This document shows, piece by piece, positions 1 through 48,854 of a DNA stretch of 48,854 bases. The notes under the pieces were generated by a model that saw only the letters and a program-made list of their open reading frames with translations, did no database searches and was not told the origin of the DNA. Location: NCBI GenBank assembly GCA_019247695.1, contig JAFBAP010000063.1, forward strand, positions 1 through 48,854. Direction: 5' to 3'. This DNA comes from Verrucomicrobiota bacterium (GTDB lineage: Bacteria; Verrucomicrobiota; Verrucomicrobiia; Chthoniobacterales; JAFAMB01). How positions within the stretch are numbered: position 1 is the stretch's first letter; every line of letters begins with the position of its first letter. The position numbers and the translations under genes were made by a program.

Positions 1-147
1 TTGGTGGGGGCGTTGATCATCGCGGTGCTCAACAACGGGCTGACGTTGATGAACGTGTCGTTCTACTGGCAGTTGGTGATCAAAGGGGCGGTGATCATCC
101 TGGCGGTGATGCTCGACAAATTGCGCACCCGCGGCCAGCCCACGTAG
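1..147 (+). CDS. Sugar ABC transporter permease, C-terminal end (partial)
   Basis: An open frame runs from the window edge to TAG at 145-147 and gives 48 residues, including LVGALIIAVLNNGLTL. This is the end of a RbsC/FrcC-type inner-membrane permease, in which the last two membrane helices are followed by a short basic tail (DKLRTRGQPT). It aligns by eye with the end of the complete permease at 17543-18538 (LVGTLIVSVLRNGLTL), so the genome has at least two such importers. The beginning of the gene and its partners lie outside the window. A 64-bp gap separates it from the converging glycosyltransferase gene. The family call is secure; the substrate is unknown. Confidence 0.8.
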   Translation: MVGALIIAVLNNGLTLMNVSFYWQLVIKGAVIILAVMLDKLRTRGQPT

Positions 148-211
148 CCCGCAAAAATTCTTTAACCGCGGAAGCGGCGACCTTCACCATACGTTACGGG
201 CACCGGCCGGC

Positions 212-1315
212 TTATCCCCGGGCGGGAGACGGCGCGCTGCCGGCCAGCCTCTGCAGCACCGATAACGTTTGCTGGAGGTTGTCACGCATCGAATGGCGGC
301 GCGCCAGTTCAATGCATGCTTCCCGGACGCCCTCCCGCAGACGCGGATCCAGCCATTTCTCGATGGCGGCCCGGAGCGCCGGCACGTTTTTGGCGTCCGC
401 AATCACGTCGCCATGAGTTCCCGGTCGCATGATTTCTGCAAAGCCGTTGGCAGCGGTCGTGATCACGGGTAACCCGAACGATGCGGCTTCCAGGCAGGCA
501 TTCGAGAACGGATCGTAAATCGTCGGCAGCACGAACATGTCTGCCGCGCCGTAAAGCGACCCCATGTCCGTTACGGCCCCAAGAAACCGCACATTGGACG
601 GCACCGGCCACGGTTTTCTGCCTTCACCTGCAACCAGCAGCCGTACCCGCGGATCTTTGATGGCGGCCATGGCCTCCAGCGCGTAATGCAGGCCTTTGCG
701 GAACCATCCTGAGCCGGCGAACAACACGGCGATCTCGTTTCCGTGGAGCTCCCACCGGTTGCGCCATTCCTGCCGGGTTCCCGGCCTTTTTCGGAACTGA
801 GCCTCAGGCAGGCCGTTACGGATCACCGAAATCTGCTCGGCCGGATAATTGAAGGCGGCCATGATTTCCCGTTTTACCAGGTCGGAGTTGGTGATGACTT
901 CGCGCGCTTTTCTTTGGCGAAGCAGGCTCTCCTCCAACTGCTGTATTTCCTGGTGCTTGCGATTGGTGAACCGCAACCGGTCCCGCCAGCCCGGTTCGTG
1001 AGCACGCCGCCGCTCAAGCCAGCGCGCGTGTACGCCGTCCCCGGCCCGGTAGCAATCGCAGCGAAGGATCCGTTCCAAGCTGAAAAGGACATCCACACCA
1101 GGCTGAATGGCCTGGAGGTTTTGGGCGAAACTCGCAGGCGTATCGCCCGGGACCGGCACAACTTTTCCGTACGGCCACTCGGCCGGGGGCCAGTCCGCCG
1201 TGCCGTAAAGCGTAACCTCATGGCCGGCATCCGCCAAGGCGCGCCCGAGCCGTTTCAGGTACGCTTCGGCGCCACCGGTCCGGGAAAACCCCCTGCGAAC
1301 GAGACCAATTTTCAT
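212..1315 (-). CDS. Glycosyltransferase family 4, WaaG/RfaG-like
   Basis: This 367-residue cytosolic or membrane-associated GT-B enzyme would add a sugar to a lipopolysaccharide core or other surface glycan. The N-terminal half begins MKIGLVRRGFSRTGGAEAYL, the donor/acceptor-loop signature of WaaG-like enzymes, and continues with LERILRCDCYRAGDGVHARW, which is also typical of that group. The C-terminal nucleotide-sugar domain has the FAGSGWFRKGL strand-loop and an EX7E-like region, YDPFSNACLEAASFGLPVI. The ATG at 1315 is chosen because the frame upstream (to 1408) runs through intergenic repeat sequence and encodes low-complexity Cys/Pro residues. The neighbouring GT4, GT9 and MsbA-like genes on the other strand support a role in LPS or surface glycan. 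The exact sugar cannot be read from the sequence. Confidence 0.85.
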   Translation of the reverse strand: MKIGLVRRGFSRTGGAEAYLKRLGRALADAGHEVTLYGTADWPPAEWPYGKVVPVPGDTPASFAQNLQAIQPGVDVLFSLERILRCDCYRAGDGVHARWLERRRAHEPGWRDRLRFTNRKHQEIQQLEESLLRQRKAREVITNSDLVKREIMAAFNYPAEQISVIRNGLPEAQFRKRPGTRQEWRNRWELHGNEIAVLFAGSGWFRKGLHYALEAMAAIKDPRVRLLVAGEGRKPWPVPSNVRFLGAVTDMGSLYGAADMFVLPTIYDPFSNACLEAASFGLPVITTAANGFAEIMRPGTHGDVIADAKNVPALRAAIEKWLDPRLREGVREACIELARRHSMRDNLQQTLSVLQRLAGSAPSPARG

Positions 1316-1373
1316 GGAACTTATCGGAAAGGTTGTTTGTAACCCAAGGCCGGATCCGAATCCAGCCGCATCG

Positions 1374-1462
1374 TCACACGGCGGGCACAGCGAGGAGGGC
1401 GGGCACAACGTAAGAGTTCACACGGCGAACACGGCGAGACACGGCGAACACGGCGGAAAGAA
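1374..1462 (+). repeat. Interspersed repeat copy A (cacggcgaacacggcg family)
   Basis: This stretch holds tcacacggcgggcacagcg, then a core reading gcgggcacaacgtaagag, then ttcacacggcgaacacggcg and further nine- to ten-base echoes of cacggcgaa. The same core occurs at 5984-6070, at 6111-6247 (inverted) and at 48608-48700. It lies just upstream of the minus-strand glycosyltransferase start and is not coding. Copy A lacks the gccgtctttgccccgg tail seen in the longer copies; it runs instead into an attcggagttcgg segment that is mirrored at about 1648-1661. Confidence 0.75.
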
Positions 1463-1647
1463 GGGGAAAGAATTCGGAGTTCGGAGGCGCCGTAAAATCA
1501 GGTCCGATCTCCCCGGAGGGTCAGGCCCACTCGGCGGGAAGACAGGAATCATCCGCAGAACACGCAGAAGAACGCAGAAAAAATCCACGAAACCGGAGCT
1601 TGACACCGGCAACCGGCCCCCATAAGGCCGCTCCGAACTCCGAGCCC

Positions 1648-1703
1648 CGAACTCCGAACGCTTTTCCCCTCTTCCCGCCGTGCCCGCCGTGCCCGCCGTG
1701 TGA
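1648..1703 (-). repeat. Interspersed repeat, partial inverted copy E
   Basis: Read on the minus strand this gives gtcacacggcgggcacggcg, then cggcgggaagaggggaaaag, then an attcggagttcgg-like run. It matches the first and last parts of copy A (1374-1483) in opposite orientation, with the central gtaagagttcacacgg core missing. Copies A and E therefore form an imperfect inverted pair around about 165 bp. Confidence 0.5.
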
Positions 1704-1704
1704 C

Positions 1705-1753
1705 CGACACCCGTTACTCGTTACCCGTTACCCGTTACCCGTTACCCGTTACC
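1705..1753 (+). repeat. Heptamer tandem repeat (cgttacc)n
   Basis: Seven consecutive 7-bp units: one cgacacc, one cgttact and five exact cgttacc. Related heptamers (gtgccgg, cgacacc, gtgtcgg) occur at 47223-47250, 47381-47415 and 48587-48607, each beside a copy of the interspersed repeats. Seven is not a multiple of three, so copy-number change would shift any reading frame across it. The downstream gene start is therefore placed after the array. Confidence 0.85.
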
Positions 1754-1818
1754 CGCCACTCTCTTCCATTTGCGGCATTTTTCGGCTTGTGGCACTTGTG
1801 GCATTCTTTCCCGTGTCA

Positions 1819-2985
1819 ATGGACCCGTTACCCCGCAGCATTCTGTACGCAACCTCGGCCCGCATCGGGGGCTATGGGCTTGATGCCGTTGCTCATGAAA
1901 CCCTGTTGGGTATCCGGGATCGTCTGGGGCTTGCCTTGGCGTACGGCAACCGTGCCGAGAATCTGCGCCGTGTACCCGTGCGGTCGCTCGCCTGGCACCC
2001 CGTCCGGCTGCTTTCCAACCTGGAAAGCCGTTATTATTATGGCGCGAAAAAGAAAGCGCTCGACCGTGTTGCGAGCCGGTTTCTACAGACGGGGCGGTTT
2101 GACCTTTTCCATGGATGGTCGGGCGAGGCGCTGCACACGTTGCGTACCGCCAGGCAACTCGGGATCCCGTCGGTGCTGGAAATCCCGACGTGGCACCGGC
2201 ATAAAGGCAACCAAGTGCCTCTGAAAACGGAGCGCGAACTGGAGATGGAACGGGCCCCGATTCCGCGGCGCTGGCTTTACCGGTTACTGATCAGCCGGCA
2301 ACAATCGCTTGAGGAATATGATCTGGCCGATCTCATCCTGGTGCTTTCCGAACGGGCGGCTGAAACCTTTCACGCCGCCGGCATTGCCGATACGAAATTG
2401 TTCCGCATGTCGCGCGGGGTGGACACTGGCCGGTTCCGGCCGGGTTCACCGCCGCCGCTGTTCCGGGCCGTGTTCGTCGGGGCGCTGATCCGGCGAAAAG
2501 GTGTTCACACCCTGCTGGAAGCCTGGAAGCGGCTCCAATTGCCGGACGCTGAGCTCTGGCTGGTGGGCCACGTTCATGCCGAGATCAGGCCGTTGCTGGA
2601 ATCGTTGCCGTCCGGCGTGCAGGTGATCGGGTTTACCCGGGAGGTGGAAAAAATTTATCCCCAGTGCTCGGTCCACGTCTTTCCATCGGAGTGCGAGGGG
2701 AGTGCGAAATCGACGTATGAAGCTGCTGCCTGCGGTCTGGCGCAGGTGACGACGCGTGAGGCGGGTGATATTGTGGTAAACGGCGTTAACGGAATCATTG
2801 TCCCGCCCAATAACGTGGAAGCGCTTGCTACCGCCATTGAAACCCTTTACCGCAACCCGGCGATGCGGGAAGCCATGGGCTGTGCCGGGCGCGAGCGCGT
2901 CGTTTCCGAATTCACCTGGGACCATTTCCGCCGGCGGATTCTGGAAGCTTACCGGACAGTAATGCAGAGGCATCGCGGGTTCTGA
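1819..2985 (+). CDS. Glycosyltransferase family 4
   Basis: This 388-residue GT-B glycosyltransferase probably transfers a sugar from a nucleotide donor during surface-glycan assembly at the inner face of the cytoplasmic membrane. The N-terminal domain begins near SARIGGYGLDAVAHE; the C-terminal domain has FVGALIRRKGVHTLLEAW, a typical GT4 donor-domain opening, and the EX7E-type segment ECEGSAKSTYEAAACGL. It ends with a helix that crosses back (FTWDHFRRRILEAY). The ATG at 1819 is preferred because the frame upstream reads through heptamers and repeats. The GT9 gene starts 13 bp downstream, implying co-transcription. Acceptor and donor are unknown. Confidence 0.85.
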   Translation: MDPLPRSILYATSARIGGYGLDAVAHETLLGIRDRLGLALAYGNRAENLRRVPVRSLAWHPVRLLSNLESRYYYGAKKKALDRVASRFLQTGRFDLFHGWSGEALHTLRTARQLGIPSVLEIPTWHRHKGNQVPLKTERELEMERAPIPRRWLYRLLISRQQSLEEYDLADLILVLSERAAETFHAAGIADTKLFRMSRGVDTGRFRPGSPPPLFRAVFVGALIRRKGVHTLLEAWKRLQLPDAELWLVGHVHAEIRPLLESLPSGVQVIGFTREVEKIYPQCSVHVFPSECEGSAKSTYEAAACGLAQVTTREAGDIVVNGVNGIIVPPNNVEALATAIETLYRNPAMREAMGCAGRERVVSEFTWDHFRRRILEAYRTVMQRHRGF

Positions 2986-2998
2986 GCGTGCACGAAGG

Positions 2999-4000
2999 AT
3001 GAAGCGCATCCTGACGATCCAATTGAAACGGCTGGGGGACCTGGTCCTGAACACCGCCGCCCTGGGCAGCCTGCGCCAGGTGTATCCCGGCAGCCGGATA
3101 ACCCTGATCATCGACCAGTACTCCGCCGAGCTTGCGCCCGCCATCGAGGGGGTGGATGAATTCTGGGTTTACCGGCGCAACCGATCTCTGCCGCTGTGGG
3201 TCAGGCTGTCGGGCACGAGATTCGACGGCTGCGTGGATTTTACGGGCAACGACCGTGCGGCCCTGATGGTGCTGCTCTCCAAGGCCTCGCGGCGCGCCGG
3301 CCTCCGGCGGCCTGAGCAACGGCGTTTACGGAATTGGATCTACAACGCGCCGGCCTATTCCTCCGTCAGAGACCTGCACACCGTGGATCTTTACCTTAAC
3401 CTGGTCCGCCGTCTCGAGCCGAAGGCGATCCCGGCTGAACCGGCGTTGCGCCTCCCGGCGAACGTCCTGGCGGGCGCACGGAGCCTCCTTCAGGACCTGG
3501 GCATCAGAAACGCCTATTTCGTGGTTCAAGCCGGTACGGCTCGCGCCGAGAAACTCTGGCCCGCGGAATCCTGGGCCACCGTCATCGCTGAGGCGCACCG
3601 GCGCTCCGGGTTGCCCTGCCTGCTCACCGGCGGGCGGGAATCGGCAGAGTTAAAGCACGCCGAAACCATACGTTCGGCGATCGCAAGCCGGGCGCCCTGC
3701 ATTGTGCTGGCCGGGAAGACGGATCTGCTGCTCACCTGCGCCCTGATCCGGCAGGCAACGTTCTTTCTGGGCGTCGATTCGGTCGGCGCTCACCTTGCCG
3801 CCGTGTTCAAGCGACCCGAACTGGTGTTGTTCGGGCCGACAAATCCGTTCCACTGGCGCCCACGCCACCCCGGCGGACGCGTGGTCCGCGCCGGTTTCGG
3901 ACCCGATTACGAACCGCTTTCTCCCACCGAGCCGGGGCAGCCGATGACCGCACTGTCGACCGACACGGTGATTCGTGCTATGGGGGACCTTTGCGGATGA
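2999..4000 (+). CDS. Glycosyltransferase family 9 (heptosyltransferase-like)
   Basis: This 333-residue protein is of the ADP-heptose:LPS heptosyltransferase family, which builds the inner core of LPS in the cytoplasm. The start, MKRILTIQLKRLGDLVLNT, is the characteristic first strand and glycine loop. VQAGTARAEKLWPAESW is the donor-domain motif, followed by LTGGRESAE and FLGVDSVGAHLAAVFKRP, where family members bind the nucleotide sugar. FGPTNPFHWRP is the usual C-terminal motif. An AAGGA sequence abuts the ATG, closer than normal, but the conserved N-terminus leaves little doubt about the start. It follows the GT4 gene by 13 bp and precedes the MsbA-like exporter, a logical order for making and exporting an LPS core. 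Confidence 0.88.
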   Translation: MKRILTIQLKRLGDLVLNTAALGSLRQVYPGSRITLIIDQYSAELAPAIEGVDEFWVYRRNRSLPLWVRLSGTRFDGCVDFTGNDRAALMVLLSKASRRAGLRRPEQRRLRNWIYNAPAYSSVRDLHTVDLYLNLVRRLEPKAIPAEPALRLPANVLAGARSLLQDLGIRNAYFVVQAGTARAEKLWPAESWATVIAEAHRRSGLPCLLTGGRESAELKHAETIRSAIASRAPCIVLAGKTDLLLTCALIRQATFFLGVDSVGAHLAAVFKRPELVLFGPTNPFHWRPRHPGGRVVRAGFGPDYEPLSPTEPGQPMTALSTDTVIRAMGDLCG

Positions 4001-4008
4001 CGATGAAC

Positions 4009-4069
4009 ACGGACTGCGGATGATGGTTTCCACAATGGGCATGAACCGCCATCTCGATCCGCAGTCCGT
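4009..4069. repeat. Inverted repeat between the GT9 gene and the ABC exporter
   Basis: Perfect 13-bp arms, acggactgcggat at 4009-4021 and its complement at 4057-4069, enclose 35 bp that can pair further but imperfectly (gatggtttc against gaaccgccatc). It starts 9 bp after the GT9 stop codon. There is no T-run, so it is either an intrinsic terminator without a tail, an RNA-stability hairpin, or a small repeat element. Confidence 0.5.
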
Positions 4070-4138
4070 ATAACGCGTCCGTAAAAGCCCGCGGGCCGGA
4101 AAATCCGGCATTTTCCGCAGGGGCAGGATTCGTGCGAC

Positions 4139-5962
4139 ATGGCCAAACCTAAATTTTCGATTCGACAGACGTGGCAAATCGCCATCGGCCCGTATCGTGA
4201 CCTGTTTCCGTACCTCAAGCCTTACTGGTGGAGATTTGTTCTGGCTCTGCTCTTCGGCGCCCTGTACGGCATGGCCAGCGGGCTTCTACCTCTGGTGATG
4301 CGGTACGTAAATGCCCGGCTCTTTCCCCAGGGCAGCCGCCTTGCAGACTTCTCCGGGGCGGGTGGACCGGATATCAGCGGCGTGGTTATCGTGTGTGCGG
4401 CCATCCCGTTCATCTTTCTGCTCCGGAGCCTTTGCGACTACTTGAACGCCTACTACATGGCCTGGGTAAGTCTGCGCGTCCTGGCCGACCTGCGCTGCAG
4501 GCTGTTCGAGCATCTCCTGCGTCACTCGCTCGATTTTTTTAACCGTGAGCGTGCCGGCCTGCTGATTTCCCGGGTGGCCAACGATACCATGGTCGCGCAG
4601 AATGCGCTCACCAGCATCAGCAGCGACGTGATCAAACAGCCGCTGACCATCATTTGCGCACTGTACGCGTTGATTCACCTCGACTGGAAGTTCACGTTGA
4701 TGAGCCTCGTCCTTTTTCCGCTCTGCATGGTGCCGATCATCGTTTACGGCAAGAAAGTGCGCAGCCAGGGTAAGAAGGAAGAGGCCAACGCCAGTTCCAT
4801 GATGACGGTCCTGCAGGAAACCTTTGCCGGCATCCGCGTCATCAAAGCGTTCGCACGCGAGGAACGCGAGAATGCAAATTTCCGCCAGATTACCCAGCAA
4901 CAGTTCCGGCACAGCATGAAGGTACGCAAAGCGATCGAGGTGGTCGGACCGATGGTGGAGGCGGTTGCGGCCGCAGGGGTCGGCCTCGCCTTGTTTTACG
5001 TTTGGACGACTCACCTTTCCGCCGCCAAATTCCTGGCGTTGCTGGCCGGCATTTTCATGCTTTATGACCCGGTCAAGAAGCTGAGCCGCATCCATCTCAC
5101 GATGCAGAAATGCTTTACGGCCACGAGCAACATCTTCGAAATCATGCACCGGGAACCGTCGATCCAGGATCTTCCCGCCGCCGTCGCACTCGGGCGCAGC
5201 GCGGGCGATATCCGGATCGAGAACGTGACTTTCCGTTACCGGCCCGAGTTACCGCCCGCGGTTCAGCAGTTGAACCTGCATATCGAACCCGGCAAGTACT
5301 ATGCCCTGGTCGGGTCCAGCGGGGCGGGGAAGAGCACAATCCTGTCATTGTTGCTGCGGTTTTATGACCCGGATGAAGGCGCCGTCCTGATTGATGGCCG
5401 GGATCTGCGGACGGTCCAGCAGCGCTCACTGCGAGATCAGATCGGGATCGTCACCCAGGACACGTTTCTGTTTCACGACACCATCCTGAACAACATCCGG
5501 TACGGTCGTCTGGATGCGACTGAAGCGGAGGTCATCGGGGCCGCGAAACAAGCGTATGCGCACGAGTTTATCCTGGCGCAGCCGAATGGCTACCAAACGG
5601 TGATCGGCGACAAAGGATGCCTGTTATCGGGCGGCCAGCAGCAGCGATTGTCCATCGCCCGGGCCCTCCTGAAGAATGCGCCGATTCTGCTCCTGGACGA
5701 AGCCATGTCGGCCCTTGATTCGGAGGCGGAACGGGAGATCCAGGCTGCCTTCGAGCGCCTGGCGGAAGGCCGTACGGTCATTGCCATCGCCCACCGGCTC
5801 TCGACGGTTCTTAAGGCCGACCAGATCGTCGTCATGCATCAGGGGCAGGTGCGGGAGATCGGTACCCATTCCGAACTGGTGCACGGTTCGATGCTTTATC
5901 GGCGGCTGTACGAATTGCAATTCAATGTGCAGACAGAAGAACTCGCCGGCGTCGTGGCCTGA
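4139..5962 (+). CDS. ABC exporter, MsbA-like (fused permease and ATPase)
   Basis: This 607-residue half-transporter would work as a homodimer in the inner membrane; family members flip lipid A-core or other amphipathic molecules. About six membrane helices occupy residues 25-330 (ABC_membrane domain). The nucleotide-binding domain follows from about 360, with Walker A GSSGAGKST near 393, the Q-loop at IGIVTQDTF, signature [15 protein letters not shown] near 497, Walker B ILLLDEAMSALD near 516 and the H-loop in IAIAHRLST. The gene follows the GT9 gene after a hairpin-containing gap of 138 bp. The glycosyltransferase neighbours favour a lipid A-core or lipid-linked glycan substrate, which is inference. 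Confidence 0.88.
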   Translation: MAKPKFSIRQTWQIAIGPYRDLFPYLKPYWWRFVLALLFGALYGMASGLLPLVMRYVNARLFPQGSRLADFSGAGGPDISGVVIVCAAIPFIFLLRSLCDYLNAYYMAWVSLRVLADLRCRLFEHLLRHSLDFFNRERAGLLISRVANDTMVAQNALTSISSDVIKQPLTIICALYALIHLDWKFTLMSLVLFPLCMVPIIVYGKKVRSQGKKEEANASSMMTVLQETFAGIRVIKAFAREERENANFRQITQQQFRHSMKVRKAIEVVGPMVEAVAAAGVGLALFYVWTTHLSAAKFLALLAGIFMLYDPVKKLSRIHLTMQKCFTATSNIFEIMHREPSIQDLPAAVALGRSAGDIRIENVTFRYRPELPPAVQQLNLHIEPGKYYALVGSSGAGKSTILSLLLRFYDPDEGAVLIDGRDLRTVQQRSLRDQIGIVTQDTFLFHDTILNNIRYGRLDATEAEVIGAAKQAYAHEFILAQPNGYQTVIGDKGCLLSGGQQQRLSIARALLKNAPILLLDEAMSALDSEAEREIQAAFERLAEGRTVIAIAHRLSTVLKADQIVVMHQGQVREIGTHSELVHGSMLYRRLYELQFNVQTEELAGVVA

Positions 5963-5983
5963 AGGCCAACTTCGGTCACACGG

Positions 5984-6070
5984 TCACACGGCGATCGCAG
6001 CGGGAGAAAGCGGGCACGACGTAAGAGTTCACACGGCGAACACGGCGGACCACGGCGACCACAGCGAGAA
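5984..6070 (+). repeat. Interspersed repeat copy B
   Basis: This copy starts tcacacggcgatcgcagcgg, carries the core gcgggcacgacgtaagag and ends with cacggcgaccacagcgagaa. It pairs with copy C (6111-6247), which runs in the opposite direction: most of the 5'-half matches are exact, with B holding about 18 extra bases (acacggcggaccacggcg). The two copies form a long imperfect inverted repeat with roughly 100 bp between the matching arms, downstream of the ABC exporter. Confidence 0.75.
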
Positions 6071-6110
6071 GACAAAATCACCCGGCCCCTGACGCTCGAC
6101 CCCGGATTCG

Positions 6111-6247
6111 GCCCCGGGGCAAAGACGGCGCAAGTTCCTGGCATGCCTAACCAGCAGACCTCATCTGCGGCATTCTTCTCCCCGCTGTGGTCGCCGTGTG
6201 AACTCTTACGTCGTGCCCGCTTTCTTCCGCTGCGATCGCCGTGTGAC
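6111..6247 (-). repeat. Interspersed repeat copy C, full-length type
   Basis: Read on the minus strand it begins gtcacacggcgatcgcagcg, passes the gcgggcacgacgtaagag core and continues gaagaatgccgcagatgagg, then ttaggcatgccaggaacttg, and ends cgccgtctttgccccgg. The same order, with scattered substitutions, is found at 48608-48766. This defines a family unit of about 135-160 bp with a fixed 3' tail. It lies 4 bp past the stop of the small minus-strand gene at 6251. No ORF, terminal repeats or target duplication were recognised. Confidence 0.72.
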
Positions 6248-6250
6248 GGG

Positions 6251-6583
6251 TTAGCGACGCTTTGTTCCCGGCGTGCTCGTACGCGTACGGGCTTCCGACT
6301 TTCGGCCTTCCGGTTTTCGCGGTTCCGGCTTCTCCGGAGGTCCTCCGAGGATTTCCGCATGCGGTATCTCCCCCGCTTTGGGGGCTCGAATCTCGATGTC
6401 GCCGCCGCGTTTTTTGACGATTTTTGCCGCGATCGTAAAGCACATCGTGCGGTAAGGGTTAGCCTCGTCGTCTACCAGCAGTAGTTTCCTGCCCCGGAGG
6501 TCCTTGCGGCCTTTCACCTTCGGTCCTGCTCCCAGGTTGGCGAGCATCGATTCCGCATGAAACTGCGCACGTTTCCAAGACAT
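6251..6583 (-). CDS. Hypothetical small basic protein
   Basis: A 110-residue protein of no family I recognise. It begins MSWKRAQFHAESML, has a central segment KLLLVDDEANPYRTMCFTIA, and ends in a Lys/Arg/Pro/Glu-rich tail. The LLLVDDE string resembles the first strand of a response-regulator receiver, but the rest of that fold is missing, so no such role is claimed. A TATAAT hexamer on the minus strand at 6647-6642, about 60 bp upstream of the ATG, supports transcription. In-frame starts further upstream would lengthen it by up to 39 residues. Its stop lies against repeat copy C, and the last 25 residues may be drifted sequence. It could still be spurious. Confidence 0.4.
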   Translation of the reverse strand: MSWKRAQFHAESMLANLGAGPKVKGRKDLRGRKLLLVDDEANPYRTMCFTIAAKIVKKRGGDIEIRAPKAGEIPHAEILGGPPEKPEPRKPEGRKSEARTRTSTPGTKRR

Positions 6584-6641
6584 AGTAGATCGCGACCGGG
6601 CAAGATAGGAACTCAACCCGCCCTTGGCGAGGAAAATCTCC

Positions 6642-6647
6642 ATTATA
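6642..6647 (-). promoter_or_regulatory. Possible -10 box for the 110-residue gene
   Basis: The minus strand reads TATAAT exactly, in otherwise GC-rich sequence, about 60 bp before the ATG at 6583. No good -35 hexamer is visible 17 bp upstream. This is the only consensus-like element in the 205-bp gap between this gene and the OpgC-like gene. Confidence 0.3.
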
Positions 6648-6788
6648 AGCCTGAGGCCCGATCCCGGCTCCATCGTAGGGTGGAAGCCTTCTCGGGACAA
6701 ACCGCGCCGGGTTAGGTTTTACGCACCCGTGCGGTCGCCGGCCGGGGGCTGCGGCGGCACCACACCGGAGTCGGCTGCGAAAACGCTA

Positions 6789-7907
6789 CTACGTCAGAGC
6801 CAGCGCGCGTTCCTGGGAATTCTGCCGGGAGTCCATCGACTTCTGGCGCGTGCGCCGCCAGTCCAGAAACCAGGCGAACAGCAAGGCGAGCAGAGTCTGC
6901 AGCAGGACCAGTGCAGTCGAGGCCAGACCCCCTGGATTATTGGCCGGAGTCACCCAGCCTACGAGCACGAGCGACAAACAAATCTGAAAGGCAAACACCG
7001 GCAGCATGTTCTGGCCCACCCAGCAGAGCGGGCTCAACAGTTCCTGGCATCGTGCCAGGTAAGGCAGAATCTTTGCCCCGAGCCAGGTCACCACGAAAAA
7101 GTTCAGTATCCTCAATGGTCCCAGGTGCCATTTATTCAGAAACCACCAGGTCTTACTCGGGTCCAGTTCCAGGTAATTGCAGTACCACCGCCAGATCAGG
7201 AAAACGATCGCCAGGACCAGGAAGACCGCCTCGCCGGCCGCCGGCAGCCTGATCGGCTGCCTGGCCTGCAGGCATTTTCCGAAAAGCAGGCCGCCCACCC
7301 ACAGGAACTGCCACGAAAACAGGTCAAACGGGCCGGGGTCGATGAACGACAGGCTCTTTACCGGCCCCAAGAGGGCGTCCCGCAGATTAAACTGGGACAG
7401 AACCCAAAGCGCCGCGCTCGCGATGAATACGTTGCGCCACCCCCAGCGTTTTGCCGCCCAGAAAGCCGCGGGCGTAAGCAGCGAGAAAACGACGTACATG
7501 GGCAGGATGTCCATCAACGGCGGCTGAAAAGCCAGGCCGAGCGACGCCAGCGCCGCAGCCGCCGGATTCTTCCAATACGGGCTCAGGAGATCCCGCAAAC
7601 CCGGGAGTTGCAATAAAAACAGGCTTCCGATCCCGAAAGTGAACACAAGCGTAACCAGGTGCGCCTGGTAAATCCGCAGGGCCCGTCCCATCGTGGCCAT
7701 TTTGGCGGCCTCAAAGCCTTGTCGCTCGGTTCGCTTCTGAAAGAGCATTCCGGCGAGAAAGGCAGAGACAAACACGAAATCCTCTGCCGTCGAAAAGAAG
7801 CCGACCGGCTGATCAGTGAACCGGCGCAAAGGCGACGGAGAATGATTGCTGATCATCAACAGCAGCAAGAAGCCGCGGAGGATATCGAGTTCAACCAATC
7901 GCTTCAT
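6789..7907 (-). CDS. OpgC-family membrane acyltransferase-like protein
   Basis: This 372-residue, largely hydrophobic protein has roughly ten membrane helices. The opening MKRLVELDILRGFLLLLMISNHSP and the following ATAEDFVFVSAFLAGMLF-like helix match the OpgC_C family, relatives of acyltransferase 3 proteins that succinylate osmoregulated periplasmic glucans in proteobacteria. The short basic N-terminus followed by D-x-L-R-G-x-L is the family hallmark. The ATG at 7907 is preferred over a TTG 12 bp upstream. The gene stands alone on the minus strand. Transfer of an acyl group to a periplasmic glycan is inferred from the family only, and I see no opgG/opgH partner nearby. Confidence 0.75.
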   Translation of the reverse strand: MKRLVELDILRGFLLLLMISNHSPSPLRRFTDQPVGFFSTAEDFVFVSAFLAGMLFQKRTERQGFEAAKMATMGRALRIYQAHLVTLVFTFGIGSLFLLQLPGLRDLLSPYWKNPAAAALASLGLAFQPPLMDILPMYVVFSLLTPAAFWAAKRWGWRNVFIASAALWVLSQFNLRDALLGPVKSLSFIDPGPFDLFSWQFLWVGGLLFGKCLQARQPIRLPAAGEAVFLVLAIVFLIWRWYCNYLELDPSKTWWFLNKWHLGPLRILNFFVVTWLGAKILPYLARCQELLSPLCWVGQNMLPVFAFQICLSLVLVGWVTPANNPGGLASTALVLLQTLLALLFAWFLDWRRTRQKSMDSRQNSQERALALT

Positions 7908-8120
7908 AACGCATTTCAAACGGCAGATCCCGTGCCAATTCTGGAGATACCTTCAGTTTTCCCGGATACAGAGGGCTTGGCGGCCATTCAATGACACAGC
8001 CGTGGCTGCCTGATCGTGCTCAATTCAAGTATACGCCTGTCATTCTGCAAGGATTCGGACCTGAGAAAACGCCGGCCATCCTGCCCGGATTGGACCGAAC
8101 CATCCCCCGGCGCGCTCGGC

Positions 8121-8951
8121 CTAGCTCGAAGTATGCGCAGGCGGCTGCGCCTTTACAGACGTCGCAGGTGAAGGCTGCGCTTTTGCCGCCGTTGCCGTCG
8201 AAGCCGACGGCGTCGCAGGACGCACCTCACTCGCCAGAAACGCGGAGACGTCGCGGCGCAAAATCTGGTAGCCGGCTCCGCTGAGATGAATCTGATCTTG
8301 CACGAAAAGGGCAGGATTCGGCTTCCGGTCCGATCCGAGCATGGCGGTGCAAATGTCGATGTACCTGGTCGCCGGCTCATTCTGCAGGAACGTCTTCACC
8401 ATATCATTAAAGCGCAGGATATTGTTGAGATTACGGATCCGGGCCGGACAAGGCTTAACCGAGATATAGCCGATCGGCATCTGTTCCGAATAGCCGCGCA
8501 ACGCACGATAAAGGTCTCGAAACGACGCAAACGCCTTTTCCGGCGAGGTCCCCTCGGCCAGATCGTTGTCCCCGGCGTAAAGCACCACGGCGACAGGCTT
8601 CAGGCGCAACACCAGCCGGGAGACGTACCGTACGCAATCGCTTAAATGCGAACCGCCAAAACCGCAATTAACGACCGGGTAACCCGCGAAATCCTGAGTC
8701 AGGCTGGTCCAGAGGCGAATGGACGAACTGCCGTAAAAAACGATCGGCCGTTGCGTGATGTCGATTCGCCGGCCTTCAAGCGCCGTTACCTCCTGTTCGA
8801 AGGGATTAAGGCCAAGCGGTGAAAGCGAAGCGGCCGGCGCCGGGCCGCCCGGTACGACCTGGGCGGGTACCGGGGTAAACGATCCCGCACACAGCAAAAG
8901 CGCCGTCACGGTCCGTAGGAACCAACTCTCACCTCGAGCCTTAACCTTCAT
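8121..8951 (-). CDS. SGNH/GDSL-family hydrolase, secreted
   Basis: This 276-residue esterase-like protein has an N-terminal signal sequence (basic start, then FLRTVTALLLCAGSF, cleavage near PVPAQ), so it should act outside the cytoplasm. All four SGNH blocks are visible: block I FYGSSSIRLW (Ser at about 75-77), block II NCGFGGSHLSD with its Gly, block III YAGDNDLAEG with its Asn, and block V DQIHLSGAGY with catalytic Asp219 and His222. The family hydrolyses esters of lipids or acetylated carbohydrates. The substrate here is unknown. The C-terminal 40 residues are Ala/Pro/Thr-rich. It is transcribed away from the alpha-glucosidase gene, with which it shares a 150-bp upstream region. Confidence 0.82.
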   Translation of the reverse strand: MKVKARGESWFLRTVTALLLCAGSFTPVPAQVVPGGPAPAASLSPLGLNPFEQEVTALEGRRIDITQRPIVFYGSSSIRLWTSLTQDFAGYPVVNCGFGGSHLSDCVRYVSRLVLRLKPVAVVLYAGDNDLAEGTSPEKAFASFRDLYRALRGYSEQMPIGYISVKPCPARIRNLNNILRFNDMVKTFLQNEPATRYIDICTAMLGSDRKPNPALFVQDQIHLSGAGYQILRRDVSAFLASEVRPATPSASTATAAKAQPSPATSVKAQPPAHTSS

Positions 8952-9101
8952 TTTGGGTCAGTGTAAACTTCTTACAATACGCATTCGAAAACGCGGCGCA
9001 AGTCCCTATTTCGCATTCGCAAGCGCCTCGCGTAAAGCGTTGTTATTTGTGCCGGCTTGCTTTATGCAAGCCTCGAATCCCGATACCCAAGCAACTTCCC
9101 T

Positions 9102-10760
9102 ATGCCAAATGCCGTGCCGGCCAGCGTACCCCCTGAATGGTGGCGGGGCGCAGTGATCTACGAAATTTACGTTCGCAGCTTTGCCGATTCCAACGGTGAC
9201 GGAATCGGGGACCTGCGCGGGATCACCGCCAGGCTTGCTTACGTGCGGGACCTGGGGGTCGACGCGGTATGGCTCACGCCGTTCTTCAAGTCCCCCATGG
9301 CTGACTTCGGTTACGACGTCGAGGATTACACCGAGGTTGATCCTCAATTCGGGACCCTTGCCGATTTTGACGCGCTGGCAGCCGAGGCCGGCCGGCTCGG
9401 GCTGAAGGTCGTCATTGACCTCGTGCTCAGCCACACCTCCGAGCGGCACCCGTGGTTCCGTGAGAGCCGGAAAGACTGGCGGAACTCCAAGACCGGCTGG
9501 TACGTCTGGGCAGATCCCAAACCCGATGGAACGCCGCCGAACAACTGGGTGTCCGTGTTCGGTGGGCCCGCATGGCAGTGGGAGCCGAGGCGCCGCCAAT
9601 ATTACCTCCACAACTTCCTTAAAGAGCAGCCGGACCTGAACCTGCATCAACCTGCCGTGCAGGATGCCCTTTTGGACGTTGCGCGATTCTGGCTGGATCG
9701 CGGCGTCACCGGGCTTCGCCTGGACGCCGCCAATTTTTACATGCACGACGCCCTGCTGCGTGACAACCCGCCATGGCCCAAAGAACGGCCGTACGCGGGG
9801 GAAGGGCGCGACGACAACCCGTACTACTGGCAGCGTCACCTCTACGATAAGTCGCAACCTGAAAACCTCGCCTTCCTGCGCCGGATCCGGCAGTTGCTCG
9901 ATCGTTACCCGGGCGCGATGGCTGTAGCCGAGGTTGCCGACGACGAGCCTGTCGTGCGCACGGCCGAATACGTCCAGGCCGGCGTCTTGCATACGGCTTA
10001 CAATTTCAGTTTTCTGGGCAAAGCGTTCGATGCCGGCGCGGCGCGCACGGTGCTCGGCGAGTTTGCGGCGACGGCTCCGGAAGGGTGGCCGTCCTGGGCA
10101 TTTTCGAACCACGACAGCATGCGCCTCGTTTCGCGTTGGCCGCGGTCGAGCGACCAGCCCGGTCTGGCCAAAATGCTGACCGCTTTGCTGGTGAGCATGC
10201 GCGGTACGCCCTTCGTCTACCAGGGCGAGGAACTCGGCCTCCCCGAAGCGGAAGTGCCGTTTGAACGGCTGCGTGATCCTTACGGAATCGCCTTCTGGCC
10301 GGACTACCGGGGCCGCGACGGTTGCCGTACGCCGATGCCGTGGACGGGCGAAGGTCCGGGCGCCGGCTTTTCCCAGGTTGAACCCTGGCTGCCGGTGCCG
10401 GATGAACATCGGCGCCTGTCCGTCGCGGCTCAGGCCGGGGATTCGGGCTCGGTGCTGAACCACGTCAAGGCATTGCTGGCCTGGCGCCGGGAACGGCCTG
10501 CCCTCATCATCGGAGACTTGCAGTTCCAGACGGCGGACGGTCCGCTGCTGGTGTTCCGGCGCACGGCTGACGGCCACGCGCCGGTATGGTGCGCGTTTAA
10601 CTTTTCCGACCAGCAAGGGAGCTGCGAGTGGTCCGGCGACGCGCCGCTCAGCGAGTTTGGCGTTCACGCTGCCAGGCAGCCCGGTGAGGTTTCACTCGGA
10701 CCTCATGGGTTCGTGTTGCTGGAGGAAAAGGCCGGGCAGGAAACTCACCGGCGCAGATAA
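9102..10760 (+). CDS. Alpha-glucosidase, glycoside hydrolase family 13
   Basis: This 552-residue cytoplasmic enzyme (no signal peptide) would hydrolyse terminal alpha-glucosidic bonds of malto-oligosaccharides or sucrose-like sugars. It begins WWRGAVIYEIYVRSFADSNG, the classic start of GH13 alpha-glucosidases. The catalytic triad is visible: nucleophile Asp208 in GLRLDAAN, acid/base Glu277 in AVAEVADD and Asp338 in FSNHDSM. FLKEQPDLNLHQPAVQDALL is typical of the GH13_23-type maltases. The C-terminal beta domain runs from about 460. The ATG at 9102 is chosen because it sits just before the conserved start of the domain. It is followed after 21 bp by the YidB-like gene, but I see no functional link between them. 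Confidence 0.88.
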   Translation: MPNAVPASVPPEWWRGAVIYEIYVRSFADSNGDGIGDLRGITARLAYVRDLGVDAVWLTPFFKSPMADFGYDVEDYTEVDPQFGTLADFDALAAEAGRLGLKVVIDLVLSHTSERHPWFRESRKDWRNSKTGWYVWADPKPDGTPPNNWVSVFGGPAWQWEPRRRQYYLHNFLKEQPDLNLHQPAVQDALLDVARFWLDRGVTGLRLDAANFYMHDALLRDNPPWPKERPYAGEGRDDNPYYWQRHLYDKSQPENLAFLRRIRQLLDRYPGAMAVAEVADDEPVVRTAEYVQAGVLHTAYNFSFLGKAFDAGAARTVLGEFAATAPEGWPSWAFSNHDSMRLVSRWPRSSDQPGLAKMLTALLVSMRGTPFVYQGEELGLPEAEVPFERLRDPYGIAFWPDYRGRDGCRTPMPWTGEGPGAGFSQVEPWLPVPDEHRRLSVAAQAGDSGSVLNHVKALLAWRRERPALIIGDLQFQTADGPLLVFRRTADGHAPVWCAFNFSDQQGSCEWSGDAPLSEFGVHAARQPGEVSLGPHGFVLLEEKAGQETHRRR

Positions 10761-10781
10761 GTTATACATCCGCTTTCACCT

Positions 10782-11306
10782 ATGAGCTTCTTTCAATCTA
10801 TCCTCGCCGCCGTGGCTGATCCGAACCACGCGGGCAACTCGGGCGACCTCCAACGCTGGGCGGGAATCGCGAACCTCCTGCCCGGACTGCAGGGCGCCGA
10901 ACAGCAGCTGCAACCGATTCTGAACGTGCTGGGCGGACATGTGAAGGATGCCCTCAACGAACAGCAACAATCCCAGGGCACCGCGGCCGTCCAGCAGAGC
11001 GTCACGGATCTTGCCCAGGGCGGTGCAACCGTTCCTGATCTTCAGGATTTTTTCGGGGCCGATCGGTTCAACCAGATCGTGGCCGAGTTGACGCGGCGAA
11101 CCGGGCTCAGTGAATCGACCCTGCTCGGCATGCTTCCCATGTTGCTTCCGGTTGTCATGCGGCTGCTCGCCACCGGCAACCATGTGCAAGACCCGCAGGC
11201 TCCGAACCCGGTGCTGGGCCAGTTTTTAAATGCCGGCCAGGGAGGGGGTGCACTCCTGTCCGAAGCGTTTCAACTCGCCTCCCAGTTCCTGAGCCGGCCA
11301 CGATGA
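10782..11306 (+). CDS. YidB family protein (DUF937)
   Basis: This 174-residue soluble protein matches the YidB/DUF937 pattern: an N-terminal SILAAVADPNH segment, a Gln/Leu-rich helical region, VPDLQDFFGADRFNQIVAEL near residues 85-105, and TGLSESTLLGMLPMLLPVVM near 107-127. Two short Gly/Leu-rich helical repeats are usual for the family. The molecular function is not known. It lies 21 bp after the alpha-glucosidase gene and could share its transcript. The final 45 residues (PVLGQFLNAGQGGGALLSEA) resemble the low-complexity tails common in this family. Confidence 0.75.
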   Translation: MSFFQSILAAVADPNHAGNSGDLQRWAGIANLLPGLQGAEQQLQPILNVLGGHVKDALNEQQQSQGTAAVQQSVTDLAQGGATVPDLQDFFGADRFNQIVAELTRRTGLSESTLLGMLPMLLPVVMRLLATGNHVQDPQAPNPVLGQFLNAGQGGGALLSEAFQLASQFLSRPR

Positions 11307-11555
11307 GCACAACCATGGGCGCGGACGAGCGCTGAACGGCCGGAACCGCGCCGCGCCGCCGGGTGCTCGGACACGATTCCGGGTACGGTTGCCGCAAAGC
11401 GTTCGTGTAAGCCCGCAAGCGTGGCAGGATCAAAACAACCGCGCCGCGCCCTTATATTCCGGTGATACAAGAAACTTGATGTGCACGGGAAATTCCGTAA
11501 CCCGCTTTAACTGAATATTTGATCGCCTCCGGCAGTCCAAGCCCCACCCTCTCGT

Positions 11556-14174
11556 ATGTTCCACCGACTGATTCCCTTCCTTTGGTTCACGGCCTCATTG
11601 GCCGTCGTGGGCTGCAATCAACCGGCGGACACCTCCGCCCAGATCCAGGCCCTTAACGACAAAATCCGTGACGTTGAAAAACGCGAACAGCAACTGCAGC
11701 TGCAAGCCGAACGGGATAAATTGGACGCCGAGCGTGCGGCTTTGGCGGCTGAGCGTAAGGACCTGGAGGCGAAAAAAGCGGGCTTTGGGCCCGATTCACG
11801 ATCAAAAGCGCCGGTCCTGCTTGCCGCCTCATCCGACGAAACGCGGCATCCCCGGCATGCAGATCGTTCCGAGAGCGACGGTGACGAGGAGCGTCCGGCA
11901 GCGGCCGATGACGATGACGCCGGCTATGATGGTCCGCCCCCGTCCGGCGCATCCTACGACGTCTTCTACGAAGATCTACGGGAAGGCGGCCAATGGTTTG
12001 ACGACGCCACTTATGGGTACGTGTGGCAGCCCGAGGTGGCGGCCGAAGATCCAGGCTGGCGGCCTTATACCGATGGCCGCTGGGTCTACACCGACCGTGG
12101 CTGGACCTGGGTTTCCAACGAAAGTTTTGGTTGGGCATGTTACCATTATGGCCGTTGGGCCCGACTGCGGGAGCGCGGCTGGATCTGGGTGCCGGGTGAT
12201 CGATGGGCGCCCGCCTGGGTTTCCTGGCGGGAGTCAGAGGATGAAGGTTACGTCGGTTGGGCGCCCCTCCCGCCCGAGTGCGAGCCGCAGCCCCGAACGC
12301 GGGTCCAGGGGTGGGTTGATCAGTATTACGATATCGGCCCGGCAGCGTACGTCTTCCTCAAGATCGCTGACCTGGTGCGGCCTTCCTACCGGCAATCGGT
12401 GCTGCCCGTGCAGCAAAACGTTTCGATTATCGAGCGCACCAGAAACATCACCGACATCTACTACAACAACCAGACCGTCAATGTTGCGGGACCTCGGTAC
12501 GAACAGTTGGTGCAGCGGGTCAACCAGCCCATTCCCAAATGCCAGATCGACTACGTAACGCCTGCCCAACCGCGGGCTCCGTTCCAGACGGTTATTACCG
12601 GCAACCGCCTGCAAGTCGTCGCGCCGCCTGCCCGGTTGCAGCCTCGGGCCACCGTCCCGCCCCGGGCGACCCAGACGATTCAGAGTGCTCAAGTCGAACG
12701 GGGTTGGCAAAACGTTGACCCGGATCATGCCCGGCAGATCCGTCAGGCCTTGGCCCGCAGCGAACCCCAGGTCCCAAAAACCTTGCCTCCACAACCGGCG
12801 CCGCCGCCCAAAGCGGTGATCGTGGCGCGCCAGCCGTCGGCGGGGACACCTGCCGCTCCTCAGGCATCGCCCGGCGCCAATGACCTTTCGGCGCAACGGA
12901 CGAAGCTGGAAGCGGAGCGCGCCCGGCTTGAGCAGCAGAAGCAGGCGCTCGAGCAGCATAACCAGCCGCCGCAGGCCGGGCCGCCGCACCAGCAGGCATC
13001 CCCGCCGCAGCCCGGCACCCAACGGCAGCCTCAGCTGCCACCGGGAGCGCAACCACCCCCGGCCGGCGCCCGGCAAGCCCAGCAGCCGCAGACCGCGCCG
13101 GGGCCGGCGCAAAAGCAGCAGCCGTTGAACGCTCAGCCGGAAGCCTCGCAGCGCCAGGCCGGGCAGCAGCCCGCGCAACCCCAGCCCCAGGCCGCACAAT
13201 CACCACAGCAGCCGCAGGCGCAACCGGAAACGCAGCGGCACGCGCAAGCCGGGCAGCAGCCTGCGCAACCGGCTGCCGGCCAGCGCCAGGCCGAGCAGCA
13301 GCGCGTCCGGCAGCCGAACGCGCCATCACCGGCCGGCGCTCAACACCAGGTCGAACCGGGACCTCAAGCCGCACAATCGCCCGCTGCGGTTCAAAAACCC
13401 GAGCAGCCCAAAGCCGGACAACCGCCGGTCGCCCCGCCGGCAACCCCGCCGCAGGTTGATACCCGGCAGGTTCAGCAACCGCAATCCCGGCCGGAGGCGA
13501 CCCGGCAACAGGCCGAACAGCAACCTGCCCACCCGCAAGTTGAACAGGAGCAAGCTGCGGCGAAACAACGCGAGCTGGAGGCGCAAAAGCAGCAACAGTT
13601 GAAAGCCCAGCAGGAAGCTGCCCAGCATCAGGCCGAACAGCAACGCGCGCAGCAGGAAGCTGCCCAACGCCAGGCGGCGCAACAGCAGCAGCAGGAAGCG
13701 CAGCGGCGTGCGCAGGCCGCCGAGGCGGCCCAACGGCAACAAGCCGCCGAGCAACAGCGGGCCCAGCAGGCGGCGGCTGCCCAGCACCAGGCCGAACAGC
13801 AGCGCGCCCAGCAGGAAGCCGCCCAACGGCAACAGGCTGCCCAGCACCAGGCCGAGCAACAGCGAGCCCAGCAGGCCGCGGCCCAGGCCGCCGCTCAAAA
13901 ACAGGCGCAAGCCGCCGCTCATCAGCAGGAACAGGAAGCGCAGCGGCGCGCGCAAGCCGAGGCAGCCCAACGGCAGGAGGCGGCGCAGCACCAAGCCGAG
14001 CAACAACAGCGGGCCCAGCAGGCCGCGGCTCAGAAGCAGGCAGAAGCGGCTGCTGCGGCCGCTCACCAGGCGCCGCCCCAGAAAGCCCAGGCGGAAAAGG
14101 CGGCTGCGGAAAAGGCCGCTGCGGAACAGCGGGCCAAAGGGCATCCCTCGCCCCCCGGCGAGCGGTCCCAGTGA
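11556..14174 (+). CDS. DUF6600-type lipoprotein with a very long Gln/Ala-rich tail
   Basis: This 872-residue predicted lipoprotein has a signal peptide ending in lipobox VVGC, with Cys20 as the lipidated residue. A coiled-coil-like stretch (about residues 27-77, rich in Gln/Glu/Lys) follows. The central domain at about 140-265 is rich in Trp and Tyr, with repeated G-x-W units such as WRPYTDGRWVYTDRGWTWV and GYVGWAPLPPE, the hallmark of DUF6600. From about 420 to the end the protein is mostly Gln, Ala, Pro, Glu and Arg, with repeats like QAEQQRAQQEAAQRQ. The family role is unclear; an envelope or surface-anchored fibrous protein is the best inference. It converges on the YihY gene, with only 10 bp between the two stops. 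Confidence 0.75.
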   Translation: MFHRLIPFLWFTASLAVVGCNQPADTSAQIQALNDKIRDVEKREQQLQLQAERDKLDAERAALAAERKDLEAKKAGFGPDSRSKAPVLLAASSDETRHPRHADRSESDGDEERPAAADDDDAGYDGPPPSGASYDVFYEDLREGGQWFDDATYGYVWQPEVAAEDPGWRPYTDGRWVYTDRGWTWVSNESFGWACYHYGRWARLRERGWIWVPGDRWAPAWVSWRESEDEGYVGWAPLPPECEPQPRTRVQGWVDQYYDIGPAAYVFLKIADLVRPSYRQSVLPVQQNVSIIERTRNITDIYYNNQTVNVAGPRYEQLVQRVNQPIPKCQIDYVTPAQPRAPFQTVITGNRLQVVAPPARLQPRATVPPRATQTIQSAQVERGWQNVDPDHARQIRQALARSEPQVPKTLPPQPAPPPKAVIVARQPSAGTPAAPQASPGANDLSAQRTKLEAERARLEQQKQALEQHNQPPQAGPPHQQASPPQPGTQRQPQLPPGAQPPPAGARQAQQPQTAPGPAQKQQPLNAQPEASQRQAGQQPAQPQPQAAQSPQQPQAQPETQRHAQAGQQPAQPAAGQRQAEQQRVRQPNAPSPAGAQHQVEPGPQAAQSPAAVQKPEQPKAGQPPVAPPATPPQVDTRQVQQPQSRPEATRQQAEQQPAHPQVEQEQAAAKQRELEAQKQQQLKAQQEAAQHQAEQQRAQQEAAQRQAAQQQQQEAQRRAQAAEAAQRQQAAEQQRAQQAAAAQHQAEQQRAQQEAAQRQQAAQHQAEQQRAQQAAAQAAAQKQAQAAAHQQEQEAQRRAQAEAAQRQEAAQHQAEQQQRAQQAAAQKQAEAAAAAAHQAPPQKAQAEKAAAEKAAAEQRAKGHPSPPGERSQ
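13600..14085 (+). repeat. Internal coding repeat (Gln/Ala-rich)
   Basis: Near-repeats of a roughly 45-bp unit, with the pattern caggccgaacagcaacgcgc and cagcaggaagctgcccaacg, fill this part of the lipoprotein gene. Unit lengths vary in multiples of three, so the frame is kept. Such arrays expand and contract easily, so length differences between related strains are likely. Confidence 0.65.
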
Positions 14175-14184
14175 GTGACTTGGA

Positions 14185-15141
14185 TCAACCGGAGCCTTTG
14201 GGCGAGTCGATCTCGATTTCCTGGCGCTTAACCCTGACGGCGTCAGCGCTCGGCCGCACGTGAGATCCGTACGCGTTCGCGTAAACCTGCGTGAACTCGG
14301 CTCCGAACAACACGATCTGGGCCGAGTAAAAGATCCAGAGCAGGAGCGTGATCAATGAACTCGCGGCTCCATACGCCGAGCCGGCGGCACCGCTGCCCAG
14401 GTAAAGGCCGAGCACGAATTTGCCCACATAAAAAAGCAGGGCCGTCAATCCCGCCCCGATCAGCACATCCCGCCACGTCAATTCCACATCCGGCAAAAAA
14501 CGGAAGATCATGGCAAAAAGAAAGACGATCAGAGCCAGGTCGAAGAGCACGAAGACGCATAGCGCCAGCACGTCGCCTCCGGGATAATGGGCACTCAGGT
14601 AGGCGCTGAAGGCATTTAGAATGCTTTCAAACGTCAGGGAGACCAGCAGCAGGAAACTTACACCGGCAACCATGCCGAAAGAAAGGAAACGGCTCCGTAT
14701 GAAATGCCAGAGGCCCCGGCCCGGTTTCGGTTTCACGCCCCAGATGGTGTTCAGGGAATTTTGAAGCTGGCCGAAGACACCGCTGGCACCAAACAAGGCC
14801 ACCAGGACCCCGACCACGGCGGCAGTGCCGCTCGCATCAGGCTTGGCGGCGTTGGCCGCGATATCCTGGATTACCTTTACCGCGCTCGGGTCTACCAGGT
14901 AGCGCAACTGCTCGGTAATCTTCTGACGGGCGACTTCGCTGTTTCCAAAGACCATGCCGAACACCGCCAGGAGCACCAGGACCAACGGCGCCAGAGAAAA
15001 GACGGTATAGTAGGCGAGCGCCGCTCCCAGTGTGGGGCATTGATCCTCGTTCCATTCCTGAAACGATCGTCTGAAAAGGTAGGCGATTTTGGCCGGACCG
15101 CGTGCGGGGGGGTGGTTCGGTGGATTCTGTGGCATGGGCAT
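14185..15141 (-). CDS. YihY/BrkB family inner-membrane protein
   Basis: This 318-residue membrane protein belongs to the YihY/virulence factor BrkB family (formerly misnamed ribonuclease BN). After a basic cytoplasmic N-terminus it has FQEWNEDQCPTLGAALAYYT and FSLAPLVLVLLAVFG, the family signature, then FGASGVFGQLQNSLNTIWGV and further helices to about residue 285. About six membrane spans are expected. The transported or exported substrate is unknown. It is transcribed toward the DUF6600 lipoprotein gene and ends 10 bp from it. The start ATG at 15141 precedes a Pro-rich leader (NPPNHPPARG) that could be shortened. Confidence 0.82.
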   Translation of the reverse strand: MPMPQNPPNHPPARGPAKIAYLFRRSFQEWNEDQCPTLGAALAYYTVFSLAPLVLVLLAVFGMVFGNSEVARQKITEQLRYLVDPSAVKVIQDIAANAAKPDASGTAAVVGVLVALFGASGVFGQLQNSLNTIWGVKPKPGRGLWHFIRSRFLSFGMVAGVSFLLLVSLTFESILNAFSAYLSAHYPGGDVLALCVFVLFDLALIVFLFAMIFRFLPDVELTWRDVLIGAGLTALLFYVGKFVLGLYLGSGAAGSAYGAASSLITLLLWIFYSAQIVLFGAEFTQVYANAYGSHVRPSADAVRVKRQEIEIDSPKGSG

Positions 15142-15250
15142 TTTTATGGTTGTTTACGGCATCCGGGGCATTCCAGACCCTTGATCGTATTTTTGCGGAA
15201 CGCCGGACGTCCGTCACAACCAGAAACCTGCCCGAGAGCCGGCGCCGGCT

Positions 15251-15445
15251 TCAATGCCCGAAAGGCCTGCCTTTGGCGAACGCCTTGCGAAAGGCAGCTT
15301 CGATTGCAGCTTGGTTGTCGCGCACGTACGCGCGCAATGCATCCAGCAGGGTGGGAGACAGCGGCCAGGTCTGACCGCCGGCGAGCAGGGTCGCTTCGTG
15401 CCTTTCCGGCTCGGCGGCGAGCTTCGACGAGTTTACATCGTCCAT
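15251..15445 (-). CDS. Small hypothetical protein
   Basis: A 64-residue predicted soluble protein, MDDVNSSKLAAEPERHEATL at the start and a helical C-terminal half including LLDALRAYVRDNQAAIEAAF. I know no family for it. A longer frame on the same strand (to 15712) overlaps the candidate antitoxin gene on the other strand and is composed of drifted, Arg/Pro/Gly-rich sequence, so the internal ATG at 15445 is preferred. It lies between the YihY gene (same strand) and the Doc module (opposite strand). The helical C-terminus and regular codon pattern make it plausible, but only just. Confidence 0.35.
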   Translation of the reverse strand: MDDVNSSKLAAEPERHEATLLAGGQTWPLSPTLLDALRAYVRDNQAAIEAAFRKAFAKGRPFGH

Positions 15446-15578
15446 ACTGCTTTTGAACGGAGGGGCGGCCGCTTTCTTTAGGCTGAACCGGCCGTGACGG
15501 GGTCCCGGAGGATTCCGGGAGATCGTTCGACCCCGCTTTTCGATTGCGCCGGACGCCCCTTTTGGAAACAATCCCGGT

Positions 15579-15731
15579 GTGCAACTCTTTAGGAGACCCC
15601 CCAAGCCTCCCCCGGACAGTGCTCCAGAGCGGGAGGACAAGATCCGCTTCGCCTCGGATGAAGCGGTGCGGAAAGTGGCACTGCGAGTTTTCGCCAAGTA
15701 TAAGTTGACCATGCAAAAGTTAGGCGTGTGA
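15579..15731 (+). CDS. Candidate antitoxin of the Doc module
   Basis: A GTG-initiated frame of 50 residues ends in TGA at 15729-15731 and overlaps the GTG start of the Doc gene by 4 bp (GTGA), the arrangement seen in translationally coupled toxin-antitoxin pairs. The protein is Pro-rich at the start (RRPPKPPPDSAPERE) and then helical and basic: KIRFASDEAVRKVALRVFAK. I do not recognise a Phd DNA-binding domain, so it may be only the toxin-neutralising part or a different antitoxin type. The frame remains open upstream without a clear alternative start. Position, coupling and size support the call; sequence similarity does not prove it. Confidence 0.55.
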   Translation: MQLFRRPPKPPPDSAPEREDKIRFASDEAVRKVALRVFAKYKLTMQKLGV

Positions 15732-16156
15732 GCGAGTCACCGTTCCTCTATCTTACCGTCGACCAAATCCATGCGCTGCACGCCATTGCGGTTGAAGAGT
15801 TCGGCGGCCAGCCCGGCCTCATGAACCCGGGCAACCTGCAGATGGCGGCTCGTGTGCCTTACGATGTGTGGCTCCTCGACGGCGGCGATGTCTGGGAACA
15901 GGCTGCAGCTTACGCGTTTTCGATCACGAATCACCCTCCCTATCACGACGGAAACAAGCGCACGGCGCTGGCGTGTGCCCTGGCTTTCCTGGAGATAAAT
16001 GGCTGCGACCAGCACAATTTTGAGGAAGGGAACCTGTTCGAAGCCGTTAACTGGCTGGGACAGCACGAACTTTCCCGCCGGGGCTTTGCCCAATACCTGC
16101 GCGATGCCTATGACGGCACGAGCGGTACCTGGGGCGAAGATAACCCGGAAGGTTGA
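15728..16156 (+). CDS. doc: Death-on-curing (Doc/Fic) family toxin
   Basis: This 142-residue Fic-fold protein is close to the usual Doc length (about 125-140). Doc kinases inactivate elongation factor Tu by phosphorylation. The N-terminus, YLTVDQIHALHAIAVEEFGG, is the standard opening of the family, and PGNLQMAARVPY follows. The active-site loop is HPPYHDGNKRTALACALAFL, with His69, Asp/Gly, Asn and Lys-Arg matching HxFx(D/N)xNKR, except that Tyr replaces the usual Phe. The GTG start overlaps the end of the 50-residue gene upstream. The short C-terminal part (LGQHELSRRGFAQYL) is also family-like. The module lies outside the tRNA-Gly island. Confidence 0.85.
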   Translation: MSESPFLYLTVDQIHALHAIAVEEFGGQPGLMNPGNLQMAARVPYDVWLLDGGDVWEQAAAYAFSITNHPPYHDGNKRTALACALAFLEINGCDQHNFEEGNLFEAVNWLGQHELSRRGFAQYLRDAYDGTSGTWGEDNPEG

Positions 16157-16308
16157 GGCGAGCAGCGCGGCCGCTCCAGCGCCGGCCGGGATTGTCTTTG
16201 TCCCGGAGAGGCAACCCGTCTTGGCCCGGTGCTTTATCACGCCGGAGACCCGTCTTCGCCCTCGGCCGCTTGTGCCCCGCCGCTGAGGCCCAGGCGATCC
16301 GATTCGGA

Positions 16309-16340
16309 TTGACAAATGCGATTGCGCTCGGCCTGACTAT
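16309..16340 (+). promoter_or_regulatory. Possible promoter of the sugar importer operon
   Basis: A perfect TTGACA lies at 16309-16314, and a TGACTAT sequence ends at 16340, just before the ATG at 16347. The spacing (20 bp to GACTAT) is longer than the usual 17, so the -10 assignment is weak, and a transcript from it would have almost no leader. The sequence directly upstream is GC-rich and otherwise featureless. Confidence 0.25.
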
Positions 16341-16346
16341 TCGTTC

Positions 16347-17420
16347 ATGCCGAAACTTTTCCCCCTGGAACGTCGCGCCCTTGACACGAGGGCGTCATCT
16401 TCAGACCATTCGCCCCGCTTGCCGTTCGCTTTTGCCGCGCGCCGGCTTCGGCCGCTCCTCATTCCCGCGCTGGCGCTCGTCGCGCTGTTTGGACCGGTGG
16501 TCGCCACCTGGGCGGCCCCTGATGAAATCATCGTCGGCCTCGTCACCAAAACCGAGGTGAACCCGTTCTTCGTCAAGATGAGGCAGGCAGCTGCCGCCGA
16601 AGCGGGGAAACAGGGCGTCAAGCTCATCGCGCGCGCCGGCAAGTTCGACGGGGATAACGAAGGTCAGGTTGCGGCGGTCGAAGCGCTCATCAGCGCGGGC
16701 GCAAAGGGCATTCTGATCACCCCGAACAATTCGACCGGCGTGCTTGGAGTGGTGAAAAAGGCCCGCGATAAAGGCATTTTGGTCATTGCCCTGGATACCG
16801 CGACGGATCCTCCGGACGCGGTGGATGCGACGTTTGCCACGGACAATTTCCAGGCCGGGGTTCTGCAAGGCAAATATGCCCGGAAAGCATTGGGCGACAA
16901 GACGCCGAAGCTGGCCATGCTGGACGGGACCCCCGGCGGCACGGTCGACACCTTCAGGCACAACGGCTTTTTGGAGGGTTTCGGCATCAAAGAAGGTGAT
17001 CCGGCCGTTGTCGGCCGGCAGAACACGCACGGCGCCCAGGATGAAGGTCAAACGGCGATGGAAAACCTGTTGAGCGCCCACCCGGACATCAACGTGGTCT
17101 ACACCGTCAACGAACCCGCGGCGGAAGGGGCTTACGCGGCCATCAAGGCGGCAGGCAAAACCAAAGACGTCGTCCTAACTTCCATCGACGGTGGCCGTCT
17201 CGGCGTACAGTACGTCAAGGATGGCAGGATCGCGGCCACGGTGATGCAGTTCCCCTTGATCATGGCCACCCGCGGCGTTGACGCCGTGGTCGATTACGTG
17301 AAGACCGGAAAAAAACCGAGTGGATTCATCAACACGGGTGCCGAGTTGATCACCGATAAACCTTTTGAAGGGCTGCCCTCAAAGGATACGAAGTGGGGAT
17401 TGGAAAACTGCTGGGGGTAA
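16347..17420 (+). CDS. Sugar ABC transporter substrate-binding protein (ribose/fructose type)
   Basis: This 357-residue periplasmic binding protein (family 1/4, RbsB-FrcB-like) delivers a pentose or hexose to the permease encoded next. A long N-terminal region ends in a signal peptide (basic RRLRP, then LLIPALALVALFGPVVATWA). The mature part starts DEIIVGLVTKTEVNPFFVKM, the classic first strand and sugar-binding Asn-Pro-Phe-Phe. ISAGAKGILITPNNSTG, VIALDTATDP, LDGTPGGTVDTFRHNGF and VVYTVNEPAAEGAYAAIKAA follow in family order. The 30 residues before the signal peptide are unusual, and a TTG at 16419 may be the true start. It is followed by a hairpin and then the permease and ATPase genes. The mature-part motifs resemble fructose importers; substrate is inference. 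Confidence 0.87.
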   Translation: MPKLFPLERRALDTRASSSDHSPRLPFAFAARRLRPLLIPALALVALFGPVVATWAAPDEIIVGLVTKTEVNPFFVKMRQAAAAEAGKQGVKLIARAGKFDGDNEGQVAAVEALISAGAKGILITPNNSTGVLGVVKKARDKGILVIALDTATDPPDAVDATFATDNFQAGVLQGKYARKALGDKTPKLAMLDGTPGGTVDTFRHNGFLEGFGIKEGDPAVVGRQNTHGAQDEGQTAMENLLSAHPDINVVYTVNEPAAEGAYAAIKAAGKTKDVVLTSIDGGRLGVQYVKDGRIAATVMQFPLIMATRGVDAVVDYVKTGKKPSGFINTGAELITDKPFEGLPSKDTKWGLENCWG

Positions 17421-17427
17421 AAGCAAA

Positions 17428-17444
17428 GCCCGGCGCAGCCGGGC
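17428..17444 (+). terminator. Intra-operon hairpin after the binding-protein gene
   Basis: Perfect 7-bp arms gcccggc / gccgggc with a gca loop lie 8 bp after the stop codon, with no T-run. In binding-protein operons such hairpins commonly protect the upstream message or attenuate the downstream genes, so that binding protein is made in excess over permease. That role is inferred here. Confidence 0.45.
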
Positions 17445-17542
17445 GGCACGCGAGGTTCCGCCCGGCCCCTGACGAGGTTCCTCGGCCACCCTTGGGCCCT
17501 CCTTCGCGAGCGCAACCGTACGGCGGTCACCGTCGCCATCCG

Positions 17543-18538
17543 ATGTCCAACCCAGAAATCGCTCTGTCTCACCGCAAGGGAGACATGCCGGCAGCCCTCC
17601 GGCTTTTGACGCTGCCGACCTTGGGGCCGCTGCTCGTCCTGTTGTTGTTCGCCGCCTACTTCGGACTCACCACACGAACCTTCCTGGCTCCGGGTAATCT
17701 GTCGCTCGTCGTCCAACAGAGCGTGATCGTCGGCACGCTCGCCATCGGGCAGACCCTGGTCATCCTGACTGCCGGTATCGATCTGGCCAACGGTGCCGTC
17801 GCCGTCTTCGCCACCATCGTGGCGGGACGCCTCGCAAACGCCGGGAACAATGCCATGGCATGCCTGGCCTTCGCCATCTTTCTCTGCGTGCTCGTCGGGT
17901 TCCTCATCGGCCTTCTGGTCAGCAGGCTGCGCCTGCCTCCTTTCATCGTCACCCTCGGCTTTCTGGGCATCGTGACCGCAGCCACCCGTCTCATCGCCCA
18001 AGGAGGCGCCTTCCCGGTTACCGACGATTTCCTCAGCTGGACCGGCAATGCCCTTTCCATTCATGGAACGGCCGTCACTTACGGTACGATGCTTATGATC
18101 GGCCTTTACGTCATCATCTGGTACCTCCTGACCCAGACGGCGTGGGGCCGGCACGTCTACGCCATCGGCAATCACCGCGAGGCGGCGCGCCTCGTCGGCA
18201 TCCCGGTCGAAAACCGGCTGCTCTCGGTCTACACCCTGGCCGCGTTTATTTACGGCGTGGGCGCGTGGCTGGCCCTCGGGCGCATCCCCAACGCCGACCC
18301 TAATGCGCTTCAGAATGCCAACCTGGACAGCATCACCGCGGTCGTGATCGGCGGGACGAGCCTGTTCGGGGGCAGGGGCAATGTCTGGGGCACGCTGGTA
18401 GGAACCCTGATCGTGTCCGTCCTGCGCAACGGCCTGACGCTTTCCGGGATTGATCCACTCTGGCAGGATCTGGTTACGGGCGTGCTCGTGATCGGGGCCG
18501 TGGCTCTGGATCAAATTTCACGACGGAGGCAGCGCTGA
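17543..18538 (+). CDS. Sugar ABC transporter permease (RbsC/FrcC type)
   Basis: This 331-residue inner-membrane permease of the BPD_transp_2 family forms the channel of a ribose/fructose-type importer. About nine helices are visible, beginning LPTLGPLLVLLLFAAYFGL. Conserved family segments include LAIGQTLVILTAGIDLANGA, FIVTLGFLGIVTAATRLIAQG, VYAIGNHREAARLVGIPVE (the loop that docks on the ATPase) and AVVIGGTSLFGGRGNVWGTL. The ATG at 17543 is chosen over an upstream in-frame start because the upstream translation is Arg/Pro-rich and crosses the hairpin. The stop codon overlaps the ATPase ATG by one base. The C-terminus resembles the partial permease at 1-147. Confidence 0.88.
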   Translation: MSNPEIALSHRKGDMPAALRLLTLPTLGPLLVLLLFAAYFGLTTRTFLAPGNLSLVVQQSVIVGTLAIGQTLVILTAGIDLANGAVAVFATIVAGRLANAGNNAMACLAFAIFLCVLVGFLIGLLVSRLRLPPFIVTLGFLGIVTAATRLIAQGGAFPVTDDFLSWTGNALSIHGTAVTYGTMLMIGLYVIIWYLLTQTAWGRHVYAIGNHREAARLVGIPVENRLLSVYTLAAFIYGVGAWLALGRIPNADPNALQNANLDSITAVVIGGTSLFGGRGNVWGTLVGTLIVSVLRNGLTLSGIDPLWQDLVTGVLVIGAVALDQISRRRQR

Positions 18539-19359
18539 TGCCTGCTTCGCCGCCGTCATCGCCAACGACACCCGGGATCGTCCTCGAGGCGCGCGGGATC
18601 GTGAAGCGTTACGGCCACGTCACGGCACTTAACGGCGCCCACCTTGAACTCAGGGCTGGGGAGGTGCTGGCCGTGGTGGGCGACAACGGGGCCGGGAAAA
18701 GCACCATGATCAAAGTGCTCTGCGGCGCCGTGATCCCGGACGAGGGCCAGGTGTTCCTGGACGGCCAGCCCGTCCGGTTTCAAAACCCGCTCGACGCGCG
18801 CAAACGCGGGATCGAGACGGTTTTTCAGGACCTCGCGGTTGCGCCCGCTCTGGACATCGCCACCAACCTTTTCCTCGGACGCGAAGTGCGCCGCAACGGA
18901 CCCGTCGGCTCGATGTTCCGCCTTTTGGACAAGGGGCGCATGCGACGCGAAGCCGAACGGGAAATGGCGGAGCTGAAATTCCACCTGCCCGCCATCGACA
19001 GCGCCGTGGAAAACTTGTCCGGCGGCCAGCGGCAGGGCGTCGCCGTCGCCCGCGCCGCGATCTTTGCCCGCCGGCTGGTGATCATGGACGAGCCGACCGC
19101 CGCCCTGGGGGTTCGTGAATCGGGACAAGTGCTGAATTTGATCCGCACCATCCGCAACCGCGGGTTGCCGGTAATTCTGATCAGCCATAACATGCCGCAC
19201 GTGTTTGAGGTTGCCGACCGCATCCACATCATGCGGCTTGGCCGGCGTGCCGCCCTCACCGCGCCTCGGCGCCACACCATGGCCGAGGTGGTGGCCATCA
19301 TGACCGGGGCCGCCCCCGGCGATGAGCCTGCAGTTGACGAGGCACCCGACGCCGGGTGA
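18538..19359 (+). CDS. Sugar ABC transporter ATP-binding protein (FrcA type)
   Basis: This 273-residue cytoplasmic ATPase has a single nucleotide-binding domain, unlike RbsA, which has two; that fits FrcA-type importers. Walker A is GDNGAGKST (near residues 54-62), the Q-loop region is RGIETVFQDLAVAP, the signature LSGGQRQGVAVARA is slightly unusual (Q-G-V rather than Q-R-V), Walker B is LVIMDEPTAALG, and the switch His is in ILISHNMPHVFEVAD. The ATG overlaps the stop of the permease gene by one base (TGATG), so translation is coupled. A single-domain ATPase next to one permease implies homodimers of both. A Pro/Ala/Asp-rich tail of about 20 residues follows the domain. Confidence 0.9.
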   Translation: MPASPPSSPTTPGIVLEARGIVKRYGHVTALNGAHLELRAGEVLAVVGDNGAGKSTMIKVLCGAVIPDEGQVFLDGQPVRFQNPLDARKRGIETVFQDLAVAPALDIATNLFLGREVRRNGPVGSMFRLLDKGRMRREAEREMAELKFHLPAIDSAVENLSGGQRQGVAVARAAIFARRLVIMDEPTAALGVRESGQVLNLIRTIRNRGLPVILISHNMPHVFEVADRIHIMRLGRRAALTAPRRHTMAEVVAIMTGAAPGDEPAVDEAPDAG

Positions 19360-19362
19360 GAT

Positions 19363-19385
19363 GCCCGCCCCACTGCGGGGCAGGC
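19363..19385 (+). terminator. Possible terminator after the importer operon
   Basis: A 9-bp stem with one mismatch (gcccgcccc against ggggcaggc) and a five-base loop starts 4 bp after the stop codon of the ATPase gene. No T-run follows, so this is a weak intrinsic terminator or an RNA-stability hairpin. Confidence 0.35.
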
Positions 19386-19420
19386 GGCGCCGCCGTCAGC
19401 AAATGCGCGGCTCGAAAATG

Positions 19421-19489
19421 TTTTACAACTGCTAAATCCATTATATGGGATCATATCGATAGTCTTGATAATTAACATGGATTGTAAAA
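19421..19489. promoter_or_regulatory. AT-rich interrupted inverted repeat upstream of the kinase gene
   Basis: An AT-rich island in GC-rich surroundings. TTTTACAA (19421-19428) and AAATCCAT (19434-19441) are mirrored by ATGGATTGTAAAA (19477-19489). The enclosed bases include tatatgggatcatatcgat. Such a local drop in GC with dyad symmetry about 100 bp before the histidine kinase start suggests a promoter with a regulator site. The regulator is unknown. Confidence 0.4.
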
Positions 19490-19585
19490 TCGCCAGGGGG
19501 CGTCTGCACGGGACGCATCGCCCCATTCGCCCCGCCGGCCGGCTCGTCTCCGGCCAGCCCGGTTCTTTACTGCACGGATCCGCTT

Positions 19586-21295
19586 ATGGCTGATGAGTTG
19601 AGGGCCCACGCCGAGCGGCTGCGGGCCCTTCTTGAACAAGAGCGCGAAGCATTATCCGGCAGCCGGGAAACCATCGCCCGGCTACTGCACAGCATCATGG
19701 GCCATTTGCATGATGCCGACACCGACTGCGGCATCAGACCCCCTGAGGTAACGGCTAAAGAACAAGCCGAGGAAGCCCTTCGGCTGTTGGTGGACCGGTT
19801 GCCCGATGGGGTGCTCGTCAACTGCGAGGACCGCATCGTCTTCGCCAACCCGGCCGCCTGCAAGATCCTCGGTGCCCGCCGGCCTGAAGAGTTGCTCGGC
19901 AAAGGCGCACTGGAACTGGTGTCCCCGGAAGGACGCGTGCGTGCGCAGCGGCGGGTTCAGCGCGTGTTGGCGAGCGTGGAAGTAGCCCCCGAGGAGGACA
20001 CGCTCTTGCAGCTGGATGGCACGCCGGTGGAGGTCGAAGTCACCGCCATTCCCTTCCTGCACGAGGGCAAAGCGGCGGTGCAAGTCATCTTGCGCGACCA
20101 TGCCGAGCGCAAACGGCTTGAGGCCCAACTGCGCCACGCCCAAAAACTGGAAGCCATCGGCCAGTTGGCCGGGGGCGTGGCCCACGACTTCAATAACCTG
20201 CTGACCATTATCCAACTCCACGCCGCCTCCCAGCTGAGCGCCGGGAATCTGAGCGCAAAGGTGGCCGAATCGGCCCACCAGATCGCCGTGGCCGCCGAGC
20301 GGGCGGCCGCCCTTACGCGCCAGTTGCTCACGTTCAGCCGCAAGCAGGTGACCCAGATGGCCGAGCTGGACCTCAACGAGGTGGTCGCCGACCTCACCAA
20401 GATGCTTCAACGACTCCTGGGCGAGGACGTCCGGTTGGACGTGAGCCTTTCCCCCGCCCAGCCCTTCATCCGTGCCGATGCGGGCATGATCGAGCAGGTG
20501 GTCTTCAACCTGGCCATTAACGCGCGCGACGCCATGCCCCGAGGCGGGCGCCTCCGCATCCAGACGGAAATGGTCGACCTGAACGAGTCTGGTGCCCAAG
20601 TCAACCCCGAGGCGCGCCCGGGCGCGTTTGTGTGCCTGAGCGTCAACGACACGGGCCAGGGAATCGCTCCCGAACACATGCCGCGCCTCTTCGAGCCGTT
20701 CTTCAGCACCAAAAAGGTGGGCGAAGGCACAGGCCTGGGCTTGGCGACCGTCTACGGCATCATGAAACAGCACCACGGCTGGATCACCGTCGAAAGTCAG
20801 ATCCAGAAAGGAACCACGTTCCGCGCCTTCTTTCCGCGGTCGTTCGGGGTGGAAGCGGCCCCCCTCGAACCCGGCGAACCCATGCACGCGCCCGTGCTCC
20901 CGCGGGGCAGTGAAGGCATCCTGGTAGTCGAAGATGAAGCGCCGGTGCGGCAGGTGGTGCGGACGATCCTGGAGAGCCTCGGTTACCGTGTCTTCGAAGC
21001 CGATTCGGGTCCGGCAGCTCTCGCGGTGTGGCGCGAACGCAAAAGTGAAGTTGGGCTGGTGCTGACCGACATCGTCATGCCCGAGAGCATGACGGGGCGC
21101 GCGCTGGCCGAACGGCTGTGGGCGGAGGCGCCGACCTTGCCGGTCATCCTCACCAGCGGCTACAGCCCGCAGATGGCCGGCCAGGAACGCGGGGTCGGCG
21201 AGGGGGTGGCGTTCCTCCAGAAACCGTACCTTCCTGATCGGCTGGCCACCCTGGTGCGGGAAGTTTTGGATGCACGGGAAACGGTCTGTCCATAA
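19586..21295 (+). CDS. Hybrid sensor histidine kinase with PAS and receiver domains
   Basis: This 569-residue protein lacks obvious membrane helices and so is probably a cytosolic sensor. Order: N-terminal coiled coil (about 1-55), PAS domain (about 65-175, including FANPAACKILGARRPEELLG), HisKA with phospho-acceptor His200 in GGVAHDFNNLLTI, HATPase_c with N-box INARDAMPRGG, DTGQGIAPEHMPRLFEPFFS and GTGLGLATVYGI, and a C-terminal receiver (about 447-565) with acidic pocket VVEDEAP, phospho-acceptor Asp495 in LTDIVMP and Lys in FLQKPYL. This is the common hybrid-kinase architecture; the signal is unknown. No response-regulator gene sits beside it. It stops 51 bp before the left attachment repeat, so it is the last gene before the island. 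Confidence 0.88.
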   Translation: MADELRAHAERLRALLEQEREALSGSRETIARLLHSIMGHLHDADTDCGIRPPEVTAKEQAEEALRLLVDRLPDGVLVNCEDRIVFANPAACKILGARRPEELLGKGALELVSPEGRVRAQRRVQRVLASVEVAPEEDTLLQLDGTPVEVEVTAIPFLHEGKAAVQVILRDHAERKRLEAQLRHAQKLEAIGQLAGGVAHDFNNLLTIIQLHAASQLSAGNLSAKVAESAHQIAVAAERAAALTRQLLTFSRKQVTQMAELDLNEVVADLTKMLQRLLGEDVRLDVSLSPAQPFIRADAGMIEQVVFNLAINARDAMPRGGRLRIQTEMVDLNESGAQVNPEARPGAFVCLSVNDTGQGIAPEHMPRLFEPFFSTKKVGEGTGLGLATVYGIMKQHHGWITVESQIQKGTTFRAFFPRSFGVEAAPLEPGEPMHAPVLPRGSEGILVVEDEAPVRQVVRTILESLGYRVFEADSGPAALAVWRERKSEVGLVLTDIVMPESMTGRALAERLWAEAPTLPVILTSGYSPQMAGQERGVGEGVAFLQKPYLPDRLATLVREVLDARETVCP

Positions 21296-21345
21296 GGAAC
21301 AGGTCCCGGCCCCAAAAGTGAGTCACCCCCGCTTTGCCGCCAGGC

Positions 21346-21372
21346 GTGGAGCGGGTGAAGGGAATCGAACCC
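21346..21372 (-). repeat. Island attachment repeat: 27-bp copy of the tRNA-Gly 3' end
   Basis: All 27 bases match 32209-32235, covering the CCA-coding end, the acceptor 3' strand and part of the T arm of the tRNA-Gly gene, in the same orientation. After a 2-base gap the match resumes for five more bases (gtatg). Beyond that, the tRNA sequence is absent. The copy is thus a displaced 3' end, as left when an element integrates into a tRNA gene. It marks the distal edge of the island. Confidence 0.8.
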
Positions 21373-21482
21373 GTATGGAACGCAGGGGCTCGAGACGATA
21401 AGGCTCACGATTACTTGGCAACACGCGATGCAATACAGAGCATCATACCGTCCGGTGATACCGACCCGGTGTTTGGTAACGT

Positions 21483-22058
21483 ATGGCGCAAACCGACCGC
21501 AGACCCCGTCTCCAGTTTGACCTTTCGCTGGTGGAGGCGCTCAGGCGGATCTACGCCACGGCATGGGAGATGGCGGCCTTCTTCGGGTGGCATGAGAGCA
21601 CCATTTACTGGCAACTTCAGAAGCCTGAAAGCGAGTTTTGCAAGACTTACGCTAAAGGGAGTTCACATCAAAACCTCCGGCTGCGGGCCAAGCTCGTAGA
21701 GGTGGCAAGGCGCGGGGCCTGCTTCATTTTGTGGAAGTTGGCAACTCACCACCTTGGATACAGCGCATACCCGTCCCAGGATATAAACGTCCAAAGCACC
21801 GCCATTTCGGGGAATAAACCGGCAATTATCATCGACGAAATGACCAAGAAACGCTTGAACAAGCTTACGGAAGTGATCCGTTGCGAAGAAGCCTGCCCGC
21901 ATGACCCCGTTGAGGCTGCCTTGACACGCCGGTTTCGATGCCGCCCCGCCTTAACCCAGCCAAGCGCCACGAAATGCGCAATCATCCACCGCTTGGCTCG
22001 GGCGCTAAAGGTGCGGGAAGACGAATTGTTCCGGACTGCGTATAGGGAGATCAGCTGA
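21483..22058 (+). CDS. Terminase-small-subunit-like / HTH protein
   Basis: A 191-residue protein whose first 110 residues resemble small phage packaging or HTH proteins: EALRRIYATAWEMAAFFGWH looks like a helix-turn-helix that reads as 'key step, then a ladder of helices', followed by LRLRAKLVEVARRGACFILW and KLATHHLGYS, the R-x-x-Q/L-x-x-A...G-x-x-x-x-L-I-W-L-G-K pattern typical of such proteins. The last 55 residues (HRLARALKVREDELF) are a second helical segment not usual for that group. No large terminase, portal or capsid gene is near, so this is a phage-like remnant or an adopted DNA-binding protein. It is the first gene inside the island. The function is uncertain. Confidence 0.55.
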   Translation: MAQTDRRPRLQFDLSLVEALRRIYATAWEMAAFFGWHESTIYWQLQKPESEFCKTYAKGSSHQNLRLRAKLVEVARRGACFILWKLATHHLGYSAYPSQDINVQSTAISGNKPAIIIDEMTKKRLNKLTEVIRCEEACPHDPVEAALTRRFRCRPALTQPSATKCAIIHRLARALKVREDELFRTAYREIS

Positions 22059-22248
22059 AGCAGCAACGATTCGGGCGTCGCATTTGGCTTGGGACGTTGT
22101 TTTGACCTGGCCGTCTGTTTTTGAATTTCCATACTGGTGCGTTGCTGCGCCGGGAGTAAATGCGGGAACATAGCGCGACCGTCCACCGCGTTCCCCTTGA
22201 GCCTTGTACGCAATCGGCAGTTTCTGCGCTAGAGTGCCACCTTTTATC

Positions 22249-23925
22249 ATGAAACTGCGATGCGACCTGTGCTCAGATTCCGGTGCACTCCAGGAACTCC
22301 GGCATTTTCTCAAAGGCTTCCTCCATCACCAGGGCTGGACTACCGCCATGATCAAAGGACCTTGGGGGATTGGGAAAACCTCCGCAGTGCTCTCCCTGTT
22401 GAATCCCGCCAATGGTAAACCGCCCGAAGACCTAGAAGTTAAAATGTTCGCTTACGTTTCCTTGGCCGGGGTAAAGGAGCTGAACGACGAACGCTCGGTA
22501 TTTCTGAGCGGCCTGGAGCGGTTTAACGGAGCTGCATTGGGCAAAATAAAGAGCGCAAGCAAAATCCTCTCAAAGACGCTCTCCGGGGTAGTGAGTTTAG
22601 GAGGGTACGGAAGCCGCCTTTCTGGCTTGGCTGAACTCGCCGCCCTTGGAGCTTCCGGGTTAATGTCCAACGCACTTGTAGTCTTCGACGACTTGGAACG
22701 TCGCGCCACCGCGCTCGAATTGCAGGAGGTGCTCGGGTGCGTGATGCGTTTGGTCGAGACGCGTGGTTGCCGTGTACTGGTGATCTGCAACGAGGATGCG
22801 CTCGCGAAGGACCTCGACGTGTTGAACCTTCAACGCGAAAAGGTTTTTGATCTTGAGTACGCCTTCGAGCCTTCGGTCAAAGATCTCGTTTCTGCCCTTG
22901 TGGCCGGCGACTCAGTTCGCAAATGGCTGCTGCGCGCGTTCGAGCCACTTGGGATCAGAAATCTCCGCGTTCTTGCCAAAGCTGCAGGGGCGGTCGCTCA
23001 TTTTCAACGTAACCTCACCACGTGGCCGGCACCTACGCGTGACCGCATTCTCGAAAACGTGGCCCATATAACCGCCCTGAGGTGGCAAATCGGCCAACCA
23101 ATCCAAGCTGGAGATCTCGAGGCCGGGGCGATCCTGAAACTACGGTCGGAGGTCGTAAAGAGTTTTCAACCTTCGCCTTTGCAGCAGGCGCTCATGCGAA
23201 GCGATTTCATCGCGTCGGTTGCCGACCCGCTCGTGCTTGAATACCTGTCCTCGGGAAAACTAAACTCAGTACAGCTTGAGCAGGCCGCATCGGTGGAGGC
23301 TAGACGTGCCCAGAAGAGCTTGGCTTCGGACTTGGCGGATCGCCTGGTAACGGCCTATTGGGACACATTCGCCCCCATACCCCGTGATCTCATCGCAGAA
23401 GGGCAGCAGCTCTTGGAGGAGCCTTTTCACGATCACGAGTGGTCCGCCCTGCTAAAGATCATTCTCGTTTTCCAGCATCTCAAAATGGAGGTGGATCATG
23501 CGGCGTTGGAGCGACGTTGGGCAAGAGAATGGGAGTGGGAAGATCGTTTAGCATCTGAGGCGCTTATGCAGTTACAAGGTGAAGAGGCTCGCACCATCTT
23601 TACAGCGAGAATGACCGAGCGGCAGGTGAGGAATCTTCAGCCTCGCGAGGTTTTCGTGCATATGCTAATAACCGGCGGGTTTAATGGCGAACTGCTAAAA
23701 ACGAAAGAGTTTCGGGATCCGGACTGGCTCTGTAATGCCCTCAAACAAGTGCATGTGCTCGGACTCCCTGAAAGGCTCGGTACTTTGTCGCGATTGCTGC
23801 GTGCAACGCCCGAACTAAAGGATGCTTCTGAATCGTTGGAGCAAGCATTGCAAAGCCTTTCCCCAGAGAACACCGCAAACGAAGCCCGAGTGCGTCAGAT
23901 CAGGCATAATTCGGAGCAGGAATGA
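22249..23925 (+). CDS. KAP-type P-loop ATPase, candidate defence protein
   Basis: A 558-residue predicted soluble ATPase. Walker A is GPWGIGKT at 37-44, the G-x-W-G-x-G-K-S/T form found in KAP NTPases. Walker B is VVFDDLER at 144-151, with the Asp-Asp-Leu-Glu-Arg signature, followed by VLVICNEDALAKD, whose Asn is in the sensor position. The remaining 400 residues are mostly helical and match nothing I know. A Cys-x-x-Cys pair sits at residues 5 and 8. KAP-like ATPases are frequent in bacterial defence islands, and this one sits immediately upstream of a type I RM locus inside a tRNA island, so an antiviral role is a reasonable inference. No toxin, nuclease or membrane partner is fused to it. 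The ATG at 22249 is chosen because the upstream 15 codons lie in leader sequence. Confidence 0.7.
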   Translation: MKLRCDLCSDSGALQELRHFLKGFLHHQGWTTAMIKGPWGIGKTSAVLSLLNPANGKPPEDLEVKMFAYVSLAGVKELNDERSVFLSGLERFNGAALGKIKSASKILSKTLSGVVSLGGYGSRLSGLAELAALGASGLMSNALVVFDDLERRATALELQEVLGCVMRLVETRGCRVLVICNEDALAKDLDVLNLQREKVFDLEYAFEPSVKDLVSALVAGDSVRKWLLRAFEPLGIRNLRVLAKAAGAVAHFQRNLTTWPAPTRDRILENVAHITALRWQIGQPIQAGDLEAGAILKLRSEVVKSFQPSPLQQALMRSDFIASVADPLVLEYLSSGKLNSVQLEQAASVEARRAQKSLASDLADRLVTAYWDTFAPIPRDLIAEGQQLLEEPFHDHEWSALLKIILVFQHLKMEVDHAALERRWAREWEWEDRLASEALMQLQGEEARTIFTARMTERQVRNLQPREVFVHMLITGGFNGELLKTKEFRDPDWLCNALKQVHVLGLPERLGTLSRLLRATPELKDASESLEQALQSLSPENTANEARVRQIRHNSEQE

Positions 23926-24229
23926 AGAGCACGTGAATGAGGGGCGTCAGATGAGCGCCGTGGTTGGCGGGTTGCTGGTGCTCGATCCGTAAAGACCTTC
24001 ACCCCGCTTGGGGCGGCCATAACCTTCAAAGCTTTTGAAAAATTGTTGATTTGAGGTTTCCCGTTCGCTACAACGCGGGCGCTGCGAGAACAAAGATGAG
24101 GTCTGCTGGTGTCGTTTTAACCAGGTTAAGCAGAGCGGTGTTCCCTTTGCGCATCTGTTCGATGCTTAACCGAGGTCGGGTCCGGGTGCATGCCTGACCA
24201 CCCCTTTGACCTCCACGTCCCGTGTCGAA
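23926..24229. other. Intergenic region between the KAP ATPase gene and hsdM
   Basis: The 304 bp hold a short hairpin cccc-gctt-gggg (24002-24013) and a near-palindrome ttcaaa-gct-tttgaa (24025-24039), which could be a regulator site or weak promoter region for the RM locus. A 19-codon frame starting GTG at 23934 is too short to call. The minus strand frame running in from hsdM is treated as antisense shadow. Confidence 0.4.
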
Positions 24230-25159
24230 ATGGACCAAGCCACCCACAATAAAATCGTTTCTTTCATCTGGGGCATTGCCGACGACGTATTGCGCGACCT
24301 TTTCAAGCGCGGCAAATACCCGGACGTCATTCTCCCCATGGCGGTCTTGCGCCGGCTCGACGCGGTGCTGGAGCCGACCAAAAAGGGCGTCCTTGAAGTA
24401 AAGGAAATGCTCGACCAAGCCGGCATCACGGAGCAGCGGGCCGCGCTTTGCCAAGCTTCCGGCCAGGCATTCTATAACACCTCGAAGTTCACCTTGCGCG
24501 ATCTCCGGTCTCGCAGCGGTCGGCAGCAGCTCCTGCAAGACTTTGGAGCTTACCTCGATGGCTTCTCGCCCAACGTCCAAGACATTCTGGACAACTTTAA
24601 GTTCCGCAACCAGATCCCCACGCTGTCGAAAGCCGACGCCCTCGGCACGCTGATCGAGAAGTTTCTCGACCCCGAGATCAACCTGAGTCCCAACCCGGTT
24701 CTCCACGGGGACGGCTCGCTCCGCCACCCGGCCATGGATAACCACGCCATGGGCACGGTGTTCGAAGAACTTGTTCGCCGCTTCAATGAAGAAAACAACG
24801 AAGAGGCCGGCGAGCACTGGACGCCCCGGGACGCCGTCAGGCTGATGGCAAACCTGATTTTTCTGCCCATTGCCGACGCGATCCAGTCCGGGTCGTACCT
24901 ACTCTACGACGGCGCGTGCGGTACCGGCGGCATGCTCACCTTGGCGGAAGAAACGCTTCAGCGCCTTGCCGCCCAACGAGGCAAGCAGGTCGTCACCCAC
25001 CTCTACGGCCAGGAGATCAACCCCGAAACCTACGCGATCTGCAAGGCTGACATGCTCCTGAAAGGCGAGGGAGCAAACGCTGACCAAATCGTCGGCGGTG
25101 CGGAATACTCCACCCTTTGTGGAGTTCGACTTCATGCTCTCCAACCCGCCTTACGGTAA
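24230..25159 (+). CDS. hsdM: Type I DNA methyltransferase HsdM, N-terminal fragment (frame-disrupted)
   Basis: The first 309 residues of a type I restriction-modification methylation subunit, which with HsdS methylates adenine. The N-terminal helical domain (IVSFIWGIADDVLRDLFKRG, MAVLRRLDAVLEPTK) precedes the AdoMet fold; motif I DGACGTGG starts at residue 227, and the helix/strand THLYGQEINPETYAICKADM follows. After GGAEYSTL the frame departs from the family: CGVRLHALQ is out of register, and the NPPY catalytic motif is instead in the next frame (25098-26552). The junction near 25112-25125 lacks about seven residues normally seen there, consistent with a small frame-shifting deletion. Start at ATG 24230; in-frame GTG/ATG alternatives exist 24 bp upstream. 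Probably part of a pseudogene unless frameshifting rescues it. Confidence 0.8.
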   Translation: MDQATHNKIVSFIWGIADDVLRDLFKRGKYPDVILPMAVLRRLDAVLEPTKKGVLEVKEMLDQAGITEQRAALCQASGQAFYNTSKFTLRDLRSRSGRQQLLQDFGAYLDGFSPNVQDILDNFKFRNQIPTLSKADALGTLIEKFLDPEINLSPNPVLHGDGSLRHPAMDNHAMGTVFEELVRRFNEENNEEAGEHWTPRDAVRLMANLIFLPIADAIQSGSYLLYDGACGTGGMLTLAEETLQRLAAQRGKQVVTHLYGQEINPETYAICKADMLLKGEGANADQIVGGAEYSTLCGVRLHALQPALR

Positions 25160-26552
25160 GAGCTGGAAAAAGGACCTGGAAGCGATGGGCGGAAAAGACG
25201 GGATTCGCGACCCGCGGTTTCGGATCACGCATGCCGGCGATGCCGAATACTCGCTGGTCACCCGCTCCAGCGATGGCCAGATGCTTTTCCTGGCAAACCT
25301 GGTTTCCAAGATGAACCACAAAACGGCGCTCGGTAGCCGCATCGCGGAGGTTCACAATGGCTCCTCGCTGTTCACCGGCGATGCTGGGCAAGGGGAGAGC
25401 AACATCCGGCGCTGGATCATCCAGAACGACTGGCTGGAAGCGATTGTTGCCCTGCCGCTGAACCTTTTTTACAACACCGGCATCGCCACGTACGTCTGGG
25501 TGCTCAGCAACCGCAAAGCCCCAGAGCGCCAAGGCAAGGTGCAGCTCATCGACGCCACCCAGTGGTTCCGGCCCTTGCGCAAAAACCTCGGCAAAAAGAA
25601 TTGCGAACTCTCCGAAGATGACATTCGCCGCGTCTGGGACGCTTACGCCGCCTTCGCGGAAACCGAGCAGTCGAAAATCTTTCCGAACGAGCATTTCGGT
25701 TACTGGAAAGTCACGGTTGAGCGCCCGCTGCGTTTGCACAGCCAGCTCACTATCAAAGCCATCGAGGCGCTCCGTTTCGCGTCTGGCGACGAGGACGTCC
25801 GTTCCGCGCTCTATGACGAGTTCGGTGAGGCGCTGTTCGAGAAATTTGTGAGCATCCAGCCTGCCCTGGAGAGACGGCTCACCGAATGGGGCACGGGTGA
25901 CGGGGAAGACGAGGATCAGGAAGACTCATCCCCTCGTAAGGGTATGCCGGAGAAGAAAAAGAAGAAGCTACTCGATGCCAAAACCTGGGAGCGCGACGCC
26001 CGTTTGGTGGATACCGCCATCAAGCTGCATGGAACGATCGGTGGGGACGTATTCGAGGACCACAATCGGTTCCGCGACGAGGTCGAGTGGGCGCTTAAGA
26101 AACTGGCGTGCAAGCTTTCCGGTCCCGACCTGAAGCTCATCCTTCGGGCCGTGAGCTGGCGAGACGAAACTGCTCCGGCGGTCATCGCCAAGGTGCACAA
26201 AAGCGGCAAAGTTACGCCTGACCCGCTCCACGGCCGGTACGAGGCCGAGGTGGATGGGCGCACCTGCGTCGTGGAATACGAACCGGACAGCGAGCTGCGC
26301 GACACCGAACAGGTGCCGCTGCTGAAGCCGGGCGGCATCGAAGCTTTCCTTCGGCGGGAAGTCCTGCCCTACACGCACGATGCCTGGTTCGACGAAAGCA
26401 AAACCCAGATCGGCTACGAAATCAGCTTCACCCGCCACTTTTACAAGCCTCAGCCGCTCCGCACGCTGGACGAAATCCGGGCCGACATCCTGGCGCTCGA
26501 AAAGGAAACCGAGGGACTGCTCTCCGAGATTGTGAAGGGAGGCCATCTGTGA
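25098..26552 (+). CDS. hsdM: Type I DNA methyltransferase HsdM, C-terminal fragment with NPPY motif
   Basis: A 484-residue open frame, GTG-initiated by position, continues HsdM: EFDFMLSNPPYGKSWKKDLE holds the adenine-methyltransferase motif IV (NPPY), followed by SLVTRSSDGQMLFLANLVSK, SRIAEVHNGSSLFTGDAGQG and ALPLNLFYNTGIATYVWVLS, all typical of the family. The C-terminal 200 residues are the usual helical tail that contacts HsdS. It overlaps the N-terminal fragment by 62 bp in the +1 frame. The remaining sequence is free of stops, suggesting the lesion is recent. As two separate proteins, motif I and motif IV would be on different chains, as in some split methyltransferases, but the missing residues make a functional split less likely. 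The stop overlaps the GTG of the next gene by 4 bp. Confidence 0.8.
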   Translation: MRNTPPFVEFDFMLSNPPYGKSWKKDLEAMGGKDGIRDPRFRITHAGDAEYSLVTRSSDGQMLFLANLVSKMNHKTALGSRIAEVHNGSSLFTGDAGQGESNIRRWIIQNDWLEAIVALPLNLFYNTGIATYVWVLSNRKAPERQGKVQLIDATQWFRPLRKNLGKKNCELSEDDIRRVWDAYAAFAETEQSKIFPNEHFGYWKVTVERPLRLHSQLTIKAIEALRFASGDEDVRSALYDEFGEALFEKFVSIQPALERRLTEWGTGDGEDEDQEDSSPRKGMPEKKKKKLLDAKTWERDARLVDTAIKLHGTIGGDVFEDHNRFRDEVEWALKKLACKLSGPDLKLILRAVSWRDETAPAVIAKVHKSGKVTPDPLHGRYEAEVDGRTCVVEYEPDSELRDTEQVPLLKPGGIEAFLRREVLPYTHDAWFDESKTQIGYEISFTRHFYKPQPLRTLDEIRADILALEKETEGLLSEIVKGGHL

Positions 26553-27958
26553 GCACGACCCCAGCACAGATTGACCTTTGGCGCAGCGCATCCTCCGAAC
26601 ACCAGCGTCTTGAATTCAAGGAAGCAAAAACTGGCTTCGATTATCACAAGACTTGCAAATATTGCATTGCTCTCGCCAACGAAGGTGGTGGCCAGCTGCT
26701 GCTTGGAGTGGCTGACGAGCCGCCGCGTCCCGTCGTCGGTACCGCCGCTGTAAACGATCCCGTCAACATGGCGGAGAAGCTGTTCCAAACACTTGGATTT
26801 CGCGTCGATGTTGATGAGGTGAACCATCCCGACGGACGCGTCGTCGTGTTTCGCATTCCATCGCGACCTCGCGGGACGGCTTACCATCTGGATGGAGCTT
26901 ACCTCATGCGGTCAGGGGAGAGGCTAGTACCCATGAGCGAAGATCAGTTGCGCCGCATCTTCGCCGAGGGCGAACCGGACTGGCTGGAAGAAAGCACCCA
27001 ACAGCAACTGGACGCCCAGCAAGTTGTGGAATTGCTGGATACCCAGTCGTTTTTTGAATTGCTGAAGCTGCCTTACCCCTCCGAACAAAAAGGCGTGCTC
27101 GACCGCCTCGTTCAAGAGCGCTTGGTGGAGTTTGACGGCAGCGCCTACACGATCCGACGGCTCGGTGCACTCCTGTTGGCCAAGCGGCTGCAAGATTTCC
27201 CGGACATTTCCCGGAAAGCTCCACGCGTGGTGGTTTACACCGGTACCTCGAAGCTCGACACCAAGTTGGACCAACTTGGCACCAGGGGTTACGCCGCGGG
27301 CTTTCAGGGACTTGTCCGGTTCATCATGGGGCAACTCCCGCAGAACGAAGTGATCGAGGACGCTTTGAGAAAAGAGGTCAAACTCGTGCCGGAGATCACC
27401 ATCCGTGAGTTAGTGGCCAACGCTCTCATCCACCAGGACTTTCGCATCACTGGAGCGTCCATGATGGTGGAGATTTATGGTGACCGCATCGAAATTTCCA
27501 ATCCCGGCGAACCCGTAGTCCCAGTCGAGCGGTTCATCGACGGTTACCAGTCTCGTAATGAACGCTTGGCCGACTTGATGCGCCGCATGCGTATCTGCGA
27601 GGAGAAGAGCAGTGGTATCGACAAGGTGGTCCATGCGGCAGAGGTTTATCAGCTCCCCGCTCCAGATTTCCGCACCGGTCACCGCCGCACTGTTGTAGTG
27701 ATCTTTGGCCCGAGAGATTTCGAAGAGATGGACCGGGACGACCGTATCCGCGCCTGTTACCAGCACTGTGCTCTTAAGTGGGTAATGGGCGAACGAATGA
27801 CCAATCAATCTCTTCGTGAGCGTTTTCACTTAGCGGAGAGCAAGAGCGCCAGCGTCTCCCAGGTCATTGCCGCGGCCATCGAAACCGGAGTCATCAAGCC
27901 GGACGAAAAAGTCGGCGCTTCTCGGAAATTCGCGCGCTATCTCCCCTATTGGGCCTAA
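26549..27958 (+). CDS. AlbA_2/Schlafen-like ATP-binding protein (COG2865)
   Basis: This 469-residue protein has an N-terminal AlbA_2 domain (HQRLEFKEAKTGFDYHKTCK, then ALANEGGGQLLLGVADEPP, residues about 17-65), a central helical region (about 140-260) and a C-terminal GHKL-like segment ELVANALIHQDFRITGASMM plus VEIYGDRIEISNPGE, as in RecG-like COG2865 proteins often annotated as transcriptional regulators. A winged-helix-like end (RFHLAESKSASVSQVI) closes the protein. It is coupled to hsdM (4-bp GTGA overlap) and precedes hsdS. Genes of this group are common guests in type I RM loci; regulation of the locus or an independent anti-phage function have been proposed for such guests, neither proven here. 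Confidence 0.8.
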   Translation: MSTTPAQIDLWRSASSEHQRLEFKEAKTGFDYHKTCKYCIALANEGGGQLLLGVADEPPRPVVGTAAVNDPVNMAEKLFQTLGFRVDVDEVNHPDGRVVVFRIPSRPRGTAYHLDGAYLMRSGERLVPMSEDQLRRIFAEGEPDWLEESTQQQLDAQQVVELLDTQSFFELLKLPYPSEQKGVLDRLVQERLVEFDGSAYTIRRLGALLLAKRLQDFPDISRKAPRVVVYTGTSKLDTKLDQLGTRGYAAGFQGLVRFIMGQLPQNEVIEDALRKEVKLVPEITIRELVANALIHQDFRITGASMMVEIYGDRIEISNPGEPVVPVERFIDGYQSRNERLADLMRRMRICEEKSSGIDKVVHAAEVYQLPAPDFRTGHRRTVVVIFGPRDFEEMDRDDRIRACYQHCALKWVMGERMTNQSLRERFHLAESKSASVSQVIAAAIETGVIKPDEKVGASRKFARYLPYWA

Positions 27959-27962
27959 AAAT

Positions 27963-28039
27963 TTATTTAAGCGCAACCCAAATGAAACCACCGCTTTACG
28001 CACAAATACCTCAGAATAAAGAACTTCCTTATTTAAGCG
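27963..28039 (+). repeat. 11-bp direct repeat in the hsdS leader
   Basis: ttatttaagcg occurs at 27963-27973 and again at 28029-28039 in an AT-richer stretch between the AlbA_2 gene and hsdS. Two copies 66 bp apart could be binding sites for the locus regulator or the remains of an insertion. It is the only clear signal in this 124-bp gap. Confidence 0.4.
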
Positions 28040-28082
28040 TTTGCCCGCGCCTTGAGGCCGTCGCGTGGAAACGGAGCCAGCC

Positions 28083-28889
28083 ATGATCCATGGCCTCAAG
28101 CCTTACCCGGAATACAAACCCTCCGGCATCCCTTGGCTCGGCGAGATCCCGCAACATTGGGAATTGGTTCCGCTCAAGAGCATCTGCACCATTCAATCAG
28201 GCGTGACTCTCGGCAAGCTCTACATCGGTGAAGACTTGACTGAGTTTCCGTATCTGCGTGTTGCGAATGTCCAGGCTGGCAGGCTCGACCTTTTAACAGT
28301 GAAAACTCTGCGCCTGCCTTCTCACGAAGCGAAACGTTCAATGCTTCAGAAGGGTGACGTTCTAATGACTGAAGGCGGAGACCCGGACAAACTTGGTCGC
28401 GGCTGCATTTGGAATGGCGAAATCAGCCCATGCCTTCATCAAAATCATGTCTTTGCAGTGAGGCCGAATAGCGACCGACTACGCCCGCATTTCCTCGCTG
28501 CGCTCCTGGGGTCGCATTACGCAAAGCTCTATTTTCTGCGCACGGCTAAACAGACCACCAATCTCGCCTCGACCAACAAGACCACCATCGGTCAGTTTCG
28601 CGTGCTTCTGCCGAGCGTGGATGAGCAAGATGCAATGCTGCGCGGTCTGGAAGTGGCGGTAAGCCCAGTCACCACCGCTATTCGCCACATCGAGCGTGAA
28701 ATTGCCTTGCTGCGTGAATACCGGACCCGGCTCATCACAGACGTGGTGACAGGCAAGCTGGACGTGCGCGAAGCCGCTCGCCACCTGCCTGCTGAGCCGG
28801 AAACCGAGGAATTTACGGCAATGGATGAGGCGGACGACACGGTTGAAGGCGCATCGTCCGCGTTGGACGAGGAGAACATCACAGCGTGA
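28083..28889 (+). CDS. hsdS: Type I restriction specificity subunit HsdS, single-TRD form
   Basis: A 268-residue specificity subunit; usual HsdS proteins are 400-450 residues with two target-recognition domains. The start is typical (YPEYKPSGIPWLGEIPQHWE), then one TRD (about 35-195, including LRVANVQAGRLDL and GDVLMTEGGDPDKLGRG), then the conserved helical region IRHIEREIALLREYRTRLIT and DVVTGKLDVREAA. The ~40-residue acidic tail is additional. The ATG at 28083 is preceded by GGAG about 7 bp away, so it is preferred over GTG 28065. In full-size HsdS the PSGxxWLGEIPxHW motif also occurs in the middle of the protein; recombination between the two copies could have removed one TRD. A half-size HsdS can work as a dimer, giving a symmetric site, in some systems. 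Confidence 0.85.
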   Translation: MIHGLKPYPEYKPSGIPWLGEIPQHWELVPLKSICTIQSGVTLGKLYIGEDLTEFPYLRVANVQAGRLDLLTVKTLRLPSHEAKRSMLQKGDVLMTEGGDPDKLGRGCIWNGEISPCLHQNHVFAVRPNSDRLRPHFLAALLGSHYAKLYFLRTAKQTTNLASTNKTTIGQFRVLLPSVDEQDAMLRGLEVAVSPVTTAIRHIEREIALLREYRTRLITDVVTGKLDVREAARHLPAEPETEEFTAMDEADDTVEGASSALDEENITA

Positions 28890-28933
28890 TCGGTGCCTAC
28901 CGGACCATCTACACGACATCACCCTAATCAGCG

Positions 28934-31927
28934 ATGCCCACAACCGATACCTCTGAGCGGGGCCTGGAGAGCCTCATCATCCGCCACATGACTGGAACGG
29001 ATGGGCTTTTCGCTGACAACGGCGCTGAAGCGGTGCAGGAGGCACCTGCAGCGTTACCGGGTGGCACCGGCTGGATTGCAGGCCGGAGCAGCGATTACGA
29101 CCGGACCCACGCGCTCGACGCGGTGCAACTCTTTATGTTCCTCGCGGCGACCCAGCCTGAAGAAGTCAAGAAGCTGGGGATCACCAGCTACACCGACTCA
29201 AAGAACCCCGCACGCCTCAAGTTCCTCGCGCGCGTGCAGTCGGAAATCACCAGGCGCGGCGTGATCGACGTCCTGCGGCACGGCATCAAGCACGGGCCAG
29301 TGGCGGTCGATCTGTTTTACGGGATGCCCTCGCCGGGGAACACCAAAGCCGAGGCGCGGCACGCGGCGAACCGTTTCAGCGTGACCAGGCAGCTCCGTTA
29401 CAGCCTCGACCAAAGCCGGTGGGCCTTGGACCTGTGTTTGTTCATAAACGGCCTGCCGGTGGCTACTTTTGAGCTGAAGAACAGCCTGACCAAGCAGACG
29501 GTGGAAGATGCCGTTGAGCAATACCGGCGCGATCGTGACCCTCGCGAACTGCTCTTTCAGTTTGGGCGCTCCGTGGTGCATTTTGCGGTGGATGACCAGG
29601 AGGTGCGCATGTGTACCGACCTGAGGGGTAAAGGCTCCTGGTTTTTGCCGCATAACCAGGGCTGGAACGACGGCGCCGGTAACCCGCCGAACCCGGACGG
29701 GCTAAAGACGGATTACCTCTGGAAATGCCTCCTCACGCCGCGGAGTCTGACGGACATTCTCGAAAACTACGCTCAGGTCATCGAGGAAAAGAACGAAAAG
29801 ACCGGCAAGAAGAAATGGAAGCAGGTTTTTCCGCGTTTCCATCAACTCGACGTCGTCCGGCGGCTTCTGGCCGACGTGACCGAGCACGGTGCCGGCCGCC
29901 GCTACCTCATCCAGCATTCGGCCGGCAGCGGCAAATCGAATTCTATTGCCTGGCTGGCGCATCAGCTCATCGGTGCGCGCAAGGATGGGAAAGAAGTCTT
30001 CAATTCGATCATCGTCGTGACCGACCGGCGCATCCTTGACCAGCAGATCGAGGCCACAATCAAGCAGTTCGCTCAGGTGGGTGCGACTGTCGGTCACGCA
30101 GGGCATTCGGGCGACTTGCGAAAGTACATTGAGGGCGGGAAGAAGATCATCATTTCTACAGTCCAGAAGTTCCCGTTTATACTCGACGAGATCGGCGACG
30201 AACACCGAGGCCGCACCTTCGCGATCATCATCGACGAGGCGCATTCCAGCCAGGGCGGTAAAACCTCCACGGCGATGAGTGAGGCCCTCACCGACCCGGA
30301 GGACACGGTCAACGACGCGCTTCAAGAGCGCATGGAGGCGCGAAAGATGCTGACGAACGCCAGCTATTTTGCGTTTACCGCGACCCCGAAGAACAAAACG
30401 CTCGAAATCTTCGGCGAGCCCGAGCCCACCACTGACGGCAAGGTGCGGCGCCGGCCGTTCCACAGCTACACCATGAAACAGGCCATCCAGGAAGGATTCA
30501 TCCTGGACGTACTCAAGAGCTATACCCCGGTCAACAGCTATTACAAGCTGGTGAAAACGGTCGAGAGCGACCCGGAGTTTGACACCAAAAAGGCAAATAA
30601 GGAGCTGCGCCGCTACGTCGAAAGCCACGATCACGCCATCCGGCTGAAGGCCGAGGTCATGGTCGACCACTTCCACGAACAGGTGCTCGCCTTAAACAAG
30701 ATCGGCGGCCAAGCACGGGCAATGGTGGTTTGCAGCGGTATCGAACGGGCGATCCAATATTTGTATGCGATCCGCGGTTACCTCCAGGAGCGGAAGAGTC
30801 TGTATCAGGCAATCATCGCCTTTTCCGGCGAGCCCGAATTCAAGGGAGTAAAGGTCACCGAAGCCTCGCTGAACGGTTTTCCGAGCTCAGCAATCGCTGA
30901 CCGGATCCAGGAGGATCCGTATCGGTTCCTGATCTGCGCGGATAAGTTCCAGACCGGTTATGATGAGCCGCTTTTGCACACCATGTACGTGGACAAGTCC
31001 CTGGCCGGCATTAAAGCCGTGCAGACGCTCTCACGCCTGAACCGGGCGCATCCACAGAAGCACGACGTGTTTGTCCTCGATTTCCTGAACGACGTTGACA
31101 CGATCACCAAGGCGTTCTCCGATTATTACCGAACCACGGTCCTCAGCGAGGAAACGGATCCCAACAAACTGCACGACCTCAAGGCGGCGCTGGACGGTTA
31201 CCAACTCTACGCACCCGACGAGATCAACGCGTTTGTGGCGTTTTACCTCGAGAATGCGGTACGTGATAAACTCGACCCGATCCTCGACCGGTGCGTTGCC
31301 GTTTATAAAGAGCAACTGGACGAGGATGGCCAGGTCGATTTCAAAGGCAAAGCCAAGGCGTTCGTCCGCACCTATGACTTCCTGGCCTCGATCCTGCCGT
31401 ATACGACTGCCGACTGGGAAAAGCTTTCGATTTTCCTGAATTTCCTGGTTCCGAAGCTGCCCGCCCCGAAAGAAGAAGACTTGTCCAAAGGCATCTTGGA
31501 GTCCATCGACATGGACAGCTACCGCGCCGAAAAGAAGGCTGCGATGAGAATCCTGCTGCCCGACGAGGGTGCCGAGATCGAACCGGTGCCGACGAGCGGC
31601 GGCGGGCGTAAGGCCGAGGTGGAGCTGGATCGCCTGAGCAACATCCTTAAGACGTTCAATGACCAGTTCGGGACCCTGTTTACGGACGCTGACCGGGTTG
31701 CCAAGCCGATCAAAGAAGACATTGCGCCCAAAGTTGCCGGCGACCAGGCGTACCAGAACGCCAAGAAGAACACGCCGAGCACGGCGCGCTTGGAGCACGA
31801 CAAGGCGCTTGAACGAGTGGTTGTGGCGCTGCTTAAGGATGACACGGAACTTTACAAACAGTTTTTTCAGAACCAATCATTTCGCCGCTTCCTGACCGAC
31901 ACGGTCCATACGCTCACAAGCGCGTAA
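28934..31927 (+). CDS. hsdR: Type I restriction endonuclease HsdR
   Basis: This 997-residue motor/nuclease subunit is full length. The N-terminal PD-(D/E)xK nuclease holds LDLCLFINGLPVATFELKNS (Asp, Glu, Lys at about 174-182). The SF2 translocase follows: motif I HSAGSGKSNSIAWLAH near 328-340, DEAH box IIIDEAHSSQGGKT near 433, motif III AFTATPKN, DKFQTGYDEP and TLSRLNRAHPQKHDVFVLDF. The C-terminal 200 residues form the helical domain that docks on the methyltransferase core. The gene starts 44 bp after hsdS and has no visible damage. With hsdM disrupted, an active HsdR would lack its core complex and so probably does not restrict; host methylation would also be missing. Check against the lesion in hsdM. 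Confidence 0.9.
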   Translation: MPTTDTSERGLESLIIRHMTGTDGLFADNGAEAVQEAPAALPGGTGWIAGRSSDYDRTHALDAVQLFMFLAATQPEEVKKLGITSYTDSKNPARLKFLARVQSEITRRGVIDVLRHGIKHGPVAVDLFYGMPSPGNTKAEARHAANRFSVTRQLRYSLDQSRWALDLCLFINGLPVATFELKNSLTKQTVEDAVEQYRRDRDPRELLFQFGRSVVHFAVDDQEVRMCTDLRGKGSWFLPHNQGWNDGAGNPPNPDGLKTDYLWKCLLTPRSLTDILENYAQVIEEKNEKTGKKKWKQVFPRFHQLDVVRRLLADVTEHGAGRRYLIQHSAGSGKSNSIAWLAHQLIGARKDGKEVFNSIIVVTDRRILDQQIEATIKQFAQVGATVGHAGHSGDLRKYIEGGKKIIISTVQKFPFILDEIGDEHRGRTFAIIIDEAHSSQGGKTSTAMSEALTDPEDTVNDALQERMEARKMLTNASYFAFTATPKNKTLEIFGEPEPTTDGKVRRRPFHSYTMKQAIQEGFILDVLKSYTPVNSYYKLVKTVESDPEFDTKKANKELRRYVESHDHAIRLKAEVMVDHFHEQVLALNKIGGQARAMVVCSGIERAIQYLYAIRGYLQERKSLYQAIIAFSGEPEFKGVKVTEASLNGFPSSAIADRIQEDPYRFLICADKFQTGYDEPLLHTMYVDKSLAGIKAVQTLSRLNRAHPQKHDVFVLDFLNDVDTITKAFSDYYRTTVLSEETDPNKLHDLKAALDGYQLYAPDEINAFVAFYLENAVRDKLDPILDRCVAVYKEQLDEDGQVDFKGKAKAFVRTYDFLASILPYTTADWEKLSIFLNFLVPKLPAPKEEDLSKGILESIDMDSYRAEKKAAMRILLPDEGAEIEPVPTSGGGRKAEVELDRLSNILKTFNDQFGTLFTDADRVAKPIKEDIAPKVAGDQAYQNAKKNTPSTARLEHDKALERVVVALLKDDTELYKQFFQNQSFRRFLTDTVHTLTSA

Positions 31928-32212
31928 GCCGTGGTATCTGCTCTTATAAATCGAGACCGCCACCTTCGGCAGTCTGTACGAACTCCACGGAACGGCGAAC
32001 TGCGTTGGCCTTCGGGAGCTTACGTTGGCCATTCACCCTTGGGGAAGGCCACGCGCCTACATTGGCGGGTCCGATGACCCGTCATCCAACTGTCCCGGAT
32101 CCACCCAGCCCCGTCCGCAACCGAATACGAGGCTTGGTATTATGACTTCTTTTATGACTTACACACGTTTTCGAGGCCGAATCTACGTAAGTCCTTGGAA
32201 ATGAAGGAGTGG

Positions 32213-32283
32213 AGCGGGTGAAGGGAATCGAACCCTCGTATGCAGCTTGGGAAGCTGCCGTTCTACCATTGAACTACACCCGC
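32213..32283 (-). tRNA. tRNA-Gly (anticodon CCC)
   Basis: Read on the minus strand, 71 bases fold as a cloverleaf: acceptor GCGGGTG...CACCCGC, D arm GTTCAATGGTAGAAC, anticodon stem GCAGC/GCTGC with loop TTCCCAA (anticodon CCC, reading GGG), T arm GAGGG-TTCGATT-CCCTT, discriminator T. The CCA is encoded at 32212-32210. This is the intact insertion target of the island: its last 27 bases recur at 21346-21372. Located 137 bp upstream of the RNase R gene, on the other strand. Confidence 0.93.
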
Positions 32284-32420
32284 AGCGCTGTGAGGTCCGC
32301 AATATGGACGGCAATTTCAGCTTTGCCAATCACGAAATGTTGCCTCGTAAAAGGTCCGCCGTCCGAAGTAGTAGAGGATAAGGACAACGATCAATACGAT
32401 CTCAGGACGTTTTAAAACCC

Positions 32421-34607
32421 ATGGCGCGCGACCCGGAACCCCTTGAAGCACGGCTCCTGCATCTGCTGATGCAGCCCAAGTACCAGCCGTTGGCCAAGAC
32501 CGATCTGGCGAAGAAGCTGCGGGTGCCCGTGGAGGAACGGTCCGCCTTTCGCAAGCTGCTGCAGCGTCTGGAAGCCGAGGGCCGGATCGCGCGGATCCGG
32601 AAAGAGCGGTACGTTCTGCCCGGCGATGCCGACCTGTTTACCGGCGTGCTGCAGGCAAACCCCCAGGGCTTCGGTTATATCCTGAATGAAACCGGCGACG
32701 GTCTGGGCGACGTCTACGTCTCCGCCGACAACATGGGGACGGCCATGCACGGCGACCGCGTCGTCGCGCGCATCATCCGGGATGATTCCGGGGAACTGCC
32801 GACCCTTCGCCGGCGCGCCGCCCGTTCGGGCCGGATCATCCGGATATTGGAACGGGCGAACGAAACGGTAGTCGGTACCCTGCAGCAATCCCGGCACTTT
32901 TTTTACGTCGTGCCGGACAACCCGGCATTGGTCCACGACATCTACGTCCGGTTGGACGGGATGGCCAAGCCGCCGTCAGTGAACGACAAGGTTGTGGTCC
33001 GGCTGGATCCCTGGGAGCACCGCCACGTCAACCCCGAGGGACAAATCGTTGAAGTGCTCGGCCCGGCCGGGGCGCCCGGGGTCGATATCCTTTCGATCAT
33101 CCGGAAACACGATCTGCCGACGGAATTTCCGGCGGACGTGCTTCGCGAAGCCGAGCGGATAGCCTTTGACTTGCCCGAGCGGGAAAGGGAGCACCGCGAA
33201 GGTCTGCAGTCGTTGCCGGTGTTCACGATCGACCCCGTGGATGCGCGGGACTTTGACGACGCGATCCACGTGGTGCCGCACGGCAGCGGCTGGGAGGTCG
33301 GGATTCACATCGCTGACGTCTCGTTTTTTGTGCGGCCCCATTCGGCGCTCGATCGCGAGGCCCGGCGCCGCGGCAACAGCGTGTATTTCCCCGATCGCGT
33401 CCTGCCGATGTTGCCGGAACGGCTTTCCAATGGCGTCTGCAGCCTGCGTCCGGATGAAGAGCACCTCACCAAGAGCGTGTTCGTAAATTTCGATCGGCAT
33501 TTCCGGCCCCAGAACGTACGGTTCGCCGCGACGATCATCTCCAGTCACCGCCGGTTTACGTATGAGGACGCGAGCCGCTTGCTGCGGGAACCTGACGGGG
33601 ATGCCTTTTCCGGGCATTTGGCGCTGGCCTGGAGCATTGCTTCCCGGTTGCGAAAACAACGGTTTCGGGAGGGAGCGCTCGATTTGGAAATGCCGGAGGT
33701 TCGGGTTCGGGTGAACGCGCGGGGCGAACCGATCGCCGTGGAGCGGGAGGTGTACGACGAATCGCACCAACTCATCGAGGAATTCATGCTGCTGGCCAAC
33801 GAGATGGTGGCCCGCGCAACCAGGGAACGGCTCCTGCCGTCTGCCTACCGGATCCACGAGGATCCGGACCCGGCGAAGCTGGAGGAGTACCGGGAGTTAG
33901 TGAAGTTTTACGGCATTCCGGTAGGCGACCTTACCCACCGGCGCGAAGTCCAGCGTCTGCTCGACCGGATTGCCGAGCGTCCGGAAGCGGCGGCGCTGCG
34001 GGTGGGGTTACTCCGCAGTTTGCGCAAGGCGGCGTATTCGCCGGAGCCGCTGGGGCATTACGGTTTGGCCAAGGCCGATTACACCCACTTCACCAGCCCG
34101 ATCCGGCGGTATGCCGACCTGATTGTCCACCGGGCTTTCAACGCGCTGATCCAGGCGCCGGGATGGAAGTCGCAAGTGCCGAACTCGCGCCAGCTTCCCG
34201 ACGTTTGCGAGCACATTTCAAATACCGAACGGGTTGCGGCAGACGCGGAACGCGAGGCCGTCCGGCTCAAAAAGCTGGAGTACCTCCAGAAGCTGCTGCG
34301 TACGCCCCACCGTTTTCCGGCCATCGTCACCGACGTGCGCAACTACGGTCTGATCGTCGAACTCCCGGACCTGCTGGTGACCGGCCTGGTTCACCTTTCC
34401 AGCCTCGACGACGACTTCTTCAGCTTCGACGCCGCCCGGCGCCAACTCATCGGGCGGCGCACCCGGATGACCTTCCGGACGGGTGATCGCCTCGAGGTAC
34501 GGGTTAGCCGCGTTGACGCATTTAAACAACAGGTCGACTTTGCATTGCTCAGCAAAGCGCCCGCCCCAAAGGGTGGGCGGCGGTCCGGACCGGCGCACCG
34601 CGAATAG
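32421..34607 (+). CDS. rnr: Ribonuclease R
   Basis: This 728-residue 3'-to-5' exoribonuclease of the RNB family is close to normal length for RNase R. Order: winged-helix region (about 15-70, KTDLAKKLRVPVEERSAFRK), two cold-shock-like OB domains (about 75-250), RNB catalytic domain (about 265-600) with PVDARDFDDAIHV, whose Asp cluster binds the metal ions, and with LPERLSNGVCSLRPDEEHL and DYTHFTSPIRRYADLIVHRA, and a C-terminal S1 domain (about 640-715, DVRNYGLIVELPDLLVTGLV). It degrades structured RNA and works in RNA turnover and tmRNA quality control. The start ATG matches the domain start. The basic tail seen in enterobacterial enzymes is short here. Confidence 0.92.
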   Translation: MARDPEPLEARLLHLLMQPKYQPLAKTDLAKKLRVPVEERSAFRKLLQRLEAEGRIARIRKERYVLPGDADLFTGVLQANPQGFGYILNETGDGLGDVYVSADNMGTAMHGDRVVARIIRDDSGELPTLRRRAARSGRIIRILERANETVVGTLQQSRHFFYVVPDNPALVHDIYVRLDGMAKPPSVNDKVVVRLDPWEHRHVNPEGQIVEVLGPAGAPGVDILSIIRKHDLPTEFPADVLREAERIAFDLPEREREHREGLQSLPVFTIDPVDARDFDDAIHVVPHGSGWEVGIHIADVSFFVRPHSALDREARRRGNSVYFPDRVLPMLPERLSNGVCSLRPDEEHLTKSVFVNFDRHFRPQNVRFAATIISSHRRFTYEDASRLLREPDGDAFSGHLALAWSIASRLRKQRFREGALDLEMPEVRVRVNARGEPIAVEREVYDESHQLIEEFMLLANEMVARATRERLLPSAYRIHEDPDPAKLEEYRELVKFYGIPVGDLTHRREVQRLLDRIAERPEAAALRVGLLRSLRKAAYSPEPLGHYGLAKADYTHFTSPIRRYADLIVHRAFNALIQAPGWKSQVPNSRQLPDVCEHISNTERVAADAEREAVRLKKLEYLQKLLRTPHRFPAIVTDVRNYGLIVELPDLLVTGLVHLSSLDDDFFSFDAARRQLIGRRTRMTFRTGDRLEVRVSRVDAFKQQVDFALLSKAPAPKGGRRSGPAHRE

Positions 34608-34779
34608 GTGCTCACTCACATCGGAGATAGGGCCGGTCCGCGCCGGTGTCCCATCGCCGCCCCGCCCCTCCACGAGCCAAAATCTCATTTACTCTGCGGC
34701 GGTTTTGTGCCAATTAACAAGATTCTCCCTTCGCTGTGGTGGGTTGGTGTTAAAAGGTTATTGGATTCCCCGAAACGTC

Positions 34780-34995
34780 ATGGACAACGTAATTGTCACG
34801 CGCGAGTTGCAGGTCGAACGCAAGCATTTTTTCATCGAATTTCGAGAGAACGAAAGGGGCCGCTTTATGCGGATCACCGAAGAAGCGCACGGACGGCGGA
34901 ACACGATCATTATTCCCAGCACCGGGCTGGATGATTTCATGTCGGCGGCTGGTGAGGTTATCCAGTCGGCGGAAAGGGTTCCGGCCGCTTCGTAA
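34780..34995 (+). CDS. PUR-domain protein (DUF3276)
   Basis: A 71-residue small single-domain nucleic-acid-binding protein: VTRELQVERKHFFIEFRENE, GRFMRITEEAHGRRNTIIIP and a C-terminal helix LDDFMSAAGEVIQSAERV. This beta-beta-beta-beta-alpha PUR repeat is found in Bacteroidetes, spirochaetes and Verrucomicrobiota, where it binds single-stranded purine-rich RNA or DNA. The ATG at 34780 is chosen because 99 upstream codons in the same frame run through the end of rnr and its 3' region. It is likely monocistronic. The exact target is unknown. Confidence 0.85.
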   Translation: MDNVIVTRELQVERKHFFIEFRENERGRFMRITEEAHGRRNTIIIPSTGLDDFMSAAGEVIQSAERVPAAS

Positions 34996-35363
34996 GGTGT
35001 CGACCGCAAAGGCGCGGGCAGAGGCGTCTGGCCCGTTTTTCGGGACCGCCGTGTCTTCGGCGGTTAGAGCTGTACCCGGATCCAATTAGGTGGGAAATTA
35101 CTCAGAGGGATAGATAACCGTCTATATCCCGCCATTGGGTTCCGGGCCACCATCGGTCTTACTTCTCGATCCGCCTACCCAACCCATTGCTTCCAAGGCG
35201 GAGAACCTGAAATGCCGGTCCCGTTCGAATCACGGCCGGTAGGTAGACGACCTTCTGCACTGCGCTCCTGCGTTGACACGTTTACAAGCTTTGTTAGTTT
35301 TTTTAGCTGGTGGCTCAGCCTGGCCGCCCGGATCAGATCCTCTTAGAAAAATTTAATCGAAAT
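34996..35363. other. Leader region of ppdK with three consecutive hairpins
   Basis: The 368-bp gap has no convincing ORF. Three stem-loops occur in a row: gggata...tatccc (35107-35130), tccgcct...aggcgga (35170-35202, extendable by ttct/agaa across a bulge) and ccgg-tc-ccg...cgg-ccgg (35215-35239). They lie before a TTGACA at 35273, so they are probably not part of a ppdK leader transcribed from that box; a separate small RNA or an upstream regulatory leader is possible. I cannot assign an RNA family. Confidence 0.4.
35273..35301 (+). promoter_or_regulatory. ppdK: Possible ppdK promoter
   Basis: A perfect TTGACA (35273-35278) is followed by a locally AT-rich run (tttacaagctttgttagttt). The best -10 candidates, TTAGTT at 15 bp or TAGTTT at 16 bp spacing, are weak. 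The next ATG of ppdK lies about 62 bp downstream. Confidence 0.4.
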
Positions 35364-38159
35364 ATGCCAACGACATTGAAGAAGAAGAGCGCGGCCAAAA
35401 AAGCGCCCCAGCCTTCTAAATCGCCTCAAAAGTCCAAGCCAACGGCCGAAAATCTGAAACCCGCCAAACGGATTCGGTATGTTTACTATTTCGGGGACGG
35501 AAAGGCGGATGGTGATGGCAAGATGCGGGCCCTTTTGGGTGGCAAAGGAGCGAACCTGGCGGAGATGACGCGCATCGGGTTGCCGGTACCTCCCGGCTTC
35601 ACGATCACAACCGAAGTTTGTACTTACTTCTACGAGAACAAAAAGAGTTATCCGCCTGAGCTCGAGGACCAGGTTGAGGCCGCCCTGGCCAAGGTCGAAA
35701 AATCCGTGGGCAAAAAGCTGGGGGATCGCAATAACCCGCTTCTCCTCTCGGTCCGGTCCGGTGCCCGCGATTCGATGCCGGGCATGATGGACACAATCCT
35801 GAACCTCGGCATGAATGACGACGTGGTGGAGATCGTCGCCGAAAAGAGCGGTAACCCGCGGTTCGCATGGGATTCGTACCGGCGCTTTCTTCAGATGTAC
35901 GGCGATGTGGTGATGGGCGTGCAGAAGCGGGCAGGGGAGGAGCATGAGCCTTTTGAAACCGTGATCGAAGAGGTCAAACATGAGGCCGGGGTAGATAGGG
36001 ATACCGACCTGACCGTTGAGCACCTCAAGAGCCTCGTCGAGCGGTTCAAACAGCTGATCAAGGAGCGAACGGGCAAGGTTTTCCCGCAGGACCCGCGCCA
36101 GCAATTGTGGGGGTCAATCGGCGCCGTCTTCGGGTCCTGGAATAACGACCGCGCCATCGTCTATCGCCGCAAGTACGGTATTCCGCATGAGTGGGGTACG
36201 GCGGTAAACGTCCAAACCATGGTGTTTGGCAACCGCGGGGATACCAGCGCGACGGGCGTGGCGTTTACGCGCGATCCGGCGACGGGCGAAAAAGTTTTCT
36301 ACGGCGAGTACCTGATTAACGCGCAAGGCGAGGACGTTGTGGCCGGGGTTCGCACGCCGCACCCGGTGGCGCAGCTGGCCGAAGAGATGCCGGCGGCTCA
36401 CAAAGAACTGCTGACGGTGCGCGACCTGCTTGAAAAGCATTTTCGCGATATGCAGGACCTCGAGTTCACCGTTGAAGAAAACAAGCTTTATATCCTCCAG
36501 ACCCGTAACGGTAAACGGACGGGCCTGGCGGCGGTCCGCATCGCTACGGATATGGTTGGTGAGAAGCTGATCAGCCGTGAGGACGCCATTAAACGGATCC
36601 CGGCCGATTCGCTCTCGCATCTGCTCGCACCGATCTTTGACCGGCAGAGCGTAAAGAATGCTCGGAAGATCGCCACGGGTCTGGCTGCCGGGCCCGGCGC
36701 TGCCAGCGGCCGGGTGGTGTTCAACGCGAAAGATGCCGTGGATCTGGCTCATAAAGGCGAACGCGTGGTCCTCGTCCGGATTGAAACTTCACCGGAAGAT
36801 TTGCGCGGGATGATCGCGGCCGAAGGCATCCTCACCGCACGCGGCGGGGTTTCTTCGCACGCCGCGCTGGTTGCGCGTCAGATGGGTAAGGTGTGCGTCT
36901 GCGGCGCATCGGCGCTCAAGATCGATTACGCCGCACAAACGGTGACGGCCGGCGATGTGACCCTCAAGCAGGGTGATTACATCTCGATCGACGGTACCGC
37001 AGGCGAGGTTTATGCCGGCCAGGTTGAAACCGCGGCGTCCGAAGTTGTCCAGGTGCTGGTCGAGAAAAAGCTCGATCCGAAAAAGAGCCAGGTTTACCAG
37101 GAATTTGCCTCGCTCCTGGGCTGGGCCGATAAAGCCAGCCGTCTGGACGTTCGTACCAACGCCGACACGCCGGAGCAAGTCGCTACCGCCCTCGCCTTCG
37201 GGGCCAAAGGCATCGGCCTTTGCCGCACGGAACACATGTTCTTCGAAGGTGATCGCATTGATGCGATGCGGGAGATGATCCTGGCCGAGTCGCTCGAGGA
37301 ACGAAAGCAGGCCCTGGCGAAACTGCTGCCGTTCCAACGCCAGGATTTCGTTGGTATCTTTACTGAATTGAAGGGCTTGCCCGCGACGATCCGTCTGCTG
37401 GATCCTCCCTTGCACGAGTTCCTGCCCCACGCCGAGGCCCAGCAAAGAGAATTGGCGGACAAGCTCGGGGTGCCCGTTGAAAAAATCACCCGGCGCGTGC
37501 AGCAGTTACACGAATTCAACCCCATGCTGGGCTTCCGGGGATGCCGTTTGGGGGTCGTCTATCCCGAAATCACGGAAATGCAGGCGAGGGCGATCTTTGA
37601 GGCGGCCGCAGAGGCGCAAAAGAAGGGCACAAAAGTGCGCGTCGAAATCATGGTCCCGTTGATCGGTTTTTCGAAGGAACTCAAGCTGCAGATCGAGCTG
37701 ATCCATCGGGTGGCGGCTGAGGTCGGCAAGGCAGCCAAAGCCAGGTTTAATTACCTGGTCGGTACCATGATCGAGATCCCGCGCGCGGCGGTCGTGGCTG
37801 ATGAAATCGCCCGGGATGCGCAGTTCTTCAGTTTCGGCACCAATGACCTCACCCAGACGACCCTCGGCATGAGCCGGGACGATTCCGGAAGCTTCCTGCC
37901 GCACTACCAGGAGGTCGAGGTCGTGAGGAACAACCCGTTTGCCACGATCGATCAGGCCGGCGTAGGCAGGCTGATGGAAATGGCTCGCGACCAGGCCCAC
38001 AAGACGAGGCCCGACATCAAGCTCGGCATCTGCGGCGAACACGGCGGCGATCCCGAAAGCGTGAAGTTCTGTCACCGGATCGGGCTGGATTACGTCAGCT
38101 GCAGCCCCTTCCGGGTGCCGGTGGCGCGGCTGGCCGCAGCACAAGCGGCCCTGGCTTAG
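35364..38159 (+). CDS. ppdK: Pyruvate phosphate dikinase
   Basis: This 931-residue cytosolic enzyme interconverts pyruvate + ATP + phosphate and phosphoenolpyruvate + AMP + pyrophosphate. The N-terminal ATP-grasp domain begins [20 protein letters not shown] and includes [20 protein letters not shown]. The swivelling His domain has [18 protein letters not shown], with phospho-acceptor His499. The C-terminal PEP-binding barrel has [16 protein letters not shown] and ends with the catalytic Cys890 in [13 protein letters not shown]. The first 35 residues ([20 protein letters not shown]) are a Lys/Pro/Ala extension absent from most family members. The ATG at 35364 is used because the frame upstream has no conserved residues. 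A strong terminator follows. Confidence 0.95.
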
Positions 38160-38196
38160 CAAGGAACCATCACTGCCGGTAACCGGTTAAGATGCG

Positions 38197-38224
38197 AAAA
38201 GCCCGGCCGCACGGCCGGGCTTTT
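38197..38224 (+). terminator. Rho-independent terminator after ppdK
   Basis: Arms aaaagcccggcc and ggccgggctttt are perfect complements around a 4-base gcac loop, 37 bp after the ppdK stop; the 3' arm ends in a T-run (ctttt, then cattttc). The symmetric A-run makes it bidirectional, so it may also end transcripts from the minus-strand PRC-barrel gene. Confidence 0.88.
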
Positions 38225-38373
38225 CATTTTCAACCCCTTCCAGAGCCGAGGTACCGGAGCCGATCCAGCCGGCACCTCTCCTTCAAGCGCAACACCTGGA
38301 GTTACCCTTCTCCAAACACTCCCGAAGGCCAAATTCTACCCGAAACTCGACACTCGACACTCGGCACCCGCTC

Positions 38374-39336
38374 CTACCGGTCGAGCCGTTCGCGTTCGCG
38401 GCCCCGTTCAGCTTCCGATTCCGCCCCGGTCAGCCCGCTTGATCCGGCTCCGGCTGTCCCTGCGCCCGTGCCGGTGCCGGCAGCGCCGGTGGGTTCGAGC
38501 AGGCCGGCCTGACCCGTATCCTCCAAACCTCTCCCGGTGCGGGTTTGGTCGGCGGAGGGTTCACGTTCCACCTCGCTCAACACTTCGTCGCGCTCACCGC
38601 GCCAGAATTTCCGGAGCCGGACCCGGCCGACCCCAAGGTCGCGCGTCCCTGCCCCTGACGGTCCCGCTTCGGGGGCAATATCCATTCCCGGGGCGATGGC
38701 CGGCCCTCCAGACGGCCGCTCCGTTTCCGCGATGCTCCCTGTTCCCGCACCTGGTTGCCCGATCAAATCGCCGCGTTCATCGGAAATGTCCCGGTCACCC
38801 GGCATTGCCGAGCTGCGCACGCCCGGAACCGTGGGTTCCCCGATCGGTTCCCGTGCACCAGCCGGCCCGCGTCCCACCACCGGGTTTTCAACCGAGTCCT
38901 CACGTTCGGCCCGCAAACCCGTTCCCGTCGTCCCGGCCAGGGTTCCCGCGTCCCCACCGGCTTCTCCGGCCGTGGGAAACGTCTCGCCGGTGGTCGCTTC
39001 CGCTTCTTCCCTGGTGATCCCGTAATAATCGTATACTTCGTCCTCCTGTGCAGCGGAGAGCTCTTCGTGCGCCGGGAAACTGGGCGCATCCTTCACAAAA
39101 TCCGCCTGGTACGGCACGCGGACATGATCTTCCTGCAGTTCGGCGCTGTGAGCCGGCACGATGTGAGTCTTGCCGAAAATCCACCCGGTTTTCACTCCCA
39201 GAAACTCAACTTTTCCCGTGTCCTCGCCGGTCCACAATGCATCCAGGGTGCCGATGTCGTCACCGCGTTCATCAATGACCTTGCGCCCGAAGATGGAAGG
39301 GAAGGTCTGGTCTGTCAGATCGTCAAACGTGCTCAT
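38374..39336 (-). CDS. PRC-barrel domain protein
   Basis: A 320-residue predicted soluble protein. Residues about 12-85 form a PRC-barrel: FGRKVIDERGDDIGTLDALW and LGVKTGWIFGKTHIVPAHSA, with DHVRVPYQADFVKDAP, the usual strand order of this stress-related family (found also in RimM and photosynthetic reaction-centre H chains). From about 100 on the chain is rich in Gly, Glu, Pro, Thr and Ala, mostly disordered, with DYYGITREEAEATTGETFP as a short conserved linker. Similar proteins accompany general stress responses. The ATG at 39336 is preferred over one 33 bp upstream. The gene stands alone, 98 bp after the GT2 gene on the same strand. Confidence 0.75.
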   Translation of the reverse strand: MSTFDDLTDQTFPSIFGRKVIDERGDDIGTLDALWTGEDTGKVEFLGVKTGWIFGKTHIVPAHSAELQEDHVRVPYQADFVKDAPSFPAHEELSAAQEDEVYDYYGITREEAEATTGETFPTAGEAGGDAGTLAGTTGTGLRAEREDSVENPVVGRGPAGAREPIGEPTVPGVRSSAMPGDRDISDERGDLIGQPGAGTGSIAETERPSGGPAIAPGMDIAPEAGPSGAGTRDLGVGRVRLRKFWRGERDEVLSEVEREPSADQTRTGRGLEDTGQAGLLEPTGAAGTGTGAGTAGAGSSGLTGAESEAERGRERERLDR

Positions 39337-39433
39337 ATGAAGAAACTTGGTCGTTCCGTACTGCTTCACCTTCGGTCGCTGCCGCCGGCGAAGCAGTGTT
39401 AACCAAGGTTCGCCCCCCTCAAAGGGTACGGTT

Positions 39434-40147
39434 CTATCCCGCTTGCGATCCCGGGCCGGCGGGCTTGAAGCGGATTCGCACCTGCCGGCTCACAAGCCAG
39501 CGTACCCCGAACATATCGACTGTGGCACGCACGGCGCGAGCACCGAAGGTGTATTTGCTCACGCCATGCCGGCGGGGCCGATGGTTGACCGGGATCTCGA
39601 CAACCTTATAACCCAGGCCCTTGATCAAGGCCGGAATAAACCGGTGCATGCCGTAAAACAGGACCAGGGCTTCCCGGCACTCCGCGCGCATCGCTTTCAG
39701 GGTGCACCCGGTATCACGGACGCCGTCACCGGTAAACCGGCTGCGAACGCCGTTGGCAATCCGGCTTTGCACCCGCTTGAACCACGTGTCCTTCCGTTTG
39801 GCACGGTAACCGCACACCAGATCTGCTCCGGCATCAATTTGCGCCAGCAGGCGCGGGATATCCGCCGGATCATTCTGCAGGTCGCTGTCGATCAGGACCA
39901 GGATGCGCCCGTGCGCCGCCATGAGCCCGGCGTACATCGCGGCGCTTTGCCCGCTGTTTCGTTCAAACGCCAGCACGCGCACGTTGGGTTCGCGGTTGAT
40001 GCGTTCCCGGCTCCGGTCAGTCGAGCCGTCATCCACGAAGATCAACTCGTGCGCGTAAGGGGCAAGCGTTCGGCCGAGCTCTTCCTGGAGCTGCGGGAGG
40101 CTATCCGCCTCGTTGTAGACCGGAATTATCACGGACAGCTCAACCAT
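39434..40147 (-). CDS. Glycosyltransferase family 2 (dolichyl-/undecaprenyl-phosphate sugar transferase-like)
   Basis: A 237-residue GT-A enzyme. It begins MVELSVIIPVYNEADSLPQL, then HELIFVDDGSTDRSRE, LAFERNSGQSAAMYAGLMAA and LVLIDSDLQNDPADIPRLLA (metal-binding D-x-D), with a C-terminal RRHGVSKYTFGARAVRATVD. This matches the DPM1/ArnC-like group, which loads a sugar onto polyprenyl phosphate at the cytoplasmic face of the membrane. Unlike ArnC it lacks obvious C-terminal membrane helices. It overlaps the preceding ORF by one base (TGATG), the last of a three-gene operon with a membrane glycosyltransferase and a PAP2 phosphatase. Sugar unknown. Confidence 0.85.
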   Translation of the reverse strand: MVELSVIIPVYNEADSLPQLQEELGRTLAPYAHELIFVDDGSTDRSRERINREPNVRVLAFERNSGQSAAMYAGLMAAHGRILVLIDSDLQNDPADIPRLLAQIDAGADLVCGYRAKRKDTWFKRVQSRIANGVRSRFTGDGVRDTGCTLKAMRAECREALVLFYGMHRFIPALIKGLGYKVVEIPVNHRPRRHGVSKYTFGARAVRATVDMFGVRWLVSRQVRIRFKPAGPGSQAG

Positions 40148-41727
40148 CACAACGGCAACGTTTGGTACTGGTAGCACGCGAAGATCCGCAACTGACGTAA
40201 CGGCAGGTTACGGCGTTCCAGGGCGAACACCGCCACCAGTTCCCAGCGCGAAAACGCCCCCTGGATCGCCTGGGGCGGTCCGCCGGCCGGCCGGTCAGTA
40301 ATGAAAAGCGCCGACCGGTTCATAAACGGATTGATCCCGGCCTGCTCCGTAAAAAGCGATTCAGCCCGGTTCGCCGGAGGCGGCGCGTCGACAAATTCGT
40401 CGTACCGAGGCCAAAACGAAAATTCATTCTCGATGTCCTGAGACTCCGGGATATACACCGGCGGGTGTCCGGGTCCCTCCAGGCACTTGTCTTTCAGGTA
40501 AAAGGCGAGCATCGAGGCGGTTTGATATTTGTTTCCGATGAGGAAAACTTTTTCGCCGAGCTTTTGCTCAAACCCTTGCCGGAATGCCTCGACACTTTCC
40601 GTCAACGACCTCCAGCCTCGTAACCGCGAACTCGGGTCAAGCGCATAAGGCCACCGATAACCCAGTATCCGCACCAGATCCGTTTCCAGGGTAAACAGGG
40701 TGACGACCGCTCCCAGCCCGAGCGCCGCCAGACAGAAACGGCCGGCCGGTTTACGGCTTCGCGACCAGCGCAGCCACTGCGCTGCCGCCAGGATCCCCAG
40801 GCTGACAAAGGCGGGCGCCGTCCAGTTCGGTTCGCCCGCCCGGTTAAGTGCCAGAATGAAGTAGGTGGCCAGGAGCGGCCAGGTGAAACTGAGCAGAAAA
40901 CAAACCCGGCCGCTTTGAGACGCTTTAGGGATCGATCCGAAGAAGGCGGCCAGAAAACCGATGAACAAAAGGGGCGAATAAACCCCCAGATGAGCGCCCA
41001 GGAACTGGCCGGTTTGCGACAAGTGTATGCCGAATGGATGATCCAGCCCGCCCCGTTGGGACAAATGTTCCAGGGTGATCCACTCGTGCTGCTGATTCCA
41101 GATCAACGGCGGCAGCAGAAACGGCATAAACCCGAGCAGCAACGAATAAAAACCGGGCCGGCGGAGTTCTCCGCGGTATTTCGGCATGACCGCCAGGAAA
41201 AACAAGGCGGAGAACAGCTGAAACGCGTTGGTGTACTTCGCCAGGAACCCGGCGCCAATAAGCGCCCCGGTGAAGGGCCACCACCAGCAAAAGCGAGGGC
41301 TGCGCTCCAGGGCGAGCCAGAACGTGACCAGGGCGGCCGCCCAGAAGAAAATGGAAAGGGGATCAATGGTCATGACGATTGAGCCCACGTTGAAAATCGG
41401 CACCATGTTCAACGCGATCGTGGCCCAGAACGCCACGCTTTCACGGTAAAGACGCCGGGCCAGAAAATAGACCAGCAGGGAAGTTCCCAGGCCGAGCAGC
41501 GGGGAAAAAAAACGGACGCCGAACTCGGTGGCGCCCCAGAGGGTGGTGCCCGCCAGGATGGTCAGGGCGACGCCCGGACCTTTGCTGTAATAGCTGAGGT
41601 CCGGGTGCTGAGCCCAAAGGGTGTAGTAGGCTTCGTCAGGAGACAATTCGTAATTTGCCGCCAACACCCAGCGCAAGGCCGTCAGGGCGAGCAGAAACAG
41701 CAAGACAAACAAGAACCGCAATCTCAT
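40147..41727 (-). CDS. Membrane glycosyltransferase, GT39/83 (ArnT/PMT-like)
   Basis: This 526-residue polytopic protein (about 11-13 helices) transfers a sugar from a polyprenyl-phosphate carrier to an envelope acceptor at the periplasmic face. The first helix (LFVLLFLLALTALRWVLAAN) is followed by the signature periplasmic loop YELSPDEAYYTLWAQHPDLS with Asp/Glu, then YYSKGPGVALTILAG and FGVRFFSPLLG. The C-terminal 110 residues form a soluble periplasmic domain. The ATG at 41727 overlaps the PAP2 stop (ATGA), and the upstream 73 codons belong to the PAP2 gene antisense frame. Its operon partners (GT2 and PAP2) fit an ArnT-like modification of a lipid. Confidence 0.85.
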   Translation of the reverse strand: MRLRFLFVLLFLLALTALRWVLAANYELSPDEAYYTLWAQHPDLSYYSKGPGVALTILAGTTLWGATEFGVRFFSPLLGLGTSLLVYFLARRLYRESVAFWATIALNMVPIFNVGSIVMTIDPLSIFFWAAALVTFWLALERSPRFCWWWPFTGALIGAGFLAKYTNAFQLFSALFFLAVMPKYRGELRRPGFYSLLLGFMPFLLPPLIWNQQHEWITLEHLSQRGGLDHPFGIHLSQTGQFLGAHLGVYSPLLFIGFLAAFFGSIPKASQSGRVCFLLSFTWPLLATYFILALNRAGEPNWTAPAFVSLGILAAAQWLRWSRSRKPAGRFCLAALGLGAVVTLFTLETDLVRILGYRWPYALDPSSRLRGWRSLTESVEAFRQGFEQKLGEKVFLIGNKYQTASMLAFYLKDKCLEGPGHPPVYIPESQDIENEFSFWPRYDEFVDAPPPANRAESLFTEQAGINPFMNRSALFITDRPAGGPPQAIQGAFSRWELVAVFALERRNLPLRQLRIFACYQYQTLPL

Positions 41728-42386
41728 GGGCACGGCCCCGGGATGAGGTCCGGGTGGCGGCGGAACCAGTCGGCAAACCACCTCGGGCCGAGCCCCTGAT
41801 ACAGGCGCCCGTAGATCTGCGCCAACAGCCAGGCAAACACGATACCGAGCGCCGCGGAAACCGCCACGTCGCTCGGCCAATGCGAACCGCAGTAAACCCG
41901 GGAATAGGCCACCAGTGCCGCCGGCGCCGCGTAGAGCCAGCCCCACCGTCTGAAAAACAGGACCGCGGTCGTGGCAATGACCGCGTTATTCATGGCGTGC
42001 CCTGAAGGAAACGAACGGCCGCCGTCCTGCAATGGTGTTTGCGGCGCGGGCGAGTATTCCACCCGCGGGGGTTGCAGCGCCCCGAAGAATGCCGGATGCG
42101 TGTGCCGCAGGCTTACCTCCCGCACGCCGGCAAGCGCTTCGTGCGGCCGCGCCCGGTGGACCCATTTTTTGGTGAATTGGGTAAAAACCCCATCCGTCAA
42201 TCCCACCGACACCAGGGTCACAACGACGAAGCTACGCATTCGAACCCCGCCTTTCCATAACAGCAGGAGGCCCGCCAGGACCAGCAGCGGCAGCCAGACC
42301 GAGAAGTTCGTGATCGTGGCCATCAGGGAATCCAACGCGGGGTTTGTCCAGTCGCGGTTGATCAGGAGCAGCAGCGTTTTGTCCAT
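41724..42386 (-). CDS. PAP2-family lipid phosphatase
   Basis: This 220-residue membrane phosphatase has the three PAP2 motifs: KKWVHRARP (Kx6RP; Arg, Pro), PSGHAMNN (SGH) and SRVYCGSHWPSD (SRx5Hx3D). About five or six helices surround them, opening with TNFSVWLPLLVLAGLLLLW. The family dephosphorylates undecaprenyl diphosphate, phosphatidate or lipid A phosphates. It is the first gene of a coupled operon (4-bp ATGA overlap with the GT83-like gene), so it may recycle undecaprenyl phosphate or trim lipid A for the sugar added by the next enzymes. A 40-bp divergent region separates it from the LolA-like gene. Confidence 0.86.
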   Translation of the reverse strand: MDKTLLLLINRDWTNPALDSLMATITNFSVWLPLLVLAGLLLLWKGGVRMRSFVVVTLVSVGLTDGVFTQFTKKWVHRARPHEALAGVREVSLRHTHPAFFGALQPPRVEYSPAPQTPLQDGGRSFPSGHAMNNAVIATTAVLFFRRWGWLYAAPAALVAYSRVYCGSHWPSDVAVSAALGIVFAWLLAQIYGRLYQGLGPRWFADWFRRHPDLIPGPCP

Positions 42387-42426
42387 GCGGCATGAGGCGG
42401 GACGGGTAAGCTAAAACACCGTTTTT

Positions 42427-43122
42427 ATGAGACAAGTAAAGAATCTCCTGTGCCTGCTGCTGTGCTGCGCGGCCCTCAGCTACTTGCCGGCAGCGCTGGC
42501 TCAGCAAGACGCACACGCCATTCTGGACCAGATCCGCGCCGCGCAGGGCCAGCTCAACGAAGATTTGACGGGCCAATTGCGCCTGGCGGACGGAACCGTG
42601 ATCCCCTTCCGGCTACGGCTGCGCGGCGCGCAGGTCACCTACGAGTTCGACAACCCGAGGGAATCCCTGACGTTGGACCTCGGTGAAACCGGGTCTCAAC
42701 TGCGCGATGAAACCCAGGCAGGATCTCAACGGCTGACCGGTAGCCGGTTGCTCCAGCCGGTACGCAACTCCGATCTCACCTACGAGGACCTGTCCCTTCG
42801 ATTCATTTACTGGCGGCGCGCGACGGTTGAAGGAGAGCAGCCGGTCAAGACGGTGTCTTGCTGGATTATCCTTGTCCAACCGCCGGGCGGCAGCGAAAGC
42901 CAGTACGGGTCGGTGCGCTTGTGGGTTCAGAAAGACGGCGGCGCTCTCATGCGGGCCGAAGGGTTCAACCGGCAAGGCCAACTGATCAAACGTTTTGAAC
43001 TCATTTCCGGCCAGAGAATCGGCGGGAAATGGTGGCTCAAGCAGATGCGCATCGAGCAACTTGATCCTCAGACGCGCCGGATAATTTCGCGTACTTACTT
43101 GGAAATTAATGCGCCGTCATAA
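42427..43122 (+). CDS. LolA-like outer-membrane lipoprotein-sorting family protein
   Basis: A 231-residue exported protein; its signal peptide (MRQVKNLLCLLLCCAALSYL, cleavage near ALAQQ) is clear. The mature chain has the beta-strand pattern of the LolA/LolB fold seen in COG2834 proteins: an initial helix AHAILDQIRAAQGQLNEDL, alternating strands, YEDLSLRFIYWRR, and LWVQKDGGALMRAEGFNRQG, then FELISGQRIGGKWWLKQMRI. It probably binds a lipid or lipoprotein acyl chain in the periplasm. It is divergent from the PAP2 operon, and thus could be co-regulated. Weak points: no LolC/D/E genes nearby. Confidence 0.75.
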   Translation: MRQVKNLLCLLLCCAALSYLPAALAQQDAHAILDQIRAAQGQLNEDLTGQLRLADGTVIPFRLRLRGAQVTYEFDNPRESLTLDLGETGSQLRDETQAGSQRLTGSRLLQPVRNSDLTYEDLSLRFIYWRRATVEGEQPVKTVSCWIILVQPPGGSESQYGSVRLWVQKDGGALMRAEGFNRQGQLIKRFELISGQRIGGKWWLKQMRIEQLDPQTRRIISRTYLEINAPS

Positions 43123-43148
43123 ATAAAGTTCTTGCATAAAGTTCTTGC
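43123..43148 (+). repeat. Tandem 13-bp duplication
   Basis: ataaagttcttgc is repeated exactly twice, head to tail, directly after the TAA of the LolA-like gene. A replication slippage event is the simplest reading; no function is implied. Confidence 0.6.
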
Positions 43149-43230
43149 CATAAGGCCGCATTTATTCAAACGATGGCGGCCGAAGGCTTCCCCCGCGTTA
43201 AACCCGACTGCAGGTATATAGATTGTAAGG

Positions 43231-43259
43231 TTGACACACCCCGGGGGTGCCTCTAGGTT
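43231..43259 (+). promoter_or_regulatory. Possible promoter of the secreted protein and gltI transcription unit
   Basis: A perfect TTGACA (43231-43236) is followed after exactly 17 bp by TAGGTT (43254-43259). The spacer holds a GC palindrome (ccccgggg). The ATG at 43277 would be about 10 bp past the start point. This is the only consensus-like -35 in the 154-bp gap; the -10 is weak. Confidence 0.45.
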
Positions 43260-43276
43260 CGCCGCCTCTTCCCGGT

Positions 43277-44077
43277 ATGACGCGACAAATATTCTTGACT
43301 TTGGTGTGTGGTTTGATCTCGGGCATCGTACACGGCCAGTCAGTGAATGAGCGCGCGGCTAAATTTACCGAAAACGCGATGAAACTTCGCGAGGAAGTGC
43401 TCTTTAAAATTCAGCCCAGCCCCTGGCGCAATCGGCCCGGCACGCCCCTTGACGGCAAGTACCCGTGGCACAACGCCATCGTGACCACCGTCTTCTGGGT
43501 GGGTGAGATGCCCGCCGGCAATAACCCGGTCCCCAATTACGCCAGCGCTTGGGACCTCAACTGGGCGCGGAATTTCGGCGGCACCGATTATCCTGAGAGC
43601 CGGCGCGGATTTATCCCGGCCTCGTTCGTGCCGCGCCAGAACCCGTTCTACATCGCCCTTCCTTACAACGACGTGAGCGGCGGCCGGACCAAACCTGAGG
43701 CCAGCCAACTCATTCCCTGGTTCAAAGCGGCTTTCGTCCAATTTGGCCATACGGTTCTGAAAGATCGCTGGGTGGCCATTCGCAAAGGCGAAAGAATGTG
43801 TTATGCCCAGTGGGAGGATGTCGGCCCGTTCCGTACCGATCATGTCGAATACGTTTTCGGGTCGGAACGGCCGCGGCCCAACCTGAACCGCGGGGCCGGT
43901 CTCGACGTCTCCCCGGCCGTGCGCGATTACCTTGGGATTTCCAGCACTGACACGACGGATTGGAAATTCGTCGAGTTCACCGAGGTGCCGCCCGGTCCGT
44001 GGGGGCTTTACGGCGATAACAACACGTTTGTGCTCGAACGTCACAAACGCGAAGAGCAACTCGCCAGCCGCCGATGA
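43277..44077 (+). CDS. Secreted protein of unknown function, coupled to gltI
   Basis: A 266-residue exported protein with signal peptide MTRQIFLTLVCGLISGIVHG. The mature part is conserved-looking, with TTVFWVGEMPAGNN, WDLNWARNFGGTD, PRQNPFYIALPYND, MCYAQWEDVGPFRTDHVEYV and AGLDVSPAVRDYLGI. The last segments (a Gly-Pro-Phe-Thr/Arg element followed by a G-L-D-x-S-x-x-x-x-x-x-L-G helix) resemble the double-psi beta-barrel of RlpA-like or 3D-type proteins, which bind or cleave peptidoglycan, but I cannot call the family firmly. The stop overlaps gltI (ATGA), so it is translated from the same message. A role linked with amino-acid uptake is only positional inference. Confidence 0.7.
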   Translation: MTRQIFLTLVCGLISGIVHGQSVNERAAKFTENAMKLREEVLFKIQPSPWRNRPGTPLDGKYPWHNAIVTTVFWVGEMPAGNNPVPNYASAWDLNWARNFGGTDYPESRRGFIPASFVPRQNPFYIALPYNDVSGGRTKPEASQLIPWFKAAFVQFGHTVLKDRWVAIRKGERMCYAQWEDVGPFRTDHVEYVFGSERPRPNLNRGAGLDVSPAVRDYLGISSTDTTDWKFVEFTEVPPGPWGLYGDNNTFVLERHKREEQLASRR

Positions 44078-44970
44078 AACGTTTTTTGCTGGCTGCCGGC
44101 AGCCTGATGGTGTTTGCCGCGGTGCCCGGCATCGCCGCCGCGGAGGAGCTTGCCGGCACCTTGAAGAAGATCAAGGATACGGGGGTGATGGTGATCGGCC
44201 ATCGCGAGTCGTCCATCCCGTTTTCCTATTACGACGACAAAAACCAGGTCGTGGGTTACTCCCAGGATTTGGCGATGCTCGTCGTGGAAGCCGTTAAGAA
44301 AAAACTCAACCTGCCGGGGCTCCAGGTGAAACTCACCCCGGTCACTTCGCAGAACCGCATCCCCCTGGTCCAGAACGGCACGGTCGATCTGGAAGCAGGC
44401 TCCACGACTCATAACGCCGAGCGAGCCAAACAGGTCGCCTTTTCCGACACCACCTTCGTCGTCGGCACGCGGCTGCTGGTAAAGAAGGGTTCGGGGATCC
44501 AGGATTTTCCTGACCTCAAAGGCAAAAACGTCGTCACCACGGCGGGCACCACGTCGGAGCGCATTCTGCGTGAGTTGAATGGAAAGGGGCTCGGCATCAA
44601 CGTCATCAGCGCAAAGGATCATGGTGAAGCGTTCCTGATGCTGCAAAGCGGGCGGGCGGCGGCCTTCATGATGGATGATGCCCTGCTGGCCGGCGAACGC
44701 GCGAAGGCCCGTAAGCCGGATGATTGGGTCATCGTGGGAACGCCGCAGTCGAAGGAGGCGTACGCGATGGCGTTGCGGAAGGACGACCCCGGGTTCAAGC
44801 AGGTCGTCGACGCAGCGGTTGCGGAAGCGGAAACTTCCGGTGCAGCCGCCAAACTGTATCAGAGATGGTTCGAGTCGCCGGTACCTCCCAAAGGCCTCAA
44901 CCTTGATCTGCCCTTGAGCGATGATCTCAAAGAGGTCTTCGCGCATCCGACCGACCAAGCCTACCAGTAA
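44074..44970 (+). CDS. gltI: Glutamate/aspartate-type ABC transporter substrate-binding protein
   Basis: This 298-residue periplasmic binding protein (SBP_bac_3) has signal peptide MKRFLLAAGSLMVFAAVPGI with cleavage near AAAEE. Mature motifs: MVIGHRESSIPFSYYDDKNQ, GYSQDLAMLVVEAVKKKL, LVQNGTVDLEAGSTTHNAER and FSDTTFVVGTRLLVKKGSGI, all family type. It ends LPLSDDLKEVFAHPTDQAY, which is characteristic of GltI. Glutamate/aspartate is favoured over other acids by these sequences, as inference from the family. The start overlaps the preceding secreted-protein gene by 4 bp. The gap to the permease gene holds a 38-bp inverted repeat. Confidence 0.88.
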   Translation: MKRFLLAAGSLMVFAAVPGIAAAEELAGTLKKIKDTGVMVIGHRESSIPFSYYDDKNQVVGYSQDLAMLVVEAVKKKLNLPGLQVKLTPVTSQNRIPLVQNGTVDLEAGSTTHNAERAKQVAFSDTTFVVGTRLLVKKGSGIQDFPDLKGKNVVTTAGTTSERILRELNGKGLGINVISAKDHGEAFLMLQSGRAAAFMMDDALLAGERAKARKPDDWVIVGTPQSKEAYAMALRKDDPGFKQVVDAAVAEAETSGAAAKLYQRWFESPVPPKGLNLDLPLSDDLKEVFAHPTDQAYQ

Positions 44971-44978
44971 GAAGGTGT

Positions 44979-45075
44979 GAGGGAAAGCTCATGAAGTTCG
45001 CCGGCCTCGGTTCCCATCTGCCTTTGTGGTCGCCGTGTGGGAACCGAGGCCGGCGAACTTCATGAGCTTTCCCTC
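44979..45075. repeat. 38-bp perfect inverted repeat spanning the gltJ start
   Basis: Arms 44979-45016 and 45038-45075 are exact complements around a 21-bp spacer. The right arm includes the last 23 bases before the gltJ ATG, the ATG itself and the first 14 coding bases (gagctttccctc within). Transcribed, this would form a very stable hairpin with the start codon inside the stem. It looks like an inverted duplication of the gltJ start region. The spacer (tttgtggtcgccgtgt) resembles the inverted interspersed repeats. Confidence 0.85.
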
Positions 45076-45820
45076 GCACACTTTCCTGGGCCTGGACTGG
45101 AGCATTTTCAGCCAGCCGGCGTTCGATCGCAGCGGCACGTATTTTCAATTCCTGCTCGTCGGGCTGCAGTGGACCTTGATTATTTCCATCGCCGGGTGGG
45201 CGATCGCCTTCGCCGTCGGATCGATCGCCGGGATCATGCGGACCTTGCCGGGCCGCGTCCTGCCGTTCGTTGCCGCCGTTTACGTCGAGGTCTTTCGTAA
45301 CGTTCCGTTACTGGTCCAGCTGTTCCTCTGGTATTTTGTAATGCCTGAGCTCGTTCCCGGGATCGGAACGTGGTTCAAGCAGGACCTCAGTCCCTTGTTG
45401 CAGCAATCGGTGGCGGGGGTTCTCTGCCTCGGCTTTTTCACCGGCGCCCGCGTCGCCGAACAGGTGCGTTCCGGCCTGGGTTCGCTGCCCCGCGGCCAGC
45501 GGGCTGCCGGGCTCGCCCTCGGCTTTAACCTCGCGCAGGTTTACCTCCTGATCCTGCTGCCGGTGGCTTATCGCATCATCATTCCCACGTTGACCTCCGA
45601 ATTCCTGAATATCGTTAAGAATTCGGCGGTGGCTTCCACCATCGGTCTGGTCGAACTCTCCCGCCAAAGCCAGCAGTTGGGGGAATTTACCGCGCATTGG
45701 TACGAGTCTTTTATCGCCGTAACCCTCCTGTACGCCGTCATCAACGTCGTCGTCATGCTGGCGGCGCGTTACCTTGAACGGGCAGCCCGCCTGCCCGGGC
45801 TGGTTGGAGGCCATAAATAA
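45062..45820 (+). CDS. gltJ: Glutamate/aspartate ABC transporter permease
   Basis: This 252-residue membrane permease has SFPSHTFLGLDWSIFSQPAF at the start, the typical GltJ N-terminus, then helices with LQWTLIISIAGWAIAFAVGS, VEVFRNVPLLVQLFLWYFVM and the EAA loop VRSGLGSLPRGQRAAGLALG. Residues NSAVASTIGLVELSRQSQQL follow. The ATG at 45062 lies within the right arm of the 38-bp inverted repeat; a GTG at 45026 in the same frame, inside the spacer, would add 12 residues. Without an SD-like sequence in clear view, the start is the least certain in this operon. Stop abuts the gltK ATG. Confidence 0.87.
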   Translation: MSFPSHTFLGLDWSIFSQPAFDRSGTYFQFLLVGLQWTLIISIAGWAIAFAVGSIAGIMRTLPGRVLPFVAAVYVEVFRNVPLLVQLFLWYFVMPELVPGIGTWFKQDLSPLLQQSVAGVLCLGFFTGARVAEQVRSGLGSLPRGQRAAGLALGFNLAQVYLLILLPVAYRIIIPTLTSEFLNIVKNSAVASTIGLVELSRQSQQLGEFTAHWYESFIAVTLLYAVINVVVMLAARYLERAARLPGLVGGHK

Positions 45821-46495
45821 ATGCCGGCATTGGACTGGAGTTCGATCCCGGGCGCCCTGCCGTTTTTGTGGGGTGGCATGCTGGTCACGTTGTCGATCAC
45901 CGGGATTGCCATCCTGGTCGGGATCCTGCTGGGCACCCTGATTGCCATGGCCCGTTTGTCCGGCAACGGGATTCTGTCCGGCATCGCGGCCTTGTACGTC
46001 AACGGGTTCCGTTCTATCCCGCTGGTGATGGTCCTGCTCTGGTTCTACCTGCTGGTTCCCCAGTTGATTCAGGCATTGTTCAAGACTCCAGGGGCCGACA
46101 TCCGGCTGGTATCCGCTTTCGTGGCTTTTTCGCTCTTTGAGGCGTCTTACTACGCGGAAATCATTCGTGCGGGCATCCAAAGCGTTTCGCGCGGCCAGGT
46201 TTCCGCCGGCCTGGCCCTGGGTATGTCACGCGCCCAGACCATGCGCCTGATTGTCTTGCCCCAGGCGTTCCGCCGGATGTTGCCCCTGCTTCTTACCCAG
46301 GCAATCATCCTCTTCCAGGATACCTCGCTGGTTTATGTCATCGGGCTCTCCGAGTTTTTCGGCGTCGCTTACCGGACGGGAGACCGCGACGGCACGATCG
46401 TTGAGCTCCTCCTGTTTGCCGGGGCGGTCTATTTTGTGGTCTGTTTTGCCGCCTCCGGCATCGTGCGGGTATTACAGAAAAAAATCGCGTTATGA
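45821..46495 (+). CDS. gltK: Glutamate/aspartate ABC transporter permease
   Basis: The 224-residue second permease of the importer pairs with GltJ as a heterodimer in the inner membrane. The N-terminus [20 protein letters not shown] is a GltK hallmark. [20 protein letters not shown] and the EAA loop [20 protein letters not shown] plus [20 protein letters not shown] follow. It begins directly after the gltJ stop with no spacer and overlaps gltL by 4 bp (ATGA), so the importer is translated as a coupled unit. Confidence 0.88.
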
Positions 46496-47220
46496 TCTCC
46501 ATTCAGGATATCTCCAAGTGGTACGGCGAGTTTCAGGTCTTGCGCGATTGCACGACGCGCGTCGAGAAAGGGGAGGTCGTCGTGGTTTGCGGGCCCTCAG
46601 GCAGCGGCAAGTCGACCTTGATCAAGTGCGTGAACGGACTGGAGCCGTTCCAGAAAGGCGAGATCCGCATCGAGAACGTCTCGGTGGGCCATCGCCGGAC
46701 CAATTTACCCCGGCTGCGCGCCCGCGTCGGGATGGTCTTCCAGCATTTCGAGCTCTTCCCGCATTTAACGGTGATGCAGAACCTGACGATCGCGCAACAG
46801 CGGGTGCTGAAGCGAAAAGGCCGGGATGCGACCGACAAAGGTCTTGCGCTGCTCGACGTGGTCGGCTTGAAGGCGCACGCCCAGAAATACCCGGCCCAGC
46901 TCTCCGGCGGGCAGCAACAACGGGTCGCGATCGCCAGGGCCCTGGCCATGGATCCGATCGCCATGCTCTTCGACGAACCCACCTCCGCCCTGGATCCGGA
47001 AATGATCAAGGAAGTCCTCGACGTGATGGTGCGCCTGGCCCAGGAGGGCATGACCATGATGGTCGTCACTCACGAGATGGGGTTCGCCCGGCGCGTCGCC
47101 AACCGCGTCATCTTCATGGACGAGGGCCAAATCGTTGAGGACCGCCCGAAAGACGACTTCTTCAAAGATCCGGGTACGGAACGGGCCCGGCAGTTCTTGT
47201 CGAAGATCCTGGCCCATTGA
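46492..47220 (+). CDS. gltL: Glutamate/aspartate ABC transporter ATP-binding protein
   Basis: This 242-residue ATPase (GlnQ/GltL class) powers the importer. Walker [10 protein letters not shown] (near residues 34-42), [15 protein letters not shown], signature [16 protein letters not shown] (near 139), Walker [17 protein letters not shown] and the switch His in [15 protein letters not shown] are intact. Ends [11 protein letters not shown]-like. The ATG lies in the gltK stop (ATGA overlap). A heptamer array follows 2 bp past the stop, which could influence the 3' end of the transcript. Confidence 0.9.
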
Positions 47221-47222
47221 GA

Positions 47223-47250
47223 GTGCCGGGTGCCGGGTGCCGGGTGTCGA
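47223..47250 (+). repeat. Heptamer tandem repeat (gtgccgg)n
   Basis: Three exact gtgccgg units and one variant gtgtcga start 2 bp after the gltL stop. Same family as the heptamers at 1705-1753, 47381-47415 and 48587-48607. Confidence 0.75.
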
Positions 47251-47380
47251 GTAGAGTGCGAACAAGACCACGCCATCGCCTCCATGTGCGTCCATCTGTG
47301 TAATCTGTGGATGGATCTCTTTTCTGCGTTGTCTGCGTGTTCTGCGGATGTTCTGTTCTCTCCGTGGACCGCCGCGTGAC

Positions 47381-47415
47381 CGACACCCGACACCCGACAC
47401 CCGACATCCGACACT
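47381..47415 (+). repeat. Heptamer tandem repeat (cgacacc)n
   Basis: Three exact cgacacc units, then cgacatc and cgacact, lie 8 bp before the chosen start of the FemAB-like gene. A different strand orientation of the gtgtcgg unit found after that gene. It is preceded, at about 47323-47360, by a segment (ctgcgtgttctgcggatg) that recurs inverted near 1550-1580. Confidence 0.8.
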
Positions 47416-47423
47416 TCTTCCCG

Positions 47424-48584
47424 TTGCGCTTCAAAGCATCATTCGGGACCGCGGTCCTGGTCGAGCGTGCGCCGCCGGAGGACCAGGCGATCTGGGAAAG
47501 CAGCTTCGCGGACCGTATCACTGACCACCGGTATTATGAACTGACCCAGGATACCCTCGGTGCGCAGTTCGAGCATCGGTACCTGTTGCTGAAAGGGGCG
47601 GACGAAACGACGCGTGCGGTGCAGCCGGTTTTTGTCGTGCTGCAGGATCTCGTTACCGGTATGCCGCCGCTGTTTCGGCAAGCGGTCGAACGGGTCCGCA
47701 AACGTTTTCCCGGCTTTCTCAAGCTTCGCATGCTCATGATCGGTTCTTCTGCCGGGGAGGGAGATCTCGGGCGGGACGTCACCAGCGGGGAGGTTGGCTG
47801 GACCGCGCAGGCCCTGGGCGAAGTTTTGCCGCCGCTCGGGCGCAAACTCCGGGCCACGCTAATCGTTTTCAAGGATTTCCCGGCCGCTTACCGCCCGGTG
47901 CTCGATTCGCTGAAACGATCCGGATTCACCCGGGTACCCAGCATGCCCGCCACCGGGTTGACGCTCGATTTCGAGAGCTTTGAGGATTACCTGGCGAAAC
48001 GCCTGTCCCACGCCTATCGCAAAAATCTACGCCGCAAGTTTCGCAAGGCGGCGCAGGGCGCCCCGCTGGCCTTCGACGTGGTGTCCGACGTCACGCCGTG
48101 GGTCGACCAATTGGTCCCCTTATACCGCGCGGTGCTCGAGCGTTCAGAGCTGAAATTTGAGGAACTGAACGCTGCCTACCTGAGCGAGTTGGGGCGCCGC
48201 CTGCCTGATCGTGCCCGTTTTCTGCTCTGGCGGGAAGGGGACCGCATCGTGGCCTTCGCTTGCTGTTTAGTCCATAACGGCGTGCTCAAGGACAACTACA
48301 TCGGCCTTGATTATTCCGTCGCCCTCGACCGCCACCTTTATTTCGTGACCTGGCGGGACACGGTGATCTGGGCCCTGGAAAACGGATGCCGCACTTATCA
48401 CAGCGCCCCGTTAAACTATGATCCGAAGCTGCACTTCCGCATGCATCTGGAACCGCTCGACCTCTACGCACGAGCGACGCGGCCGTGGCTCAACCCCTTA
48501 TTCGCCATGATTCTGCCGTGGCTCGAGCCGACGCGGTACGACCGCGCGGTGCAGCAGTTCCCCAATAAAGCCGAACTCTGGTGA
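47424..48584 (+). CDS. FemAB/GNAT-like (BioF2-type) acetyltransferase-fold protein
   Basis: A predicted 386-residue cytosolic protein with an Acetyltransf_6/FemAB-like fold. LTLDFESFEDYLAKRLSHAY and RKNLRRKFRKAA are the characteristic acceptor-domain segment; RFLLWREGDRIVAFACCLVH is a GNAT core strand-pair, then DNYIGLDYSVALDRHLYFVT and WALENGCRTYHSAPLNYDPK. Family members transfer amino-acyl or acyl groups to peptidoglycan or polysaccharide precursors; the substrate is unknown. The start is uncertain: the frame is open from 47307, but the first 39 codons read through repeats (TDTRHPTPDIRH), so the TTG at 47424 is proposed; GTG 47376 is the alternative. Repeats flank it on both sides. Confidence 0.7.
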   Translation: MRFKASFGTAVLVERAPPEDQAIWESSFADRITDHRYYELTQDTLGAQFEHRYLLLKGADETTRAVQPVFVVLQDLVTGMPPLFRQAVERVRKRFPGFLKLRMLMIGSSAGEGDLGRDVTSGEVGWTAQALGEVLPPLGRKLRATLIVFKDFPAAYRPVLDSLKRSGFTRVPSMPATGLTLDFESFEDYLAKRLSHAYRKNLRRKFRKAAQGAPLAFDVVSDVTPWVDQLVPLYRAVLERSELKFEELNAAYLSELGRRLPDRARFLLWREGDRIVAFACCLVHNGVLKDNYIGLDYSVALDRHLYFVTWRDTVIWALENGCRTYHSAPLNYDPKLHFRMHLEPLDLYARATRPWLNPLFAMILPWLEPTRYDRAVQQFPNKAELW

Positions 48585-48586
48585 GG

Positions 48587-48607
48587 GTGTCGGGTGTCGG
48601 GTGTCGG
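48587..48607 (+). repeat. Heptamer tandem repeat (gtgtcgg)n
   Basis: Three exact gtgtcgg units start 2 bp after the stop of the FemAB-like gene, mirroring the cgacacc array on its other side (47381-47415). Together the two arrays form an inverted flank around the gene. Confidence 0.75.
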
Positions 48608-48766
48608 GTCATACGGCGGGCACGGCGATTTGGCGGGCACAACGTAAGAGTTCACACGGCGAACACGGCGGGCCACGGCGAACACGGCGGAAGGAAGAAT
48701 GCCACCGATGAGGGCTGCGGGTTGGGCACGCCGGGAATCTACGCCGTCTTTGCCCCGGAGCGGCGG
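48608..48766 (+). repeat. Interspersed repeat copy D, full-length type
   Basis: The order is tcatacggcgggcacggcga, the core gcgggcacaacgtaagag, cacggcgaacacggcgg echoes, gaagaatgccaccgatgagg, ttgggcacgccgggaatcta, and the tail cgccgtctttgccccgg. The same order is found on the minus strand at 6247-6111, so both ends of the family unit are roughly defined. Its tail doubles as the left arm of the 27-bp inverted repeat at 48740-48831. Confidence 0.75.
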
Positions 48767-48831
48767 TTGGCGGTAGCCGGGAACTTTAGTGCCGAGTCCT
48801 CTCGCCGCCGCTCCGGGGCAAAGACGGCGTA
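48740..48831. repeat. 27-bp perfect inverted repeat
   Basis: 48740-48766 and 48805-48831 are exact complements around 38 bp. The arms are the tail of repeat copy D and of an oppositely oriented, incomplete copy that continues past the window edge (48805-48854). Two head-to-head family members rather than a terminator is the likely reading. Confidence 0.75.
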
Positions 48832-48854
48832 CTTCTTGCCAAGTGCCGAATGCA
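48805..48854 (-). repeat. Interspersed repeat copy F, cut by the window edge
   Basis: Minus-strand reading ends acgccgtctttgccccgg, preceded by ggcacttggcaagaagt, which corresponds position by position to the ttgggcacgccgggaatct part of copy D with several changes. Only about 50 bp fall in the window. Confidence 0.6.

Follow-up and report, generated by a model that had tools for sequence, protein, structure and literature searches.

A hairpin at the gltI-gltJ junction of an uncultured Verrucomicrobiota lineage, probably an old inverted pair of a 62-bp MITE-like element

REP and BIME sequences of Escherichia coli include those at malE-malF and hisJ-hisQ, and REPs between enterobacterial binding-protein and permease genes lower expression of the downstream gene and may protect the upstream mRNA. 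The Correia/NEMIS, RUP and ERIC elements are MITEs, that is, short, non-coding, multi-copy, intergenic repeats with terminal inverted repeats (TIRs), a target-site duplication (TSD) and stem-loops in RNA, and Rickettsia palindromic elements (RPE) are short mobile repeats that have become part of protein-coding genes. Hairpins can also be maintained by replication template switching, which homogenises arms and inverts spacers (PMC8604942) and can create and mend RNA stems with no need for selection to act on every pair (PMC8794818); the cases described in these two papers are RNA genes and yeast coding sequences.

The hairpin analyzed here, in a stretch of 48,854 nt (the window), appears to share features with each of these systems. 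Like the REP/BIME sites, it consists of inverted short palindrome-ended repeats between a binding-protein and a permease gene, where mRNA hairpins are expected; unlike them, its element has TIRs flanking a non-palindromic core and a 3-bp TSD, and the pair extends over two codons, the stop of the upstream gene and the start of the downstream one. The element has the general build of Correia/NEMIS, RUP and ERIC but is 62 bp long, unrelated in sequence, G+C-rich, associated with a TNA rather than a TA target and limited to one genus in our sample, in which its partner insertion sequence (IS) was not found. As with RPE, a short mobile repeat has become part of a protein-coding gene, but here the element gives gltJ its start codon and N-terminus rather than an internal segment. 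Mirrored arm changes and an apparent spacer inversion recall the template-switch cases (PMC8794818, PMC8604942), here in paired MITE copies between two genes of a bacterial operon.

Table 1. Features of the gltIJKL operon and the gltI-gltJ junction (window positions).
Feature	Position	Strand	Basis
gltI, glutamate/aspartate ABC transporter substrate-binding protein	44074-44970	+	NCBIfam NF008063, 433.6 bits (cut-off 375)
5' (inverted) element copy, cut off at inner end	44970-45019	-	Model R2, 30.3 bits, E 9e-7 (7.5e-5 over whole genome)
5' arm of perfect inverted repeat	44979-45016	+	Inverted-repeat search
Shine-Dalgarno-like GAGGGA before putative leader ORF	44979-44984	+	Sequence reading; GGGAGG at matching place in sister species
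Putative leader ORF, 24 codons, MKFAGLGSHLPLWSPCGNRGRRTS then stop	44991-45065	+	Sequence reading; TGA overlaps gltJ start as ATGA
Spacer/loop, 21 nt	45017-45037		Fits sister spacer better inverted than direct
3' element copy	45035-45086	+	Model R2 match 45035-45081, 32.8 bits, E 1.6e-7; 3' limit by aligning complete copy G001:C54:7933-7994
3' arm of perfect inverted repeat	45038-45075	+	Inverted-repeat search
gltJ, amino-acid ABC permease	45062-45820	+	Family resemblance and gene order
gltK, permease	45821-46495	+	NF011687, 304.5 bits, slightly below cut-off 318
gltL, ATP-binding protein	46492-47220	+	Best NCBIfam match GlnQ-type, under its cut-off

The original prediction had described a perfect inverted duplication of 38 bp with a 21-nt spacer, and this repeat is present (Table 1). 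Ungapped extension of the arms reaches 42 nt at 98% identity (44975-45016/45038-45079); with one 2-nt bulge allowed in the 3' arm, the 5' arm is matched over its full 42 nt. No other inverted repeat in the window has perfect arms as long, and none of equal strength arose in first-order Markov shuffles. The minimum free energy predicted for RNA of 44960-45100 is -105 kcal/mol (z = -14.4 against 200 shuffles) with the start region almost fully paired, which agrees with the claim that the arms would bury the gltJ start codon. The only Rfam 15 matches of the hairpin were to microRNA precursors and lay below threshold (best 43 bits, gathering score 100), which reflects the length of the hairpin. 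Searching the host genome (G000) with the whole hairpin yielded no second close copy, only the query itself. This lone match first suggested a locus-specific structure, a reading that was overturned once an element family surfaced in the sister species (G001), which is separately assembled and is the one other genome of the same genus in our family sample of 11 genomes.

An inverted-repeat census of G001 exposed short dispersed elements sharing words with the hairpin. In that genome the element is 62 bp long (AGARGGTGTGTGGGA...TCCCACACACCYTCT), with 15-bp TIRs (AGARGGTGTGTGGGA). An exact pattern for its two ends is present 12 times in G001 and absent from the remaining family genomes and from 384 sampled genomes of the class; single ends with one mismatch allowed number 66 in G001 and 6 in the host genome, one of the latter at the gltI stop. 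We collected 41 copies from G001. Their TIRs are often perfect; across 34 copies 95.5% of cells are paired. The TIRs also covary within copies, since double changes are seen in 24 cells where shuffles gave 6.9 +/- 3.7. Among the 18 copies with TNA at both flanks the trinucleotide is identical in 14, pointing to a 3-bp TSD.

A covariance model built from 34 copies matched tens of places in G001 (119 rows, both strands counted), about a dozen in the host genome and none in the other nine family genomes. To guard against circularity, the model was rebuilt without the gltJ copy and without host-genome copies (model R2); the host count of about a dozen places was unchanged, and both junction arms were found in the window (Table 1) and, at 76.9 and 44.2 bits, in G001. 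Copies in the host genome are mostly decayed, those in the window are weak (30-33 bits), and the link to the family leans largely on the better-kept sister copies. Elsewhere in the host genome, one copy (L283, G000:C120:7602-7660) has kept its ends perfect and is flanked by a TGA/TGA duplication that coincides exactly with the stop of an ORF, which suggests that the element moved more recently in the host species. Another locus (L300, G000:C159:81645-81734) holds a nested double copy.

With TIRs, a TSD and multiple dispersed copies that carry no protein gene of their own, the element is, by its sequence features, a new family of bacterial MITE in a BIME-like arrangement. Searches of the open-access literature turned up no description of a family that shares its target or its ends. 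REPs are defined in PMC3733652 as palindromes of 20-40 bp with a GTAG or CGTC tag and a link to RAYT transposases; against that definition REP/BIME membership was rejected, the element being 62 bp long, composed of TIRs, core and TSD, and having a consensus that contains neither tag. No autonomous transposase with the element ends, and no TIR pair at IS-length spacing, was found in either genome; a search for PF13586 gave one match in the host genome and none in G001, both of them draft assemblies. Draft assemblies often lose IS copies.

In G001 the gltJ pair is made of one complete copy and an inverted partner that lacks its inner end. The same order, with a shortened inverted copy ahead of a complete one, is found at two further G001 loci (C172 and C264), where arm identity has fallen to 87% and 76%, and additional compound copies lie at C364 in G001 and C159 in the host genome. 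Inverted element pairs thus recur in these genomes, yet near-perfect arms are seen only in the gltJ pair, and there in both species. As to insertion sites, an ORF ends within a few bases of the edge in 21 of the 41 copies, against 4.7% of random positions, and the stop lies exactly at the edge in 12/41, where ordinary TNA sites give 11.5% (p ~0.002). We do not read these counts as targeting of stop codons: any TNA spells a stop on one of its strands and the AG of the element can complete a TAG, so that preference and truncation are inseparable. Only the gltI stop is shown to be ancestral among those at element edges, because gltI ends at that residue also in relatives that lack the element; its TAA (44968-44970) shares the final A with the element, at offset 1 from the edge.

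At the same junction G001 carries a hairpin with 57-nt arms and a 15-nt loop, which answers the question of whether relatives share the repeat for the sole other genome of the genus. Relative to the window, its arms differ by three substitutions and one 5-nt indel, all mirrored on both sides, while the two arms agree with each other at 54/55 positions in the sister and at 42/42 in the window apart from the 2-nt bulge. By our estimate, which compares two genomes with one arm pair each, independent drift at 14% divergence would have produced about 6 to 8 arm-to-arm differences per species, and 0 and 1 substitutions are seen. The pair is therefore older than the split of these two related soil bacteria, as judged from the alignment, and the proposal that the arms are under maintenance is well founded, in that they agree within each species and differ between species. 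The idea of a plain duplication of the 5' region of gltJ does not hold: the inverted arms are real, but they are two inverted copies of the dispersed element. In the gltI-gltJ gaps of genera g2 and g3 the element is absent, and these gaps are too diverged to give a base-exact empty site.

A recent inverted duplication, or an error of assembly, would also leave perfect arms within one assembly, and short-read draft assemblies are prone to hairpin errors. Both readings, raised in the original prediction, are contradicted by the orthologous hairpin with mirrored changes and a different arm sequence in the independently assembled sister, which cannot be a misassembly of a single draft genome, and we consider them scarcely credible. 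In our assessment the hairpin is instead probably an old pair of 62-bp MITE-like elements in head-to-head orientation, which predates the species split and whose arms have been kept matched.

Compared over 21 nt, the host and sister spacers match at 13/21 positions when one of them is inverted and at 7/21 in direct orientation. The spacer had also been likened to interspersed repeats: together with the first two arm bases it does hold an exact 15-mer (TGTGGTCGCCGTGTG) that recurs in a repeat at 6186-6200, but the inverted sister spacer aligns better, so kinship with those GTTCACACGGCGACCACGG repeats is at most possible. Several other repeats occur in the window. Long inverted repeats at 1440-1691 and 5983-6247 belong to a different dispersed family (GTTCACACGGCGAACACGGCGAGCCACGGCG...) with many more copies across the sampled stretches of the host genome (about 0.95 Mb including the window); a 27-bp inverted repeat at 48740-48831 (TACGCCGTCTTTGCCCCGGAGCGGCGG) represents another dispersed short-loop hairpin family (copies at L146:8556-8637 and L156:13514-13595). 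Inverted arrays of short repeats (GTGCCGGGTGCCGGGTG ... CGACACCCGACACCCG) follow gltL directly (47227-47403) and have similar arrays elsewhere in the genome, and 13106-14030 is a long internally repetitive stretch with CAG/GCC-rich words (repeat families D1-D3, D5, D6 and D8), possibly a Gln/Ala-rich coding region.

The closest named records to the host are Verrucomicrobiota metagenome-assembled genomes, placing it in an uncultured lineage of that phylum. The operon reads as gltIJKL, with gltI firmly identified; the assignments of gltJ, gltK and gltL rest on family resemblance and gene order. Beyond its own family, the closest relatives of the permease are betaproteobacterial genes at ~60% identity (loci L036-L112), which suggests an old horizontal transfer of the operon. 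All in-frame start candidates of gltJ (ATG 45062, GTG 45035 and GTG 45026) lie within the hairpin; the most likely is ATG 45062, inside the 3' arm, and with this start the repeat runs from 24 bp upstream to 14 bp inside the gene, as had been predicted. Homology with gltJ of relatives begins at GLDW, right past the element border, and the start codon and first residues (MSFPSHTFL) are, on this alignment, supplied by the 3' element copy. The gene is intact: its protein is 91% identical to that of G001, and across 744 nt the two species differ at 104 (14%), with mostly synonymous changes (68 changed codons synonymous, 22 nonsynonymous). The mirrored 5-nt indel alone would shift the gltJ frame, and the coding 3' arm of the window has two extra bases that the non-coding arm lacks; because this 2-nt offset joins the 5-nt indel, the net change in the coding arm is three bases. 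The frame is thus restored through the 3' arm, a good indication that the N-terminus encoded by the element is translated. Many reading frames leave other copies of the element, and homology support for a gene starting from it was found for gltJ only.

For the agreement of the arms, the likeliest explanation from these comparisons is template switching, with selection perhaps helping: replication forks would switch template inside the palindrome, homogenising the arms and flipping the spacer, and purifying selection on the hairpin may add to their maintenance. Since template switching alone can mirror changes, covariation at this hairpin is no proof of RNA function. The pair might accordingly be a harmless old insertion homogenised by template switching only (PMC8604942, PMC8794818), with gltJ adapted to its element-borne start and no regulation involved. 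Many other element copies are intergenic and show no sign of function, which suits this view; the decay of the two other inverted pairs of the sister does not, given the near-perfect gltJ pair of both species, nor does the reading frame preserved through the 3' arm despite the 5-nt indel, although the selection shown there acts on gltJ and not on the hairpin. We regard such a neutral relic as a serious contender, somewhat short of even.

The opposite account, in which compensatory point mutations without template switching preserve a hairpin that sets subunit stoichiometry, draws on the position between binding-protein and permease genes, for which the REP sequences in malE-malF offer an analogue. 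In some relatives of genus g4 that lack the element, the same gap is filled by unrelated inverted repeats (GATTGGTGATTGG... in L011, 31-nt arms; GTGAGAGGTGAGA... in L013, 24-nt arms), which is compatible with a possible shared need for a hairpin at this junction. Against this account, G-U intermediates are almost absent, a mirrored multi-base indel and an apparent spacer inversion are hard to reach through point compensations, and genera g2 and g3 have no such hairpin; we judge it unlikely.

The stem may also act on expression. For the start region the predicted unpaired probability is 0.16 in one hairpin species and 0.00 in the other, while the four element-free g2/g3 relatives reach 0.29-0.37. 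On gltIJKL mRNA the hairpin would hide the gltJ start, so that less permease than binding protein is made, and it may shield gltI mRNA from 3' decay; we put forward this proposed effect tentatively. A cut by RNase III or RNase E would part gltI from gltJKL mRNA in a different way. The stem offers about 40 bp of near-perfect dsRNA, and NEMIS transcripts are proposed RNase III targets while ERIC changes transcript stability (PMC2229807). Such a cut could, however, strip the start codon of gltJ from the downstream mRNA, and we judge a processing site unlikely.

Returning to a hairpin that hides the gltJ start, residual translation could come from a putative leader ORF (Table 1). Ribosomes that have finished gltI would begin again at its ATG (44991), unfold the stem and terminate at the ATGA on the gltJ start. 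The same 24-codon frame is open in the sister (MKFSVLGFHTTAKKVCGNRGRRTS then stop), where its TGA likewise overlaps the gltJ ATG; it may be open by chance, because symmetry fixes both ends and few loop codons are free for a stop. We regard coupling of gltJ to gltI through this ORF as rather doubtful. A fuller model, in which the MITE pair has been domesticated as a translation valve comprising leader ORF and downstream start, with its stem kept perfect by the mutation bias of template switching and not by selection on single pairs, strikes us as improbable.

The uncommon aspect of this locus is how the element is used, with its ends on the gltI stop and over the gltJ start and with paired arms that have changed in concert between species. 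It is an apparent natural case of a palindromic mobile element lying on both the stop and the start codon of one operon. Two related species with mirrored arm changes and an apparent spacer flip make selection and template-switch mutation testable against each other in a bacterium, and the locus is a caution against taking covariation alone as proof that hairpins of this type function as RNA.
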